DNA of 46,480 nucleotides from Paenarthrobacter sp. PH39-S1 (GTDB lineage Bacteria > Actinomycetota > Actinomycetes > Actinomycetales > Micrococcaceae): positions 1 to 46,480 of the forward strand of contig NZ_JASISR010000031.1 of the NCBI RefSeq assembly GCF_030063245.1. The letters are read 5' to 3'. Shown here one piece after another: positions 1-46,480 of this stretch. Each line of letters opens with the position of its first letter. The first letter of the stretch is position 1. Made by a program: the position numbers and the translations under genes. The notes below the pieces were generated by a model. The model saw only the letters and a program-made list of their open reading frames with translations. It had not been told where the DNA came from and searched no databases.

Positions 1-168
1 TAAGCGAAAAAGTCACACGTTTATTATCTCACATCGGGGGCATGATTAAAAGACTTGAGCGAGCAAGAATCCCCGGAAACTCAATACATCACCCGCACGG
101 CCGTCCTGTCATGTCAGGAGCCCTGGGGACGGCCGCTGCGGAGAATGTCCCGTTTCGAGTCAAAGATG

Positions 169-194
169 CCGTCGCCGGTAAAACCCGGTGACGG
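169..194. repeat. Hairpin upstream of gatCAB
   Basis: Inverted repeat with 10-nt arms, CCGTCGCCGG and CCGGTGACGG, differing at one position, around a 6-nt loop. It has no T-run on either side, so a Rho-independent terminator is not well supported. It could end the transcript of the gene left of the window. I see no convincing gene in bases 1-287; the short frames there look like chance openings. Confidence 0.35.
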
Positions 195-247
195 TTCCCT
201 CTACGACGCTGCAGAGTCCCAGCCCTAAATGGCCCGCTGCCGCACAG

Positions 248-253
248 TAGACT
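248..253 (+). promoter_or_regulatory. Possible -10 box of gatCAB
   Basis: TAGACT lies 34 nt before the gatC start and fits the actinobacterial -10 pattern TAnnnT. No good -35 box is visible 17 nt upstream, which is common for this group. Confidence 0.35.
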
Positions 254-287
254 GGACGGGAAACAACAACTTCTGCAGGGGAGATCC

Positions 288-584
288 ATGGCTGCGATCA
301 ACCGTGACGACGTGGCGCATCTGGCGCAACTGGCTCACATCGAGATGAGTGCTGACGAACTGGACCGGATGGCTGGCGAATTGGCCGTCATCGTCGATTC
401 GGTGAAATCCGTCAGCGAGGTGGCGGGAGCAGATGTTCCCGCAACGTCGCACCCGATTCCGCTCACGAATGTGCTCCGTGAGGATGTCGTCGGCCACGTG
501 CTGACCGCCGAGGAAGCGCTCGCCGGCGCCCCGGACGCACGCGGCGGCCGTTTCCGCGTACCCGCGATTCTGGAGGAGGACTAA
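288..584 (+). CDS. gatC: Asp-tRNA(Asn)/Glu-tRNA(Gln) amidotransferase subunit C
   Basis: Small (98 aa) subunit that wraps around GatA and stabilises the GatA-GatB pair in the cytoplasmic complex converting Glu-tRNA(Gln), and in some species Asp-tRNA(Asn), to the amidated form. The protein shows the family pattern of an N-terminal helix with [13 protein letters not shown] followed by a middle stretch and a C-terminal part ending in [10 protein letters not shown]. The ATG follows GGGGAG at good spacing. The stop overlaps the gatA start region, so this is the first gene of a tightly coupled gatC-gatA-gatB operon. Confidence 0.96.
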
Positions 585-2131
585 TGACGGAACTGATTAA
601 GCACTCGGCGGCCACCTTGGCCGCCATGTTGGCGGCCAAGGACGTCTCCGCCGTCGAAGTGACGCAGGCGCACCTGGACCGGATTGCCGCCGTCGACGGC
701 GATGCTGACCGCGGCGTGCACGCCTTCCTGCACGTCAACACCGATGAGGCGCTCGCGGTCGCCGCCGACGTGGACGGCCGCCGGGCCAGGGGCGGCGCAG
801 ACGCCGAGGATCTGCACGAAATGGCCGGTGTGCCAATCGCGGTCAAGGACCTGATCGTAACCGTCGGGCAGCCGACGACGGCCGGGTCGCGGATTTTGCA
901 GGGCTGGCACAGCCCCTACGACGCGACGGTGGTCAAGAAGCTGCGCACCGCACGGATGCCGATTTTGGGCAAGACCAATCTGGATGAGTTCGCGATGGGC
1001 TCCTCCACAGAGCATTCGGCGTACGGACCCACCCGCAACCCCTGGGACCTGGACCGCATTCCCGGCGGTTCCGGCGGCGGCTCAGCGGCCGCCGTCGCCG
1101 CTTTTGAAGCTCCGCTGGCACTCGGGACGGATACCGGAGGTTCCATCCGCCAGCCCGGTGCGGTCACCGGGACGGTGGGCGTGAAACCGACCTACGGCGG
1201 CGTGTCGCGTTATGGGGCCATAGCGATGGCGTCATCGCTGGATCAGATCGGTCCGGTTTCCCGGACGGTGCTGGATGCCGCGCTGCTGCACGAACTGATT
1301 GGCGGCCATGATCCGCACGACTCCACCTCGCTGACGGATCCGTCCACCGGCCTGGTGGCGGCCGCGCGGACCGGCAATGTGCAGGGCCTGCGGATCGGTG
1401 TGGTCAAGGAACTTGGCGGCGAGGGCTACCAAGCCGGCGTGCTGGCGCGGTTCAACGAGTCGCTGGACCTGCTCCGCGACGCCGGCGCGGAAATCGTCGA
1501 GGTGTCCTGCCCCAACTTCGTCTACGCGCTCGGCGCCTATTACCTGATCATGCCGTCCGAGGCATCCTCGAACCTCGCGAAGTTCGACGGCGTCCGGTTC
1601 GGCTTGCGCACGCTGCCCAAGGACGGGCCCATGACGATCGAACGCGTGATGGCGTCCACCCGCGCCGCCGGTTTCGGCGACGAGGTCAAGCGGCGGATTA
1701 TTCTGGGTACCTACGCGCTCAGCGCTGGCTACTACGACGCGTACTACGGCTCCGCGCAGAAGGTCCGCACCCTGATTCAGCGCGATTTTGACGCGGCCTT
1801 TACGCAGGCCGACGTGCTAATTTCCCCGACGTCCCCCACCACCGCCTTCAGATTGGGTGAGAAACTGGACGATCCGCTGGCCATGTACCTCAACGACGTG
1901 GCCACCATCCCCGCCAACATGGCCGGTGTTCCGGGACTGTCCATTCCTGGCGGACTGGCCGACGAGGACGGGCTGCCGGTGGGGATCCAGCTGCTGGCCC
2001 CGGCCCGCGAGGATGCCCGGCTCTACCGCGTGGGTGCCGTGCTCGAAGGGCTGCTGGAAGAAAGCTGGGGCGGCCCGATCCTGAATATGGCGCCCGAGCT
2101 GGTCGCGACACAGACCATGGAGGCAAAATAA
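584..2131 (+). CDS. gatA: Asp-tRNA(Asn)/Glu-tRNA(Gln) amidotransferase subunit A
   Basis: Glutaminase (amidase-signature) subunit that releases ammonia from glutamine for transamidation by GatB. The Ser-cisSer-Lys triad is visible: Lys88 in AVKDL, cis-Ser163 in [11 protein letters not shown] and nucleophile Ser187 in [11 protein letters not shown]; the 24-residue spacing of the two serines matches the family. The usual GGSSGG reads GGSGGG here, so the second serine is glycine while the catalytic one is kept. At 515 aa it is of normal length. The start overlaps the gatC end by one base and the stop overlaps the gatB start. Confidence 0.97.
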
Positions 2132-3636
2132 TGACCGACGCAACCCTGAGCTTTGACGTCGCGATGGAGAAGTTTGACCCGGTCCTGGGCTTCGAGGTCC
2201 ACGTTGAACTGAACACCGCCACCAAAATGTTCTCCTCCGCGCCGAACGTCTTTGGGGACGAGCCGAACACCAACGTCAACGAGGTGGATCTGGGCCTGCC
2301 CGGTGTCCTGCCCGTGGTCAACAGGAAGGCCGTGGAGTCCTCGATCAAGATCGGCCTGGCACTGAACTGCAAAATCGCCGAATCCTGCACCTTCGCCCGC
2401 AAGCACTACTTCTACCCTGACACTCCGAAGAACTTCCAGACCTCCCAGTACGATGACCCGATTGCGTACGACGGGCACCTGGACGTGGTGCTTTCCGACG
2501 GCAGCATTTTCCGCGTGGAGATTGAGCGGGCGCACATGGAGGAGGACGCCGGCAAGCTGACCCACATGGGCGGGGCCACCGGGCGCATTCAGGGCGCCGA
2601 TTTCTCGTTGGTGGATTACAACCGTGCCGGCGTTCCGCTGGTGGAAATCGTCACCAAGCCTATCGAAGGTGCCGGGTCCCGGGCGCCGGAACTTGCCAAG
2701 GCCTATGTGGCCGCGGTGCGGGAGATCGTGAAGAACCTCGGCGTGTCGGATGCGAAGATGGAGCGCGGCAACGTCCGCTGCGACGCCAACGTGTCGCTGC
2801 GCCCGTACGGTCAGGAAAAGTTCGGCACCCGCTCCGAGACCAAAAACGTAAACTCGCTGCGCGCGGTGGAAAACGCCGTCCGTTTCGAAATCCAGCGCCA
2901 CGCGGCCGTCCTGGATTCCGGCAACACCATTGTGCAGGAGACCCGGCACTGGCACGAGGACACCAAGTCCACCACCTCCGGGCGGCCCAAATCGGACGCG
3001 GATGACTACCGCTACTTTCCGGAGCCGGATCTGCTGCCCATCCTGGCTACCCCGGCGTGGGTGGAGTCCCTGCGGGCCGAGCTGCCCGAGCCGCCCGCGG
3101 CGCGCCGCAAGCGCCTGCAGGCGGACTGGGGCTACACGGATCTGGAATTCCGCGATGTGGTCAATGCCGGCGTGATGGACGAAATCGAGGAAACCGTCGC
3201 CGCCGGTGCCTCCGCCGCCGTCGCCCGCAAATGGTGGATGGGGGAGATCGCGCGCCGTGCCAAGCTGGCCGACGTCGATCCGGTCGGGCTCGGCGTGACG
3301 CCGGCCGTCGTCGTCGAACTTGACGCCCTGATCCGCTCCGGCGCGATCAATGACAAGCTGGCCCGTGAGGTCCTGGACGGTGTGCTGGCCGGCGAAGGAG
3401 CCCCCGCCGAGGTGGTTCAGACCCGCGGTCTGGCCGTGGTGTCCGACGACGGCGCGCTGCAGAGTGCGATCGACACCGCCCTGGCCGCCCAGCCGGAGGT
3501 GGCGGACAAGATCCGCGCCGGCAAAATCCAGGCCGTGGGTGCCATTGTCGGCGGCGTCATGAAGGTCACCAAGGGGCAGGCCGACGCGGGGCGGGTTCGC
3601 GAATTGATCCTCAAAACCCTCGGCGTCGAAGCCTAG
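2131..3636 (+). CDS. gatB: Asp-tRNA(Asn)/Glu-tRNA(Gln) amidotransferase subunit B
   Basis: ATP-dependent transamidase subunit that activates the gamma-carboxyl of Glu on tRNA(Gln) (or Asp on tRNA(Asn)) and accepts ammonia channelled from GatA. The N-terminal catalytic part carries the [15 protein letters not shown] signature, [13 protein letters not shown] and the [11 protein letters not shown] segment. The C-terminal part (about residue 350 on) is the helical YqeY-like tRNA-binding domain, ending with [15 protein letters not shown]. At 501 aa it is full length. The start codon overlaps the gatA stop by one base. The transcript probably ends at the palindrome just downstream. Confidence 0.97.
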
Positions 3637-3645
3637 CCCAACTAA

Positions 3646-3693
3646 GTAGCAGTTATCGCACTCAAAACGCGATTTGGATGCGATAACTGCTAC
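3646..3693. repeat. REP-like palindrome 1 (between gatB and PP2C-like gene)
   Basis: Perfect inverted repeat with 15-nt arms GTAGCAGTTATCGCA and TGCGATAACTGCTAC around an 18-nt loop containing CTCAAAACGCG. The loop and inner arm are shared with the palindrome at 29681-29736 and, reversed, with the one at 4563-4619, so it belongs to a dispersed family. It may terminate gatCAB transcription, although no U-run follows. Confidence 0.8.
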
Positions 3694-3704
3694 CCGGTTG
3701 AGAT

Positions 3705-3710
3705 TAGGGT
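3705..3710 (+). promoter_or_regulatory. -10 box placed for a leaderless start
   Basis: TAGGGT ends 6 nt before the ATG at 3717, so transcription would begin at or near the start codon. A GGTGGAG stretch overlaps it and could instead act as a poor ribosome site. Confidence 0.5.
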
Positions 3711-3716
3711 GGAGCG

Positions 3717-4577
3717 ATGGCCCCCGAATCCCTGAATTGGAAGATCCGTGCCCGTGTGCAGTCCGAGGGGGACGCGCACGTGATGGAGGATACCTGCGGG
3801 TTTGCCGGCCCGGCCGCCTGGGTGATCGACGGTGCCACCTCCCTGCTGGAACCGCTCGGCCTGCCCGGAGCCTCCGATCCCTCCTGGCTGGCGCAGACGC
3901 TCTCCATTGCCTTGACCGAGGTGGTGGCGGAATCCGAGCCAGCGGCCCCGATGTCGGAGTCCGGCGTCCGGGCTCTGTTGGCGGCGGCGCTGCAAAAGGT
4001 CGACGACGGCGGCCGGCGGTCAGTGGGGGAGGAACGCGTGCGCTTTCCCAGCGCGGCCGTTTCCGTAGCCCGGTTGAACGACGGCGGCGTGGAAGTGCTC
4101 AGCCTGGCCGACTGCCACGTGGCGGTACGGCTGGCCGGGGGCGGTATAGAGCACGTCTTCAGCGAGCTGGCTGATTCCCGCATCCACGCTGCCGTGCCGA
4201 CTACCGGCCCGGATCCGGTCGGCCTCCGGGTGCGGCAGATCGCGGACCGGGAACGCCGCAACACCGCGGACGGGCTCTGGGTGGCACGCCGCGAGCCGGC
4301 GGCGGCTGACCACGCGTACGTCGTCCAGCTGCCCCGGCCCGAACTGATGGTGATGGCCTCGGACGGCGCCTGGCGGGCCGTCGATCTTGGCCTGATGAGC
4401 GATGCCGGAGAATTCCTGGAGGCCGTCTCGACGCCCGTCGGTGCGCTGGAACTGATGCACCGGCTCCGCGCCCATCAGCGGGCCATCGGCGAGGTGGCCG
4501 ACGACGCGACGGTGCTCGTCGTCGAACCGGCGGACCAGGACCAGGACGCCACCCGGGTCCAACTGCCCCGCAGATAA
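3717..4577 (+). CDS. PP2C-like protein phosphatase
   Basis: A 286-aa soluble protein with a diverged PP2C fold. In order: VIDGATSLL (about residue 38, metal-binding Asp strand), SLADCHVAV (about 127), MASDGAWRAVD (about 216) and VADDATVLVVE (about 260), which correspond to PP2C motifs with the Asp residues that bind Mg/Mn. It would remove phosphate from Ser/Thr or act on small phospho-compounds; the substrate is unknown. No membrane segment or signal peptide. It stands alone between two palindromes, and the downstream palindrome supplies its last four codons and stop (LPRR). The start is probably leaderless. Confidence 0.75.
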   Translation: MAPESLNWKIRARVQSEGDAHVMEDTCGFAGPAAWVIDGATSLLEPLGLPGASDPSWLAQTLSIALTEVVAESEPAAPMSESGVRALLAAALQKVDDGGRRSVGEERVRFPSAAVSVARLNDGGVEVLSLADCHVAVRLAGGGIEHVFSELADSRIHAAVPTTGPDPVGLRVRQIADRERRNTADGLWVARREPAAADHAYVVQLPRPELMVMASDGAWRAVDLGLMSDAGEFLEAVSTPVGALELMHRLRAHQRAIGEVADDATVLVVEPADQDQDATRVQLPRR

Positions 4578-4619
4578 GAGCCGGCAAAGCGCGGTTTTCG
4601 TGCGTTATCTGCGGGGCAG
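4563..4619. repeat. REP-like palindrome 2 forming both convergent gene ends
   Basis: Perfect 15-nt arms CTGCCCCGCAGATAA (4563-4577) and its complement (4605-4619). The left arm is the last four codons and stop of the PP2C-like gene; the right arm, read on the other strand, is the last four codons and stop of the sulfatase. Its minus-strand sequence (GCAGATAACGCACGAAAAC) resembles palindrome 1. It may also act as a bidirectional terminator. Confidence 0.85.
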
Positions 4620-6101
4620 ATGGGCTTCGGCGCCTGCCAACCGTTCGCGCGTGTGCCGGAGGATGGAGGTCACGGCCTTCCCCGCGACCAGCCGCCCGTC
4701 CTCGATGAAGCCCTCCTCCCGGCCGGTCAGGTCCCGGATCAGCCGGGACTTCCACAATGCCAGCAGCTCGGCGTGCGCCGAATCATCCGCCAGGTTGTCC
4801 AGCTCACCGGGATCCGCATCCAGATCGAACAGCTCTTCGGTGCCCCAGCCCGAGGCCCACAGGTACTTCACATGACCATCGGTGACCCACTGCAGGGACT
4901 GTCCGAAATAGACATGCTCGCCGTGCAGCCAGTCCCGGACCGGAACACCGGCTTCGCCGTGCAGCAACGGAACCAGGGATATGCCGTCGCACTCCGGCGG
5001 GACCGGGATGCCGGCAAGATCCAGCAGTGTGGGCATCACGTCCCGCAATTCCACCACCTGGTCGACGACGATCTGCCGGGCCGCCTTCGCGTCGGACGGC
5101 GCGGGGGCAAGGATGAACGGAATCCGGGCCGAGCCCTCATAGCCGACGGCCTTGCGGTAGAAGTCGTGGTCGCCCATCATCTCGCCATGATCGCTGGTAA
5201 ATGCGATGACAGTGTCGTCGGCGAGCCCAAAGTCGGACAGAGCCTCCTGCAGCCTCATGATCTGAAGGTCGACGTGGGCCATGAGCCCGTAGTAGCCGGC
5301 CCTCGCGCGGTGCGTCACAGCCTCGGACAGGGTGCCGAACGCGGCCTGGTGCAGCCCGTCGGTCCGGACGGCATCGAAATGGTGCTCCCAATTGCCCAAC
5401 CGGCGTCGGAATGCGGGCAGGTCCAGATACTGTTCGAAGGCCCACGCCGGCGGATCGTAGGGCGGGTGCGGCCGATGGAAGGACAGGTACAGGAAGAATG
5501 GCCTGGTCGGATCCCGGCGGTACAGCCAGTCAACAGCCTGACTGCCGGCCCAGCTGGTCGGGTGCAAGCGCTCGGCCTTGTCCCAGGGACGGGCCACCGT
5601 GGAATTGCAATTGACCCCGTGGTCGAAGTATTCCTCCTCCGGGTCCACGCCCGGCTGCCGGCGCAGCCAGGGGACGTAGTCGTCGAAGAACCTGAAATTG
5701 AGCCGGTGCTGCTGACGGGCGAAGTGCAGGAAACCATCGTGCAGGATGACGTCATCGAAGCCGATTCGACCCCGCTCCGGGAAGACATGCATCTTGCCGA
5801 TCGCCTGGGTCTGGTAGCCCGCCTTGCGGAACTCGCCCTGGAGCGTCACCGGGTGCGCAACATCGAAGGGAACTCCCTCCTGGTAGCCAACCCGTCCGTG
5901 CCGTTCCTGGGACTGGCCGGTGAAGAGGGCAACGCGGGCCGGCACGCAGGTGGGTGTGGCGGAATACGCGTGCTCAAACCGCGAGCCCTTGCGGGCCAGT
6001 TCGTCCAGGTGCGGGGTTTGGAGGTAGGGGTGGCCGGCGCCGGAAAGGCAGTCGCCGCGCCATTCGTCGGCGCAGATCAGGATGACATTGGGCCGCGTCA
6101 T
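4605..6101 (-). CDS. Type I (cysteine-type) sulfatase
   Basis: Hydrolyses a sulfate ester, probably on a carbohydrate given the neighbouring galactosidase operon; the exact substrate cannot be told. The 498-aa protein starts MTRPNVILICADEW with a metal Asp, has the sulfatase signature TCVPAR with Cys52, which must be converted to formylglycine, then SFHRPHPPYDPP and the second metal site TSDHGEMMGDH. No signal peptide is seen, so it probably acts in the cytoplasm. I chose the ATG at 6101, not the longer frame to 6170, because residues before it are non-homologous and the ATG overlaps the TGA of the upstream FGE remnant (ATGA), implying past translational coupling. AAGGAAAGG upstream can serve as the ribosome site. 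The last codons come from palindrome 2. Confidence 0.93.
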   Translation of the reverse strand: MTRPNVILICADEWRGDCLSGAGHPYLQTPHLDELARKGSRFEHAYSATPTCVPARVALFTGQSQERHGRVGYQEGVPFDVAHPVTLQGEFRKAGYQTQAIGKMHVFPERGRIGFDDVILHDGFLHFARQQHRLNFRFFDDYVPWLRRQPGVDPEEEYFDHGVNCNSTVARPWDKAERLHPTSWAGSQAVDWLYRRDPTRPFFLYLSFHRPHPPYDPPAWAFEQYLDLPAFRRRLGNWEHHFDAVRTDGLHQAAFGTLSEAVTHRARAGYYGLMAHVDLQIMRLQEALSDFGLADDTVIAFTSDHGEMMGDHDFYRKAVGYEGSARIPFILAPAPSDAKAARQIVVDQVVELRDVMPTLLDLAGIPVPPECDGISLVPLLHGEAGVPVRDWLHGEHVYFGQSLQWVTDGHVKYLWASGWGTEELFDLDADPGELDNLADDSAHAELLALWKSRLIRDLTGREEGFIEDGRLVAGKAVTSILRHTRERLAGAEAHLPRR

Positions 6102-6561
6102 GTGGGACTGGCCACCTTTCCTTCGTTCGGTTTGTCCAGTTTTGTCCGGCCACACACGTTCAGCCACCACAGGACATCGGCCACCGCGCCAAGGATGTCC
6201 TGCGGATCAGCGCGGACCGTGAGATGGAAAACGGCGGACGTGCCGTAGATTTCCGACTCGGTCCGGTATCCGGTCGACTCGACAAAGGCCGCGAACTGGG
6301 CATTGCTGACCGCGGCGGAGTCGATCCGGAAGGACTCCAGACTGACCTGGTGGACGGCGTTTCACCGTCGCCAGCGCAACCCTCCCCGAACGGATCCCTC
6401 ATCACGAAGGTGCCGCCCGGAATTCTGACGTCCTGATGGACGAGGGCGGTCGGCGGGCTTCCGCTGCCGGCCCCGCCGCGTTGGCTCTCCGGGCCGGCGG
6501 CGACATGGCCGGCCACCACGGGAGGCTCGTCGCGGCGCTGCGGGCTGCAGCACTGCGCCAT
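6098..6561 (-). pseudogene. Remnant of formylglycine-generating enzyme (FGE/SUMF1 family)
   Basis: FGE oxidises the sulfatase active-site Cys to formylglycine. Starting at ATG 6561 (ribosome site GGAGG), the frame reads MAQCCSP, then HQDVRIPGGTFVM and DPFGEG, typical of the FGE N-terminus. A one-base loss near 6355 shifts the frame; the next frame continues VHQVSLESFRID, AVSNAQFAAFVESTGY, YGTSAVFHLTVRAD and WWLNV, again FGE-like. Homology then stops near 6155 and a short tail runs to a TGA overlapping the sulfatase ATG. About 150 residues remain of the usual 300 or so; the core and C-terminal catalytic cysteines are gone. The frameshift alone could be a sequencing error, but the large deletion could not easily be. 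Confidence 0.82.
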
Positions 6562-6705
6562 GGATCCTCCGTTCGGCTGGTGGCGGTGGCGGCGGAGCGG
6601 ATCGATGAATGCCGCCGTCCTCCGCTTTATGGTAGCCCGGCCATGGCCCGATGTCGCCGTCAACGTGACGAAAGATGCTTGTTACATCAGTATTCGATCA
6701 GTTTC

Positions 6706-6734
6706 TTGCATTTTTGAAATTCATCCCCTACGTT
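6706..6734 (+). promoter_or_regulatory. Promoter of the sugar ABC/GH35 operon
   Basis: TTGCAT (6706-6711) and TACGTT (6729-6734) are separated by exactly 17 nt, a good sigma-70-type pair. The -10 box touches the LacI-type operator, so repressor binding would block initiation. Confidence 0.6.
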
Positions 6735-6751
6735 TGTTAAACGGTTAACAA
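6734..6751. promoter_or_regulatory. LacI/GalR-family operator
   Basis: TTGTTAAACGGTTAACAA: an 18-bp near-perfect palindrome with central CG and a single mismatched pair, the classic layout of LacI-family sites. It overlaps the -10 box and lies 55 nt before the first permease gene. The likely ligand-responsive repressor is the LacI-family protein encoded at 10630-11622 in the same operon. The site is also about 170 nt from the FGE remnant start, so it could once have controlled the sulfatase side too. Confidence 0.72.
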
Positions 6752-6806
6752 GGTGCGGGTCACATGATGTCTCCCCCGCCGCAGCCCAAAGGTAAGAGGA
6801 GAGAGC

Positions 6807-7850
6807 ATGAGCTCGACAACGAGTGAGGTGCCGCCGGCGCCGGCGCCCGAACGCGCCACGGCTTCGACCGGACCGGGTAGATTCCGGGGCGGGAAGAAGA
6901 AAGCGTCCGCGGTGGCTGGACAGAGTTTTGCCGGACAAAGTTTCAGGGTGCGGTGGAAGCGCGACCGGCAGATGCTGTTGATGATGGTGCCGGGTGTGCT
7001 CTTCCTCTTGCTCTTCTTCTACATCCCTATTCTTGGCAATGTCATTGCCTTTCAGGACTACCAGCCATTCTTGGGCATCGGAGACAGCGACTGGGTCGGT
7101 TTTCAGAACTTCGTGGATCTCTATTTCAACCCGGACTTCTGGGTGGCGCTGCGGAACACCCTGGTGCTGGCGCTCTGGCAGCTGCTGCTTTTCTTCCCGG
7201 TCCCGCTGGGATTGGCGCTGGTTGTGGATTCACTCATGAGCTCCAGGATCCGCCGGTGGTTCCAGAGCATTGTCTACCTGCCGCACTTCCTGTCCTGGGT
7301 CCTGGTTATTGCGCTGTTCCAGCAAGTGCTGGGCGGGGCGGGGCTGGTCAATAACGAGCTGCGGCACCTGGGACTGGATGCTCTTCCCTTCATGACTAAC
7401 CCGGATACGTTCCCGCTGCTGGCCACGGTGCAGCTGGTGTGGAAGGACGCCGGCTGGGCGATGATCATTTTCCTTGCCTCGCTGGCCAGCATAGATGGGT
7501 CCCTCTATGAGGCCGCGGCCGCGGATGGGGCCGGGCGCTGGCGCCGGATGTGGCACATCACGCTGCCCGGCCTGCGGTCCATCATCATCCTGCTGCTCAT
7601 CCTGCGCATTGGGGACATCCTCAGCGTCGGCTTTGAACAGTTCCTGCTCCAGCACGACGCGGTGGGTCCGGGGGCCTCGGAAGTGCTGGATACCTTCACG
7701 TACTTTGCTGGCGTGGTGGGCGGCGGCTGGAGCATCGGCGCCGCGGCCGGCCTCGCCAAGGGCATCGTTGGCGCAGTCCTGATTTTCGCGGCCAATAAGG
7801 TGGCGCACAGGTTGGGCGAACCCGGAATCTTTTCGAAAAAGGCCGGCTGA
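6807..7850 (+). CDS. Sugar ABC transporter permease (LplB-like)
   Basis: First membrane subunit of a binding-protein-dependent sugar importer of the CUT1 type. After a polar 50-residue N-terminus the first membrane segment covers about residues 56-76 (LMMVPGVLFLLLFFYIPIL), with five more to the end. The cytoplasmic EAA loop that contacts the ATPase begins at Glu235 (EAAAADGAGRWRRMWHITLP). Length 347 aa is usual for this subfamily, which often handles complex oligosaccharides or glycosides. AGGAGAG precedes the ATG. No ATPase gene is present in the operon, so a shared MsmK-type ATPase from elsewhere is implied. Confidence 0.92.
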   Translation: MSSTTSEVPPAPAPERATASTGPGRFRGGKKKASAVAGQSFAGQSFRVRWKRDRQMLLMMVPGVLFLLLFFYIPILGNVIAFQDYQPFLGIGDSDWVGFQNFVDLYFNPDFWVALRNTLVLALWQLLLFFPVPLGLALVVDSLMSSRIRRWFQSIVYLPHFLSWVLVIALFQQVLGGAGLVNNELRHLGLDALPFMTNPDTFPLLATVQLVWKDAGWAMIIFLASLASIDGSLYEAAAADGAGRWRRMWHITLPGLRSIIILLLILRIGDILSVGFEQFLLQHDAVGPGASEVLDTFTYFAGVVGGGWSIGAAAGLAKGIVGAVLIFAANKVAHRLGEPGIFSKKAG

Positions 7851-7894
7851 TTCCGGGCCTGCGCCGGGAATCCAGCCACCCAAGGAGGCATCTC

Positions 7895-8833
7895 ATGGCA
7901 ACAGACACAATGGTCCGGAAGACATCCGGCAGGCAGTCCAAGGGGCTGACTTTCAATCCCACACGTCCGGCCTGGAAGGAACCGGTCTCGCCGCTCTACC
8001 AGGCCATCAAGGCCGTCGTTCTGGGACTCATCACGCTTTCCATCGTGCTGCCGATCCTGCTGGTGGTTTCAACATCCCTGGCGGATGACCAACAGCTGGT
8101 GGCCGCGGGCGGCTACGTGCTGTGGCCCACGCACCCGACGCTGCAGGCCTACCAGGCCATCTTCAGCGGACAGTTCATGTTCCGGGCGCTGGGGGTGAGC
8201 GCCGTCGTGACGGCGGTCGGGACCGTGCTGGCCCTGTTCGTCACGATCACCATGGCGTACGCCACCAGCCGTCCGGTGCTCTTCGGCCGGCCCGTGCTGC
8301 TGATGGTGCTCTTTACGCTGCTGTTCGCCCCCGGCCTGATTCCGATGTTCCTGATGGTCAAGCAACTGGGCCTGCTGGACACCTTGTGGTCGCTGATCCT
8401 GCCGGGCATCTTCGGAGCCTTCAACTTTGTGGTGATGCGATCCTTCTTCATGAACATTCCGCAGGAGCTCATCGAGGCGGCCCGGATCGACGGTGCCAGC
8501 GACGTCAAAATTCTGTGGAAAATCGTGCTGCCGCTCTCCAAGGCCGTGGTCGCCGTCGTCGGCCTGTTCTATGCCGTCGGATTCTGGAACGCCTTCTTCA
8601 ACGCAATGCTCTACATCAACGACCAGACCAAGTTCCCCGTCCAGCTGGTGCTGCGCAACTACGTGGTGCAGGGCGGCGGCCTGGCCGACCAGCTGGGGAT
8701 CGCCTCCACACCGCCGCCGCAGTCCATGCAGATGGCCATCGTCGTCGTGGCGCTGCTGCCCATTCTGCTCGTCTACCCATTCCTGCAGAAGCACTTCAAC
8801 AAGGGCGTCATTACCGGCGCCATCAAGGGATAA
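7895..8833 (+). CDS. Sugar ABC transporter permease (YtcP/LplC-like)
   Basis: Second membrane subunit, pairing with the preceding permease. Of 312 aa, it opens with a polar N-terminus, then VLGLITLSIVLPILLVVSTSLAD as first membrane helix. The EAA loop begins at Glu194 (EAARIDGASDVKILWKIVLPL). The C-terminus VITGAIKG is typical for the family. AAGGAGG stands 6 nt before the ATG, and the gap from the previous gene is 44 nt, so the two are cotranscribed. Confidence 0.92.
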   Translation: MATDTMVRKTSGRQSKGLTFNPTRPAWKEPVSPLYQAIKAVVLGLITLSIVLPILLVVSTSLADDQQLVAAGGYVLWPTHPTLQAYQAIFSGQFMFRALGVSAVVTAVGTVLALFVTITMAYATSRPVLFGRPVLLMVLFTLLFAPGLIPMFLMVKQLGLLDTLWSLILPGIFGAFNFVVMRSFFMNIPQELIEAARIDGASDVKILWKIVLPLSKAVVAVVGLFYAVGFWNAFFNAMLYINDQTKFPVQLVLRNYVVQGGGLADQLGIASTPPPQSMQMAIVVVALLPILLVYPFLQKHFNKGVITGAIKG

Positions 8834-8849
8834 ACAGAAAGGACATGCG

Positions 8850-10520
8850 ATGACTCGCACTTCCAAAGACGCCGGCGTCAGCCGGCGCAACTTCCTGGGC
8901 CTCGCAGGGCTTTCCGTCACAGCCGTGGCCGTGGGCGGATCGCTGGCCGGCTGCGGCGGTACCGGCTCCGGTGCCAGCGGCGGCGGCGCGGCATCCGCCG
9001 GCGTCAAGCTGCCCACCTACAAGGAATTCACCGGGATTACACCGGATTTCGCGGGCAACGCCAAGGGGTTGCAGGCTGGTTTCCTGACGATGCCCAGCCC
9101 GGTGCAGACGGTGAAGACGCCTCCGCTCAAGGGCACGGTCACGGGCCTGACGGAAACCTTCGAGACCATGTCCCCCGCGATGGCGGACAACAAGTTCTGG
9201 CAGCGGCTCAACGCCAAACTCGGCGGCACACTGGACCTGCAGATCGCCGAGGACGTCGGAGATGGGTACCCGGCCAAGTTCGCCACCATCCTGGCCAGCG
9301 ACACACTGCCGGACATGATGTGGGTACCGCCGAACCAGGGTATCCCGAACATCGGCCCGATGCTGGAAGCCAAATTCCAGGACCTGACCAAGTACCTCTC
9401 GGGCGACGCCGTGCTGGAGTACCCCAACCTGGCCGCACTGAAACCGGACTCCTGGAAGACCGCCGTCGTCAACGGCAAGATCTGGGGCGCGCCGATCCCC
9501 AGCACCCCTTTCGGACAGGTGCTGGCCGGAAACAAGACCACCTGGGCACAGGTGGGCGGCCTGACCGCGAGCAGCGCGGATGAGTTCTTCCAGAAGGCGA
9601 AGGAGCTGACCCGGCCCAACGAGGGCAAATACGCGCTGGAGCCGGCCTACATCAACCTGCTGCACATGATCACCGAATGGCTCGGTGCCCCGAACGGCTG
9701 GGCAGTCAACAAGGACCGCACCCTCACCAACCGCTATGAAACGCCGCAGTATGAGGCGGGCCTGGAGTATGCGTCCAAACTGTTTGCCGCCGGCTGCTTC
9801 TACCCGGACGTCAATGCCACGGACATTTCCAACCGGATTGTCAACGGCACCGTCGCCGCCCAGGTGATCGTGGGACCCCACAACATCGCCCGCTACCGCA
9901 ATCTGGACAAGGATGCCCAGACGGAGATCCTGATTCCCTTCGGTTTCGATGGAAAGATCAGGCCCACCTATGACATGGGCTACGGAACCGTCGGCTTCAC
10001 GGCTTTCAAGAAGACCGATGAGGGCAAGATCCGCGAGCTGCTGGCGCTGATGAACTACCTGTCCGCGCCGTTCGGCAGCGCCGAATACCTGCAGAAGAAC
10101 TACGGCGAAGCTGGCCAGGACTACACGACGGACGGCGGCGGCAACCCGGTCATGACCGAATCCGGGCTGAAGGACATCCCCGGCGTAGCCAGCGCCCTGA
10201 ACATCATGTCCAGCCCGGAGAACGTGGTGTTCAACCCGGCATTCCCGGATGACACCAAGTACATCTATGAGCAGGAAAAGAAGCTGCTGGACTTCGCCTG
10301 GCGCAATCCGACCAACGGCTCGTACTCGGACACCAACGCCAAGGTGGGGGCGAAGATCAACAAGATCATCACGGATAAGACCATCGACATCATCACCGGC
10401 CGCGCCAAGGTCTCCGACTTCAAGGATGCGGTGAAGCGCTGGAAGGACGGCGGCGGAGACAAGATCCGCGAGGAGTACCAGAAGGCGCTGCCCGCGGACG
10501 TGCCGGTGTTCGGCGCGTAG
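8850..10520 (+). CDS. Extracellular sugar-binding lipoprotein (LplA-like)
   Basis: Captures the sugar outside the membrane and delivers it to the two permeases. The start at 8850 (ribosome site AGAAAGGA) gives a signal with a twin-arginine motif SRRNFLGLAG (Arg12-Arg13) and lipobox SLAGC with Cys35 as the lipidated residue, so it is probably exported folded by Tat and anchored. At 556 aa it is one of the large binding proteins of the LplA group, which tend to take oligosaccharides. The open frame extends upstream to 8493, but that part overlaps the permease in another frame and is not coding. Confidence 0.92.
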   Translation: MTRTSKDAGVSRRNFLGLAGLSVTAVAVGGSLAGCGGTGSGASGGGAASAGVKLPTYKEFTGITPDFAGNAKGLQAGFLTMPSPVQTVKTPPLKGTVTGLTETFETMSPAMADNKFWQRLNAKLGGTLDLQIAEDVGDGYPAKFATILASDTLPDMMWVPPNQGIPNIGPMLEAKFQDLTKYLSGDAVLEYPNLAALKPDSWKTAVVNGKIWGAPIPSTPFGQVLAGNKTTWAQVGGLTASSADEFFQKAKELTRPNEGKYALEPAYINLLHMITEWLGAPNGWAVNKDRTLTNRYETPQYEAGLEYASKLFAAGCFYPDVNATDISNRIVNGTVAAQVIVGPHNIARYRNLDKDAQTEILIPFGFDGKIRPTYDMGYGTVGFTAFKKTDEGKIRELLALMNYLSAPFGSAEYLQKNYGEAGQDYTTDGGGNPVMTESGLKDIPGVASALNIMSSPENVVFNPAFPDDTKYIYEQEKKLLDFAWRNPTNGSYSDTNAKVGAKINKIITDKTIDIITGRAKVSDFKDAVKRWKDGGGDKIREEYQKALPADVPVFGA

Positions 10521-10629
10521 CGTGATCCGCCGCGTTCGGCGGCACTGCCGCGGTGGCTGGTCCTCAGGGCCCGCCGCCGCGGCTACAGTAACCATCAGGT
10601 AGGACTTCAGCAGTGATTGGGGCATCGGA

Positions 10630-11622
10630 ATGCGGGCTACTATCCGGAGTGTGGCAGGGGAAGCGGGAGTCTCGACGGCGACCGTCTCGTATGTACTCTC
10701 GGGGCGCCGCGGCGCCAAGGGACAGGCCGGGGTTTCCCCCGCCACGGTCCAGCGTGTCAGGGACGCGGCTGACCGGCTGGGTTACCAGCCGAATTCCGCG
10801 GCCCGGGCCATCCGGACCGGCCGGACGAATACGGTGCTGCTGTCCCTGACGATGCTCTCCGACCCATGGTCGCTGGAGGTCATCGAGGCCGTCCAACGCC
10901 TCGCCGCTCCGCTGGGCATCACGCCGATGATCCTGGCCGACGCGGACTGGGCCCAGGTACTGCGGAACCACGACGCGGACGCCGTCTTCATCGACGCCGT
11001 GCCGCCGGAGAGCCGGGACAGCCTGGGCAGGCTCGCGGAACGGGGCACCCGGCTGGTGGTATTCGACGAGACGCTGGCGCCGGAGGGCTTCGATGTGATC
11101 CGTTCCGTCGCCGGGCCCGGCTGCGTCCTGGCGATGGAGCACCTGCTCAAAAAGCACCGCAAGGTGGGCTGCCTGACCTCCGGCCGGAGCGCAGCGCCGG
11201 GACCTCCGTCGCGCTACCTGGCCTATGTCCAGGCCTTGGCCGGTGCCGGTCTGGAGCTGCGCGAGGACTACCTGGAGACCTTCGATGTCACCCCCGCCAG
11301 CGCCTACGCCGCCGCCGTGCGGATGCTCTCCGGCCCGGAGCCGCCCACCGCAATTTATGCCACCACGGACTATGCGGCGATGAGCGCGGTCAACGCCGCG
11401 CAGCGACTGGGCCTGGCGGTGGGCCGGGACATTGACATCATCGGCGTGGGCAACACCGGGGAGGGGGAACGGATGACTCCCTCGCTGAGCTCGGTGGGAC
11501 CCATTGATTTCTTCGACAGGGTGGCGCGGCTGCTGCTGGACCGGGCCACCGGCGCGGAGCGGGAAGCGGCCGTACTGGACTTCCCGTGGCAGCTGTTCGC
11601 CCGCGAATCCGCGCCGGCATAG
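10630..11622 (+). CDS. LacI-family transcriptional regulator
   Basis: A 330-aa repressor. The N-terminal helix-turn-helix reads IRSVAGEAGVSTATVSYVLSG, followed by the hinge-helix region RLGYQPNSAARAIRTG; residues 60-330 form the periplasmic-binding-protein-like sensor core ending in a conserved domain with DIIGVGNTGEGERMTPSLSSV. It probably senses a galactoside-type sugar and binds the palindrome at 6734-6751. It sits 109 nt after the binding-protein gene, inside the operon it is expected to control. The ATG has only a weak ribosome site (GGGGCATCGGA). Confidence 0.9.
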   Translation: MRATIRSVAGEAGVSTATVSYVLSGRRGAKGQAGVSPATVQRVRDAADRLGYQPNSAARAIRTGRTNTVLLSLTMLSDPWSLEVIEAVQRLAAPLGITPMILADADWAQVLRNHDADAVFIDAVPPESRDSLGRLAERGTRLVVFDETLAPEGFDVIRSVAGPGCVLAMEHLLKKHRKVGCLTSGRSAAPGPPSRYLAYVQALAGAGLELREDYLETFDVTPASAYAAAVRMLSGPEPPTAIYATTDYAAMSAVNAAQRLGLAVGRDIDIIGVGNTGEGERMTPSLSSVGPIDFFDRVARLLLDRATGAEREAAVLDFPWQLFARESAPA

Positions 11623-11711
11623 CGGCAGGTGCAGCAGCAGGTTCAGCCGCTTCAGCAGCAGGTACAGTCAGCAGATTTAGTCAGATTCAGGTAAGAGGAA
11701 TGCAAAACACA

Positions 11712-12905
11712 ATGGACACAGTTGATATGAAGATTGGTGTTGTCGGATTCGGGCTGCGGGCGGGACTGTGGAAGCACGCGCACAAACCGGGCCAGGGCTC
11801 CGAGGTCACCGTTGTCTGCGACACCAGTAAGCGCGGCCGTGCCGACGCGGCGGCGAAGATTCCGACGGCGAAGGTCACCGATGACCTGGACGTGCTGCTG
11901 GCCAGCGGCTTGGATGCGGTCCTGGTCCTGACCCCGGACAACCAGCATGCCGTGGTGGCCGTTGAGACGCTCAGGGCCGGTATCCCGACGTTCTGCGAAA
12001 AACCGCTGGATGTCACCCTGGAGGCCGCGGACCTGGTCCTGCAGACGGCCTTTGAGACCGGGACCCGGCTCTACGTTGGGCACAACATGCGGCACATGCC
12101 GGTGGTGGCGCAGATGCGCCAGCTGATCCTCGACGGCACCATTGGCGAGGTCAAGGCCATCTGGTGCCGGCATTTCGTGGGCAATGGCGGGGATTACTAC
12201 TTCAAGGACTGGCACGCCGAGCGGGCCAACACCACGGGCCTGCTGCTGCAAAAGGGCGCCCACGACATCGATGTGATCCACTGGCTGGCCAACGGATACA
12301 CCAAGCGGGTGTCCGCGGTGGGTGATCTTGCGGTGTACGGCGACGTAGCGAGCCGACGGGACAACTCTGACCGGCGCATGGGCGACTGGTTCAGCCTGGA
12401 CAACTGGCCACCCACCGAGCAGACGGACCTGAACCCGGTCATCGACGTGGAGGACATCTCGATGATGCAGATGGTCCTGGATAACGGCGTGCTGGCGTCC
12501 TACCAACAGTGCCATTTCACCCCCGATTACTGGCGGAACTACACGGTGATCGGCACCAGAGGCCGAATTGAGAACTTCGGTGACGGCCCGGGCGACGTCA
12601 TCCACGTCTGGACCACCCGGACCCAGGACGGCTTCAGCGAGCCGGATGCAAAGGTGGAGATCCTCGACGGCGACGGCGGCCACGGCGGGGCGGATCCGAA
12701 GCTGATCGCCGAGTTCCTGGACTTCGCTCGCCACGGAGGCACGACTCAGACCAGCCCGGTAGCGGCCCGCCAGGCCGTGGCGGCCGGCGTGCTCGCCACC
12801 GAATCGCTGCGTACCGACGGCTCCGCGCGCACGGTGCCGCAATTGGCTCCCGAGCTGCTGGAGTACTTCAACGCCGGCCAGCCCGCACGTACGACGGCCC
12901 TGTAA
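11712..12905 (+). CDS. Gfo/Idh/MocA-family oxidoreductase
   Basis: NAD(P)-dependent sugar or sugar-acid dehydrogenase of about 397 aa. Near the N-terminus is the Rossmann motif GVVGFGLRAG; the family signature FCEKPLD holds the catalytic Lys, and GAHDIDVIHWLANG lies in the substrate domain. Three starts are possible: 11700, 11712 and 11727. I chose 11712 because AAGAGGA touches the first one and is 12 nt from this one. The gene lies between the regulator and the beta-galactosidase, with 2 nt to the latter, so it likely oxidises or epimerises the sugar released by the galactosidase; the actual substrate is unknown. Confidence 0.88.
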   Translation: MDTVDMKIGVVGFGLRAGLWKHAHKPGQGSEVTVVCDTSKRGRADAAAKIPTAKVTDDLDVLLASGLDAVLVLTPDNQHAVVAVETLRAGIPTFCEKPLDVTLEAADLVLQTAFETGTRLYVGHNMRHMPVVAQMRQLILDGTIGEVKAIWCRHFVGNGGDYYFKDWHAERANTTGLLLQKGAHDIDVIHWLANGYTKRVSAVGDLAVYGDVASRRDNSDRRMGDWFSLDNWPPTEQTDLNPVIDVEDISMMQMVLDNGVLASYQQCHFTPDYWRNYTVIGTRGRIENFGDGPGDVIHVWTTRTQDGFSEPDAKVEILDGDGGHGGADPKLIAEFLDFARHGGTTQTSPVAARQAVAAGVLATESLRTDGSARTVPQLAPELLEYFNAGQPARTTAL

Positions 12906-12907
12906 CC

Positions 12908-14788
12908 ATGACGCACGCTCACCTTCGTCCGGGCGTTCCCGGGACACCCCTCGCAGCCGCCTCCGCCCCCGAACCAGCACTCACCATCCGCGAGGGCGCG
13001 CTGTTCCGCAATGGCAGGGAGCACCGGATCCTGGCGGGGGCCATCCACTACTTCCGGGTCCATCCGGCGCAGTGGGAGGACCGCATAGCCCGGCTGGCGG
13101 CGATGGGCGCCAACACCCTTGACACCTATATTGCCTGGAACTTCCACCAGCCCAAGCCCGGTGAGGCTCCAGACTTTACCGGTTGGCGCGACGTGGCACG
13201 TTTCATCCGGCTGGCGGAGCAGGCAGGTCTGGACGTGATCGTGCGCCCGGGTCCGTATATCTGTGCCGAATGGGACAACGGCGGATTCCCATCCTGGGTT
13301 ACGGCCATCCCCGGCATCGGGCTGCGCAGCTCGGACCCCGCCTTCACTTCGGTGGTGGGGAAGTGGTTTGATCAGCTCCTGCCCCAGCTGGGGCCGCTGC
13401 AGGCGGCCCACGGCGGGCCCATCGTCGCCGTGCAGGTGGAGAACGAATACGGCAGCTATGGCGACGACCGGGACTACCTGCGATGGAACCGGCAGGCCCT
13501 GCAGGAGCGCGGCATCACCGAGATCCTTTTCACGGCCGACGGCGGCACGGATTACTTCCTGGATGGCGGCGCCCTGCCGGATACCTGGGCCACGGCGACA
13601 CTGGGCAGCCGTGGCGCTGAGGCCATTGAAACCTGGAAACGCCGACGCCCGGGCGAGCCGTTTTTCAATGTGGAATTCTGGAACGGCTGGTTCGACCACT
13701 GGAAGGAGCACCACCATACGCGTGACGCGGCCGAGGCCGCTTCCGAGGTGCGCCAGATGCTGGAGCGGGACGGCTCCGTCTGCCTCTACATGGCCCACGG
13801 CGGAACCAATTTCGGGCTGACCTCCGGCTGCAACCATGACACGATCCTGCAGCCCACCGTCACCAGCTACGACTCGGACGCGCCGATCGCGGAGGACGGT
13901 ACCCTGACGGATAAATTCCATGCCATGCGTGCCGAATTCCATGCCGCGGCCGGCAAGGAACTGCCGCCGCTCCCCGCTGGCCTGACGACGCCGACGGCGA
14001 CAGTGGCGCCGCAGACGCTGGCCGTGCGCCCCGGCGTCGGGCTTCTGGATTTTGCGCGCTCGGGCCAGCCGGTGCGCAGCGTCCGGCCGCTCAGCTTCGA
14101 ACAGCTCGGGCTTGACCGCGGGCTTGTCCTGTACAGCGCCACGGCCGTGCTGCCGGATACGGAGACCACCATCGGCATCCGGGATCTGCATGACCGGGCC
14201 TACCTCTGGGTTGACGGCGCCTTCGCCGGGGTGCTCGATGATGCCACCGCGGCCGACGGCGTCCGTGTCACGGGTGCGGGGAAACCGGCAAGGCTGGAGA
14301 TCCTGGTCGAGAACCAGGGTCGCATCAATTACGGTCCGCTGCTGGGACAGGGCAAGGGCATCCTGGGCGGCGTCTTGGTGGGACGGCGCTACGTCTTCCA
14401 CTGGGAGCAGCGCCTGGTGCCGCTGGAGGAATTGGACGAGGGTCGCTTGGGTGTGCTCTCCTCCACCGGACCCGCTGCCGAAGATCACGCGATTGCCGGC
14501 ACCGGATTCGCTGCGGCGGACTTTGAGCTCACAAATGCTGCCGACGCCTACCTGGCGCTGCCCGGATTCGGCAAGGGCTTCGCCTGGGTCAACGGCTTCC
14601 TGCTTGGCCGGTACTGGGAGACCGGACCCCAGATAACGCTGTACGTCCCGGCCCCGCTGCTGCGCCCCGGACGTAACCGGATCACCATTCTCGAGCTGGA
14701 ACACCTCGGGACCGAGCTGGAACTGCGCGACCAACCAGAGTTGGGATCTGACCCGTCCGGGGCGGAGGCGCTTCCCTCCCTGAGCTGA
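12908..14788 (+). CDS. Beta-galactosidase, glycoside hydrolase family 35
   Basis: Removes terminal beta-galactose from glycosides or galactan oligomers. The 626-aa protein shows the GH35 barrel in its first half: FRNGREHRILAGAIHYFRV at the start, the acid/base Glu180 in VQVENEYGSYG and nucleophile Glu256 in FNVEFWNGWFDHW, then YMAHGGTNFG. The second half holds beta-sandwich domains, with GFGKGFAWVNGFLLGRYW near the end. No signal peptide is seen, so it probably works in the cytoplasm on imported sugar. It begins 2 nt after the oxidoreductase stop and ends the operon. Confidence 0.95.
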   Translation: MTHAHLRPGVPGTPLAAASAPEPALTIREGALFRNGREHRILAGAIHYFRVHPAQWEDRIARLAAMGANTLDTYIAWNFHQPKPGEAPDFTGWRDVARFIRLAEQAGLDVIVRPGPYICAEWDNGGFPSWVTAIPGIGLRSSDPAFTSVVGKWFDQLLPQLGPLQAAHGGPIVAVQVENEYGSYGDDRDYLRWNRQALQERGITEILFTADGGTDYFLDGGALPDTWATATLGSRGAEAIETWKRRRPGEPFFNVEFWNGWFDHWKEHHHTRDAAEAASEVRQMLERDGSVCLYMAHGGTNFGLTSGCNHDTILQPTVTSYDSDAPIAEDGTLTDKFHAMRAEFHAAAGKELPPLPAGLTTPTATVAPQTLAVRPGVGLLDFARSGQPVRSVRPLSFEQLGLDRGLVLYSATAVLPDTETTIGIRDLHDRAYLWVDGAFAGVLDDATAADGVRVTGAGKPARLEILVENQGRINYGPLLGQGKGILGGVLVGRRYVFHWEQRLVPLEELDEGRLGVLSSTGPAAEDHAIAGTGFAAADFELTNAADAYLALPGFGKGFAWVNGFLLGRYWETGPQITLYVPAPLLRPGRNRITILELEHLGTELELRDQPELGSDPSGAEALPSLS

Positions 14789-14819
14789 CCAGGGCGCGGG
14801 CAGTTGGCTCCCGACTAAT

Positions 14820-15725
14820 TCAGCTGACCAGCTCCGCCATGGCTTCGTGCAGCGCATCGATCACCAGCAGGACGGACCGGCGTTTGAGGCTTTCCGGCCG
14901 GGCCAGAATATCTATCCGACGGTGCGTGCTGATGCCGCGCAGGGGGCGGAGCGTCACACCTGGGCTCAGCGCCGGGCTCGCCGTGTAGCGCGGCAGCAGT
15001 CCGAGCACGCTTCCGGTGGCAACCAACGCCGCCACCGTGGAGTAGTCGTTGATCCGGTGCACCACGGTCGGCGGTTTACTGGAAACGGCGCCGACGGCGG
15101 CAAGGACGTCGGCCGGCGAGTAGCCGCCGCGGCTGGTCACCCAATCGTGGTCGGCGACGTCGAGCGGGGTCAGTGCGTCCAGCGCGGCCAGCGGATGCCC
15201 GGCGGCGAGGGCCACGTCCAGAGGTTCCCGCGCCAACGGCAGCACCGTCACCTTCCCCTCCGGCCACGGCGGGCTGTGGTCCAGGCGGTGCGCCAGCACC
15301 AGATCGTAGCGTGCCGTCAGGGAGGGGAAGTCCTGCTGTGCGACGTCCTCATCGGAGAGCCGGACGCTCGGCGAATCCGCGCCCGCCAGGATCCGCAGCA
15401 GCGGGGCAAACAGTGCCTGGCCAGCGCTGTGGAAGCCGCTGACGGTGACAATGCCGTTCCTGGTTTCACGATAGCCGCCAATGGCCGCCCGCGCGTCGGC
15501 CATCGCGCTGACCACCGTTGCACCGGCATCCGCCAGTACCTGCCCGGCCTCGGTGAGGACCAGGTTGCGGCCCTCCTTACGCGTAAGCGGGGCATCCACG
15601 TTTTTCTGCAGCGAGGCCAATTGCTGGGAGACGGCGGACGGCGTCACCGACAACGTTTCCGCCACGGCCTTGACGCTGCCCAGCTCACCCAGTTCCCGCA
15701 ACATTTCCAGCTGGTGTAATTCCAT
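14820..15725 (-). CDS. LysR-family transcriptional regulator
   Basis: A protein of about 301 aa with an N-terminal winged helix-turn-helix (SVKAVAETLSVTPSAVSQQLASLQ) and a C-terminal LysR effector-binding domain. It is divergent from tdh-kbl and most likely controls them, and itself, through the 157-bp region between. I chose ATG 15725, where homologues begin (MELHQLEML); GTG 15734 is also possible. Neither has a ribosome site. Ligand unknown; threonine or a product is a reasonable guess. Confidence 0.88.
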   Translation of the reverse strand: MELHQLEMLRELGELGSVKAVAETLSVTPSAVSQQLASLQKNVDAPLTRKEGRNLVLTEAGQVLADAGATVVSAMADARAAIGGYRETRNGIVTVSGFHSAGQALFAPLLRILAGADSPSVRLSDEDVAQQDFPSLTARYDLVLAHRLDHSPPWPEGKVTVLPLAREPLDVALAAGHPLAALDALTPLDVADHDWVTSRGGYSPADVLAAVGAVSSKPPTVVHRINDYSTVAALVATGSVLGLLPRYTASPALSPGVTLRPLRGISTHRRIDILARPESLKRRSVLLVIDALHEAMAELVS

Positions 15726-15742
15726 GGAAGCCACACTAAAGC

Positions 15743-15773
15743 ATTAGGATGACTTAATCGTCGAGTCAGCTAA
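15743..15773. promoter_or_regulatory. Candidate LysR site between LysR gene and tdh
   Basis: An imperfect dyad, TTAGGATGAC on the left and GTCAGCTAA on the right, spaced by an AT-containing core. The half-sites share TTAG and TGAC. It lies between the divergent LysR and tdh genes, where LysR proteins usually bind. Confidence 0.4.
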
Positions 15774-15882
15774 TAGAGGTTGTGCTAATGCGTTCAGCCC
15801 GCTGTAATGAAGGAAGAGAACACCCACACACAATGGGACACGATGACTGCAATGGCGACACGATGACGGCCAAGGGGAAACC

Positions 15883-16929
15883 ATGAAAGCACTGTACAAA
15901 TCCGGAGCCCATGCGGGCTTCGAGCTCGTGGACCGGCCGGAGCCCGAGGCCGGCCCGGACGACGTGAAGATCCGTGTCATGACGACCGGCATCTGCGGCA
16001 CGGACCTGCACATCGAGTCCTGGGATGCCTGGGCCGCGCAGAACATCAACGCACCGCTGATCCCCGGGCACGAGTTCTACGGTGAGGTCGTGGCGATCGG
16101 AGCGCAGGTGCGGGACGTGAAGATCGGTGACCGTGTCTCCGGCGAAGGCCATATTGTCTGCGGGATCTGCCGCAACTGCCGTGCGGGGCGCCGTCAGATG
16201 TGCATCAATACCGTGTCCGTCGGCGTGCAGCGGGACGGGGCCTTTGCCGAATATGTGGTGATACCGGAAACCAATGTGTGGGTACACCACGACACCTCCG
16301 TCACCCCTGAGCTCGGTGCGATCTTCGATCCGTTCGGCAACGCCGTGCACACCGCCCTGAGCTTCCCGCTCGTCGGCGAGGACGTGTTGATCACCGGTGC
16401 CGGACCCATCGGACTGATGGCAATCGCCGTCGCCCGTCATGCCGGCGCACGGAAGATCGCCATCACGGATGTCTCGGAGCCCCGGCTGGAACTCGCCCGC
16501 ACGATGGGCGTTGACCTGGCCGTCGACGTTTCCAGCACGCGGGTGAAGGATGCTCAGCGCGAGCTCGGCATGCGGGAGGGCTTCGACATCGGTCTTGAAA
16601 TGTCCGGACACCCCACGGCGCTGCCGGAAATGATCGACAACATGAATCACGGTGGCCGGATCGCGATGCTGGGTCTGCCCAGCCAGTCCATCGATATTAA
16701 TTGGGGCAAGGTGGTGACCCACATGCTGACGCTTAAGGGCATCTACGGCCGGGAGATGTTTGAGACCTGGTACGCCATGAGCGCCATGCTCTCCTCAAAT
16801 CCGTTGCTGCACCGGCATATTTCGGCCGTGGTGACGGACTCGCTGCCGGCCGCCCGGTGGGAAGAGGGATTCGCGGCCGCTCGATCGGGCGCGGGCGGCA
16901 AAGTTGTGCTGGACTGGACCGGATTCTAA
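15883..16929 (+). CDS. tdh: L-threonine 3-dehydrogenase
   Basis: Zinc enzyme that oxidises L-threonine with NAD to 2-amino-3-ketobutyrate. All zinc ligands match the E. coli enzyme in number: catalytic Cys38, His63 and Glu64 ([13 protein letters not shown]) and structural Cys93, Cys96, Cys99 and Cys107 ([10 protein letters not shown]). The NAD-binding fold carries [11 protein letters not shown]. At 348 aa it is normal. AAGGGGAAA precedes the ATG. The next gene, kbl, follows 13 nt later and completes the conversion to glycine and acetyl-CoA. Confidence 0.95.
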
Positions 16930-16942
16930 GGAGCAAGGCTGT

Positions 16943-18160
16943 ATGTACACCGCAATGAAAGACCAACTGGCTGCCGAATTGGACGAAATCCGGGCGGCCG
17001 GCCTCTTCAAGACCGAGCGCCGGATCTTGTCGGCCCAGTCCAACCACATTCAGGCCGGTCCGTTGCACGGCGACGCCCGGCCGGTGTTGAACTTCTGCGC
17101 CAATAACTACCTTGGCCTGGCGGACCACCCGGACATTATCACCGCGGCCAAGACCGCCATGGATGAACGCGGATTCGGCATGGCTTCGGTCCGGTTCATC
17201 TGCGGCACGCAGGATCTGCACTTGGAGCTGGAATCACGGGTCTCGGACTTCCTGGGGACCGAGGACACGATCCTGTTCTCGTCCTGCTTCGATGCGAACG
17301 GCGGCGTGTTCGAGTCGCTTTTCGGCCCGGACGACGCCGTGATCTCCGATGCACTGAACCACGCCTCCATCATCGACGGCATCCGGCTGTGTAAGGCCAA
17401 GCGCTACCGCTATGCCAATCAGGACATGGCCGAGCTGGAGTCGGCGCTGGTGGAAGCGTCCGGGCTCAACGGCACCGGCGCGCGCCGGACGGTCATCGTC
17501 ACCGACGGGGTTTTTTCCATGGATGGTTTCCTCGCGCCGCTGGCGGCCATCTGCGATCTGGCGGACAAGTACGACGCGCTGGTCATGGTCGATGATTCCC
17601 ATGCCGTCGGTTTCATGGGCGCCACCGGTGCCGGCACACCTGAGCACGCGGGGGTGTCGGACCGGGTGGATATCTACACCGGGACCTTCGGCAAGGCCCT
17701 CGGCGGAGCGTCCGGCGGCTATGTTTCCGGCAGGGCCGAAATCGTGGCCATGCTCCGGCAGAAGGCGCGTCCCTACCTGTTCTCCAACTCTATGGCGCCG
17801 GGCATCGTCGCGGCTACGCTCAAGGCCCTCGAACTGGTGGAAACCTCCGGGGAGCTGCGCAGCACACTGTTCGACAACGCCGGGCACTTCCGTCGACGGA
17901 TGACCGAGGAGGGCTTCGAGTTGCTGCCCGGGGAGCATGCGATCGTGCCGGTGATGTTCGGTGATGCCGTTCTTGCGGCGGCTATGGCGGATGAGATGCT
18001 CGGCCACGGCGTCTTCGTCACTGCGTTCAGCTTCCCGGTGGTGCCGCGCGGCGCGGCCCGGATCCGGGTCCAGCTCTCGGCGGCGCACAGCGCGGACGAC
18101 GTCGAAACCTGCGTAGCTGCCTTCGTCGAGGCCCGCGCTGCGTTGACACCCGGGCGATAG
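16943..18160 (+). CDS. kbl: Glycine C-acetyltransferase (2-amino-3-ketobutyrate CoA ligase)
   Basis: PLP enzyme splitting 2-amino-3-ketobutyrate with CoA into glycine and acetyl-CoA; works directly on the tdh product. The fold-type I motifs are clear: [10 protein letters not shown], the binding segment [14 protein letters not shown] and the PLP lysine Lys251 in [14 protein letters not shown]. The start ATG 16943 follows AAGGAG at 9 nt and gives the usual 405-aa length; the frame upstream to 16904 overlaps tdh and is not coding. Confidence 0.95.
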
Positions 18161-18220
18161 GCTGAGGGGCGATCGGGAAAGATCCAGCAGAGCCGTAGGA
18201 CGACGGCGGAAGGCCGGGAA

Positions 18221-19297
18221 ATGAACACTGACGTACTGATTGTGGGCGGCGGGATAGCCGGGCTCTCGCTGGCATGCAAACTGGCCCCACATGCCGCCGT
18301 CGTACTCGTGGAGGCGGAGGGAACGCTGGCCTACCACACGTCCTCGCGCTCGGCCCGGCAGATGCAGCCCAGCTACGGACCGGCCGCGATCCGGGAACTC
18401 ACCGCCCGGAGCATTGAGGCAGTCCGGGGAATTTCCGCCGAGCTGGGGCAGCCGATTCTGCAGCCGCGGCCGTTGATCTTCATCGGCACCGAGGCGGACG
18501 TCACCGCCAGCACCGCGGCCAACGCTCACCTGCGCCCGCTCGGCCACGCGGAGACGCTGCTGCTGAGCCCGGATCTGCGCCCGGACGCTTTCGCCGCGGC
18601 ATGTCTGGACGACTCGGCCATGGAAGTCGATGTGCCGGCGCTGCTGGAATACTACCGGTCCGGGGCCGTGGCGGCGGGAGCGGCCATCATGACGGGACTT
18701 CCGGTACACACAATGCAGCGGACCTCGGGCGGCTGGATAGCCGGTGCCGGTGAGGAGGCGATTGTAGCTGCCGTGGTGGTGAACGCCGCGGGAGCCTGGG
18801 CCGATCCACTGGCGGTGATAGCCGGCGTCGGGATCCAATGCCTTCGCCCGCACCGTCGCACGGCGGCGATTGTGCGGACGGAGCAGCCGGTCAACCCTGC
18901 CGGCCCGATGGTGGCCGCCGTGGATAACAGCTTCTACTACCGTCCGGACGGTAGCGCGCTGCTGATCTCACCCTGCGAGTCCATCCCCAGCATCGCCGAA
19001 GACGCCCGGGCGGTTGAGGGGGACGTGCGCCGGCTGATAGAGCGGCTCAACGCCGTGACGTCATTGGGCATCGCCGGGCTGGAGCGGAGCTGGACGGGGC
19101 TGCGCACCTCAGGTTCCGACGGGCTCCCCGTGGTCGGTTTTGACGCGGAGTCGCCCGGATTCTTCTGGCTCGCGGGCCAGGGCGGGTACGGCATTCAGAC
19201 CTCGGCAGCGATTGCCGAACTGGCGGCGGGCCTGATCCTTTCGCCCGCTGAACCACCAAACTCGTTGTCGCTGGAGCTGGCTGCCGACCGGCCCTAA
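18221..19297 (+). CDS. FAD-dependent D-amino-acid dehydrogenase (D-arginine dehydrogenase-like)
   Basis: A 358-aa DAO-fold flavoenzyme. The dinucleotide motif GGGIAG is at residues 9-14. Segments HTSSRSARQMQPSYG, VNAAGAWADPLA, NSFYYRPDG, RSWTGLRTSGSDGLPVVG and GQGGYGIQTSAA match the pattern of Pseudomonas D-arginine dehydrogenase (DauA), which oxidises D-amino acids to oxo acids. Glycine oxidase would be an alternative, since tdh-kbl upstream makes glycine, but the motifs favour the DauA branch. It sits 60 nt after kbl with its own ribosome site, and faces a LysE-type exporter gene. Confidence 0.8.
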   Translation: MNTDVLIVGGGIAGLSLACKLAPHAAVVLVEAEGTLAYHTSSRSARQMQPSYGPAAIRELTARSIEAVRGISAELGQPILQPRPLIFIGTEADVTASTAANAHLRPLGHAETLLLSPDLRPDAFAAACLDDSAMEVDVPALLEYYRSGAVAAGAAIMTGLPVHTMQRTSGGWIAGAGEEAIVAAVVVNAAGAWADPLAVIAGVGIQCLRPHRRTAAIVRTEQPVNPAGPMVAAVDNSFYYRPDGSALLISPCESIPSIAEDARAVEGDVRRLIERLNAVTSLGIAGLERSWTGLRTSGSDGLPVVGFDAESPGFFWLAGQGGYGIQTSAAIAELAAGLILSPAEPPNSLSLELAADRP

Positions 19298-19384
19298 GGC
19301 CGCGCCCTGCCTCCCCGCATCCGATCTGAAGTGCTCATATCGCGGCAGCTCTGGCGCAATGGCCGCAAAATGGGCACCTCAGCT

Positions 19385-20044
19385 TCAGCTGGTGGCGCCC
19401 GAAACGAGTATGCCCAGCCCCAGTGCACCGACGATGGAGTTGCTGACGCGCTCCAACCACAGATTCACCTTGGGCTTGCGCAGCAGTCCCATCGCTTTGG
19501 CCGCGGCGAAGGCCACCGCACACAGATAAGCGCCCCCGATGCCGGCCTCAATAGAGCCCAGCACCAGCGCCGTGAGCAGGGAATTTCCGCCGTGCGGAAT
19601 GAACTGGGGTACCACCGCGAGGTAAAACAGCCCTACCTTAGGATTTAGCAGCGTGGAGAGGGCGCCGGCGCCGAACCCTGCCAGACGACCCGTCCGGCCG
19701 GAGCGCCGCTGCGGCGGCATGACGTCGTCAGTGCTGGCTGCAACGACCCGCGCGCGCTCGCGCCGGCCGCGCAGAAAAGCGGATACACCCAGATACAGCA
19801 GGTACAGGCCGCCGGCAATCTTCAACCAGCGGAAGAGCTCGGCCGACTGTTCCAGCACGGCCGCAAGTCCAACGCCGACCAGCAGAGCCCAGATAATGCC
19901 GGCCACCGAGCATCCGGCAGCGGTGGCCAGTCCTGCGCTGACCCGCTTCAGCGCGGTCCGCAGCACCAAGAAGGTATCCGGTCCGGGCGTCAGTGACAAC
20001 AGCAGGCACAGCCCGGCAAAGGCAAGAAGGGAAGCGATGGTCAT
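19385..20044 (-). CDS. LysE-family amino-acid exporter
   Basis: A 219-aa membrane protein with about six helices, beginning MTIASLLAFAGLCLLLSLTPGPDTFLVLRTAL, the LysE/RhtB signature with the conserved TPGPD. It exports a basic or neutral amino acid by proton exchange. I chose ATG 20044 (ribosome site GGGAG) because the longer frame to 20194 adds low-complexity sequence from the repeat region. Its position beside a D-amino-acid dehydrogenase and a threonine pathway suggests relief of amino-acid excess. Confidence 0.88.
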   Translation of the reverse strand: MTIASLLAFAGLCLLLSLTPGPDTFLVLRTALKRVSAGLATAAGCSVAGIIWALLVGVGLAAVLEQSAELFRWLKIAGGLYLLYLGVSAFLRGRRERARVVAASTDDVMPPQRRSGRTGRLAGFGAGALSTLLNPKVGLFYLAVVPQFIPHGGNSLLTALVLGSIEAGIGGAYLCAVAFAAAKAMGLLRKPKVNLWLERVSNSIVGALGLGILVSGATS

Positions 20045-20079
20045 GCTCCCATCTTCCTCGCGAATTGCCCACCGGGCCA

Positions 20080-20215
20080 GCGCCGCTCCGGTGCCGGACC
20101 GAACCCGGGGCAAAGCGTCCGGTACCCTGAGCGCCGGTGCCGGACCGAACGCGGGCAAGGCTTCCGGCAGCAGACTGCGCCGGCGCCGGACCAAGTGTCC
20201 GGTATCCCGGATCCG
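20080..20215. repeat. Imperfect tandem repeats between lysE-like gene and hutI
   Basis: Three imperfect copies of a unit of about 45-50 bp built around GGTGCCGGACCGAAC, each followed by a CCGG-rich tail (for example GCGTCCGGTAC). They fill most of the 221-bp gap between two divergent genes. No coding function is apparent. Confidence 0.6.
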
Positions 20216-20253
20216 GACGCGGACGCAGCCACCCCGGCGGTCAGGTAGCCCCG

Positions 20254-20259
20254 TAGGGT
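20254..20259 (+). promoter_or_regulatory. -10 box for leaderless hutI
   Basis: TAGGGT ends 6 nt before the hutI ATG and no Shine-Dalgarno sequence lies between, so a leaderless transcript is likely. Confidence 0.6.
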
Positions 20260-20265
20260 TGAGTC

Positions 20266-21489
20266 ATGAGCCTTGTGATCACCAATATCGGCGAGCTGAT
20301 GACCCAGGACCCGCGGGCCGGAGCGGACGAGGGCGTGCTCCGGGACGCCGCCGTCGTCGTCGAGGGGGAGCGGATCAGCTGGCTGGGCCCCGCCGCGTCT
20401 GCGCCGGCCGCGGATCTCTCCTTCGACGCCGAAGGCCGCGCGCTGCTGCCGGGTTGGGTGGATTCGCATACGCACCTGATCTTCGCCGGCGACAGGACCG
20501 CGGAGTTTGAGGCGCGGATGGCCGGGAAAAGCTACAGCGCAGGCGGGATTGCGGTGACCACGGGAGCCACGCGCAGCACCCCGGACTTCGATCTGACCCG
20601 GCTGGCGATGGGGCGGGTGGCCGAGGCGGTCGCGCAGGGGACCACGTACCTCGAAACGAAGACCGGATACGGACTTGATGTGGAGAACGAGGCCCGCAGC
20701 GCGCGGATCGCTTCCACCGTGGTGGACGAGGTGACCTATCTGGGCGCCCATCTGGTCCCCGCCGGGACGGATCCGGACGAGTACACCGGACTGGTGTGCG
20801 GTCCGATGCTCGACGCCGTCAGGCCGTACGTCCGCTGGGCGGATGTTTTTTGCGAGCGCGGCGCCTTCACGGAGGAACAATCCCGGCGCGTGCTCCAGGC
20901 CTGCCGTGCAGCCGGGCTGGGACTGCGCGTGCACGGCAACCAATTGGGGCCCGGCGCCGGGGTTCGGTTGGCGGTGGAGTTCGGCGCGGCCAGCGTGGAC
21001 CATGTGAACTACCTTGACGACGACGACGTGGCGGCGCTCGCCGGCAGCTGGTCCGACTGGGACGGGCAGGGCGGGCAGGGACGCCGCGGCACCGTTGCCA
21101 CTGCCCTGCCGGCGTGTGATCTATCCACCCGCCAGCCGCTGGCACCGGCCCGCCTACTCCTGGACGCCGGCGTGCAGTTGGCGCTGGCGTCCAACTGCAA
21201 CCCGGGCACTTCCTACACCAGTTCGATGGCGTTCTGCGTCACGACGGCGGTGCTGCAGATGGGATTGAGCGTGCACGAAGCGGTGCGGGCCGCCACCTAC
21301 GGTGGTGCCCTGGCATTGGGCCGGGAGAGCGGCTCCGATACCGATGGCAGCCGGGCCGTGGGATCCATTGCCGTCGGCCACCGGGCGGACCTGCACCTGC
21401 TGAACGCCCCCTCGGCGACCCATTTGGCCTATCGCCCGGGTATCCCGCTGACCGCGGCGCTCTGGCGGGCCGGAGTCCGGCAAGCGTAA
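20266..21489 (+). CDS. hutI: Imidazolonepropionase
   Basis: Third step of histidine breakdown: opens 4-imidazolone-5-propanoate to N-formimino-L-glutamate. The amidohydrolase metal motif is DSHTHLIFAGDR (about residue 65); RMAGKSYSAGGI, TYLETKTGYGLD, VHGNQLGPG and the late SNCNPGTSYTSSM segment are hutI hallmarks. At 407 aa it is normal. No other hut gene lies in the window. The last 39 bp including the stop are duplicated immediately downstream. Confidence 0.93.
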   Translation: MSLVITNIGELMTQDPRAGADEGVLRDAAVVVEGERISWLGPAASAPAADLSFDAEGRALLPGWVDSHTHLIFAGDRTAEFEARMAGKSYSAGGIAVTTGATRSTPDFDLTRLAMGRVAEAVAQGTTYLETKTGYGLDVENEARSARIASTVVDEVTYLGAHLVPAGTDPDEYTGLVCGPMLDAVRPYVRWADVFCERGAFTEEQSRRVLQACRAAGLGLRVHGNQLGPGAGVRLAVEFGAASVDHVNYLDDDDVAALAGSWSDWDGQGGQGRRGTVATALPACDLSTRQPLAPARLLLDAGVQLALASNCNPGTSYTSSMAFCVTTAVLQMGLSVHEAVRAATYGGALALGRESGSDTDGSRAVGSIAVGHRADLHLLNAPSATHLAYRPGIPLTAALWRAGVRQA

Positions 21490-21568
21490 GCCGTCCGCCG
21501 GGCGGGCCTACCGCGGCGATCTGGCGGGCCGGAGTCTGGCAAGCGTAAGCCGTCCGCCGGGCGGGCCC
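21451..21568. repeat. 59-bp tandem duplication across the hutI stop codon
   Basis: Bases 21451-21509 recur at 21510-21568 with only a few changes, including the segment CAAGCGTAAGCCGTCCGCCG. The first copy contains the last 13 hutI codons including TAA; the second is non-coding. A third partial match begins at 21569. Confidence 0.85.
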
Positions 21569-21661
21569 ACCGGGGCTGCCCGGCGGACGCGGAGCCGGCG
21601 CCGTCAACCACCGGGGCGGCCATTGCCCCGCGCTGTGCCCCGTCGTAACGTTGACCATGCC

Positions 21662-23098
21662 ATGACCTGGTCAGTCGATGCCACCGGATATGAATTCGCA
21701 CGGCAGGTCCTCCAGCGGGGCATTGCCGGCGTGTACCTTGTGGCATTTTTCTCCGCGGTGGCCCAGTTCCGCCCGCTGCTGGGCGAGCACGGGCTGCTGC
21801 CGGCGCCGAGGTACCTGGCCCGGGTTGCTGGCGGCGGTGTGCCGACCATCTTCCGGTGGCACTATTCGGACCGGTTCCTGCTCCTGGTGGCGTGGGCAGG
21901 CGCCGCGCTCGCTGCCGTGACCGTGGCCGGATTGCCGCAGCTGGGTCCGCCATGGCTGCCGTTCGTCGTGTTCGCGCTGCTGTGGACCGGTTACCTCTCC
22001 ATAGTGAATATCGGGCAGGTATTTTACGGCTTCGGCTGGGAGAGCCTGCTGCTGGAGGCGGGTTTTCTGGCCGCGTTCCTGGGGTCCAACGAGACGGCGC
22101 CGCCGGTGGCGGTCATCTGGCTGGTGCGCTGGCTGGTGTTCCGGCTGGAGTTCGGCGCCGGGCTGATTAAGATCCGCGGCGACAGCTGCTGGCGGGACCT
22201 GACGGCGCTGTATTACCACCACGAAACGCAGCCGATGCCGAATCCGGCCAGCTGGTTCTTCCATCACCTGCCCAAGCCGCTGCACAAGGTGGAAGTTGCC
22301 GGGAACCACTTTGCCCAGCTGGTAGTGCCGTTCTTCCTGTTCGCTCCGCAGCCCGTGGCCAGCGCGGCGGCCGGCATCATTATCGTGACCCAGCTCTGGC
22401 TGGTTGTATCGGGAAATTTTGCCTGGTTGAACGTGCTGACCATTGTGCTGGCGTTTTCCGCCCTCGGGGACGGCGCCGCGCACGCCGTCCTGGCGGCAGT
22501 TCCGGCCGGCGTTCCGGACCGGGCGGCGACGCCATTGTGGTTTACCGCCGTGGTCCTGGTGATGACGGCCGGGATGCTGTTCCTGAGCTACTGGCCGGCA
22601 CGCAATCTGCTTTCCCGCCGGCAGCTGATGAACGCCAGCTTCAACCGTTGGCACCTCTGCAACGCCTACGGAGCCTTCGGAAGCATCACGCGTCGCCGTT
22701 ACGAGGTCGTGGTCGAGGGGACCGACGACGACGATCCCGGCACGGGTGCGCGCTGGCGGGAGTACGAATTCAAGGGAAAACCCGGGGATCCGGCCCGGAT
22801 GCCACGCCAGTTCGCCCCGTACCATCTGCGGTTGGACTGGATGATGTGGTTCCTGGCCCTCGGCTCACCGGGGTTCAGCTGGTTCGTTCCCCTGCTGCAG
22901 CGCCTGCTGGCGGCGGACCGGCCGACCCTGCGCTTACTGCGCGTGGATCCCTTTGCCGGAGCCCGACCGCGTTGGGTCCGCGCCCGCTTGTTCCGTTACC
23001 GGTACTCAACACCCAAGGAACGCCGGGCCAGCGGTCTGTGGTGGATCCGTGAACCGGCCGGTGAATACGTCCCCCCGCTCCGTCAGGGCCAGGATTGA
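21662..23098 (+). CDS. Lipase maturation factor-like membrane protein
   Basis: A 478-aa multi-pass membrane protein. The order of features resembles the LMF1/DUF1222 family: several N-terminal helices (AGVYLVAFFSAVAQF, LPFVVFALLWTGYLSIVNIGQVFYGFGWESLLLEAGF), the core RWLVFRLEFGAGLIKIRGDSCWRDLTALYYHHETQPMPNP split over the next stretch, and a soluble C-terminal part with NAYGAFGSITRRRYEVVVEG. In vertebrates LMF1 helps fold secreted lipases; what the bacterial proteins do is unknown. The ATG has no clear ribosome site; TAACGT lies 11 nt upstream. Confidence 0.85.
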   Translation: MTWSVDATGYEFARQVLQRGIAGVYLVAFFSAVAQFRPLLGEHGLLPAPRYLARVAGGGVPTIFRWHYSDRFLLLVAWAGAALAAVTVAGLPQLGPPWLPFVVFALLWTGYLSIVNIGQVFYGFGWESLLLEAGFLAAFLGSNETAPPVAVIWLVRWLVFRLEFGAGLIKIRGDSCWRDLTALYYHHETQPMPNPASWFFHHLPKPLHKVEVAGNHFAQLVVPFFLFAPQPVASAAAGIIIVTQLWLVVSGNFAWLNVLTIVLAFSALGDGAAHAVLAAVPAGVPDRAATPLWFTAVVLVMTAGMLFLSYWPARNLLSRRQLMNASFNRWHLCNAYGAFGSITRRRYEVVVEGTDDDDPGTGARWREYEFKGKPGDPARMPRQFAPYHLRLDWMMWFLALGSPGFSWFVPLLQRLLAADRPTLRLLRVDPFAGARPRWVRARLFRYRYSTPKERRASGLWWIREPAGEYVPPLRQGQD

Positions 23099-23118
23099 CC
23101 CGAACCGGTAGGGATGTG

Positions 23119-23135
23119 GATCGAAAATGATCAAA
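23119..23135. promoter_or_regulatory. Candidate DeoR-family operator
   Basis: GATCGAAAATGATCAAA lies about 105 nt before the first gene of the amino-sugar operon. AT-rich sites with GAAAAT or its complement are usual for AgaR/GlpR-type DeoR regulators, and such a regulator ends this operon. A possible -10 box, TATGCT, follows at 23172-23177, with no clear -35. Confidence 0.45.
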
Positions 23136-23241
23136 CCTAGCGGTAAGACGTCACGTTCAATCATCGGGTGCTATGCTGGGGCAAAGAATCGGTCTTCGTG
23201 GGCCGTATATTACCGACCTGATGCAAAGAGATTGGCTGACA

Positions 23242-24219
23242 ATGACCAACGCAGCTGCAACCGCCGCCGGCGGCGCGTACATGGATGAAGAGTTGACGAG
23301 CCAGCCGGAGGTCTGGGCCCGCGCCATCGAGCAGGCCACCGCGGACGGGAAGGCCGGGAATCTGCTGCCGCGCGACGGCGAGCGGGTTGCGGTCATCGGT
23401 TGCGGTACGTCCTGGTTTATGGCGCAAAGCTACGCCGTGGCCCGCGAATCCGCGGGCAAGGGTGTTACCGATCCCTTTGCCGCGTCGGAGGCGTTTTTGG
23501 GGTCCGCCCGCGGCTACGACACCGTCGTGGCCATCACGCGCTCGGGGACCACGTCCGAGGTGCTGGAAATCCTGACGCAGCTCAAGGGCACGGTGCGGAC
23601 CATCGCGCTGGTGGGGGATTTGGGCTCGCCGATCATGACTCTGGCCGACGCCGTCGTCGAACTTCCCTATGCTGACGAAAAGTCGGTGGTGCAGACACGT
23701 TTTGCCACCACCGCCCTTGCCTACCTGCTGACCAGCGTCGGTATGGATCTGAGCCGCGCCGTTGAAGAAGCCAAGACAGCCGTCAGCGCACCGGTGGAAC
23801 AGGAACTGATCGACGCCGAACAGTTCACCTTTCTGGGGCGCGGCTGGACCGTGGGACTGGCGCATGAGGCGGGGCTGAAGATGCGTGAAGCAGTGCAGGG
23901 CTGGACCGAGAGCTATCCGGCGATGGAATACCGGCACGGGCCCATCGCGATCGCGGCGCCCAACCGCGTGACCTGGCTGTTTGGCGCGCAGCCGGAGGGG
24001 CTGGATGCGGATATGGCCAGGACCGGTGCCCTGTATATCCATACGGACAGGCACCCGCTGGCCGAGCTGGCCCGCGTGCACCGGGTGACGCTGGAGCGCG
24101 CGCGTGCCCGCGGCCTGGATCCGGATTCGCCGCGCAACCTCACGCGTTCGGTGATTCTGGACGACGCCATTTCCGGGGCGGCGTCCGGCCCCACGTCCGG
24201 TCCCACGGCAGACTCCTGA
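23242..24219 (+). CDS. SIS-domain sugar-phosphate isomerase/deaminase (AgaS-like)
   Basis: A 325-aa protein of two SIS domains without the glutaminase part found in GlmS. Visible motifs: VIGCGTSWFMAQSYA and ITRSGTTSEVLEIL in the first domain, EAGLKMREAVQG and MEYRHGPIAI in the second. AgaS-type proteins deaminate and isomerise galactosamine-6-phosphate to tagatose-6-phosphate. The neighbours (ROK kinase, PfkB kinase, class II aldolase, DeoR) support that, though a fructosamine or glucosamine phosphate role cannot be excluded. Start 23242 is uncertain; ATG 23281 is an alternative and neither has a good ribosome site. Confidence 0.8.
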   Translation: MTNAAATAAGGAYMDEELTSQPEVWARAIEQATADGKAGNLLPRDGERVAVIGCGTSWFMAQSYAVARESAGKGVTDPFAASEAFLGSARGYDTVVAITRSGTTSEVLEILTQLKGTVRTIALVGDLGSPIMTLADAVVELPYADEKSVVQTRFATTALAYLLTSVGMDLSRAVEEAKTAVSAPVEQELIDAEQFTFLGRGWTVGLAHEAGLKMREAVQGWTESYPAMEYRHGPIAIAAPNRVTWLFGAQPEGLDADMARTGALYIHTDRHPLAELARVHRVTLERARARGLDPDSPRNLTRSVILDDAISGAASGPTSGPTADS

Positions 24220-24248
24220 GCCGGCCCCCCGCCCCGGAGAGCGCACCC

Positions 24249-25235
24249 ATGAGTCATGCCCAGCCGGCCGTCCTGGCCTTCGACGTTGGCGGCACAGATA
24301 TGAAGGCCGGTATTGTGGCTGGCGGAGTTTCGGCTGGTAACGCCGTGGTCCGGGACCTGCAGCGCCTGCCCACGCCGCACTGCGAAGGCACCGCCCGGGC
24401 CGGTTCCGGGCGCGGCGACGCCATTGTGGAACGGATCGCCGGGCTGACGGAGACATACCGGCGCAGACACCCGGATATTGCGCTGGCCGCGGTGGGCGTA
24501 ACGGTTCCCGGGCTGGTGGATGAGGCGGCCGGCGTTGGCCTGTTTTCGGCAAACCTGGGCTGGCGGGATTACCCGTTTGTCGCACGGCTCGAGGCCCGGC
24601 TGGGGCTCCCCGTCGCCTTCGGGCACGACGTCGGCATGGCCGGCGAAGCGGAATTCCGGATTGGCGCAGCGCGGGGCCGGTCCGACGTGGTCGTGCTGGT
24701 GATCGGGACCGGCATCGCAGGAGCGGTATTCAGCGATGGCCGCCGGCTGACCGGCGGCGGCCTAGCCGGGGAGCTCGGCCATGCCATGGTCCCGGGCGCG
24801 GACGGTGCCCTGCGGATTCTGGAGTCGGTGGGCTCCGCCGGTGCCGTGGCCCGCCGGTACACCGAAGCCGGCGGGGCGTCCGTCCGTGGGGCGCGCGAGG
24901 TGCTGGAGCGGGCGGGCCTAGGCGACGCCCTCGCCGCCGGGATCTGGGCCGACGCTGTGGCCGCGCTGGCCTTCAGTGTGGCACAGTGCGTCTCCATTCT
25001 CGGGACCGAAACGGTGGTGCTCGGCGGCGGGCTGGCCGAGGCCGGAGATGCATTGTTCGTGCCGCTGGACAGGGATGTGGATAAACTGCTGACCTTTCAC
25101 CGCCGCCCGCGGCTGGTGCCCGCTGAACTGGGACAAAATGCCGGACTGATAGGGTCCGCGCTCAAGGCGCGCGACCTGCTCGCCGCGGCGCAGGGATCCT
25201 CAAGACCGGTCCGGCAACGACAGGTCCTACCGTGA
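24249..25235 (+). CDS. ROK-family sugar kinase
   Basis: A 328-aa ATP-dependent sugar kinase. The phosphate-binding motif AFDVGGTDMKAGIV begins near residue 11; VGVTVPGLVDEAAG and VLVIGTGIAGAVFSDGR follow. The zinc-binding CxCGxxGCxE motif of most ROK kinases is absent after GELGHAMVPGADG, so this is a zinc-less branch. In this operon it would phosphorylate N-acetylgalactosamine or galactosamine at C6. GGAGAG precedes the ATG by 8 nt. The stop overlaps an alternative GTG start of the next gene. Confidence 0.87.
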   Translation: MSHAQPAVLAFDVGGTDMKAGIVAGGVSAGNAVVRDLQRLPTPHCEGTARAGSGRGDAIVERIAGLTETYRRRHPDIALAAVGVTVPGLVDEAAGVGLFSANLGWRDYPFVARLEARLGLPVAFGHDVGMAGEAEFRIGAARGRSDVVVLVIGTGIAGAVFSDGRRLTGGGLAGELGHAMVPGADGALRILESVGSAGAVARRYTEAGGASVRGAREVLERAGLGDALAAGIWADAVAALAFSVAQCVSILGTETVVLGGGLAEAGDALFVPLDRDVDKLLTFHRRPRLVPAELGQNAGLIGSALKARDLLAAAQGSSRPVRQRQVLP

Positions 25236-25285
25236 CGGGCGTGACGGGCACCGGGAAAACCGGCAGGGGGGAGAACGGCGCCGCA

Positions 25286-26218
25286 ATGACCGGCAGTGTC
25301 GTCACCGTCACGCCGAACCCCGCCCTGGACATTACCTATACGGTCGCCGGGCTTCGGCCAGGCGGATCGCACCGGGTACCCGCACCGCTGACGCGGGCCG
25401 GTGGGAAGGGCGTTAATGTTTCCCGGGTGGCGCACCAGCTGGGCTGCCCGACGCTGGTCATCTCCACGGCGGGCGGCGGCACCGGTGCGGAATTCGCCGC
25501 CGACCTCCGCAACAGCGGGATCCCGAACCGGCTCATCCCGGTGACAGCGCAGACCCGCCGGACCATCGCACTGGTGGATACCGGGGCGGACCTGACCAGC
25601 ATCTTCAACGAAGAGGGCCCGGCGCTGAGCGCCTCGGAGTGGCAGCGTCTGGTTGCCGCCGTCGTTGAAAGCCTTGCTACGGCCGGCGTGCTGGTCGGCT
25701 CGGGTAGCCTGCCGGAGAATGCGCCGGCGGATTTCTATCCGGCTCTGGTCGAACTGGCCCACCGGGCTGGCGTGCCGGCGATCATCGACACCTCCGGCGC
25801 CGGCATACTGGCCGCGGCGAAGGCAGGCGCAGATCTGCTCAAGCCGAACAATGACGAGCTGACCGAGGCGATGGGGGAGCGGGATCTGGTCACGGCCGCG
25901 CTTAGGCTGCTTGAAATGGGTGCCCGGAGGGTGCTGGTCAGCGCCGGCGCCGAGGGCATGCTGGCCTTTGACGCCGGAACCCCCGGACGGTACCTTTGCG
26001 CCCGGCTGCCGGAGCCGCTGCGCGGAAATCCCACCGGGGCCGGCGACGCCGCGGTCAGTGCGGCCGCCGTCGCCCTGGCAGCGGGAATCACCGACCTGGA
26101 GGAGATTCTGCGCCGCGCAACCGCCTGGAGCGCGGCCGCGGTCTTGATGCCCGCGGCCGGCGAAATATCCCCGCGCCATCAGGAGCTGGCCGGCCAGCTC
26201 ATCATCAGGCGGTACTGA
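25286..26218 (+). CDS. PfkB-family kinase (1-phosphofructokinase or tagatose-6-phosphate kinase)
   Basis: A 310-aa ribokinase-fold kinase. It opens VVTVTPNPALDITYTV, as in FruK and LacC, has GGKGVNVSRVAHQLG near residue 40, and the catalytic anion-hole motif PTGAGDAAVSAA near residue 250. In this cluster it most likely phosphorylates tagatose-6-phosphate to the 1,6-bisphosphate for the adjacent aldolase. I chose ATG 25286 to match family length; a GTG at 25232 overlapping the previous stop (GTGA) would add 18 Gly/Thr-rich residues. Confidence 0.85.
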   Translation: MTGSVVTVTPNPALDITYTVAGLRPGGSHRVPAPLTRAGGKGVNVSRVAHQLGCPTLVISTAGGGTGAEFAADLRNSGIPNRLIPVTAQTRRTIALVDTGADLTSIFNEEGPALSASEWQRLVAAVVESLATAGVLVGSGSLPENAPADFYPALVELAHRAGVPAIIDTSGAGILAAAKAGADLLKPNNDELTEAMGERDLVTAALRLLEMGARRVLVSAGAEGMLAFDAGTPGRYLCARLPEPLRGNPTGAGDAAVSAAAVALAAGITDLEEILRRATAWSAAAVLMPAAGEISPRHQELAGQLIIRRY

Positions 26219-26261
26219 CTTTTTCAGCCACTCCCGAGCCACGCAACGATCGAAGGAAGAC

Positions 26262-27116
26262 ATGGCACTGAGCCCCACACGCGAACTGATGGCTGCCGCC
26301 GCGGCAACCGGCTCCGGGCAGGGGGCCTTCAACGTCATCCACCTGGAGACGGTCGAGGGCCTGCTGGCCGGAGCGGAATCCGCCGGCCTGCCTCTGATCC
26401 TGCAGATTTCCGAAAACTGCGCCCGGTACCACGGCGGCCTGGAACCGCTGGCGCTGGCCACCCTGGCCGCGGCGCGGCGGTCATCCGTTCCCGTGTCGGT
26501 CCATCTGGACCATGCCGAGGACGAGCAGCTGGCCTACCAGGCGGTCGATCTGGGTTTCGGATCCATTATGTACGACGGCGCCCGGTTTGAGTATGCGGAC
26601 AATGTGGCCGTGACCCGCCGGGTCACGGAGTACGCGCACGCACGCGGCGTGTACGTTGAGGCGGAACTGGGGAAGGTCGGCGGCAAGGACGGCGCGCATG
26701 CGCCCGGCGTGCTCACCGACCCAAAGGAAGCCGTCGCCTTCGTGGCCGCCACTAAGGTTGACGCGCTCGCCGTCGCCGTCGGCTCTTCTCATGCCATGAC
26801 GGAGCGCAGTGCGGCCCTGGACCTGGCGCGGATCGGTGCGCTCAAGGCGGCACTGAATGTGCCGTTGGTGCTGCACGGTTCCTCCGGCGTCCCGGATGAT
26901 GCCATCGTGGCGGCGATCGCGGCCGGAATGACGAAAATCAACGTCTCGACGCACCTGAACGGGTTCTTCACCCGGGCCGTGCGGGAATACCTTAACCTGA
27001 ACCCCGCCGTCGTCGACTCGCGGAAGTACCTCAAAGCCGGCCGGGACGCCCTCGTTCCGGAGGTGGCACGCCTGCTGAGTCTGTTCTCGACTGTGCACGC
27101 GCAAGGAGAAAAATGA
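26262..27116 (+). CDS. Class II ketose-bisphosphate aldolase (tagatose/fructose type)
   Basis: Zinc-dependent aldolase of 284 aa cleaving tagatose- or fructose-1,6-bisphosphate to dihydroxyacetone phosphate and glyceraldehyde-3-phosphate. Seen: the opening GQGAFNVIHLETVEGLLAG, the zinc site VHLDHAEDEQL, YVEAELGKVGGKDG, and HGSSGVPDD near residue 206 plus the phosphate-binding INVSTHLNG. Its size and context are like KbaY/GatY. GAAGGAAG precedes the ATG. The stop overlaps the DeoR start (ATGA). Confidence 0.9.
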   Translation: MALSPTRELMAAAAATGSGQGAFNVIHLETVEGLLAGAESAGLPLILQISENCARYHGGLEPLALATLAAARRSSVPVSVHLDHAEDEQLAYQAVDLGFGSIMYDGARFEYADNVAVTRRVTEYAHARGVYVEAELGKVGGKDGAHAPGVLTDPKEAVAFVAATKVDALAVAVGSSHAMTERSAALDLARIGALKAALNVPLVLHGSSGVPDDAIVAAIAAGMTKINVSTHLNGFFTRAVREYLNLNPAVVDSRKYLKAGRDALVPEVARLLSLFSTVHAQGEK

Positions 27117-27904
27117 ATCGTACCGAACGGCTGAATGCCATCCTGGACCTGCTGGCAGGATCCGGCCAGATCGAGGTGGATGACATCGTTTCCGGGCTAG
27201 GGGTTTCCCCGGCCACGGCACGGCGGGATCTGGACTCCCTGGCCAACGGGCGCCTGCTCAGCCGGACCCGCGGCGGCGCCGTCCAGGGCGCCGTCGCCTA
27301 TGACCTGCCGGGCAGGTATAACCGTGACGATCACGGCCTGCAAAAGCTGCAGATAGCCCGCGCGGCGAGCGCATTGATCCCTAAGGGTGCCGTGATCGGA
27401 CTGTGCGGCGGCACGACGAGCACCGCGCTGGCGCAGGTGCTGTCCACGCGAGCCGATCTGATGGAAGCCTCGAACCGGCCCACGCTGACGGTGGTCACCA
27501 ATGCCATCAACATCGCCGCGCAGCTGGCGGTCCGGCCGAATTTTAAGATTATGGTCACCGGCGGGATCGTCAACCCGCGCTCCTACGAGCTGGTCGGACC
27601 GTACACGGACATCATCTTGCAGAAGGTCGCGCTGGATTTCGCGTTTATCGGCGTGAACGGCATAGATCCGCAAGTCGGTCCCACGGTCAGCGACGAGGGG
27701 GAGGCAACGGTGAACGCCCTGATGGCCCGGCGCGCGTCCGAGGCCTATATGCTGGCGGACTCGTCCAAGATCGGTCAGCGATCGTTTGCCACCATGGAGG
27801 GATACCCTTTCCATAAGCTGATCACCGATGCCGGAATCACGGCCGAGCAGCTGGCGGCCTTTGGACACAATGACATGGACGTGATCGTGGCGCCGGACGA
27901 CTGA
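27113..27904 (+). CDS. DeoR-family transcriptional regulator
   Basis: A 263-aa repressor. The N-terminal helix-turn-helix is RLNAILDLLAGSGQIEVDDIVSGLGVSPATARRDLDSLA, here covering residues 5-43; the C-terminal sensor domain has GLCGGTTSTALAQVL and FIGVNGIDPQVGPTVSDEGEA, where sugar phosphates bind. It resembles AgaR/GlpR regulators. Translationally coupled to the aldolase gene, it probably controls this operon through the GATCGAAAATGATC site at 23119. Confidence 0.9.
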   Translation: MNRTERLNAILDLLAGSGQIEVDDIVSGLGVSPATARRDLDSLANGRLLSRTRGGAVQGAVAYDLPGRYNRDDHGLQKLQIARAASALIPKGAVIGLCGGTTSTALAQVLSTRADLMEASNRPTLTVVTNAINIAAQLAVRPNFKIMVTGGIVNPRSYELVGPYTDIILQKVALDFAFIGVNGIDPQVGPTVSDEGEATVNALMARRASEAYMLADSSKIGQRSFATMEGYPFHKLITDAGITAEQLAAFGHNDMDVIVAPDD

Positions 27905-28040
27905 TCGCGGGGCGTCCGCGGCTCAGCACCCGTATTGGGCATTGGCACGTGGGGTGTCGCGGCTGCTTATGTCCCTTTCGAATGCCGACCGGAAGACGTT
28001 GTCGATCCGATCCTCAGGAAATGCGGGCAAGATAGGGACC

Positions 28041-28832
28041 ATGAGCAATTCCGTCCCGGGCCGATCAGAGACCGGTGCCCCCAAGACCGGTACATGGGGA
28101 ACCCGTCCGCACGCCAGGCTCCGCGTTGAGGTCTGCATTGTGCTGGGACTCTCGCTGGGGCAGTCGGCGGTTTACGCCGTCGTCCAGCTTTTGGACAAGC
28201 TGAGCCGGGCGCCGCTCGCGCAGGGCACCTCCACCCTTAATGCGGCCCAGAGTAGCCGCGAATACTTCGACCTGGTGTACCAGCTGCTGGGTATTCTCTT
28301 TGCCCTGGTCCCGGTGGCGCTGGTGCTGTATCTGCTCTGGCAGCCCGGCCGGTCCGCCTTCGCCAGACTGGGCTTCACGCTGCAGCGTCCCGGCCGGGAT
28401 TTTCTCTGCGGCCTGGGGCTGGCTGCCCTGATCGGGATTCCGTCGCTGGCGCTCTACGCGGCCGGACGGGCACTGGGTATCACCACGGAGATCATCCCCA
28501 GCGCGCTGAACACGTACTGGTGGACCGTCCCGGTGCTGGTCCTCTCCGCGGTCCGGCACGCCATCGTCGAGGAGGTCATCGTCGTCGGCTACCTATTGGA
28601 ACGCTTCGGCCGGTTCGGCTGGTCGACGACGGCAGCAGTGCTGGCCAGTTCGCTGCTGCGCGGCAGCTACCACCTCTACCAAGGCTTCGGCCCATTTGCC
28701 GGAAATTTCCTGATGGGACTCGTATTTTGTTGGGTCTATCGGCGCTTTGGCCGGCTCACGCCGCTGGTGATTGCCCATGCCCTGCTGGACATCGCCGCTT
28801 TTGTAGGGGGCCCGGCGCTCGGTTTTGGCTGA
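28041..28832 (+). CDS. CPBP-family intramembrane protease
   Basis: A 263-aa membrane protein of the CPBP (CAAX protease/bacteriocin-processing, Abi) family. About seven helices. The glutamate pair is Glu177-Glu178 in HAIVEEVIVVGYLLERF, followed by RGSYHLYQGFG and IAHALLDIAA with the conserved histidines. The usual EExxxR reads EExxxV. Substrate unknown. I chose ATG 28041 because the frame upstream to 27942 has no family-like sequence. The ribosome site is weak. Confidence 0.83.
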   Translation: MSNSVPGRSETGAPKTGTWGTRPHARLRVEVCIVLGLSLGQSAVYAVVQLLDKLSRAPLAQGTSTLNAAQSSREYFDLVYQLLGILFALVPVALVLYLLWQPGRSAFARLGFTLQRPGRDFLCGLGLAALIGIPSLALYAAGRALGITTEIIPSALNTYWWTVPVLVLSAVRHAIVEEVIVVGYLLERFGRFGWSTTAAVLASSLLRGSYHLYQGFGPFAGNFLMGLVFCWVYRRFGRLTPLVIAHALLDIAAFVGGPALGFG

Positions 28833-28907
28833 GGTGTGTGCTGAAACCGGGGTGGCCCCGTCGTCGGCGTATTGACCAGACGGGGCTGGGCCTACCTGGG
28901 TACGCGG

Positions 28908-29546
28908 CTAAATCGTGACAAACCCATTCGCGGTCTCGAAGGTCACGCTCATAATGCCTGGAGTCCCACGCGGAGCGATCCATTCCACCGCAACGTCGTC
29001 CAGCGGCTTTTCCACCGGTTCGCCGAGCCATTCGGTCACGCGGTCGGCGCTGCCGGCAATGGTCAGCTTCGCCAGCCTGACGTTGGTCGGGCTGGCCTGC
29101 GACGGGTGCAGGGTGGGATCGCCCTCCCACTTGAGCATGTATGGAACCTGCGGGTCCGAAATGAGTCCCTTGATGCCGATTTGCTTCCAGATCAGTTCCT
29201 GGCCGTCCGGGAACTTCCGGTTGCCGGGAACGGCGCTGCGGCCCAGACGTTCCTCAAAGGGGGAAAGATCGTCTACGGCGACGCACCATCCCATCCAGCC
29301 ACCGCCGGCCGCGGAGCGGGCGCGGACGGCCTGCCCGAACGGAGCCTTGTCCGACGCCGGATGCTCCAGCACCTCCACGACCTCCAGATAGTGGTGATCC
29401 ATGAGCGGGAAAATGATATTGCGGGTACCGAAGCGGGGATGTACACCGCCACGGACGCGCTCGATTCCCAGAGCAGTTGAAATGCGGGCGGCGGTGGCGG
29501 CCAAACCATCTGATTCACAGGCGTAAGAAACATGATCCATGCGCAT
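28908..29546 (-). CDS. VOC/glyoxalase-like domain protein
   Basis: A 212-aa protein of the glyoxalase-like (DUF-type) VOC group: the first beta-alpha-beta-beta-beta unit begins MDHVSYACESDGLAATAARISTALG, with HPRFGTRNIIFPLMDHHYLEVVEVLEHP after it, and a second, shorter unit in the C-terminal half. Such proteins use a metal site to act on or bind small molecules; none can be named here. I prefer ATG 29546, 8 nt after AAGGA, over 29555 where that site would touch the start. Convergent with the CPBP gene. Confidence 0.8.
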   Translation of the reverse strand: MRMDHVSYACESDGLAATAARISTALGIERVRGGVHPRFGTRNIIFPLMDHHYLEVVEVLEHPASDKAPFGQAVRARSAAGGGWMGWCVAVDDLSPFEERLGRSAVPGNRKFPDGQELIWKQIGIKGLISDPQVPYMLKWEGDPTLHPSQASPTNVRLAKLTIAGSADRVTEWLGEPVEKPLDDVAVEWIAPRGTPGIMSVTFETANGFVTI

Positions 29547-29680
29547 GCTGCTCATCCTTACACTTTGCGAGTGACCTCTCGAGTTAGGTCCGGCTTACCA
29601 ACATGGGACGACCCGCAGGGGCTATCTGCCGACCTCTTCCCAGCCCTCCCCACCCTCTCCCACCCCGCACCCTCTCCCAA

Positions 29681-29736
29681 CTGGGTCGCAGTTACGGCAC
29701 TCAAAACGCGGAATGAGTGCCATAACTGCGACCCAG
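29681..29736. repeat. REP-like palindrome 3 (upstream of metY)
   Basis: Inverted repeat with 23-nt arms (outer part CTGGGTCGCAGTTA) differing at one base, around a 10-nt loop AAACGCGGAA. It shares GCAGTTA and GCACTCAAAACGCG with palindrome 1. It is preceded by a pyrimidine-rich stretch with CACCCTCTCCCA twice. It lies upstream of the metY promoter. Confidence 0.82.
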
Positions 29737-29767
29737 ATGGGCGGGGCGTCATATTGGCGTCATCTTG

Positions 29768-29797
29768 TTGCCAGCATCCGCCCGGGTCCGCCAGACT
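29768..29797 (+). promoter_or_regulatory. Promoter of the metY-metX operon
   Basis: TTGCCA (29768-29773) and CAGACT (29792-29797) with an 18-nt spacer. The predicted transcription start, about 29804, coincides with the first base of the riboswitch. Confidence 0.5.
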
Positions 29798-29803
29798 TGA
29801 TTC

Positions 29804-29920
29804 AGGTCATGAGCGTCAGCGACAAGCCCCGGCTCGCTGGCCGGCAACCCTCCACCGCGGTGGGGTGCCCCGGGTGAGGACCAGGCCTTTAGCCAAACGG
29901 CTAAGCGCAAGCGCGGGTCA
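29804..29920 (+). promoter_or_regulatory. SAM-IV riboswitch
   Basis: Recognised from conserved segments in order: GGTCATGAG, GCTGGCCGGCAACCCTCC, CCGCGGTGGGGTGCCCCGGGT split by short loops, GAGGACCAGG, and a following pseudoknot-type hairpin TTAGCCAAACGGCTAA with AAGCGCGGGTC. This is the S-adenosylmethionine-binding class known from actinomycetes ahead of methionine genes. Downstream, GGCTC at 29933-29937 can pair with GAGCC at 29998-30002, covering the metY ribosome site, so control is probably at translation; no intrinsic terminator is seen. Confidence 0.85.
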
Positions 29921-30007
29921 CAGAACCCATCTTGGCTCAGCTCAGCGGGCATCACCCCAGGCTGTGCCTACTGATGAACCCGGTGTCCCCAGTATGAGGA
30001 GCCACAC

Positions 30008-31324
30008 ATGAGCAATGCATGGTCATTTGAAACACGCCAGATCCATGCCGGCCAGGAACCCGATGCCACCACCGGCGCCCGCGCTCTGCCGATCTATCAG
30101 ACCACGTCCTTCGTTTTTCCCAGCACCGAAAGCGCGGCGAACCGGTTCGCACTGACCGAGCTGTCCCCGATCTACACCCGCATCGGCAACCCGACCCAAG
30201 ATGCCGTGGAGCAGCGGATTGCGAGTCTGGAAGGCGGACTGGGTGCACTGCTGCTCTCCTCCGGACAGGCTGCATCCACTTTTTCGGTGCTCAACATCGC
30301 GGAGGCCGGCGACCACATAGTTTCCAGCCCGAGCCTGTACGGGGGAACCTTCAATCTCTTTGCGCATACGCTGAAGAAGTTTGGCATCGAGGTCACCTTC
30401 GTGGCGGATCCGGACAATCTTCAGCAGTGGCGCGACGCCGTTCGGCCCAACACGAAGCTGTTTTTCGGCGAGGTCGTTTCCAATCCGCGCCAGGATGTGC
30501 TGGACATCGAGGGTGTCAGCACGGCCGCGCACGAGGCAGGCGTGCCGCTGATCGTGGACAACACGCTTTCCACCCCGTATCTGATCCGGCCGCTCGAGTG
30601 GGGCGCCGACGTCGTCGTTCATTCCGCCACGAAATATCTGGGCGGGCACGGTACCGCCATTGCCGGCGTGATTGTCGACGGCGGCAAGTTCGACTACACG
30701 AAGGAGCCGGAGAAGTTTCCCGGCTTCAATACCCCGGACCCGAGCTATAATGGCTTAGTCTACGGCCGCGATCTGGGCGAAAACGGGGCGCTGGGGGCGA
30801 ATCTCTCCTACATTCTCAAGGCGCGCGTGCAGCTGCTGCGCGACCTGGGTTCGGCGGTTACACCGTTCAACTCCTTCCTCATTGCGCAGGGTCTGGAAAC
30901 GCTGAGCCTGCGCGTGGAGCGGCACGTGGAAAACGCTCTTAAGGTTGCCACCTGGCTGGAATCGAACGAGTTCGTGGAGTCCGTTGCCTACGCCGGTCTG
31001 CCCTCGAGCCCGTGGTACGAGCGCGGACGCAAGTACGGACCCAGGGGCACCGGTGCCGTCATCGCGTTCAATATCAAGGGCGGTCTCGAGGCAGGCAAGC
31101 GCTTTGTTGACGGTCTGGAACTGCACTCCCACGTTGCCAATCTGGGCGACGTGCGCTCCCTCGTGATCCACCCGGCCTCCACCACCCACGCGCAGCTTTC
31201 GCCGGAACAGCAGCTGGCCGCCGGCGTGGCTCCCGGTCTGGTGCGGCTGTCGGTGGGACTGGAAAACATCGTCGATATCCTCGCGGATCTGGAGGCCGGT
31301 TTCCGGGCGGCCAAGACAGCGTGA
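30008..31324 (+). CDS. metY: O-acetylhomoserine sulfhydrylase (aminocarboxypropyltransferase)
   Basis: PLP enzyme that forms homocysteine from O-acetyl-L-homoserine and sulfide. The 438-aa protein opens FETRQIHAGQEPDATTGARA, has IYTRIGNPTQDAVEQRIASLEGG, and the PLP lysine Lys209 in VVHSATKYLGGHGT. Length and N-terminus match MetY rather than MetB/MetZ. GAGGAG is 6 nt before the ATG. Controlled by the SAM-IV riboswitch, and followed by metX, which makes its substrate. Confidence 0.95.
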   Translation: MSNAWSFETRQIHAGQEPDATTGARALPIYQTTSFVFPSTESAANRFALTELSPIYTRIGNPTQDAVEQRIASLEGGLGALLLSSGQAASTFSVLNIAEAGDHIVSSPSLYGGTFNLFAHTLKKFGIEVTFVADPDNLQQWRDAVRPNTKLFFGEVVSNPRQDVLDIEGVSTAAHEAGVPLIVDNTLSTPYLIRPLEWGADVVVHSATKYLGGHGTAIAGVIVDGGKFDYTKEPEKFPGFNTPDPSYNGLVYGRDLGENGALGANLSYILKARVQLLRDLGSAVTPFNSFLIAQGLETLSLRVERHVENALKVATWLESNEFVESVAYAGLPSSPWYERGRKYGPRGTGAVIAFNIKGGLEAGKRFVDGLELHSHVANLGDVRSLVIHPASTTHAQLSPEQQLAAGVAPGLVRLSVGLENIVDILADLEAGFRAAKTA

Positions 31325-32619
31325 GCGGCCCGGGAACGACGGCGGTCCCCGGACCGGGCGCGGCCGGCTCCTTAGCGGTCTGCCCGCCACCCGGACCGGC
31401 ATCGGCGGGACTGGCATCGACCGGTGAGGTGCCGGCCGGAGCACCGACCGATTCGCCGACCGGAACATCGCCGCTCGCCACGGCCGACGGCGAAGTAAAG
31501 TATGCGCGGATCGGCGACCTTGATCTGGAGGCCGGCGGACGGCTGCCGGACGTCACCGTCGCGTATGAGACGTGGGGGACGCTGAACGCCGAAGCCTCCA
31601 ACGCGGTGCTGATCGCGCATGCACTCACCGGCAGCACCCACGTTTCCCGCGGTGGTTCCGCGGAGGACGGCTGGTGGGAGGGTCTGGTCGGTCCGGGCCG
31701 GGTCATCGACACGGACCGGTATTTCGTTGTGTCGCCCAATATGCTGGGCGGCTGCTACGGCAGTACCGGACCGTCCAGCATCGCCCCGGACGGACGCCCC
31801 TGGGGGTCCAGATTCCCGTTCGTGACGATCCGGGATTCCGTCCAGGCCGAGGCTCGGCTGGCCGATCAGCTGGACATTGGCTCCTGGTATGCGGTGATCG
31901 GCGGGTCGATGGGTGGAGCACGTGCACTGGAGTGGGCTGTCACGCTGCCCGCACGGGTACGCCGCTGCGCCGTCGTCGCCGCCTGCGCGGCCAGTACCGC
32001 AGAGCAGATCGCCTTCGCCCAGGCCCAGGTGCTCGCCATCCGGCTGGATCCGGACTTTGCCGGCGGGGATTATTACGACGGGGCAGCGCCGGTGGCCGGA
32101 CTCGGACTGGCGCGGCGGATTGCCCATATTACCTACCGGTCCGAGCCGGAGATGTCGGCGCGGTTCGGCCGGAGCGCACAGCCGGGGGAGGCTCCGGTGA
32201 GCCAAGGCAGGATCCGCAATATTGCCGGGTCTTCCGCCGGGGAAAGGTATCAGGTGGAAAGCTACCTGGACCACCAGGCGCATAAACTGGCCCGGCGATT
32301 CGACGCCAACAGCTACATCGTCATCACCGAGGCGTTGATGAGCCACGATGTGTGCCGCGGGCGCGGTCCGCTGCTGCAGGCACTGGAGCAGGCCGCGGAC
32401 GTCGAATTCCTGGTTGCCGCTGTGGCCTCGGACCGGTTGTATTTCCCCGCACAGTCGGATGAATTGGCGGCGGCGCTGCCCGGAGAAGTAGGCGTGGACG
32501 CCATCGAGTCGGAGATCGGGCACGACGGTTTCCTCACCGAGACCGAAGCCGTCGGAGTGCTCCTACGGCGGAGGTTCTTCGGTAACCCTGCCTCGATTGG
32601 GGAGCTGCGCCCTTTTTAG
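31321..32619 (+). CDS. metX: Homoserine O-acetyltransferase
   Basis: Transfers acetyl from acetyl-CoA to homoserine, feeding MetY. Alpha/beta-hydrolase fold with HALTGSTHV (oxyanion side), PNMLGGCYGSTGPSS, the nucleophile Ser196 in GGSMGGARALEW, late Asp in SDRLYFPAQSDE and His in GHDGFL. The GTG start overlaps the metY stop (GTGA). At 432 aa it is longer than usual because of about 55 Pro/Ala/Gly/Thr-rich N-terminal residues before DGEVKYARIGDLDLEAGG; no ATG lies between, so either the tail is real or an internal GTG is used. Confidence 0.94.
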   Translation: MSGPGTTAVPGPGAAGSLAVCPPPGPASAGLASTGEVPAGAPTDSPTGTSPLATADGEVKYARIGDLDLEAGGRLPDVTVAYETWGTLNAEASNAVLIAHALTGSTHVSRGGSAEDGWWEGLVGPGRVIDTDRYFVVSPNMLGGCYGSTGPSSIAPDGRPWGSRFPFVTIRDSVQAEARLADQLDIGSWYAVIGGSMGGARALEWAVTLPARVRRCAVVAACAASTAEQIAFAQAQVLAIRLDPDFAGGDYYDGAAPVAGLGLARRIAHITYRSEPEMSARFGRSAQPGEAPVSQGRIRNIAGSSAGERYQVESYLDHQAHKLARRFDANSYIVITEALMSHDVCRGRGPLLQALEQAADVEFLVAAVASDRLYFPAQSDELAAALPGEVGVDAIESEIGHDGFLTETEAVGVLLRRRFFGNPASIGELRPF

Positions 32620-32675
32620 GTCTGTAACAGGCACCTGCTCGGTTAAAGGTGGTCAAACCTTGACGGTCGATGTAC

Positions 32676-33518
32676 CTACGCTCCGGCCCCGGGCGGCATC
32701 CCGGGGCCGAAGACCGGGCCCGCCGTCGGACGCTTGGCACTGATGCCGTCGCCGGAGGACTGATGGCGCACTCGGCGCAGCACCCACGGCACAAAGAACT
32801 CGCGCGCCCAGACAAGGTCCTCCGACCGGGCCGTACGCCAGTTCCGCACCGGAAGTGGCTTGGGGAACTTCGGCTCCAGGGTATGCGGAACGTTGAGTGC
32901 CTCGAGCGCCATCAACGCAACGGTGTGGTGGCCCAGCGGGGAGAAGTGCAGCCTGTCACCGGCCCACATCTGCGGATCCTTCAGCTGCCGCAACGACCAC
33001 ATGTCAGCGATGATGGCGTCGTGACGGGCGGCGATGGTGCGCAGGTTTTCGTTGTAGATCGCCACGCGGCCCCGGACCAGGCCCAGCACCGGGGTATCGC
33101 GGATATCGGGACCGTTGAAGAGCAGCACCGTGGCGCCGGACGTCGTCATCCGTTCCACAGCGCCGTCCAGGGACTCGGCCAACGCGTCCGGGTCCGAGCC
33201 GGGACGGATGAGGTCATTGCCGCCGGCCGAGATCGAGATCAGTCCGGGTTTGAGTTCCAGCGCCGGCTCCAGCTGCTCGTCCAGGATCTGCTGCAGGAGG
33301 CGGCCGCGGATGGCCAGGTTCGCGTAGGCAAAGTCCTCGTGGCCCCGGCTCAGCTCCTCGGCCAAACGGTCGGCCCAGCCGCGATGTCCGCCGGGGCTGG
33401 ATGGTTCGGCGTCCCCGATCCCTTCGGTGAACGAATCACCCATGGCCACATAGCGGTTCCACGGATGCAGCCTGCCCGGCAGCTGTTCGGAATGGGTGCG
33501 GGCGTCCTGCTCAGTCAT
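32676..33518 (-). CDS. SGNH/GDSL-family hydrolase
   Basis: A 280-aa serine esterase fold. Block I is VAMGDSFTEG with nucleophile Ser29; block III SAGGNDLI has the Gly-Asn oxyanion residues; block V DRLHFSPLGHHTVA carries the Asp and His. No signal peptide, so probably cytoplasmic. The substrate (acyl ester or acetylated sugar) is unknown. The last ten residues (Pro/Gly/Ala-rich) are encoded by a strong hairpin. The ATG overlaps the stop of a possible small upstream gene (ATGACTGA). Confidence 0.88.
   Translation of the reverse strand: MTEQDARTHSEQLPGRLHPWNRYVAMGDSFTEGIGDAEPSSPGGHRGWADRLAEELSRGHEDFAYANLAIRGRLLQQILDEQLEPALELKPGLISISAGGNDLIRPGSDPDALAESLDGAVERMTTSGATVLLFNGPDIRDTPVLGLVRGRVAIYNENLRTIAARHDAIIADMWSLRQLKDPQMWAGDRLHFSPLGHHTVALMALEALNVPHTLEPKFPKPLPVRNWRTARSEDLVWAREFFVPWVLRRVRHQSSGDGISAKRPTAGPVFGPGMPPGAGA
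32684..32709. terminator. Strong hairpin between convergent metX and SGNH hydrolase genes
   Basis: Perfect arms CGGCCCCGGG and CCCGGGGCCG with a 6-nt loop, inside the end of the SGNH gene and 65 nt after the metX stop. It could end transcription from metX; no U-run follows, so a Rho-assisted or pausing role is equally possible. Confidence 0.45.
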
Positions 33519-33681
33519 TGGCGGCGCTTTCGATGGGAATCACCGCTCCATCCTGCCCATGTCCGGCATGGTTACGCCACCGCAGTCCATTTTCACGGTC
33601 AGCGTCGTACGGCTTTTTTGGCGCCAGGACGACGACGGTGGGGGGCTCGGTTGCGCCGGCCGGCGCCCAGCCGGGCAACAC
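33511..33681 (-). CDS. Possible small protein coupled to the SGNH hydrolase
   Basis: A 56-codon frame from GTG 33681 reading through TVVVLAPKKPYDADRENG and NHAGHGQDGAVIPIESAAND. Its TGA lies inside the first codons of the SGNH gene (ATGACTGA), the overlap typical of coupled genes, and third-base GC is fairly high. No ribosome site is clear and I do not recognise a family. It may be non-coding leader. Confidence 0.35.
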   Translation of the reverse strand: MLPGWAPAGATEPPTVVVLAPKKPYDADRENGLRWRNHAGHGQDGAVIPIESAAND

Positions 33682-33732
33682 GCTGTCGGGGCCCCGTTTC
33701 CCATCCCTCGGCGGTTCTGATTGACTGCCCGG

Positions 33733-34533
33733 ATGGATAAACAAGCAGTACTTGCGGCCTTCAACGAGCAGATTCGCCGGCGTCCGGGACCGGCCTCCGG
33801 GGACGGAGTCATCGAGACGGAAGGCCACGTGGTCCGGCAGATGGGCACCGGGTGGTCCGGGGTGGCCTGGAGCGATCTGAATGCCGTCGGCGCCGACCGG
33901 GCCATCGCCGCGCAGGTCGAACGGTTCGCCCAGGCGGGCAGGTTGGCGGGGGCGGCTTGTCCCTGGGAGTGGAAGCACTACTCCTATGACCTGCCCGCCG
34001 ATCTGCCCGACAGGCTACTGGCAGCGGGGTTGGCTCCGGGGCCCGCGGAGGCGCTGATGGTGGCCGAAATCCTGGATGACCTAAACCTCAATGTCCCGCC
34101 GCCGCCGGGCGTGCAGCTGATGCCGGTGCTGGACCGGGACGGCGTTGACTCGCTCGTGGCGGTGCACGACGAGGTGTTCGGCGGGGACCACTGCGCCATA
34201 GGCCAGGCGCTGCTCGCTGGCATCGGGCACCAGCCGCCGACCACCGCGGCCGTTGTGGCCATGGCCGATGGGATCCCGGTCTCAGCAGGCCGGGTCGAGT
34301 TCCACCCGGGAACCGAATTCGCCAGCCTGTGGGGTGGAGGCACACTGGCCCCATGGCGCGGTCGGGGTGTGTTCCGCTCGCTGGTGGCGCACCGTGCGGC
34401 AATTGCGTCCGCCCGGGGTTTCCGGTACCTCCAGGTGGACGCTTCGGCGGACAGCCGGCCCATCCTGCGGCGTCTGGGATTCGTCGAACTGGCCACCACC
34501 ACACCCTTCACGCACCCGGGCACAGCGGTCTGA
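33733..34533 (+). CDS. GNAT-family N-acetyltransferase
   Basis: A 266-aa protein. The C-terminal half has the acetyl-CoA site: GGGTLAPWRGRGVFRSLVAHRA (Arg-Gly-Arg-Gly loop), then YLQVDASADSRPILRRLGFVEL, the usual end of a GNAT domain. The N-terminal 110 residues are less conserved. Target unknown. ATG 33733 is chosen; a TTG at 33721 is possible. Confidence 0.8.
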   Translation: MDKQAVLAAFNEQIRRRPGPASGDGVIETEGHVVRQMGTGWSGVAWSDLNAVGADRAIAAQVERFAQAGRLAGAACPWEWKHYSYDLPADLPDRLLAAGLAPGPAEALMVAEILDDLNLNVPPPPGVQLMPVLDRDGVDSLVAVHDEVFGGDHCAIGQALLAGIGHQPPTTAAVVAMADGIPVSAGRVEFHPGTEFASLWGGGTLAPWRGRGVFRSLVAHRAAIASARGFRYLQVDASADSRPILRRLGFVELATTTPFTHPGTAV

Positions 34534-34572
34534 CGGCTCAGCGTCCGCGGCCGGGTCTGAACGATGGGCCGG

Positions 34573-34578
34573 TACGGT
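34573..34578 (+). promoter_or_regulatory. -10 box for leaderless ASCH gene
   Basis: TACGGT ends 6 nt before ATG 34585. The intervening GGAGGA touches the ATG directly and is too close to act as a normal Shine-Dalgarno site. Confidence 0.5.
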
Positions 34579-34584
34579 GGAGGA

Positions 34585-35052
34585 ATGACCGCCGAGCATC
34601 CGCCCGAAGACCTCCAGTCCCTTCCGGTCGCCGAGTTCGCGTTCCCCGGCCCGCTCCGCGACAAGCTGGTCGCCGCGGTCCTTGACGGAAGCAAGACCAG
34701 CACCACTGGACTTGTCGCCGACTACGAAGCCTGCGGCGACCCGATTCCCCGCGTCGGGGACCGGTCGGTGGTGATCGACTCGGAGGGCCGCAACGTGGCC
34801 ATCCTGGAAGTCACCGGGATCGTCATCTGTCCGTTGGATCAGGTCGATCTGCAGCACGCACTGGACGAGGGGGAGGGACACGCATCCGTTCTCGACTGGC
34901 GCAAAGACCATGAGGAGTACTGGCACAGCCCCGCGATGCGCGAAGCCTTGAAAGATCCGGGCTTCACCGTCAATGAGGAAACACTGGTGGTCCTGGAAAG
35001 GTTCCGCGTGGTCAGCGTCCTGACGGCCGGGCGTGGAAAGATGGACGGATGA
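34585..35052 (+). CDS. ASCH-domain protein
   Basis: A 155-aa protein with one ASCH (PUA-like) domain: FAFPGPLRDKLVAAVLDGSKTSTTGL, VGDRSVVIDSEGRNVAILEVTG and HALDEGEGHASVLDWRKDHEEYW, the last being the typical acidic-aromatic end. ASCH proteins are thought to bind RNA; a few cleave amides of modified cytidine. Exact role unknown. The stop overlaps the start of the hydrolase gene (ATGA), so the two are cotranscribed. Confidence 0.85.
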   Translation: MTAEHPPEDLQSLPVAEFAFPGPLRDKLVAAVLDGSKTSTTGLVADYEACGDPIPRVGDRSVVIDSEGRNVAILEVTGIVICPLDQVDLQHALDEGEGHASVLDWRKDHEEYWHSPAMREALKDPGFTVNEETLVVLERFRVVSVLTAGRGKMDG

Positions 35053-35708
35053 TTGAAGCGACAAACACCGCGGCCCCTTCCGTCGTCTGGTCCAAGGCCG
35101 AACAGGCCCGCCCCGGGACGCCCTTGCTCGTGATGCTGCACGGCTACGGCGCCGACGAGGCTGACCTGTTCAGCCTGGCCCAGCTGCTGCCGGACGAGTT
35201 CACCGTTGCGTCCGTGCGCGGGCCGGAGCGTGCCGGTCCCGGGTACTCCTGGTTTCCATTGCGCTCGGATGTCTCCTATGCGGTGCAGACAGTGAAGACG
35301 ACGACGGCGGCCGTCACGGCTTGGCTCGACGTCGTCCGCGGGCAGCACAGCAGCGTCACCCTGCTCGGCTTTTCGCAGGGAATGTGCATGGCCACCTCGC
35401 TGGCGCGGCACCGTCCGCACGACTATGCCGCCGTCGTCGGCCTTTCCGGTTTTGTTATTGACGCCGGGACGGAAGGGGAGGGCTTCTTCCACGACGCGGA
35501 ACTGGCCGCGGCCCAACTGCCGGTGTTTTGGGGCCGTGACCAGGCCGATCCGGTGATTCCGGTCGAAGCCGTGGACTTCACCGCCGCCTGGTTGCGCGCG
35601 CATTCGAAGCTGACCAAAGTCCTCTATACCGGAATCTGGCACGGCATCAACGACCAGGAAATGGCGCACGTCAAGGAGTTCCTCGGACTGACCGTGCTCA
35701 AGGCCTGA
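35049..35708 (+). CDS. Carboxylesterase/phospholipase-type alpha/beta hydrolase
   Basis: A 219-aa serine hydrolase of the short YpfH/lysophospholipase-like group. LVMLHGYGADEADLF gives the oxyanion strand, LLGFSQGMCMA the nucleophile elbow, VFWGRDQADPVIPVEAV the Asp and TGIWHGINDQEM the His. No signal peptide. Translationally coupled to the ASCH gene; substrate unknown. Confidence 0.87.
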   Translation: MIEATNTAAPSVVWSKAEQARPGTPLLVMLHGYGADEADLFSLAQLLPDEFTVASVRGPERAGPGYSWFPLRSDVSYAVQTVKTTTAAVTAWLDVVRGQHSSVTLLGFSQGMCMATSLARHRPHDYAAVVGLSGFVIDAGTEGEGFFHDAELAAAQLPVFWGRDQADPVIPVEAVDFTAAWLRAHSKLTKVLYTGIWHGINDQEMAHVKEFLGLTVLKA

Positions 35709-35759
35709 TGGTGCGGCGTGCTCAAGCCCTCACCGTGGCCCCGGCGGCGTGCGGTGAGA

Positions 35760-35987
35760 TCAGGGCGCGGTTATCCGCACGGTTTGGCCATTGACGGTAA
35801 CGGTATCGCCGACGTGCAGCTGGCGTCCGCGGCGCTCCTCGATCTCGCCGTTGACCTTCACCAGCCCGTTTTTGATGAGCTCGGCGGCCTCCACCCCGTC
35901 CTCAACCAGGCTGGCCAGCTTCAGCAGCTGTCCCAAGCGGATCATGTCGTCGCGGATGGAAATGTCGGTAGTGTCCCGGTTGCTCAT
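35760..35987 (-). CDS. S4-domain RNA-binding protein
   Basis: A 75-aa protein that is a single S4 domain: IRLGQLLKLASLVEDGVEAAELIKNGLVKVNGE and VGDTVTVNGQTVRI make up the fold, as in YaaA/RlbA-type proteins that bind structured RNA, often on ribosomes. No Shine-Dalgarno site; CATTAT 7 nt before the ATG suggests a leaderless mRNA. Confidence 0.88.
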   Translation of the reverse strand: MSNRDTTDISIRDDMIRLGQLLKLASLVEDGVEAAELIKNGLVKVNGEIEERRGRQLHVGDTVTVNGQTVRITAP

Positions 35988-36004
35988 ACAAGCAATAATG
36001 CCTG

Positions 36005-36096
36005 ACAGCGGGCCGGTCCATGTACCGCCGGACCGGTGCAGGTAGCGCCGTCTGCAACAGCGGGCCGGTCCATGTACCGCCGGACCGGTGCAGGTA
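36005..36096. repeat. Two 40-bp direct repeats, each a hairpin
   Basis: The same 40-bp sequence occurs at 36005-36044 and 36057-36096, period 52 bp. Each copy includes CCGGTCC and GGACCGG arms around a 10-nt loop. They lie between the divergent S4 gene and glyS. No protein is likely here. Confidence 0.85.
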
Positions 36097-36150
36097 TCGC
36101 GGCAGCGCAGGCGGGTGGCCGGTGTGCCTGCACTCCGAGGAGATCACTCA

Positions 36151-36222
36151 TCCGGGCTCCGCAGCTTGAGCGGGCTCCGCAGCCCGTCCGGGCTCCGCAG
36201 CTTGAGCGGGAGCCGCAGCCCG
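36151..36222. repeat. 36-bp tandem repeat made of 18-bp sub-units
   Basis: Two near-identical 36-bp units, each formed from two related 18-mers, CTCCGCAGCTTGAGCGGG and CTCCGCAGCCCGTCCGGG. Only one small change (GCTCC to GAGCC) separates the units. An open frame over them gives LRSLSG/LRSPSG repeats, but nothing else supports coding. The rest of the 421-bp gap (35988-36408) holds the 40-bp repeats and presumably the glyS promoter (TAAGCT at 36246-36251 is a candidate -10). Confidence 0.82.
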
Positions 36223-36408
36223 TCCGGGCGCCGGGCGCTGCCCGGTAAGCTAGGGTTTAAAGTTCTCCGGCGCACTGTCCGCCGCATCCCGGACCACGGA
36301 AATCCCCGTCGGCACCGGCCATGATCTCCACCGCGGGATACTTACCCTCGGCTCAGGCGGACCGCACCCAGCGGCCCCGCGACGCTCCTAGAAAGGGACA
36401 ACGCCACA

Positions 36409-37794
36409 ATGGCCAATAAATCCTCGCTCGACCCGATTATTTCCCTGGCCAAGCGCCGTGGATTCGTTTTTCAGGCCGGTGAGATTTACGGCGGTTCGCG
36501 GTCGGCCTGGGACTACGGACCCCTCGGTGTGGAACTGAAGGAGAACATCAAGCGGCAGTGGTGGCAGTCGATGGTCCGCGGCCGCGACGACATCGTCGGT
36601 CTTGATTCTTCGGTGATCCTGCCGCGCCAGGTCTGGGAAGCCTCCGGTCACGTGGAGGTCTTTTCCGACCCACTGGTCGAATCCCTGCACACGCACAAAC
36701 GCTACCGCGCCGACCACCTGCTGGAAGCATACGAGGAGAAGCACGGCCACCCGCCGGTCAATGGACTGGCAGATATCAAGGACCCGGAGACCGGACAGCC
36801 CGGTTCCTGGACCGAACCGCAGAACTTCTCCGGCCTGCTCAAGACCTTCCTGGGTCCGGTGGATAACGAGGAGGGCATGCATTACCTGCGCCCGGAGACC
36901 GCTCAGGGAATTTTTGTGAACTTCAACAACGTCCTGACCACCTCGCGCAAAAAGCCGCCGTTCGGCATCGCCCAGATCGGCAAATCCTTCCGCAACGAGA
37001 TCACACCGGGAAACTTCATTTTCCGCACCCGTGAATTTGAGCAGATGGAAATGGAATTCTTTGTCGAGCCCGGCACCGACGAGCAATGGCAGGAATACTG
37101 GATGGAAACCCGGATGAAGTGGTACACGGATCTGGGCATCCGGGCGGAGAATCTGCGCTTCTTTGACCACCCCGAAGACAAGCTCAGCCATTACTCCAAG
37201 CGCACCGCGGACATCGAATACCGCTTTGGATTCCAAGGCTCCGAATGGGGCGAGCTGGAGGGTGTCGCGAACCGCACGGACTTTGACCTGTCCACGCACT
37301 CCAAGGCCTCCGGAACGGACCTGAGCTACTTCAACCAGGCCACGAACGAGCGGTTCACCCCCTACGTGATCGAGCCCGCCGCAGGCCTGACCCGCTCGCT
37401 GATGGCGTTCCTGGTGGATGCCTACACCGAGGATGAGGCCCCGAACGCCAAGGGCGGGGTGGACAAGCGCACCGTGCTCAAGTTGGATCCGCGGCTTTCC
37501 CCGATCAAGGCGGCCGTGCTGCCGCTGAGCCGCAACGAGGACCTCTCCCCGAAGGCCCGCGAGCTCGCGGCCGCCCTGCGGAAGAACTGGAACATTGATT
37601 TCGACGACGCCGGCGCAATCGGGCGCCGCTACCGCCGTCAAGACGAGGTGGGCACGCCGTTCTGCATCACGGTGGACTTCGACACGCTGGAGGACAACGC
37701 GGTCACCATTCGGGAACGCGACACGATGGCGCAGGAACGCGTTCCGCTGGACAAGGTGGAGGGCTACCTTGCCGTGCGCCTGATCGGCGCCTAG
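36409..37794 (+). CDS. glyS: Glycyl-tRNA synthetase (alpha2 type)
   Basis: Charges tRNA(Gly). The 461-aa protein has the class II core: [26 protein letters not shown] at the start, [14 protein letters not shown], motif 2 [27 protein letters not shown] split over its loop, and motif 3 [16 protein letters not shown]-terminal anticodon-binding domain follows. AAAGGGA precedes the ATG. Downstream, a GNAT gene follows 9 nt later and is probably cotranscribed. Confidence 0.96.
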
Positions 37795-37803
37795 GGATAT
37801 CTC

Positions 37804-38760
37804 ATGAGCGAACTCACTTACCGCGCCTGGCGCGACGGCGACGACCTGGCCCTGAACGAGCTCTGGGGCGACCCGGAAACGTATCAAGGCGGCCAGTTCC
37901 GCGGCGCGCTGGCGGAGAATTCCGACGCCGGTCCTTGGCGGCGCTGCATAATCGCCGAGGATCAGGGGATTCCGGTGGCGGCCGGCGTAATTTATGAGAC
38001 CAGTCTGCATGCGCAAAGGCTCTGGACCTACCTCGAAGTCGCCAAGGATCACCGCCGCGCCGGTGTGGGTGCCACCTTGCTGACCATGCTCCGCCGGGAA
38101 GGCGAACATGCGCCCTCGGGGGTGCGTGCGCTGCGGACCAAGGTGGAGCCGGGAACGCCGGGTGCCGCTTTTACCCGGACCGCCGGCATGCGGCAGCTAC
38201 AGCGCAGCAGGATTGTCCGGGTGCAGCCGGGCGCCGTACGGCTTCCGGTCTTCGGGGACGGCAGCGAGGCCGCGGCCAGCGCCCGGATCCAGGATCTGGC
38301 CACGGGTTCGGTGGAGCTGACGGACGTCGTGGGCCGTTACTACGCATCCGCCCACGAGTGGGACCCCACCGGCGTACTCTCGCCAGGCACGGTGCAGAAG
38401 CTGTTCCTGGACGATCTCTCCGGCGCCCACGGGGCCATCGTGCTGCGCGGGACGCCGGAGAGCGCTTTCGGCGGCGCGGTGGCGACGGGCAAAAAGAGCC
38501 GCATCCAGGCCTTCGCGGTCAGCTACACGCAGGGTGCGACGGACGAGCCGACGGATGTTTTCCTGGGCCATGAGCCGTCGCTGCCGCCGGAACAGGCCGC
38601 CGCGGCGGTCCGAGACCTGCTGGCGCTGATTTCGCATCAGTACCCGGTGGTGCTGGAACTGGACGATTCCATGGCAGCCCTGTCCGCCGTCGTCGGGCCC
38701 CTGCTTGACGCCGGCAGCGCACGCGTCCTCGGTGCCGAAACGCTCGTCGTAGGCGACTAA
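37804..38760 (+). CDS. Two-domain GNAT-like acetyltransferase
   Basis: A 318-aa protein. The N-terminal domain (about 1-140) is a GNAT domain with TYLEVAKDHRRAGVGATLLTMLRREG forming the acetyl-CoA loop. The second half looks like a degenerate second GNAT domain without a clear acetyl-CoA loop. Target unknown. It starts 9 nt after glyS and ends just before palindrome 4. Confidence 0.75.
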   Translation: MSELTYRAWRDGDDLALNELWGDPETYQGGQFRGALAENSDAGPWRRCIIAEDQGIPVAAGVIYETSLHAQRLWTYLEVAKDHRRAGVGATLLTMLRREGEHAPSGVRALRTKVEPGTPGAAFTRTAGMRQLQRSRIVRVQPGAVRLPVFGDGSEAAASARIQDLATGSVELTDVVGRYYASAHEWDPTGVLSPGTVQKLFLDDLSGAHGAIVLRGTPESAFGGAVATGKKSRIQAFAVSYTQGATDEPTDVFLGHEPSLPPEQAAAAVRDLLALISHQYPVVLELDDSMAALSAVVGPLLDAGSARVLGAETLVVGD

Positions 38761-38789
38761 GCCACCGCTCCCGTCGGCCACCGGAACAA

Positions 38790-38849
38790 TGACGGCAATC
38801 CCGCCAAATGAAGTGGTAACTTTGCCATCATTTGGCGGGAACGCCGTCA
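38790..38849. repeat. Palindrome 4 at the end of the decayed transporter
   Basis: 22-nt arms (inner part CCCGCCAAATGA and TCATTTGGCGGG) with two mismatches and a 16-nt loop. The sequence differs from palindromes 1-3. Its right arm lies at the 3' end of the transporter pseudogene, supplying the codons for VPAK and stop. Confidence 0.75.
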
Positions 38850-39450
38850 GTAAAGGACGGCGGCTGGTCGGGGGCGGGCGACGGTGCGGTGTAGAGGGCA
38901 ATGATGACGGCGAAGCCGCCGCCCCCACCGATGCTGGTGAAGAAATGGGCCAGATGCTAGGAGATTGACAACCTGCCGGTCCCTTGGACCTTGGGCAGAA
39001 TGGCTGCCATCGCCGCGTACAGCGGGAATTGGACCAGTATGCCCGCTGTAGCGGGGACGGCCTTGGTCACGGCCTGCAGGAAGCCCAGCGTCAGCAGGCC
39101 TGCAAGGACGGGCAGGATGCCGCTGTATTCCAGCCATTCGCGCGGACGGCTGCGTGGGGCGGATTCCTCCGGCTGGTCGTTCAGGTCCACGCCCAGATCC
39201 TGTGCCGTGCGGATGGCGGCGCCGGTCGGAGCGGAGAAATGCGCACTGACCGTGGTGAGCAGAATGAGAATGGCGAGCGTCAGCAGGGACTGCCAGGTGA
39301 AGATGGTAGTGCCGAAATCCAGCACGCAGGTGATTTTCAGGAGCGCCGGCGGAATGGATGCCTTGGTTGCCTGCAGCTGCGCGGCCGAGGGCGAGAGGCC
39401 CAGGGCCCATACCGTGCCCCAGTGACGATGAGCGGCGCGACCGTTCCCTT
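38828..39450 (-). pseudogene. Decayed short-chain fatty-acid transporter (AtoE-like)
   Basis: On the minus strand one frame reads HWGTVWALGLSPSAAQ, then TTIFTWQSLLTLAILILLTT, a soluble linker with EWLEYSGILPVLAGLLTLGFLQ, VPATAGILVQFPLYAAM and, after an in-frame TAG at 38957-38959, HLAHFFTSIGGGGGFAVI up to the stop in palindrome 4. These segments, in this order, follow the AtoE/TIGR00366 family, but the N-terminal half is missing, a stretch after GFLQ appears deleted and a stop interrupts the frame. AtoE imports short-chain fatty acids such as acetoacetate or butyrate. The part between 39451 and 39655 shows no gene. Confidence 0.65.
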
Positions 39451-39655
39451 ACCCATGGAGCATAACTAGACGGGTCCGCAGATCATGTCAGCGCCGTCGC
39501 GGGTGGCGACAGGCCCCAAAGGTGGGTGTCCCAATCGGTTTGGATCGGTCCATCGATGTCGCACTTCGCGCCGATGTTTTCCAGCCGGGCAGGTGCCAGT
39601 TGCGTCCTCGATGAGGGGGCGGGCAGGATTTGCGCGACTTTGAGAGAATTGCTGT

Positions 39656-40837
39656 GTGACTGTTACCGATCTGCCCGCCAGCTCCACCAGACTTGAGCTG
39701 CCACCGCTGAAGCTGGGCAACATAACCGTGCCCACCCCCGTCGTGCTTGCACCGATGGCAGGCATCACCAATACCGCGTTCCGCCGGCTCTGCCGGGAAT
39801 ACGGCGGCGGTCTCTACGTTTCCGAAATGGTCACCTCACGTGCGCTGGTCGAGCGTACGCCGGAATCGCTGCGCATCATCAAGCACGACGACGACGAAAA
39901 GGTCAGGTCGGTGCAGCTCTACGGCGTGGACCCGGCCACTGTCGGCAAGGCCGTCCGGATGCTGGTCGAGGAAGACCGCGCCGACCATATTGACCTGAAC
40001 TTCGGCTGCCCGGTGGCAAAGGTGACCCGCAAGGGCGGGGGAGCTGCGCTGCCTTGGAAGACGGCCCTCTTTACCGCCATTGTGCGCACCGCCGTCCGTG
40101 AGGCCGGCAGGGGAAACATCCCGCTGACCATCAAGATGCGCAAGGGCATCGACGACGATCACCTGACCTATCTGGAAGCCGGCCGGATCGCGCGCGACAG
40201 TGGCGTCGCCGCCGTCGCCCTGCACGGACGCACCGCTTCCCAGTTCTATTCCGGCCAGGCCGACTGGTCCGCCATCGCCCGCCTGCGCGAGTCGCTGCCG
40301 GACATTCCGGTGCTCGGCAATGGCGATATCTGGAGTGCCGAGGACGCGATCCGAATGGTCCGTGAGACCGGCGTCGACGGCGTCGTCATCGGGCGCGGCT
40401 GCCAGGGTCGGCCGTGGCTGTTCGGCGACCTGATGGCCGCCTTTGAGGGCAGCGAAAACCGGTACAAGCCCGGCCTCGCCGAGGTTTCGGACAGCGTCTA
40501 TCGGCACGCCCAGCTCCTGATCGACACCTTCGGGGACGAGGACAAGGCGCTGCGGGACATCCGCAAGCACATGGCCTGGTATTTCAAGGGATACGTCGTC
40601 GGCGGCGAACTCCGCGCCAAGCTCTCCACCGTCCCCACGCTTGAGGTACTGCGCTCGCTGCTGGACCAACTTGACCGGGACGCAGCCTATCCCGGGCCGG
40701 ATGCTGAAGGGCCACGCGGCCGCGCCGGTACGCCCAAACGGACGGCGCTGCCCGATGGCTGGCTGAATGAACGCGCGCTCAGCCCGGCGCAGCAGGCCGT
40801 CATCGGTGCGGCGGAACTGGACGTGTCCGGTGGCTGA
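39656..40837 (+). CDS. dus: tRNA-dihydrouridine synthase
   Basis: FMN enzyme reducing uridines to dihydrouridine in tRNA D-loops. The 393-aa protein has VLAPMAGITNTAFRRLCREYGG, NFGCPVAKVTRKGGGAALPW with the catalytic Cys, LHGRTASQFYSGQADW and NGDIWSAEDA, as in DusB-type enzymes. The GTG start follows GAGAG at 7 nt. Its end overlaps the dgt start by 8 nt. Confidence 0.93.
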   Translation: MTVTDLPASSTRLELPPLKLGNITVPTPVVLAPMAGITNTAFRRLCREYGGGLYVSEMVTSRALVERTPESLRIIKHDDDEKVRSVQLYGVDPATVGKAVRMLVEEDRADHIDLNFGCPVAKVTRKGGGAALPWKTALFTAIVRTAVREAGRGNIPLTIKMRKGIDDDHLTYLEAGRIARDSGVAAVALHGRTASQFYSGQADWSAIARLRESLPDIPVLGNGDIWSAEDAIRMVRETGVDGVVIGRGCQGRPWLFGDLMAAFEGSENRYKPGLAEVSDSVYRHAQLLIDTFGDEDKALRDIRKHMAWYFKGYVVGGELRAKLSTVPTLEVLRSLLDQLDRDAAYPGPDAEGPRGRAGTPKRTALPDGWLNERALSPAQQAVIGAAELDVSGG

Positions 40838-42158
40838 GGCCAACTCGCCGAACGGGCAGGGGCAGTACGGGCAGGGCCAGAGCGGGCAGGGCGCCGTCCC
40901 CGGCGCCTACACGGAGCAGGACGCCGAACGCTGGGTCCGGGAAGCGCCCAAGAGCAACTACCGCACCCCCTTCGAACGGGACCGCGCGCGGGTGCTGCAC
41001 TCCTCTGCGCTGCGTCGGCTGGGAGCTAAAACCCAGGTCGTCGCCCCGGACACGGACGACTTTGTCCGAACCCGGCTTACCCACAGCCTCGAAGTGGCGC
41101 AGGTGGGCCGCGACCTGGGCCGGGCCCTGGGCTGTGACCCGGACGTGGTGGACACGGCCTGCCTCTCCCACGATCTGGGCCACCCGCCGTTCGGCCACAA
41201 CGGCGAATCCGCTCTCAACGACATTGCCCACGCCATCGGCGGCTTTGAAGGCAACGCGCAGACGCTGCGGCTGCTGACCCGGCTGGAACCCAAGGTCCTC
41301 GACGCCAACGGCCGCCCCGCCGGCCTGAACCTGAGCCGGGCCAGCCTGGACGCAGCCTGCAAATACCCCTGGGCCGCGCCCGACGCCCCCGCCATCCACG
41401 GGCAGCGGACCAGCAAATTCGGCGCCTACCAGGATGACCTTCCGGTGTTCGGCTGGCTCAGGGCCGGAGCTCCGCGGGCGCATGCGTGCATTGAAGCCCA
41501 GGTGATGGACCTGGCGGACGACATTTCTTACTCGGTGCACGACGTCGAGGACGCCATCGTGGCTGGCCATTTCCAGCTCAAATGGCTGGACAACACGGAC
41601 CAGCGCAGCCGCGTGATCGGCTACACCCAGCAGTGGTACCTGCCGCACAGCGAACCGGCCGCAATCGACGAGGCGCTGCGCCGGCTGGAGGCCACCCCGG
41701 TGTGGGTGCGGCACGCCGATGGCAGCCGGGCCTCGATGGCTGCGTTGAAAAATATGACCAGCCAGCTGATCGGCCGGTTCTGCCAGAGCGCGCTGGAGGC
41801 CACCCGCGGTCTCTACGGCCCGCAACCGCAGACCCGCTACGCAGCGGACGTCATTGTGCCGGAAGAAACCGTGACAGAAATCGCCGTCATGAAGGGCCTG
41901 GCCACCACCTTCGTGATGACCACCGACCACCGCCAGCCCATTTACCAGCGCCAGCAGGACGTGCTCCACGAACTCGTCGCCGTGCTCAGCGCAAGCGGTG
42001 CGCAGCATCTGGAGACGATGTTTGCCGCGGACTGGCGGGAGGCGTCCGACGACGGCGCACGGCTGCGCGTGGTGGTGGATCAGGTGGCGTCGCTGACTGA
42101 CGTGTCCGCGCTGGCCCTGCATGAGCGGCTGGTGGGCGTGCGCCGAACCCTGCTGTGA
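40830..42158 (+). CDS. dgt: Deoxyguanosinetriphosphate triphosphohydrolase-like protein
   Basis: HD-domain enzyme splitting dGTP (or other dNTPs) to nucleoside and triphosphate. Of 442 aa, the first 30 are a Gln/Gly-rich tail (GQGQYGQGQSGQG). The HD residues appear in RLTHSLEVAQVGR and SHDLGHPPFGHNGE, later DLADDISYSVHDVEDA. The GTG at 40830 lies inside the end of dus and starts translation by coupling; the upstream frame to 40767 overlaps dus and is not coding. dnaG follows, an order common in actinobacteria. Confidence 0.92.
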   Translation: MAEANSPNGQGQYGQGQSGQGAVPGAYTEQDAERWVREAPKSNYRTPFERDRARVLHSSALRRLGAKTQVVAPDTDDFVRTRLTHSLEVAQVGRDLGRALGCDPDVVDTACLSHDLGHPPFGHNGESALNDIAHAIGGFEGNAQTLRLLTRLEPKVLDANGRPAGLNLSRASLDAACKYPWAAPDAPAIHGQRTSKFGAYQDDLPVFGWLRAGAPRAHACIEAQVMDLADDISYSVHDVEDAIVAGHFQLKWLDNTDQRSRVIGYTQQWYLPHSEPAAIDEALRRLEATPVWVRHADGSRASMAALKNMTSQLIGRFCQSALEATRGLYGPQPQTRYAADVIVPEETVTEIAVMKGLATTFVMTTDHRQPIYQRQQDVLHELVAVLSASGAQHLETMFAADWREASDDGARLRVVVDQVASLTDVSALALHERLVGVRRTLL

Positions 42159-42161
42159 TTT

Positions 42162-42194
42162 CCTGTGCTGAACTCCCGGAGCGTTAAGCACAGG
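42162..42194. repeat. Hairpin between dgt and dnaG
   Basis: Arms CCTGTGCT and AGCACAGG, extended by AAC/GTT across one mismatch. It begins 4 nt after the dgt stop. No U-run; possible terminator or small REP-like element. Confidence 0.55.
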
Positions 42195-42231
42195 GCCGAC
42201 GCCGGCACACAGTAACGTCCGCGCGGTCCCG

Positions 42232-42237
42232 TAAACT
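42232..42237 (+). promoter_or_regulatory. -10 box for leaderless dnaG
   Basis: TAAACT ends 6 nt before the dnaG ATG, with TTGGCC between and no Shine-Dalgarno sequence. Confidence 0.6.
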
Positions 42238-42243
42238 TGGCCC

Positions 42244-44133
42244 ATGGCCGGGCTGATCAAACGCGAAGATATTGACGAGGTCCGCTCACGCACGGATATC
42301 AAAGAGGTGGTCGACGGTTACGTCACGCTCAAGAGCGCGGGAATAGGTTCCTTTAAGGGTCTTTGTCCGTTCCACGATGAGCGCAGCCCGTCCTTCCACA
42401 TCCGACCGCAGATGGGGTACTTCCACTGTTTCGGCTGTCAGGAGAGCGGCGACGTGATTGCCTTCCTGCAGAAAATGGACCACAGCAGTTTCAGTGAAAC
42501 GGTGGAGAAGCTGGCGGCCAGGATTGGCTTTGAGCTGCATTATGAGGACGGCGGCTCGGGTCCGCGCCGCGAGGAAGTGGGCCGGCGGCAACGGCTGCTG
42601 GATGCGCACAAGATTGCCGGCGAGTACTTCCGCGAACAGCTGCTCACCCCGGCGGGATCCACCGGCCGCAGGTTCTTGGCCGAACGCGGCTTTGAACGCT
42701 CCGCCGCGGACCACTTCGGCGTGGGATTCGCCCCGCAGGGGTGGGATTCCCTGCTCAAACATCTCCGTGGCCGTGCGTTCACCGAAGAAGAGCTCAGACT
42801 CACCGGAATGTTCTCCGGCGGCGCGTCCGTATCCGGCCAGGACCGAATCTACGACCGCTTCCGTGGCCGGCTCATCTGGCCTATCCGCGACATCGCCGGG
42901 GATACCATCGGCTTCGGCGCGCGACGGCTCTTCGATGAGGACCAGGGACCCAAATACCTGAACACGCCGGAAACCGTGCTCTACAAAAAATCCAACGTGC
43001 TCTACGGCATCGATCTGGCCAAACGGAACATCGCCAGGAAACGCCAGCTCGTCGTCGTCGAAGGTTACACGGACGTCATGGCCTGCCATCTGGCCGGCGT
43101 GGACACCGCCGTGGCCACCTGCGGCACGGCCTTCGGCGCGGACCACATCAAGGTTGCCCGCCGGCTGCTCTCCGACGACGGCAGCGGCGGCGAGGTGGTG
43201 TTCACCTTCGACGGCGACTCGGCCGGCCAGAAGGCGGCGCTGAAGGCCTTCGACGAGGACCAGCGCTTCGTCGCCCAGACCTACGTCGCCGTCGAGCCCT
43301 CCGGCGCGGATCCCTGTGAACTCCGCCAGCGCAAGGGCGACGACGCTGTGCATTCGCTGATCCGCTCCCGGCGGCCGCTCTTCGAGTTCGCGATCCGCTC
43401 CACGCTCGCAAAATTCGATCTCAGCACCGTGGAGGGCCGGGTCCAGGGACTGCGCGCCTCCGCCCCGGTAGTCGCCGCCATCAGGGACGGCTCCACCCGG
43501 ACCGGGTACAGCCAGGAGCTGGCCGGCTGGCTCGGCATTGCCGATCCGAACGAGGTCCTGCGCGCGGTCAACACCGCGCTCAAACGCGGCCCCGCCCCGA
43601 CGCGGACCGCGGCACCGGGAACACCCACCCAGGCACGCACCGAACCGGCCGCGCCGACGTATGGGCGCCCGGATCCGAAAGACCCGGTGGTCCGGATCGA
43701 GCGCGAAGCACTGGAGGTTGCCCTGCAGCAGCCCGGACTGCTCAGCACCGACGACTGGGCACGTTTTTCCGAGGCCGAATTTGCCGTCCCCGCCTACCGC
43801 GCGGTGCATCAGGCCGTTCGCGCGGTCGGGGATGCGGGAACCGCCCCGGCGCAGTGGCTGGAGCAGGTGCGGGAGGAACTTCCCGAACCACTTCGCCCGC
43901 TTGTCGCCGAGCTTGCCGTCACACCCCTGCCGGCGACCAACGCGGACACCCTGCGCAACTACTGCCTGGACATTATGCGGCGGCTCTTCGAAATGCAGAT
44001 CACCCGGCTCAAGGCAGAAAAGATGGGCGCCCTGCAGCGGATGGACCCGGGCGCGGACCCGGCCGCCTCCCAGCAGCTGCAGCGGGAACTGATGGAGCTG
44101 GAAATCCGCAGGCGCAACCTTCGAGGCGACTGA
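42244..44133 (+). CDS. dnaG: DNA primase
   Basis: Makes the RNA primers for DNA replication, with DnaB helicase. The 629-aa protein has an N-terminal zinc finger with Cys41, His44, Cys62 and Cys65 (CPFHDERSPSFHI, YFHCFGCQESGD), the RNA polymerase/TOPRIM core with FLAERGF, GFGARRLF, VVVEGYTDVMACHLAG and FTFDGDSAGQKAALKA (metal acids), then a Pro/Thr/Ala linker and the C-terminal helicase-binding helices (about 480-629). Probably leaderless. Confidence 0.96.
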   Translation: MAGLIKREDIDEVRSRTDIKEVVDGYVTLKSAGIGSFKGLCPFHDERSPSFHIRPQMGYFHCFGCQESGDVIAFLQKMDHSSFSETVEKLAARIGFELHYEDGGSGPRREEVGRRQRLLDAHKIAGEYFREQLLTPAGSTGRRFLAERGFERSAADHFGVGFAPQGWDSLLKHLRGRAFTEEELRLTGMFSGGASVSGQDRIYDRFRGRLIWPIRDIAGDTIGFGARRLFDEDQGPKYLNTPETVLYKKSNVLYGIDLAKRNIARKRQLVVVEGYTDVMACHLAGVDTAVATCGTAFGADHIKVARRLLSDDGSGGEVVFTFDGDSAGQKAALKAFDEDQRFVAQTYVAVEPSGADPCELRQRKGDDAVHSLIRSRRPLFEFAIRSTLAKFDLSTVEGRVQGLRASAPVVAAIRDGSTRTGYSQELAGWLGIADPNEVLRAVNTALKRGPAPTRTAAPGTPTQARTEPAAPTYGRPDPKDPVVRIEREALEVALQQPGLLSTDDWARFSEAEFAVPAYRAVHQAVRAVGDAGTAPAQWLEQVREELPEPLRPLVAELAVTPLPATNADTLRNYCLDIMRRLFEMQITRLKAEKMGALQRMDPGADPAASQQLQRELMELEIRRRNLRGD

Positions 44134-44178
44134 CAAGCCCCGCCAGGAGGGCCCCGCAGACCCTCGGCCGCCGTCGAT

Positions 44179-44207
44179 TTCGCGCTACGGTAAACCTTTG
44201 TTATTCT
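44179..44207 (+). promoter_or_regulatory. Promoter of tRNA-Asn
   Basis: TTCGCG (44179-44184) and TATTCT (44202-44207), 17 nt apart. The expected start, about 44213, is 9 nt before the mature tRNA end. Confidence 0.45.
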
Positions 44208-44221
44208 TGAACCTGCTTCAT

Positions 44222-44294
44222 TCCCCTGTAGCTCAATTGGCAGAGCATTCGACTGTTAATCGAAGGGTTGCTGGTTCAAGTCCAGCCGGGGGAG
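44222..44294 (+). tRNA. tRNA-Asn (anticodon GTT)
   Basis: A complete 73-nt cloverleaf: acceptor TCCCCTG pairs with CGGGGGA, D-arm GCTC/GAGC, anticodon stem TTCGA/TCGAA with loop CTGTTAA giving anticodon GTT, T-arm GCTGG/CCAGC with TTCAAGT loop, discriminator G. The CCA end is not encoded. Confidence 0.97.
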
Positions 44295-44297
44295 CGG

Positions 44298-44346
44298 CAC
44301 GAAGAGGCCCTGATCAGCGGAAACGCCTGTCGGGGCTTCTTTTCTT
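44298..44346 (+). terminator. Terminator after tRNA-Asn
   Basis: GAAG-GCCC segments pair imperfectly with GGGGCTTC, followed by TTTTCTTTT. Shape and T-rich tail fit a Rho-independent terminator of the tRNA transcript. Confidence 0.6.
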
Positions 44347-44511
44347 TTGTCGCGATTTGTCGCCCCGACGGGCCTGCCGAAGGTGGAGCCCGGCTGGCCA
44401 CTCTGCCCTCGTCCCGGCCAGCCTGGTTCACTGAGGGCGTAGCTTTTGCCGGATTAGCACGGCGCTAAGTGCGGTTGTCTATAGATAACCAGCATCCCCA
44501 GGAGGTGCACC

Positions 44512-45498
44512 GTGAACACGACTCCCAATACCCATACAGCTCGTTCCCCCGATGACGAGGACCCGCTCGACAGCTATTCGCGGACCGTCATCCAGGTCGC
44601 GGGAATTGTGACCGGGCAGGTGGCGGCCATTGAGGTGACGGGCGGCGGACGCGGTGGGCAGGTCCGGATCGGCGCCGGCTCGGCTGTTGTGTTCACCGCG
44701 GACGGCTACATGCTGACGAACGCGCATGTCGTCGCCGGGGCCCGTGCCGGGCAGGCTGTGTTTGCCGACGGCACCGCCACCGAGGTCGACATTGTGGGAT
44801 CGGACGCGTTGTCCGATCTGGCCGTCATCCGCGGTTGGACGGCGACGCCGGCGCCCGCCACGCTCGGCGATGCCGAAACACTTCGCGTCGGCCAGCTGGT
44901 CATTGCCGTCGGCAACCCGCTGGGCCTGGCGGGCTCCGTTTCGGCCGGCGTCGTCAGCGGTCTGGGGCGTTCAATCCCCACCTGGGCCGGGCCGAACCGA
45001 CGGGTGATCGAGGACGTCATTCAAACGGACGCTGCCCTCAACCCGGGCAGTTCCGGCGGCGCACTGGCAGATACCCGCGGCCGCATCGTCGGGATCAACA
45101 CGGCGGTGGCTGGGGCCGGCCTTGGGCTGGCTGTGCCCATTAACGCCACCACCCGCCGGATTATTTCCGCGCTGCTGACCGACGGACGGGTCCGACGTGC
45201 CTACCTCGGCCTGGTCAGCACGCCGGTTTCGTTGAACGCGGGCCTGGTCTTGCGAACCGGGCAGCGGCAGGGGCTGCGCGTCGTCGAGGTCATTCCCGGG
45301 TCCCCTGCCGACCAGGCCGGACTCAAGGGCGGCGATCTGGTGCTGAGCGCCGGCCGGCGCCCTGTCGCCAGCGCTGAGAGCCTGCAGAAACTGCTCTTCT
45401 CCGACGCCATCGGCGTCCCGCTGCCCATTACCGTGCTGCGCTCCGGTGCAGCGGTCGACGTCTTCGCCGTTCCGCGCGAAATGGTGGACACCCACTGA
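44512..45498 (+). CDS. HtrA/DegP-like serine protease with PDZ domain
   Basis: A 328-aa trypsin-fold protease. The triad is His72 (LTNAHVV), Asp102 (ALSDLAV) and Ser181 in NPGSSGGAL; the last motif is usually GNSGG. A C-terminal PDZ domain covers about 225-325 (LRVVEVIPGSPADQAGLKGGDLVLSAGRRPV). No signal peptide or membrane helix precedes the protease part, unlike most actinobacterial HtrA proteins, so it is probably cytoplasmic. The GTG start follows an excellent AGGAGGTG. Stands alone downstream of the tRNA. Confidence 0.9.
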   Translation: MNTTPNTHTARSPDDEDPLDSYSRTVIQVAGIVTGQVAAIEVTGGGRGGQVRIGAGSAVVFTADGYMLTNAHVVAGARAGQAVFADGTATEVDIVGSDALSDLAVIRGWTATPAPATLGDAETLRVGQLVIAVGNPLGLAGSVSAGVVSGLGRSIPTWAGPNRRVIEDVIQTDAALNPGSSGGALADTRGRIVGINTAVAGAGLGLAVPINATTRRIISALLTDGRVRRAYLGLVSTPVSLNAGLVLRTGQRQGLRVVEVIPGSPADQAGLKGGDLVLSAGRRPVASAESLQKLLFSDAIGVPLPITVLRSGAAVDVFAVPREMVDTH

Positions 45499-45570
45499 AT
45501 GCCGATATCACGCCAGGTTTGTGGGAGCAGAAGATTACGACGACGGCGACCGCAGGCTGGCAGAATGAAA

Positions 45571-45978
45571 TCAGACGAAGCTCATCTCCGCCTGCAAAAA
45601 GCGCTCCGCCTCGGCCACTGCGGCCAGAAACGCCTCCTGCTCGGTGGGGGACTGTCGAGGCTCCCGCGGATGCCATTCATGGGGCGATGAATGCACGCGC
45701 TCGAATCCGGTCTCAGGCGGGGCATAGAAAATCCCAAAGCGCTGCACCGGCCACTCCGGGGAAGTCTCCGGAGCCACGAGCATGGCGGCCCCGAGCGCGG
45801 GGTTAAACCACTGTGCAATCGGCCGCCGCCGGTCTTCAACAAATAGTCCGCCTGCATACAAGGCCGCTGATTCCTGACCGGAGTGTGCGCACAAACGATC
45901 CCACCACATGGTCAACAATCCGTTATCACACCGCTGCCACGTGGCTGGAAGGGGTTCGGGATCCTGCCTCTTAGGCAT
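45571..45978 (-). CDS. Uncharacterised 135-aa protein
   Basis: Not recognised. Soluble and rich in Trp, Pro and Glu, with SGQESAALYAGGLFVEDRRRP and FNPALGAAMLVAPETSPEWPVQRFG split by short loops, and a helical C-terminus EQEAFLAAVAEAERFLQAE. The start is strongly supported: TAAAAT, a near-consensus -10 box at 45985-45990, ends 6 nt before the ATG, a leaderless arrangement. Convergent with the HtrA-like gene. Confidence 0.65.
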   Translation of the reverse strand: MPKRQDPEPLPATWQRCDNGLLTMWWDRLCAHSGQESAALYAGGLFVEDRRRPIAQWFNPALGAAMLVAPETSPEWPVQRFGIFYAPPETGFERVHSSPHEWHPREPRQSPTEQEAFLAAVAEAERFLQAEMSFV

Positions 45979-46023
45979 GTAAAGATTTTATCCCGGCGCG
46001 GCTGCTTAGAACAGGGGACCGCC

Positions 46024-46197
46024 CTATTTGCGCCCGGGATTGATCCGGTACATTGCCGCGCCCAGAACTACGGCACCGATCAGCGCGGGAATCAGCCTAT
46101 TTCCGAAATAGCCGCCCAAAATGAGGCCTAGCACGGCGCCAAGCAGGATGCCGACGAACAGGCCGCGGCCGTTTCGGGACGGAGCCGAATTGGTCAT
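46024..46197 (-). CDS. Small glycine-zipper membrane protein (57 aa)
   Basis: Begins MTNSAPSRNGRG and then has two close membrane segments, GLFVGILLGAVLGLILGGYFG and LIPALIGAVVLGAAMY, the first with regular Gly every fourth residue (glycine zipper), and a positive end RINPGRK. TAAGCT ends 6 nt before the ATG, suggesting a leaderless transcript. Codon use is consistent with coding. Function unknown. Confidence 0.65.
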   Translation of the reverse strand: MTNSAPSRNGRGLFVGILLGAVLGLILGGYFGNRLIPALIGAVVLGAAMYRINPGRK

Positions 46198-46302
46198 GAC
46201 GACAGCTTACCAATCAAGGACGACGGCGATGCTGCCGCGGCTGGCGGAGCGATCAGCTGTGGCAGAGGCCCCCATGAAACCCGCGGACGCCACCACTTCC
46301 CT

Positions 46303-46480
46303 GCTAGTGGTGTGTCTCCCAAATAAGTAGGGATTTGGGTGTTAAGGTTGGGGTATGTCGAATTTTGCTCCCGCTTTGGTGGTTTCCGACGTTCAGCGCG
46401 CCCTGCTGGAAACGCTTTCTAAATCCCAGACGGCATCCCACCGGGAGGTGCAGCGCGCCCAGGTTTTGCTGATGGCCGCC
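46303..46480 (+). mobile_element. Left end of an IS630-type element (cut by window edge)
   Basis: From a TA at 46303-46304 (the target IS630 elements use) the sequence GTGGTGTGTCTCCC begins a likely left inverted repeat, followed 50 nt on by a transposase start. The right end lies outside the window, so the repeat cannot be verified. Confidence 0.55.
46355..46480 (+). CDS. IS630-family transposase, N-terminal part
   Basis: First 42 residues only. ALVVSDVQRALLETLSKSQ and SHREVQRAQVLLMAA match the opening of IS630-type transposases (a helix-turn-helix with the conserved QRAQ.LL.AA). The catalytic DDE part would lie beyond the window. Confidence 0.72.
   Translation, partial: MSNFAPALVVSDVQRALLETLSKSQTASHREVQRAQVLLMAA

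Follow-up and report, generated by a model that had tools for sequence, protein, structure and literature searches.

A probable recent FGE pseudogene upstream of an intact Cys-type sulfatase gene in Paenarthrobacter sp. PH39-S1

We find that an intact sulfatase gene in the window (the whole 46,480-nucleotide stretch analysed here) stands directly downstream of what is, judged by its sequence, a recently formed pseudogene of a formylglycine-generating enzyme (FGE; 6155–6561, minus strand). We consider it highly probable that this FGE was dedicated to the sulfatase, became redundant and decayed recently, and that a spare FGE now serves the sulfatase in trans. In this account, the ancestral FGE would have served the downstream Cys-type sulfatase and very probably been cotranscribed with it. 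With two more full-length FGEs in the genome, the local copy would have been redundant, and we infer that this redundancy was the cause of its loss. A frame break of one base and a deletion of 593 bp, its ends at short similar sequences, would then have arisen in the gene. The sulfatase, apparently still selected, would have its Cys52 converted to formylglycine, most likely by the FGE encoded on contig C47 or the one on contig C75. The features of the locus, given in window coordinates, are as follows.

4605..6101, minus strand: intact Cys-type sulfatase, 498 aa, with Cys52 in CVPAR (PF00884, E = 9.6e-45).
6364..6561, minus strand: FGE remnant, first frame, made up of the first 66 codons, start codon included, which cover the N-terminal tail and the beginning of the domain (alignment with the intact copy at locus L022).
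6355..6361, minus strand: frame break, where the length differs by one base from that of the intact copy in the sister (DNA alignment with L022).
6155..6355, minus strand: FGE remnant, second frame, residues 70–136, ending at the conserved WWLNV.
6160..6162, minus strand: stop codon of the open reading frame (ORF) that opens at the FGE start codon (ORF list and translation).
6140..6160, minus strand: approximate deletion scar, with a net 593 bp gone relative to the sister.

The sulfatase combines the sulfatase domain (PF00884) with the C/S-x-P-x-R signature (here CVPAR), two marks of a type I (formylglycine-dependent) sulfatase, and the preliminary description of this DNA, made from the sequence without database searches, was correct in placing Cys52 in that motif. 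The protein scores 653.9 bits against the NCBIfam arylsulfatase model NF010322 (cut-off 481); its scores against the choline-sulfatase model TIGR03417 (191.4 bits, cut-off 433.45) and the manganese-dependent arylsulfatase model NF052527 (427.6 bits, cut-off 850) both fall below threshold. Across orthologues at 60 loci, an alignment-based count, in which a species represented by two loci counts twice, gives CVPAR in 59 and CIPAR in one. The nearest solved relative is EfAS, an Enterococcus faecium arylsulfatase (PDB 9koq, E = 8.3e-113), whose metal and nucleophile residues D20, C61, D311 and H312 align with identical residues of the window sulfatase (hand count, chain numbering offset 4), and the second best is the choline sulfatase 7oz8 (E = 3.8e-87). 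In Arthrobacter sp. AZCC_0090 (L051:6001–7137), the orthologous sulfatase matches in pieces that lie in different frames, with stretches missing, and may be a pseudogene.

A sulfatase-based scan of genome contigs returned 30 loci, the nearest of which (L022) belongs to Arthrobacter sp. H14-L1. Its sulfatase is 97% identical to that of the window (479/496), and directly upstream, in the same direction, lies an open FGE of 332 aa whose stop stands 54 nt before the sulfatase ATG. Because the corresponding stretch of a genome of the same genus (G002) is identical to L022 letter for letter, we took that genome as H14-L1's species, referred to here as the sister; one sulfatase and one FGE were found in it, side by side. 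The sister FGE aligns with the solved bacterial aerobic FGEs 2q17 and 6muj (PF03781), each at E = 1.5e-111 with the alignment reaching residue 328 of its 332, and all three have the motif GGSYLCHxSYC in common. Compared with such an enzyme, the window copy lacks residues 137–332 and the whole cysteine motif, and its frame is broken. The earlier proposal that an FGE once stood beside its client and was then lost is thus borne out by an intact gene 54 nt away in H14-L1 and a broken one in the window strain.

Alignment with the sister accounts for the remnant residue by residue. Window positions 6561–6355 correspond to residues 1–69 of the intact FGE at 80% identity (the residue is kept in 52 of the 66 codons of the first frame), and positions 6355–6155 to residues 70–136 at 91%; the two matches join in different frames at 6355–6361, which places the frameshift that had been suspected near 6355. 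Over a 756-bp alignment that takes in the upstream spacer, the two DNAs are 88% identical. Searching both frames against PF03781, a check that had been proposed, revealed FGE similarity in the second frame only: the piece at 6101–6361 (minus strand) matched at E = 6.9e-8 (32.9 bits against the Pfam cut-off of 23.3), covering profile positions 28–72 of 255, and the first-frame piece (6163–6561), scanned as it stands, gave no Pfam hit. A whole-genome PF03781 search also recovered the remnant, with one internal stop. An FGE remnant directly upstream of the sulfatase is therefore supported both by the profile match and by the L022 alignment.

The rest of the gene was not found at the window locus when the L022 FGE was aligned to it. 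Two anchors shared by both DNAs lie 54 bp apart in the window and 647 bp apart in L022, a net loss of 593 bp that removes residues 137–332, and with them the core and C-terminal half that had been described as missing. In H14-L1, the segment absent from the window is bounded on either side by similar short sequences around TGGCTGA, so that slippage or a short-homology deletion would fit as the origin of the loss. Thus, the remnant retains a match to the FGE domain, divided between two frames instead of lying in a single ORF over the whole domain, and the part that would bear GGSYLCHxSYC is deleted. This motif, present in all 33 FGE loci that we fetched (31 of them distinct), holds two cysteines near the C terminus, which we take to be the active-site cysteine pair of FGE. 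In a tree in which 30% of the columns are filled for it, the remnant falls beside the sister FGE with support of 100/99.

The preliminary description had also noted an ATGA overlap that would couple the FGE remnant to the sulfatase, and this did not hold. The ORF that opens at the FGE's own ATG (6561) ends at 6160–6162, which leaves 58 nt to the sulfatase ATG at 6101; the ATGA at 6098–6101 is reached only by the second frame, past the break and across the scar into the former spacer. Because the gap in the intact sister is 54 nt, we rejected the overlap as an ancestral device for translational coupling; it arose through the damage. When 6050–6850 was scanned for promoters and terminators, no site of either kind came up, so it is the gene arrangement that makes former cotranscription of the FGE with the downstream sulfatase plausible.

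Substitutions relative to the sister separate the two genes. The sulfatase has 17 nonsynonymous and 58 synonymous changes (dN 0.015, dS 0.179), a pattern that indicates purifying selection, whereas the remnant has 20.5 and 9.5, respectively (p = 3.6e-5 against the sulfatase, Fisher test on rounded counts). Because the N-terminal tail of an FGE may vary anyway, we counted the conserved part separately, and the excess of amino-acid changes was seen there too (9 nonsynonymous and 6 synonymous; p = 0.0096), the yardstick in each case being the sulfatase and not an equally old pair of intact FGEs. Within that part, changes affect the MGD glycine, the EGY tyrosine and the PWW proline, each of which is invariant in all 33 fetched FGE rows (31 distinct, one of them the sister's). 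These counts and replacements point to relaxed constraint on the remnant.

To place this loss among its relatives, we looked beside the sulfatase at the 60 loci, with flanking sequence that reached about 6 kb at most of the 30 named loci and 1.5 kb or less at most others, and found an FGE or its remains at six, a species represented by two loci counting twice. These are the window itself, L012 and L022 (one species, intact), L023 and L052 (one species by identity of the stretch, broken) and L054 (intact). The possibility that relatives keep the same short form as an intact, conserved gene, which had been named as a danger to the decay reading, was rejected: the 60 loci show a full-length FGE, a differently broken FGE or none that we could find. 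The differently broken copy is that of Arthrobacter sp. SDTb3-6 (L023, about 5600–6000, and also L119). Like the window, this strain has a degraded FGE upstream of the sulfatase, which is 87% identical to the window's, and, to go by how the neighbouring ORF begins, a similar divergent transporter permease next to it. The lesions differ: FGE residues 1–57, 137–222 and 317–330 survive there in shifted frames, whereas the window keeps residues 1–136 without the remainder. Because of this difference, the loss in SDTb3-6 looks independent of the one in the window.

Both genomes with a broken copy hold two other FGEs. In SDTb3-6 these lie on C54 and C112, the latter distant in sequence (37% identical to the sister's) with its C-x4-C pair kept. 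By contrast, the two genomes with an intact same-direction pair (G002 and G181) have one full-length FGE each in total, to which G181 adds a weaker PF03781 match of 115.8 bits. A link between spare copies and decay, that is, loss through redundancy, fits this distribution, although two broken and two intact loci are too few to prove it. We considered whether the adjacent FGE of G181 is the orthologue of the sister's and found no support for this, as it falls among the FGEs of genus g25 in the tree and its surroundings differ; the sister FGE is 68% identical to it, compared with 72% to the C47 FGE of the window strain.

The window strain's assembly (4.65 Mb in 135 contigs, 99.4% complete, 3.2% estimated contamination) encodes two further full-length FGEs, at C75:17705–18541 and C47:74009–74869. 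They score 263 and 256 bits, contain no stops, carry GGSYLCHxSYC and lie each near another sulfatase; seven sulfatases were found in this genome, all of the Cys type, six of them besides the window's. The proposal to look elsewhere for a second FGE or an anaerobic maturase gene therefore succeeded for the first and drew a blank for the second. The anaerobic maturase model TIGR03942 matched none of the five genomes of the genus, the strain's own included (12 of 14 controls matched, 2 of them over the cut-off), and TIGR04085 was absent from the window genome (10 of 14 controls matched), so that no radical-SAM maturase was detected as a candidate activator by either search. Of the three outcomes that had been envisaged for the sulfatase, service by another FGE in the genome, inactivity or use of the unmodified cysteine, these results favour the first.

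Of the four other genomes of the genus, only the sister's has a full-length FGE, a single one. Given this scarcity, we checked the spare copies for foreign origin. Of C47, 12 kb has matches in each of these four genomes, with identities of 82–91% in places (best 91% over 2.8 kb), which indicates that the contig belongs to the genus. C75 has a G+C content of 61%, compared with 66% for the window. Tetranucleotide correlations with the window are 0.75–0.95 for C47 and C75 (0.83–0.88 for C75 alone), as opposed to 0.46–0.54 for three outgroup loci (from Kribbella, Streptomyces and Microbacterium); composition thus hints that C75 belongs to the strain. Among the C47 stretches examined, the 11-kb one that bears the FGE resembles the window least (0.75), which makes horizontal gain possible. 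On the strength of the C47 matches and of compositions closer to the window than to the outgroups, contamination was set aside as the source of the spare FGEs, with the reservation that either contig may come from a contaminating close relative. Four Cys-type sulfatases and an FGE are clustered in about 22 kb of C47 (L120 and L121; G000 C47:50000–80000), apparently a sulfated-glycan locus.

If the adjacent activator has gone, the sulfatase might no longer depend on FGE at all and work with an unmodified cysteine, the activator having become dispensable. There is a precedent for residual activity without FGE: in its unmodified form, the Ensifer meliloti choline sulfatase is reported to be a slow multiple-turnover enzyme (PMC6189696), and among the solved relatives of the window protein a choline sulfatase ranks second. 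The same study blames the low activity of the Ensifer enzyme on the missing modification (PMC6189696). In EfAS, the cysteine that aligns with Cys52, C61, is oxidized to formylglycine, the crystal contains both unmodified and modified forms, and the C61A mutant is inactive (PMC12421950).

The distribution of FGE also speaks against independence from it. We sampled 395 genomes of the family and found this sulfatase at E ≤ 1e-150 in 32, the window strain and the sister included; all 32 have a PF03781 match. A full-length FGE (E ≤ 1e-60) is present in 31 of these 32, compared with 95 of the 363 genomes that lack the sulfatase at its threshold (Fisher p = 6e-16, uncorrected for phylogeny and for the further sulfatases that most of these genomes contain); in G072, the one genome that departs from this, a contig end truncates the FGE. 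In three of the genomes (G002, G220 and G333), this is the only sulfatase found, and exactly one FGE was found in each, which adjoins the sulfatase in G002 and lies about 11 kb from it in G220 and about 347 kb from it in G333. A full-length FGE adjoins the sulfatase in 4 of the 32, in the same direction in G002 and G181 and divergently in G098 and G114. The last two, which fall outside the 60 loci, have about 255 bp between the two matches (G098:C6:553370–555876 and G114:C1:65770–68276). From the co-occurrence and the genomes with one sulfatase and one FGE, it follows that this sulfatase goes with an FGE and that adjacency is not needed, which argues that the modification matters for the window sulfatase. 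We therefore regard a sulfatase that dispenses with its activator as very unlikely, and give slightly less credence still to a drift towards useful unmodified-cysteine activity in which the loss of the activator in two lineages marks a departure from formylglycine dependence.

Equally improbable, in our estimation, as a sulfatase freed from FGE is one that is already inactive in the window strain and heading for loss after its activator. The dead adjacent gene and the fragmented sulfatase of AZCC_0090 lend this some colour, but the window ORF is full length and keeps CVPAR, two intact FGEs are present in the assembly, and the sulfatase's 17 nonsynonymous to 58 synonymous changes, which span the time before and after the loss of the FGE together, speak against it. 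That the break is partly or wholly an artefact of sequencing or assembly is scarcely credible: the strain is represented by one sequence, a 135-contig draft with some estimated contamination, and a sequencing error might by itself account for the frame break, but a 593-bp loss with clean flanks is much less likely to be one, and neither it nor the excess of amino-acid changes with altered invariant positions resembles base error.

Decay of a redundant, dedicated FGE with service in trans remains the reading that we favour, and the case is an ordinary, recent gene loss with intact spares. No decayed FGE gene of this kind came up in listings of open PMC literature on FGE pseudogenes and on formylglycine and sulfatases in Arthrobacter. 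The sister, with one sulfatase and one FGE, and the window strain form a clean before-and-after natural experiment, and the spare FGEs of the latter may bear on how interchangeable bacterial FGEs are between clients. For annotation, the locus warns against calling a sulfatase inactive just because no activator gene adjoins it.

Beside the 3′ end of the sulfatase gene lies an ORF of 286 aa (3717–4577) without a Pfam match at 1e-5. On the other side, a cluster runs divergently from the remnant.

6807..14788, plus strand: divergent cluster with two ABC permeases, a LacI-type regulator, a Gfo/Idh/MocA oxidoreductase and a GH35 beta-galactosidase (Pfam scan).

It also holds an ORF without a Pfam hit that, by eye, resembles a substrate-binding lipoprotein. 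From this neighbourhood, we would guess that the substrate of the sulfatase is a sulfated galactoside.
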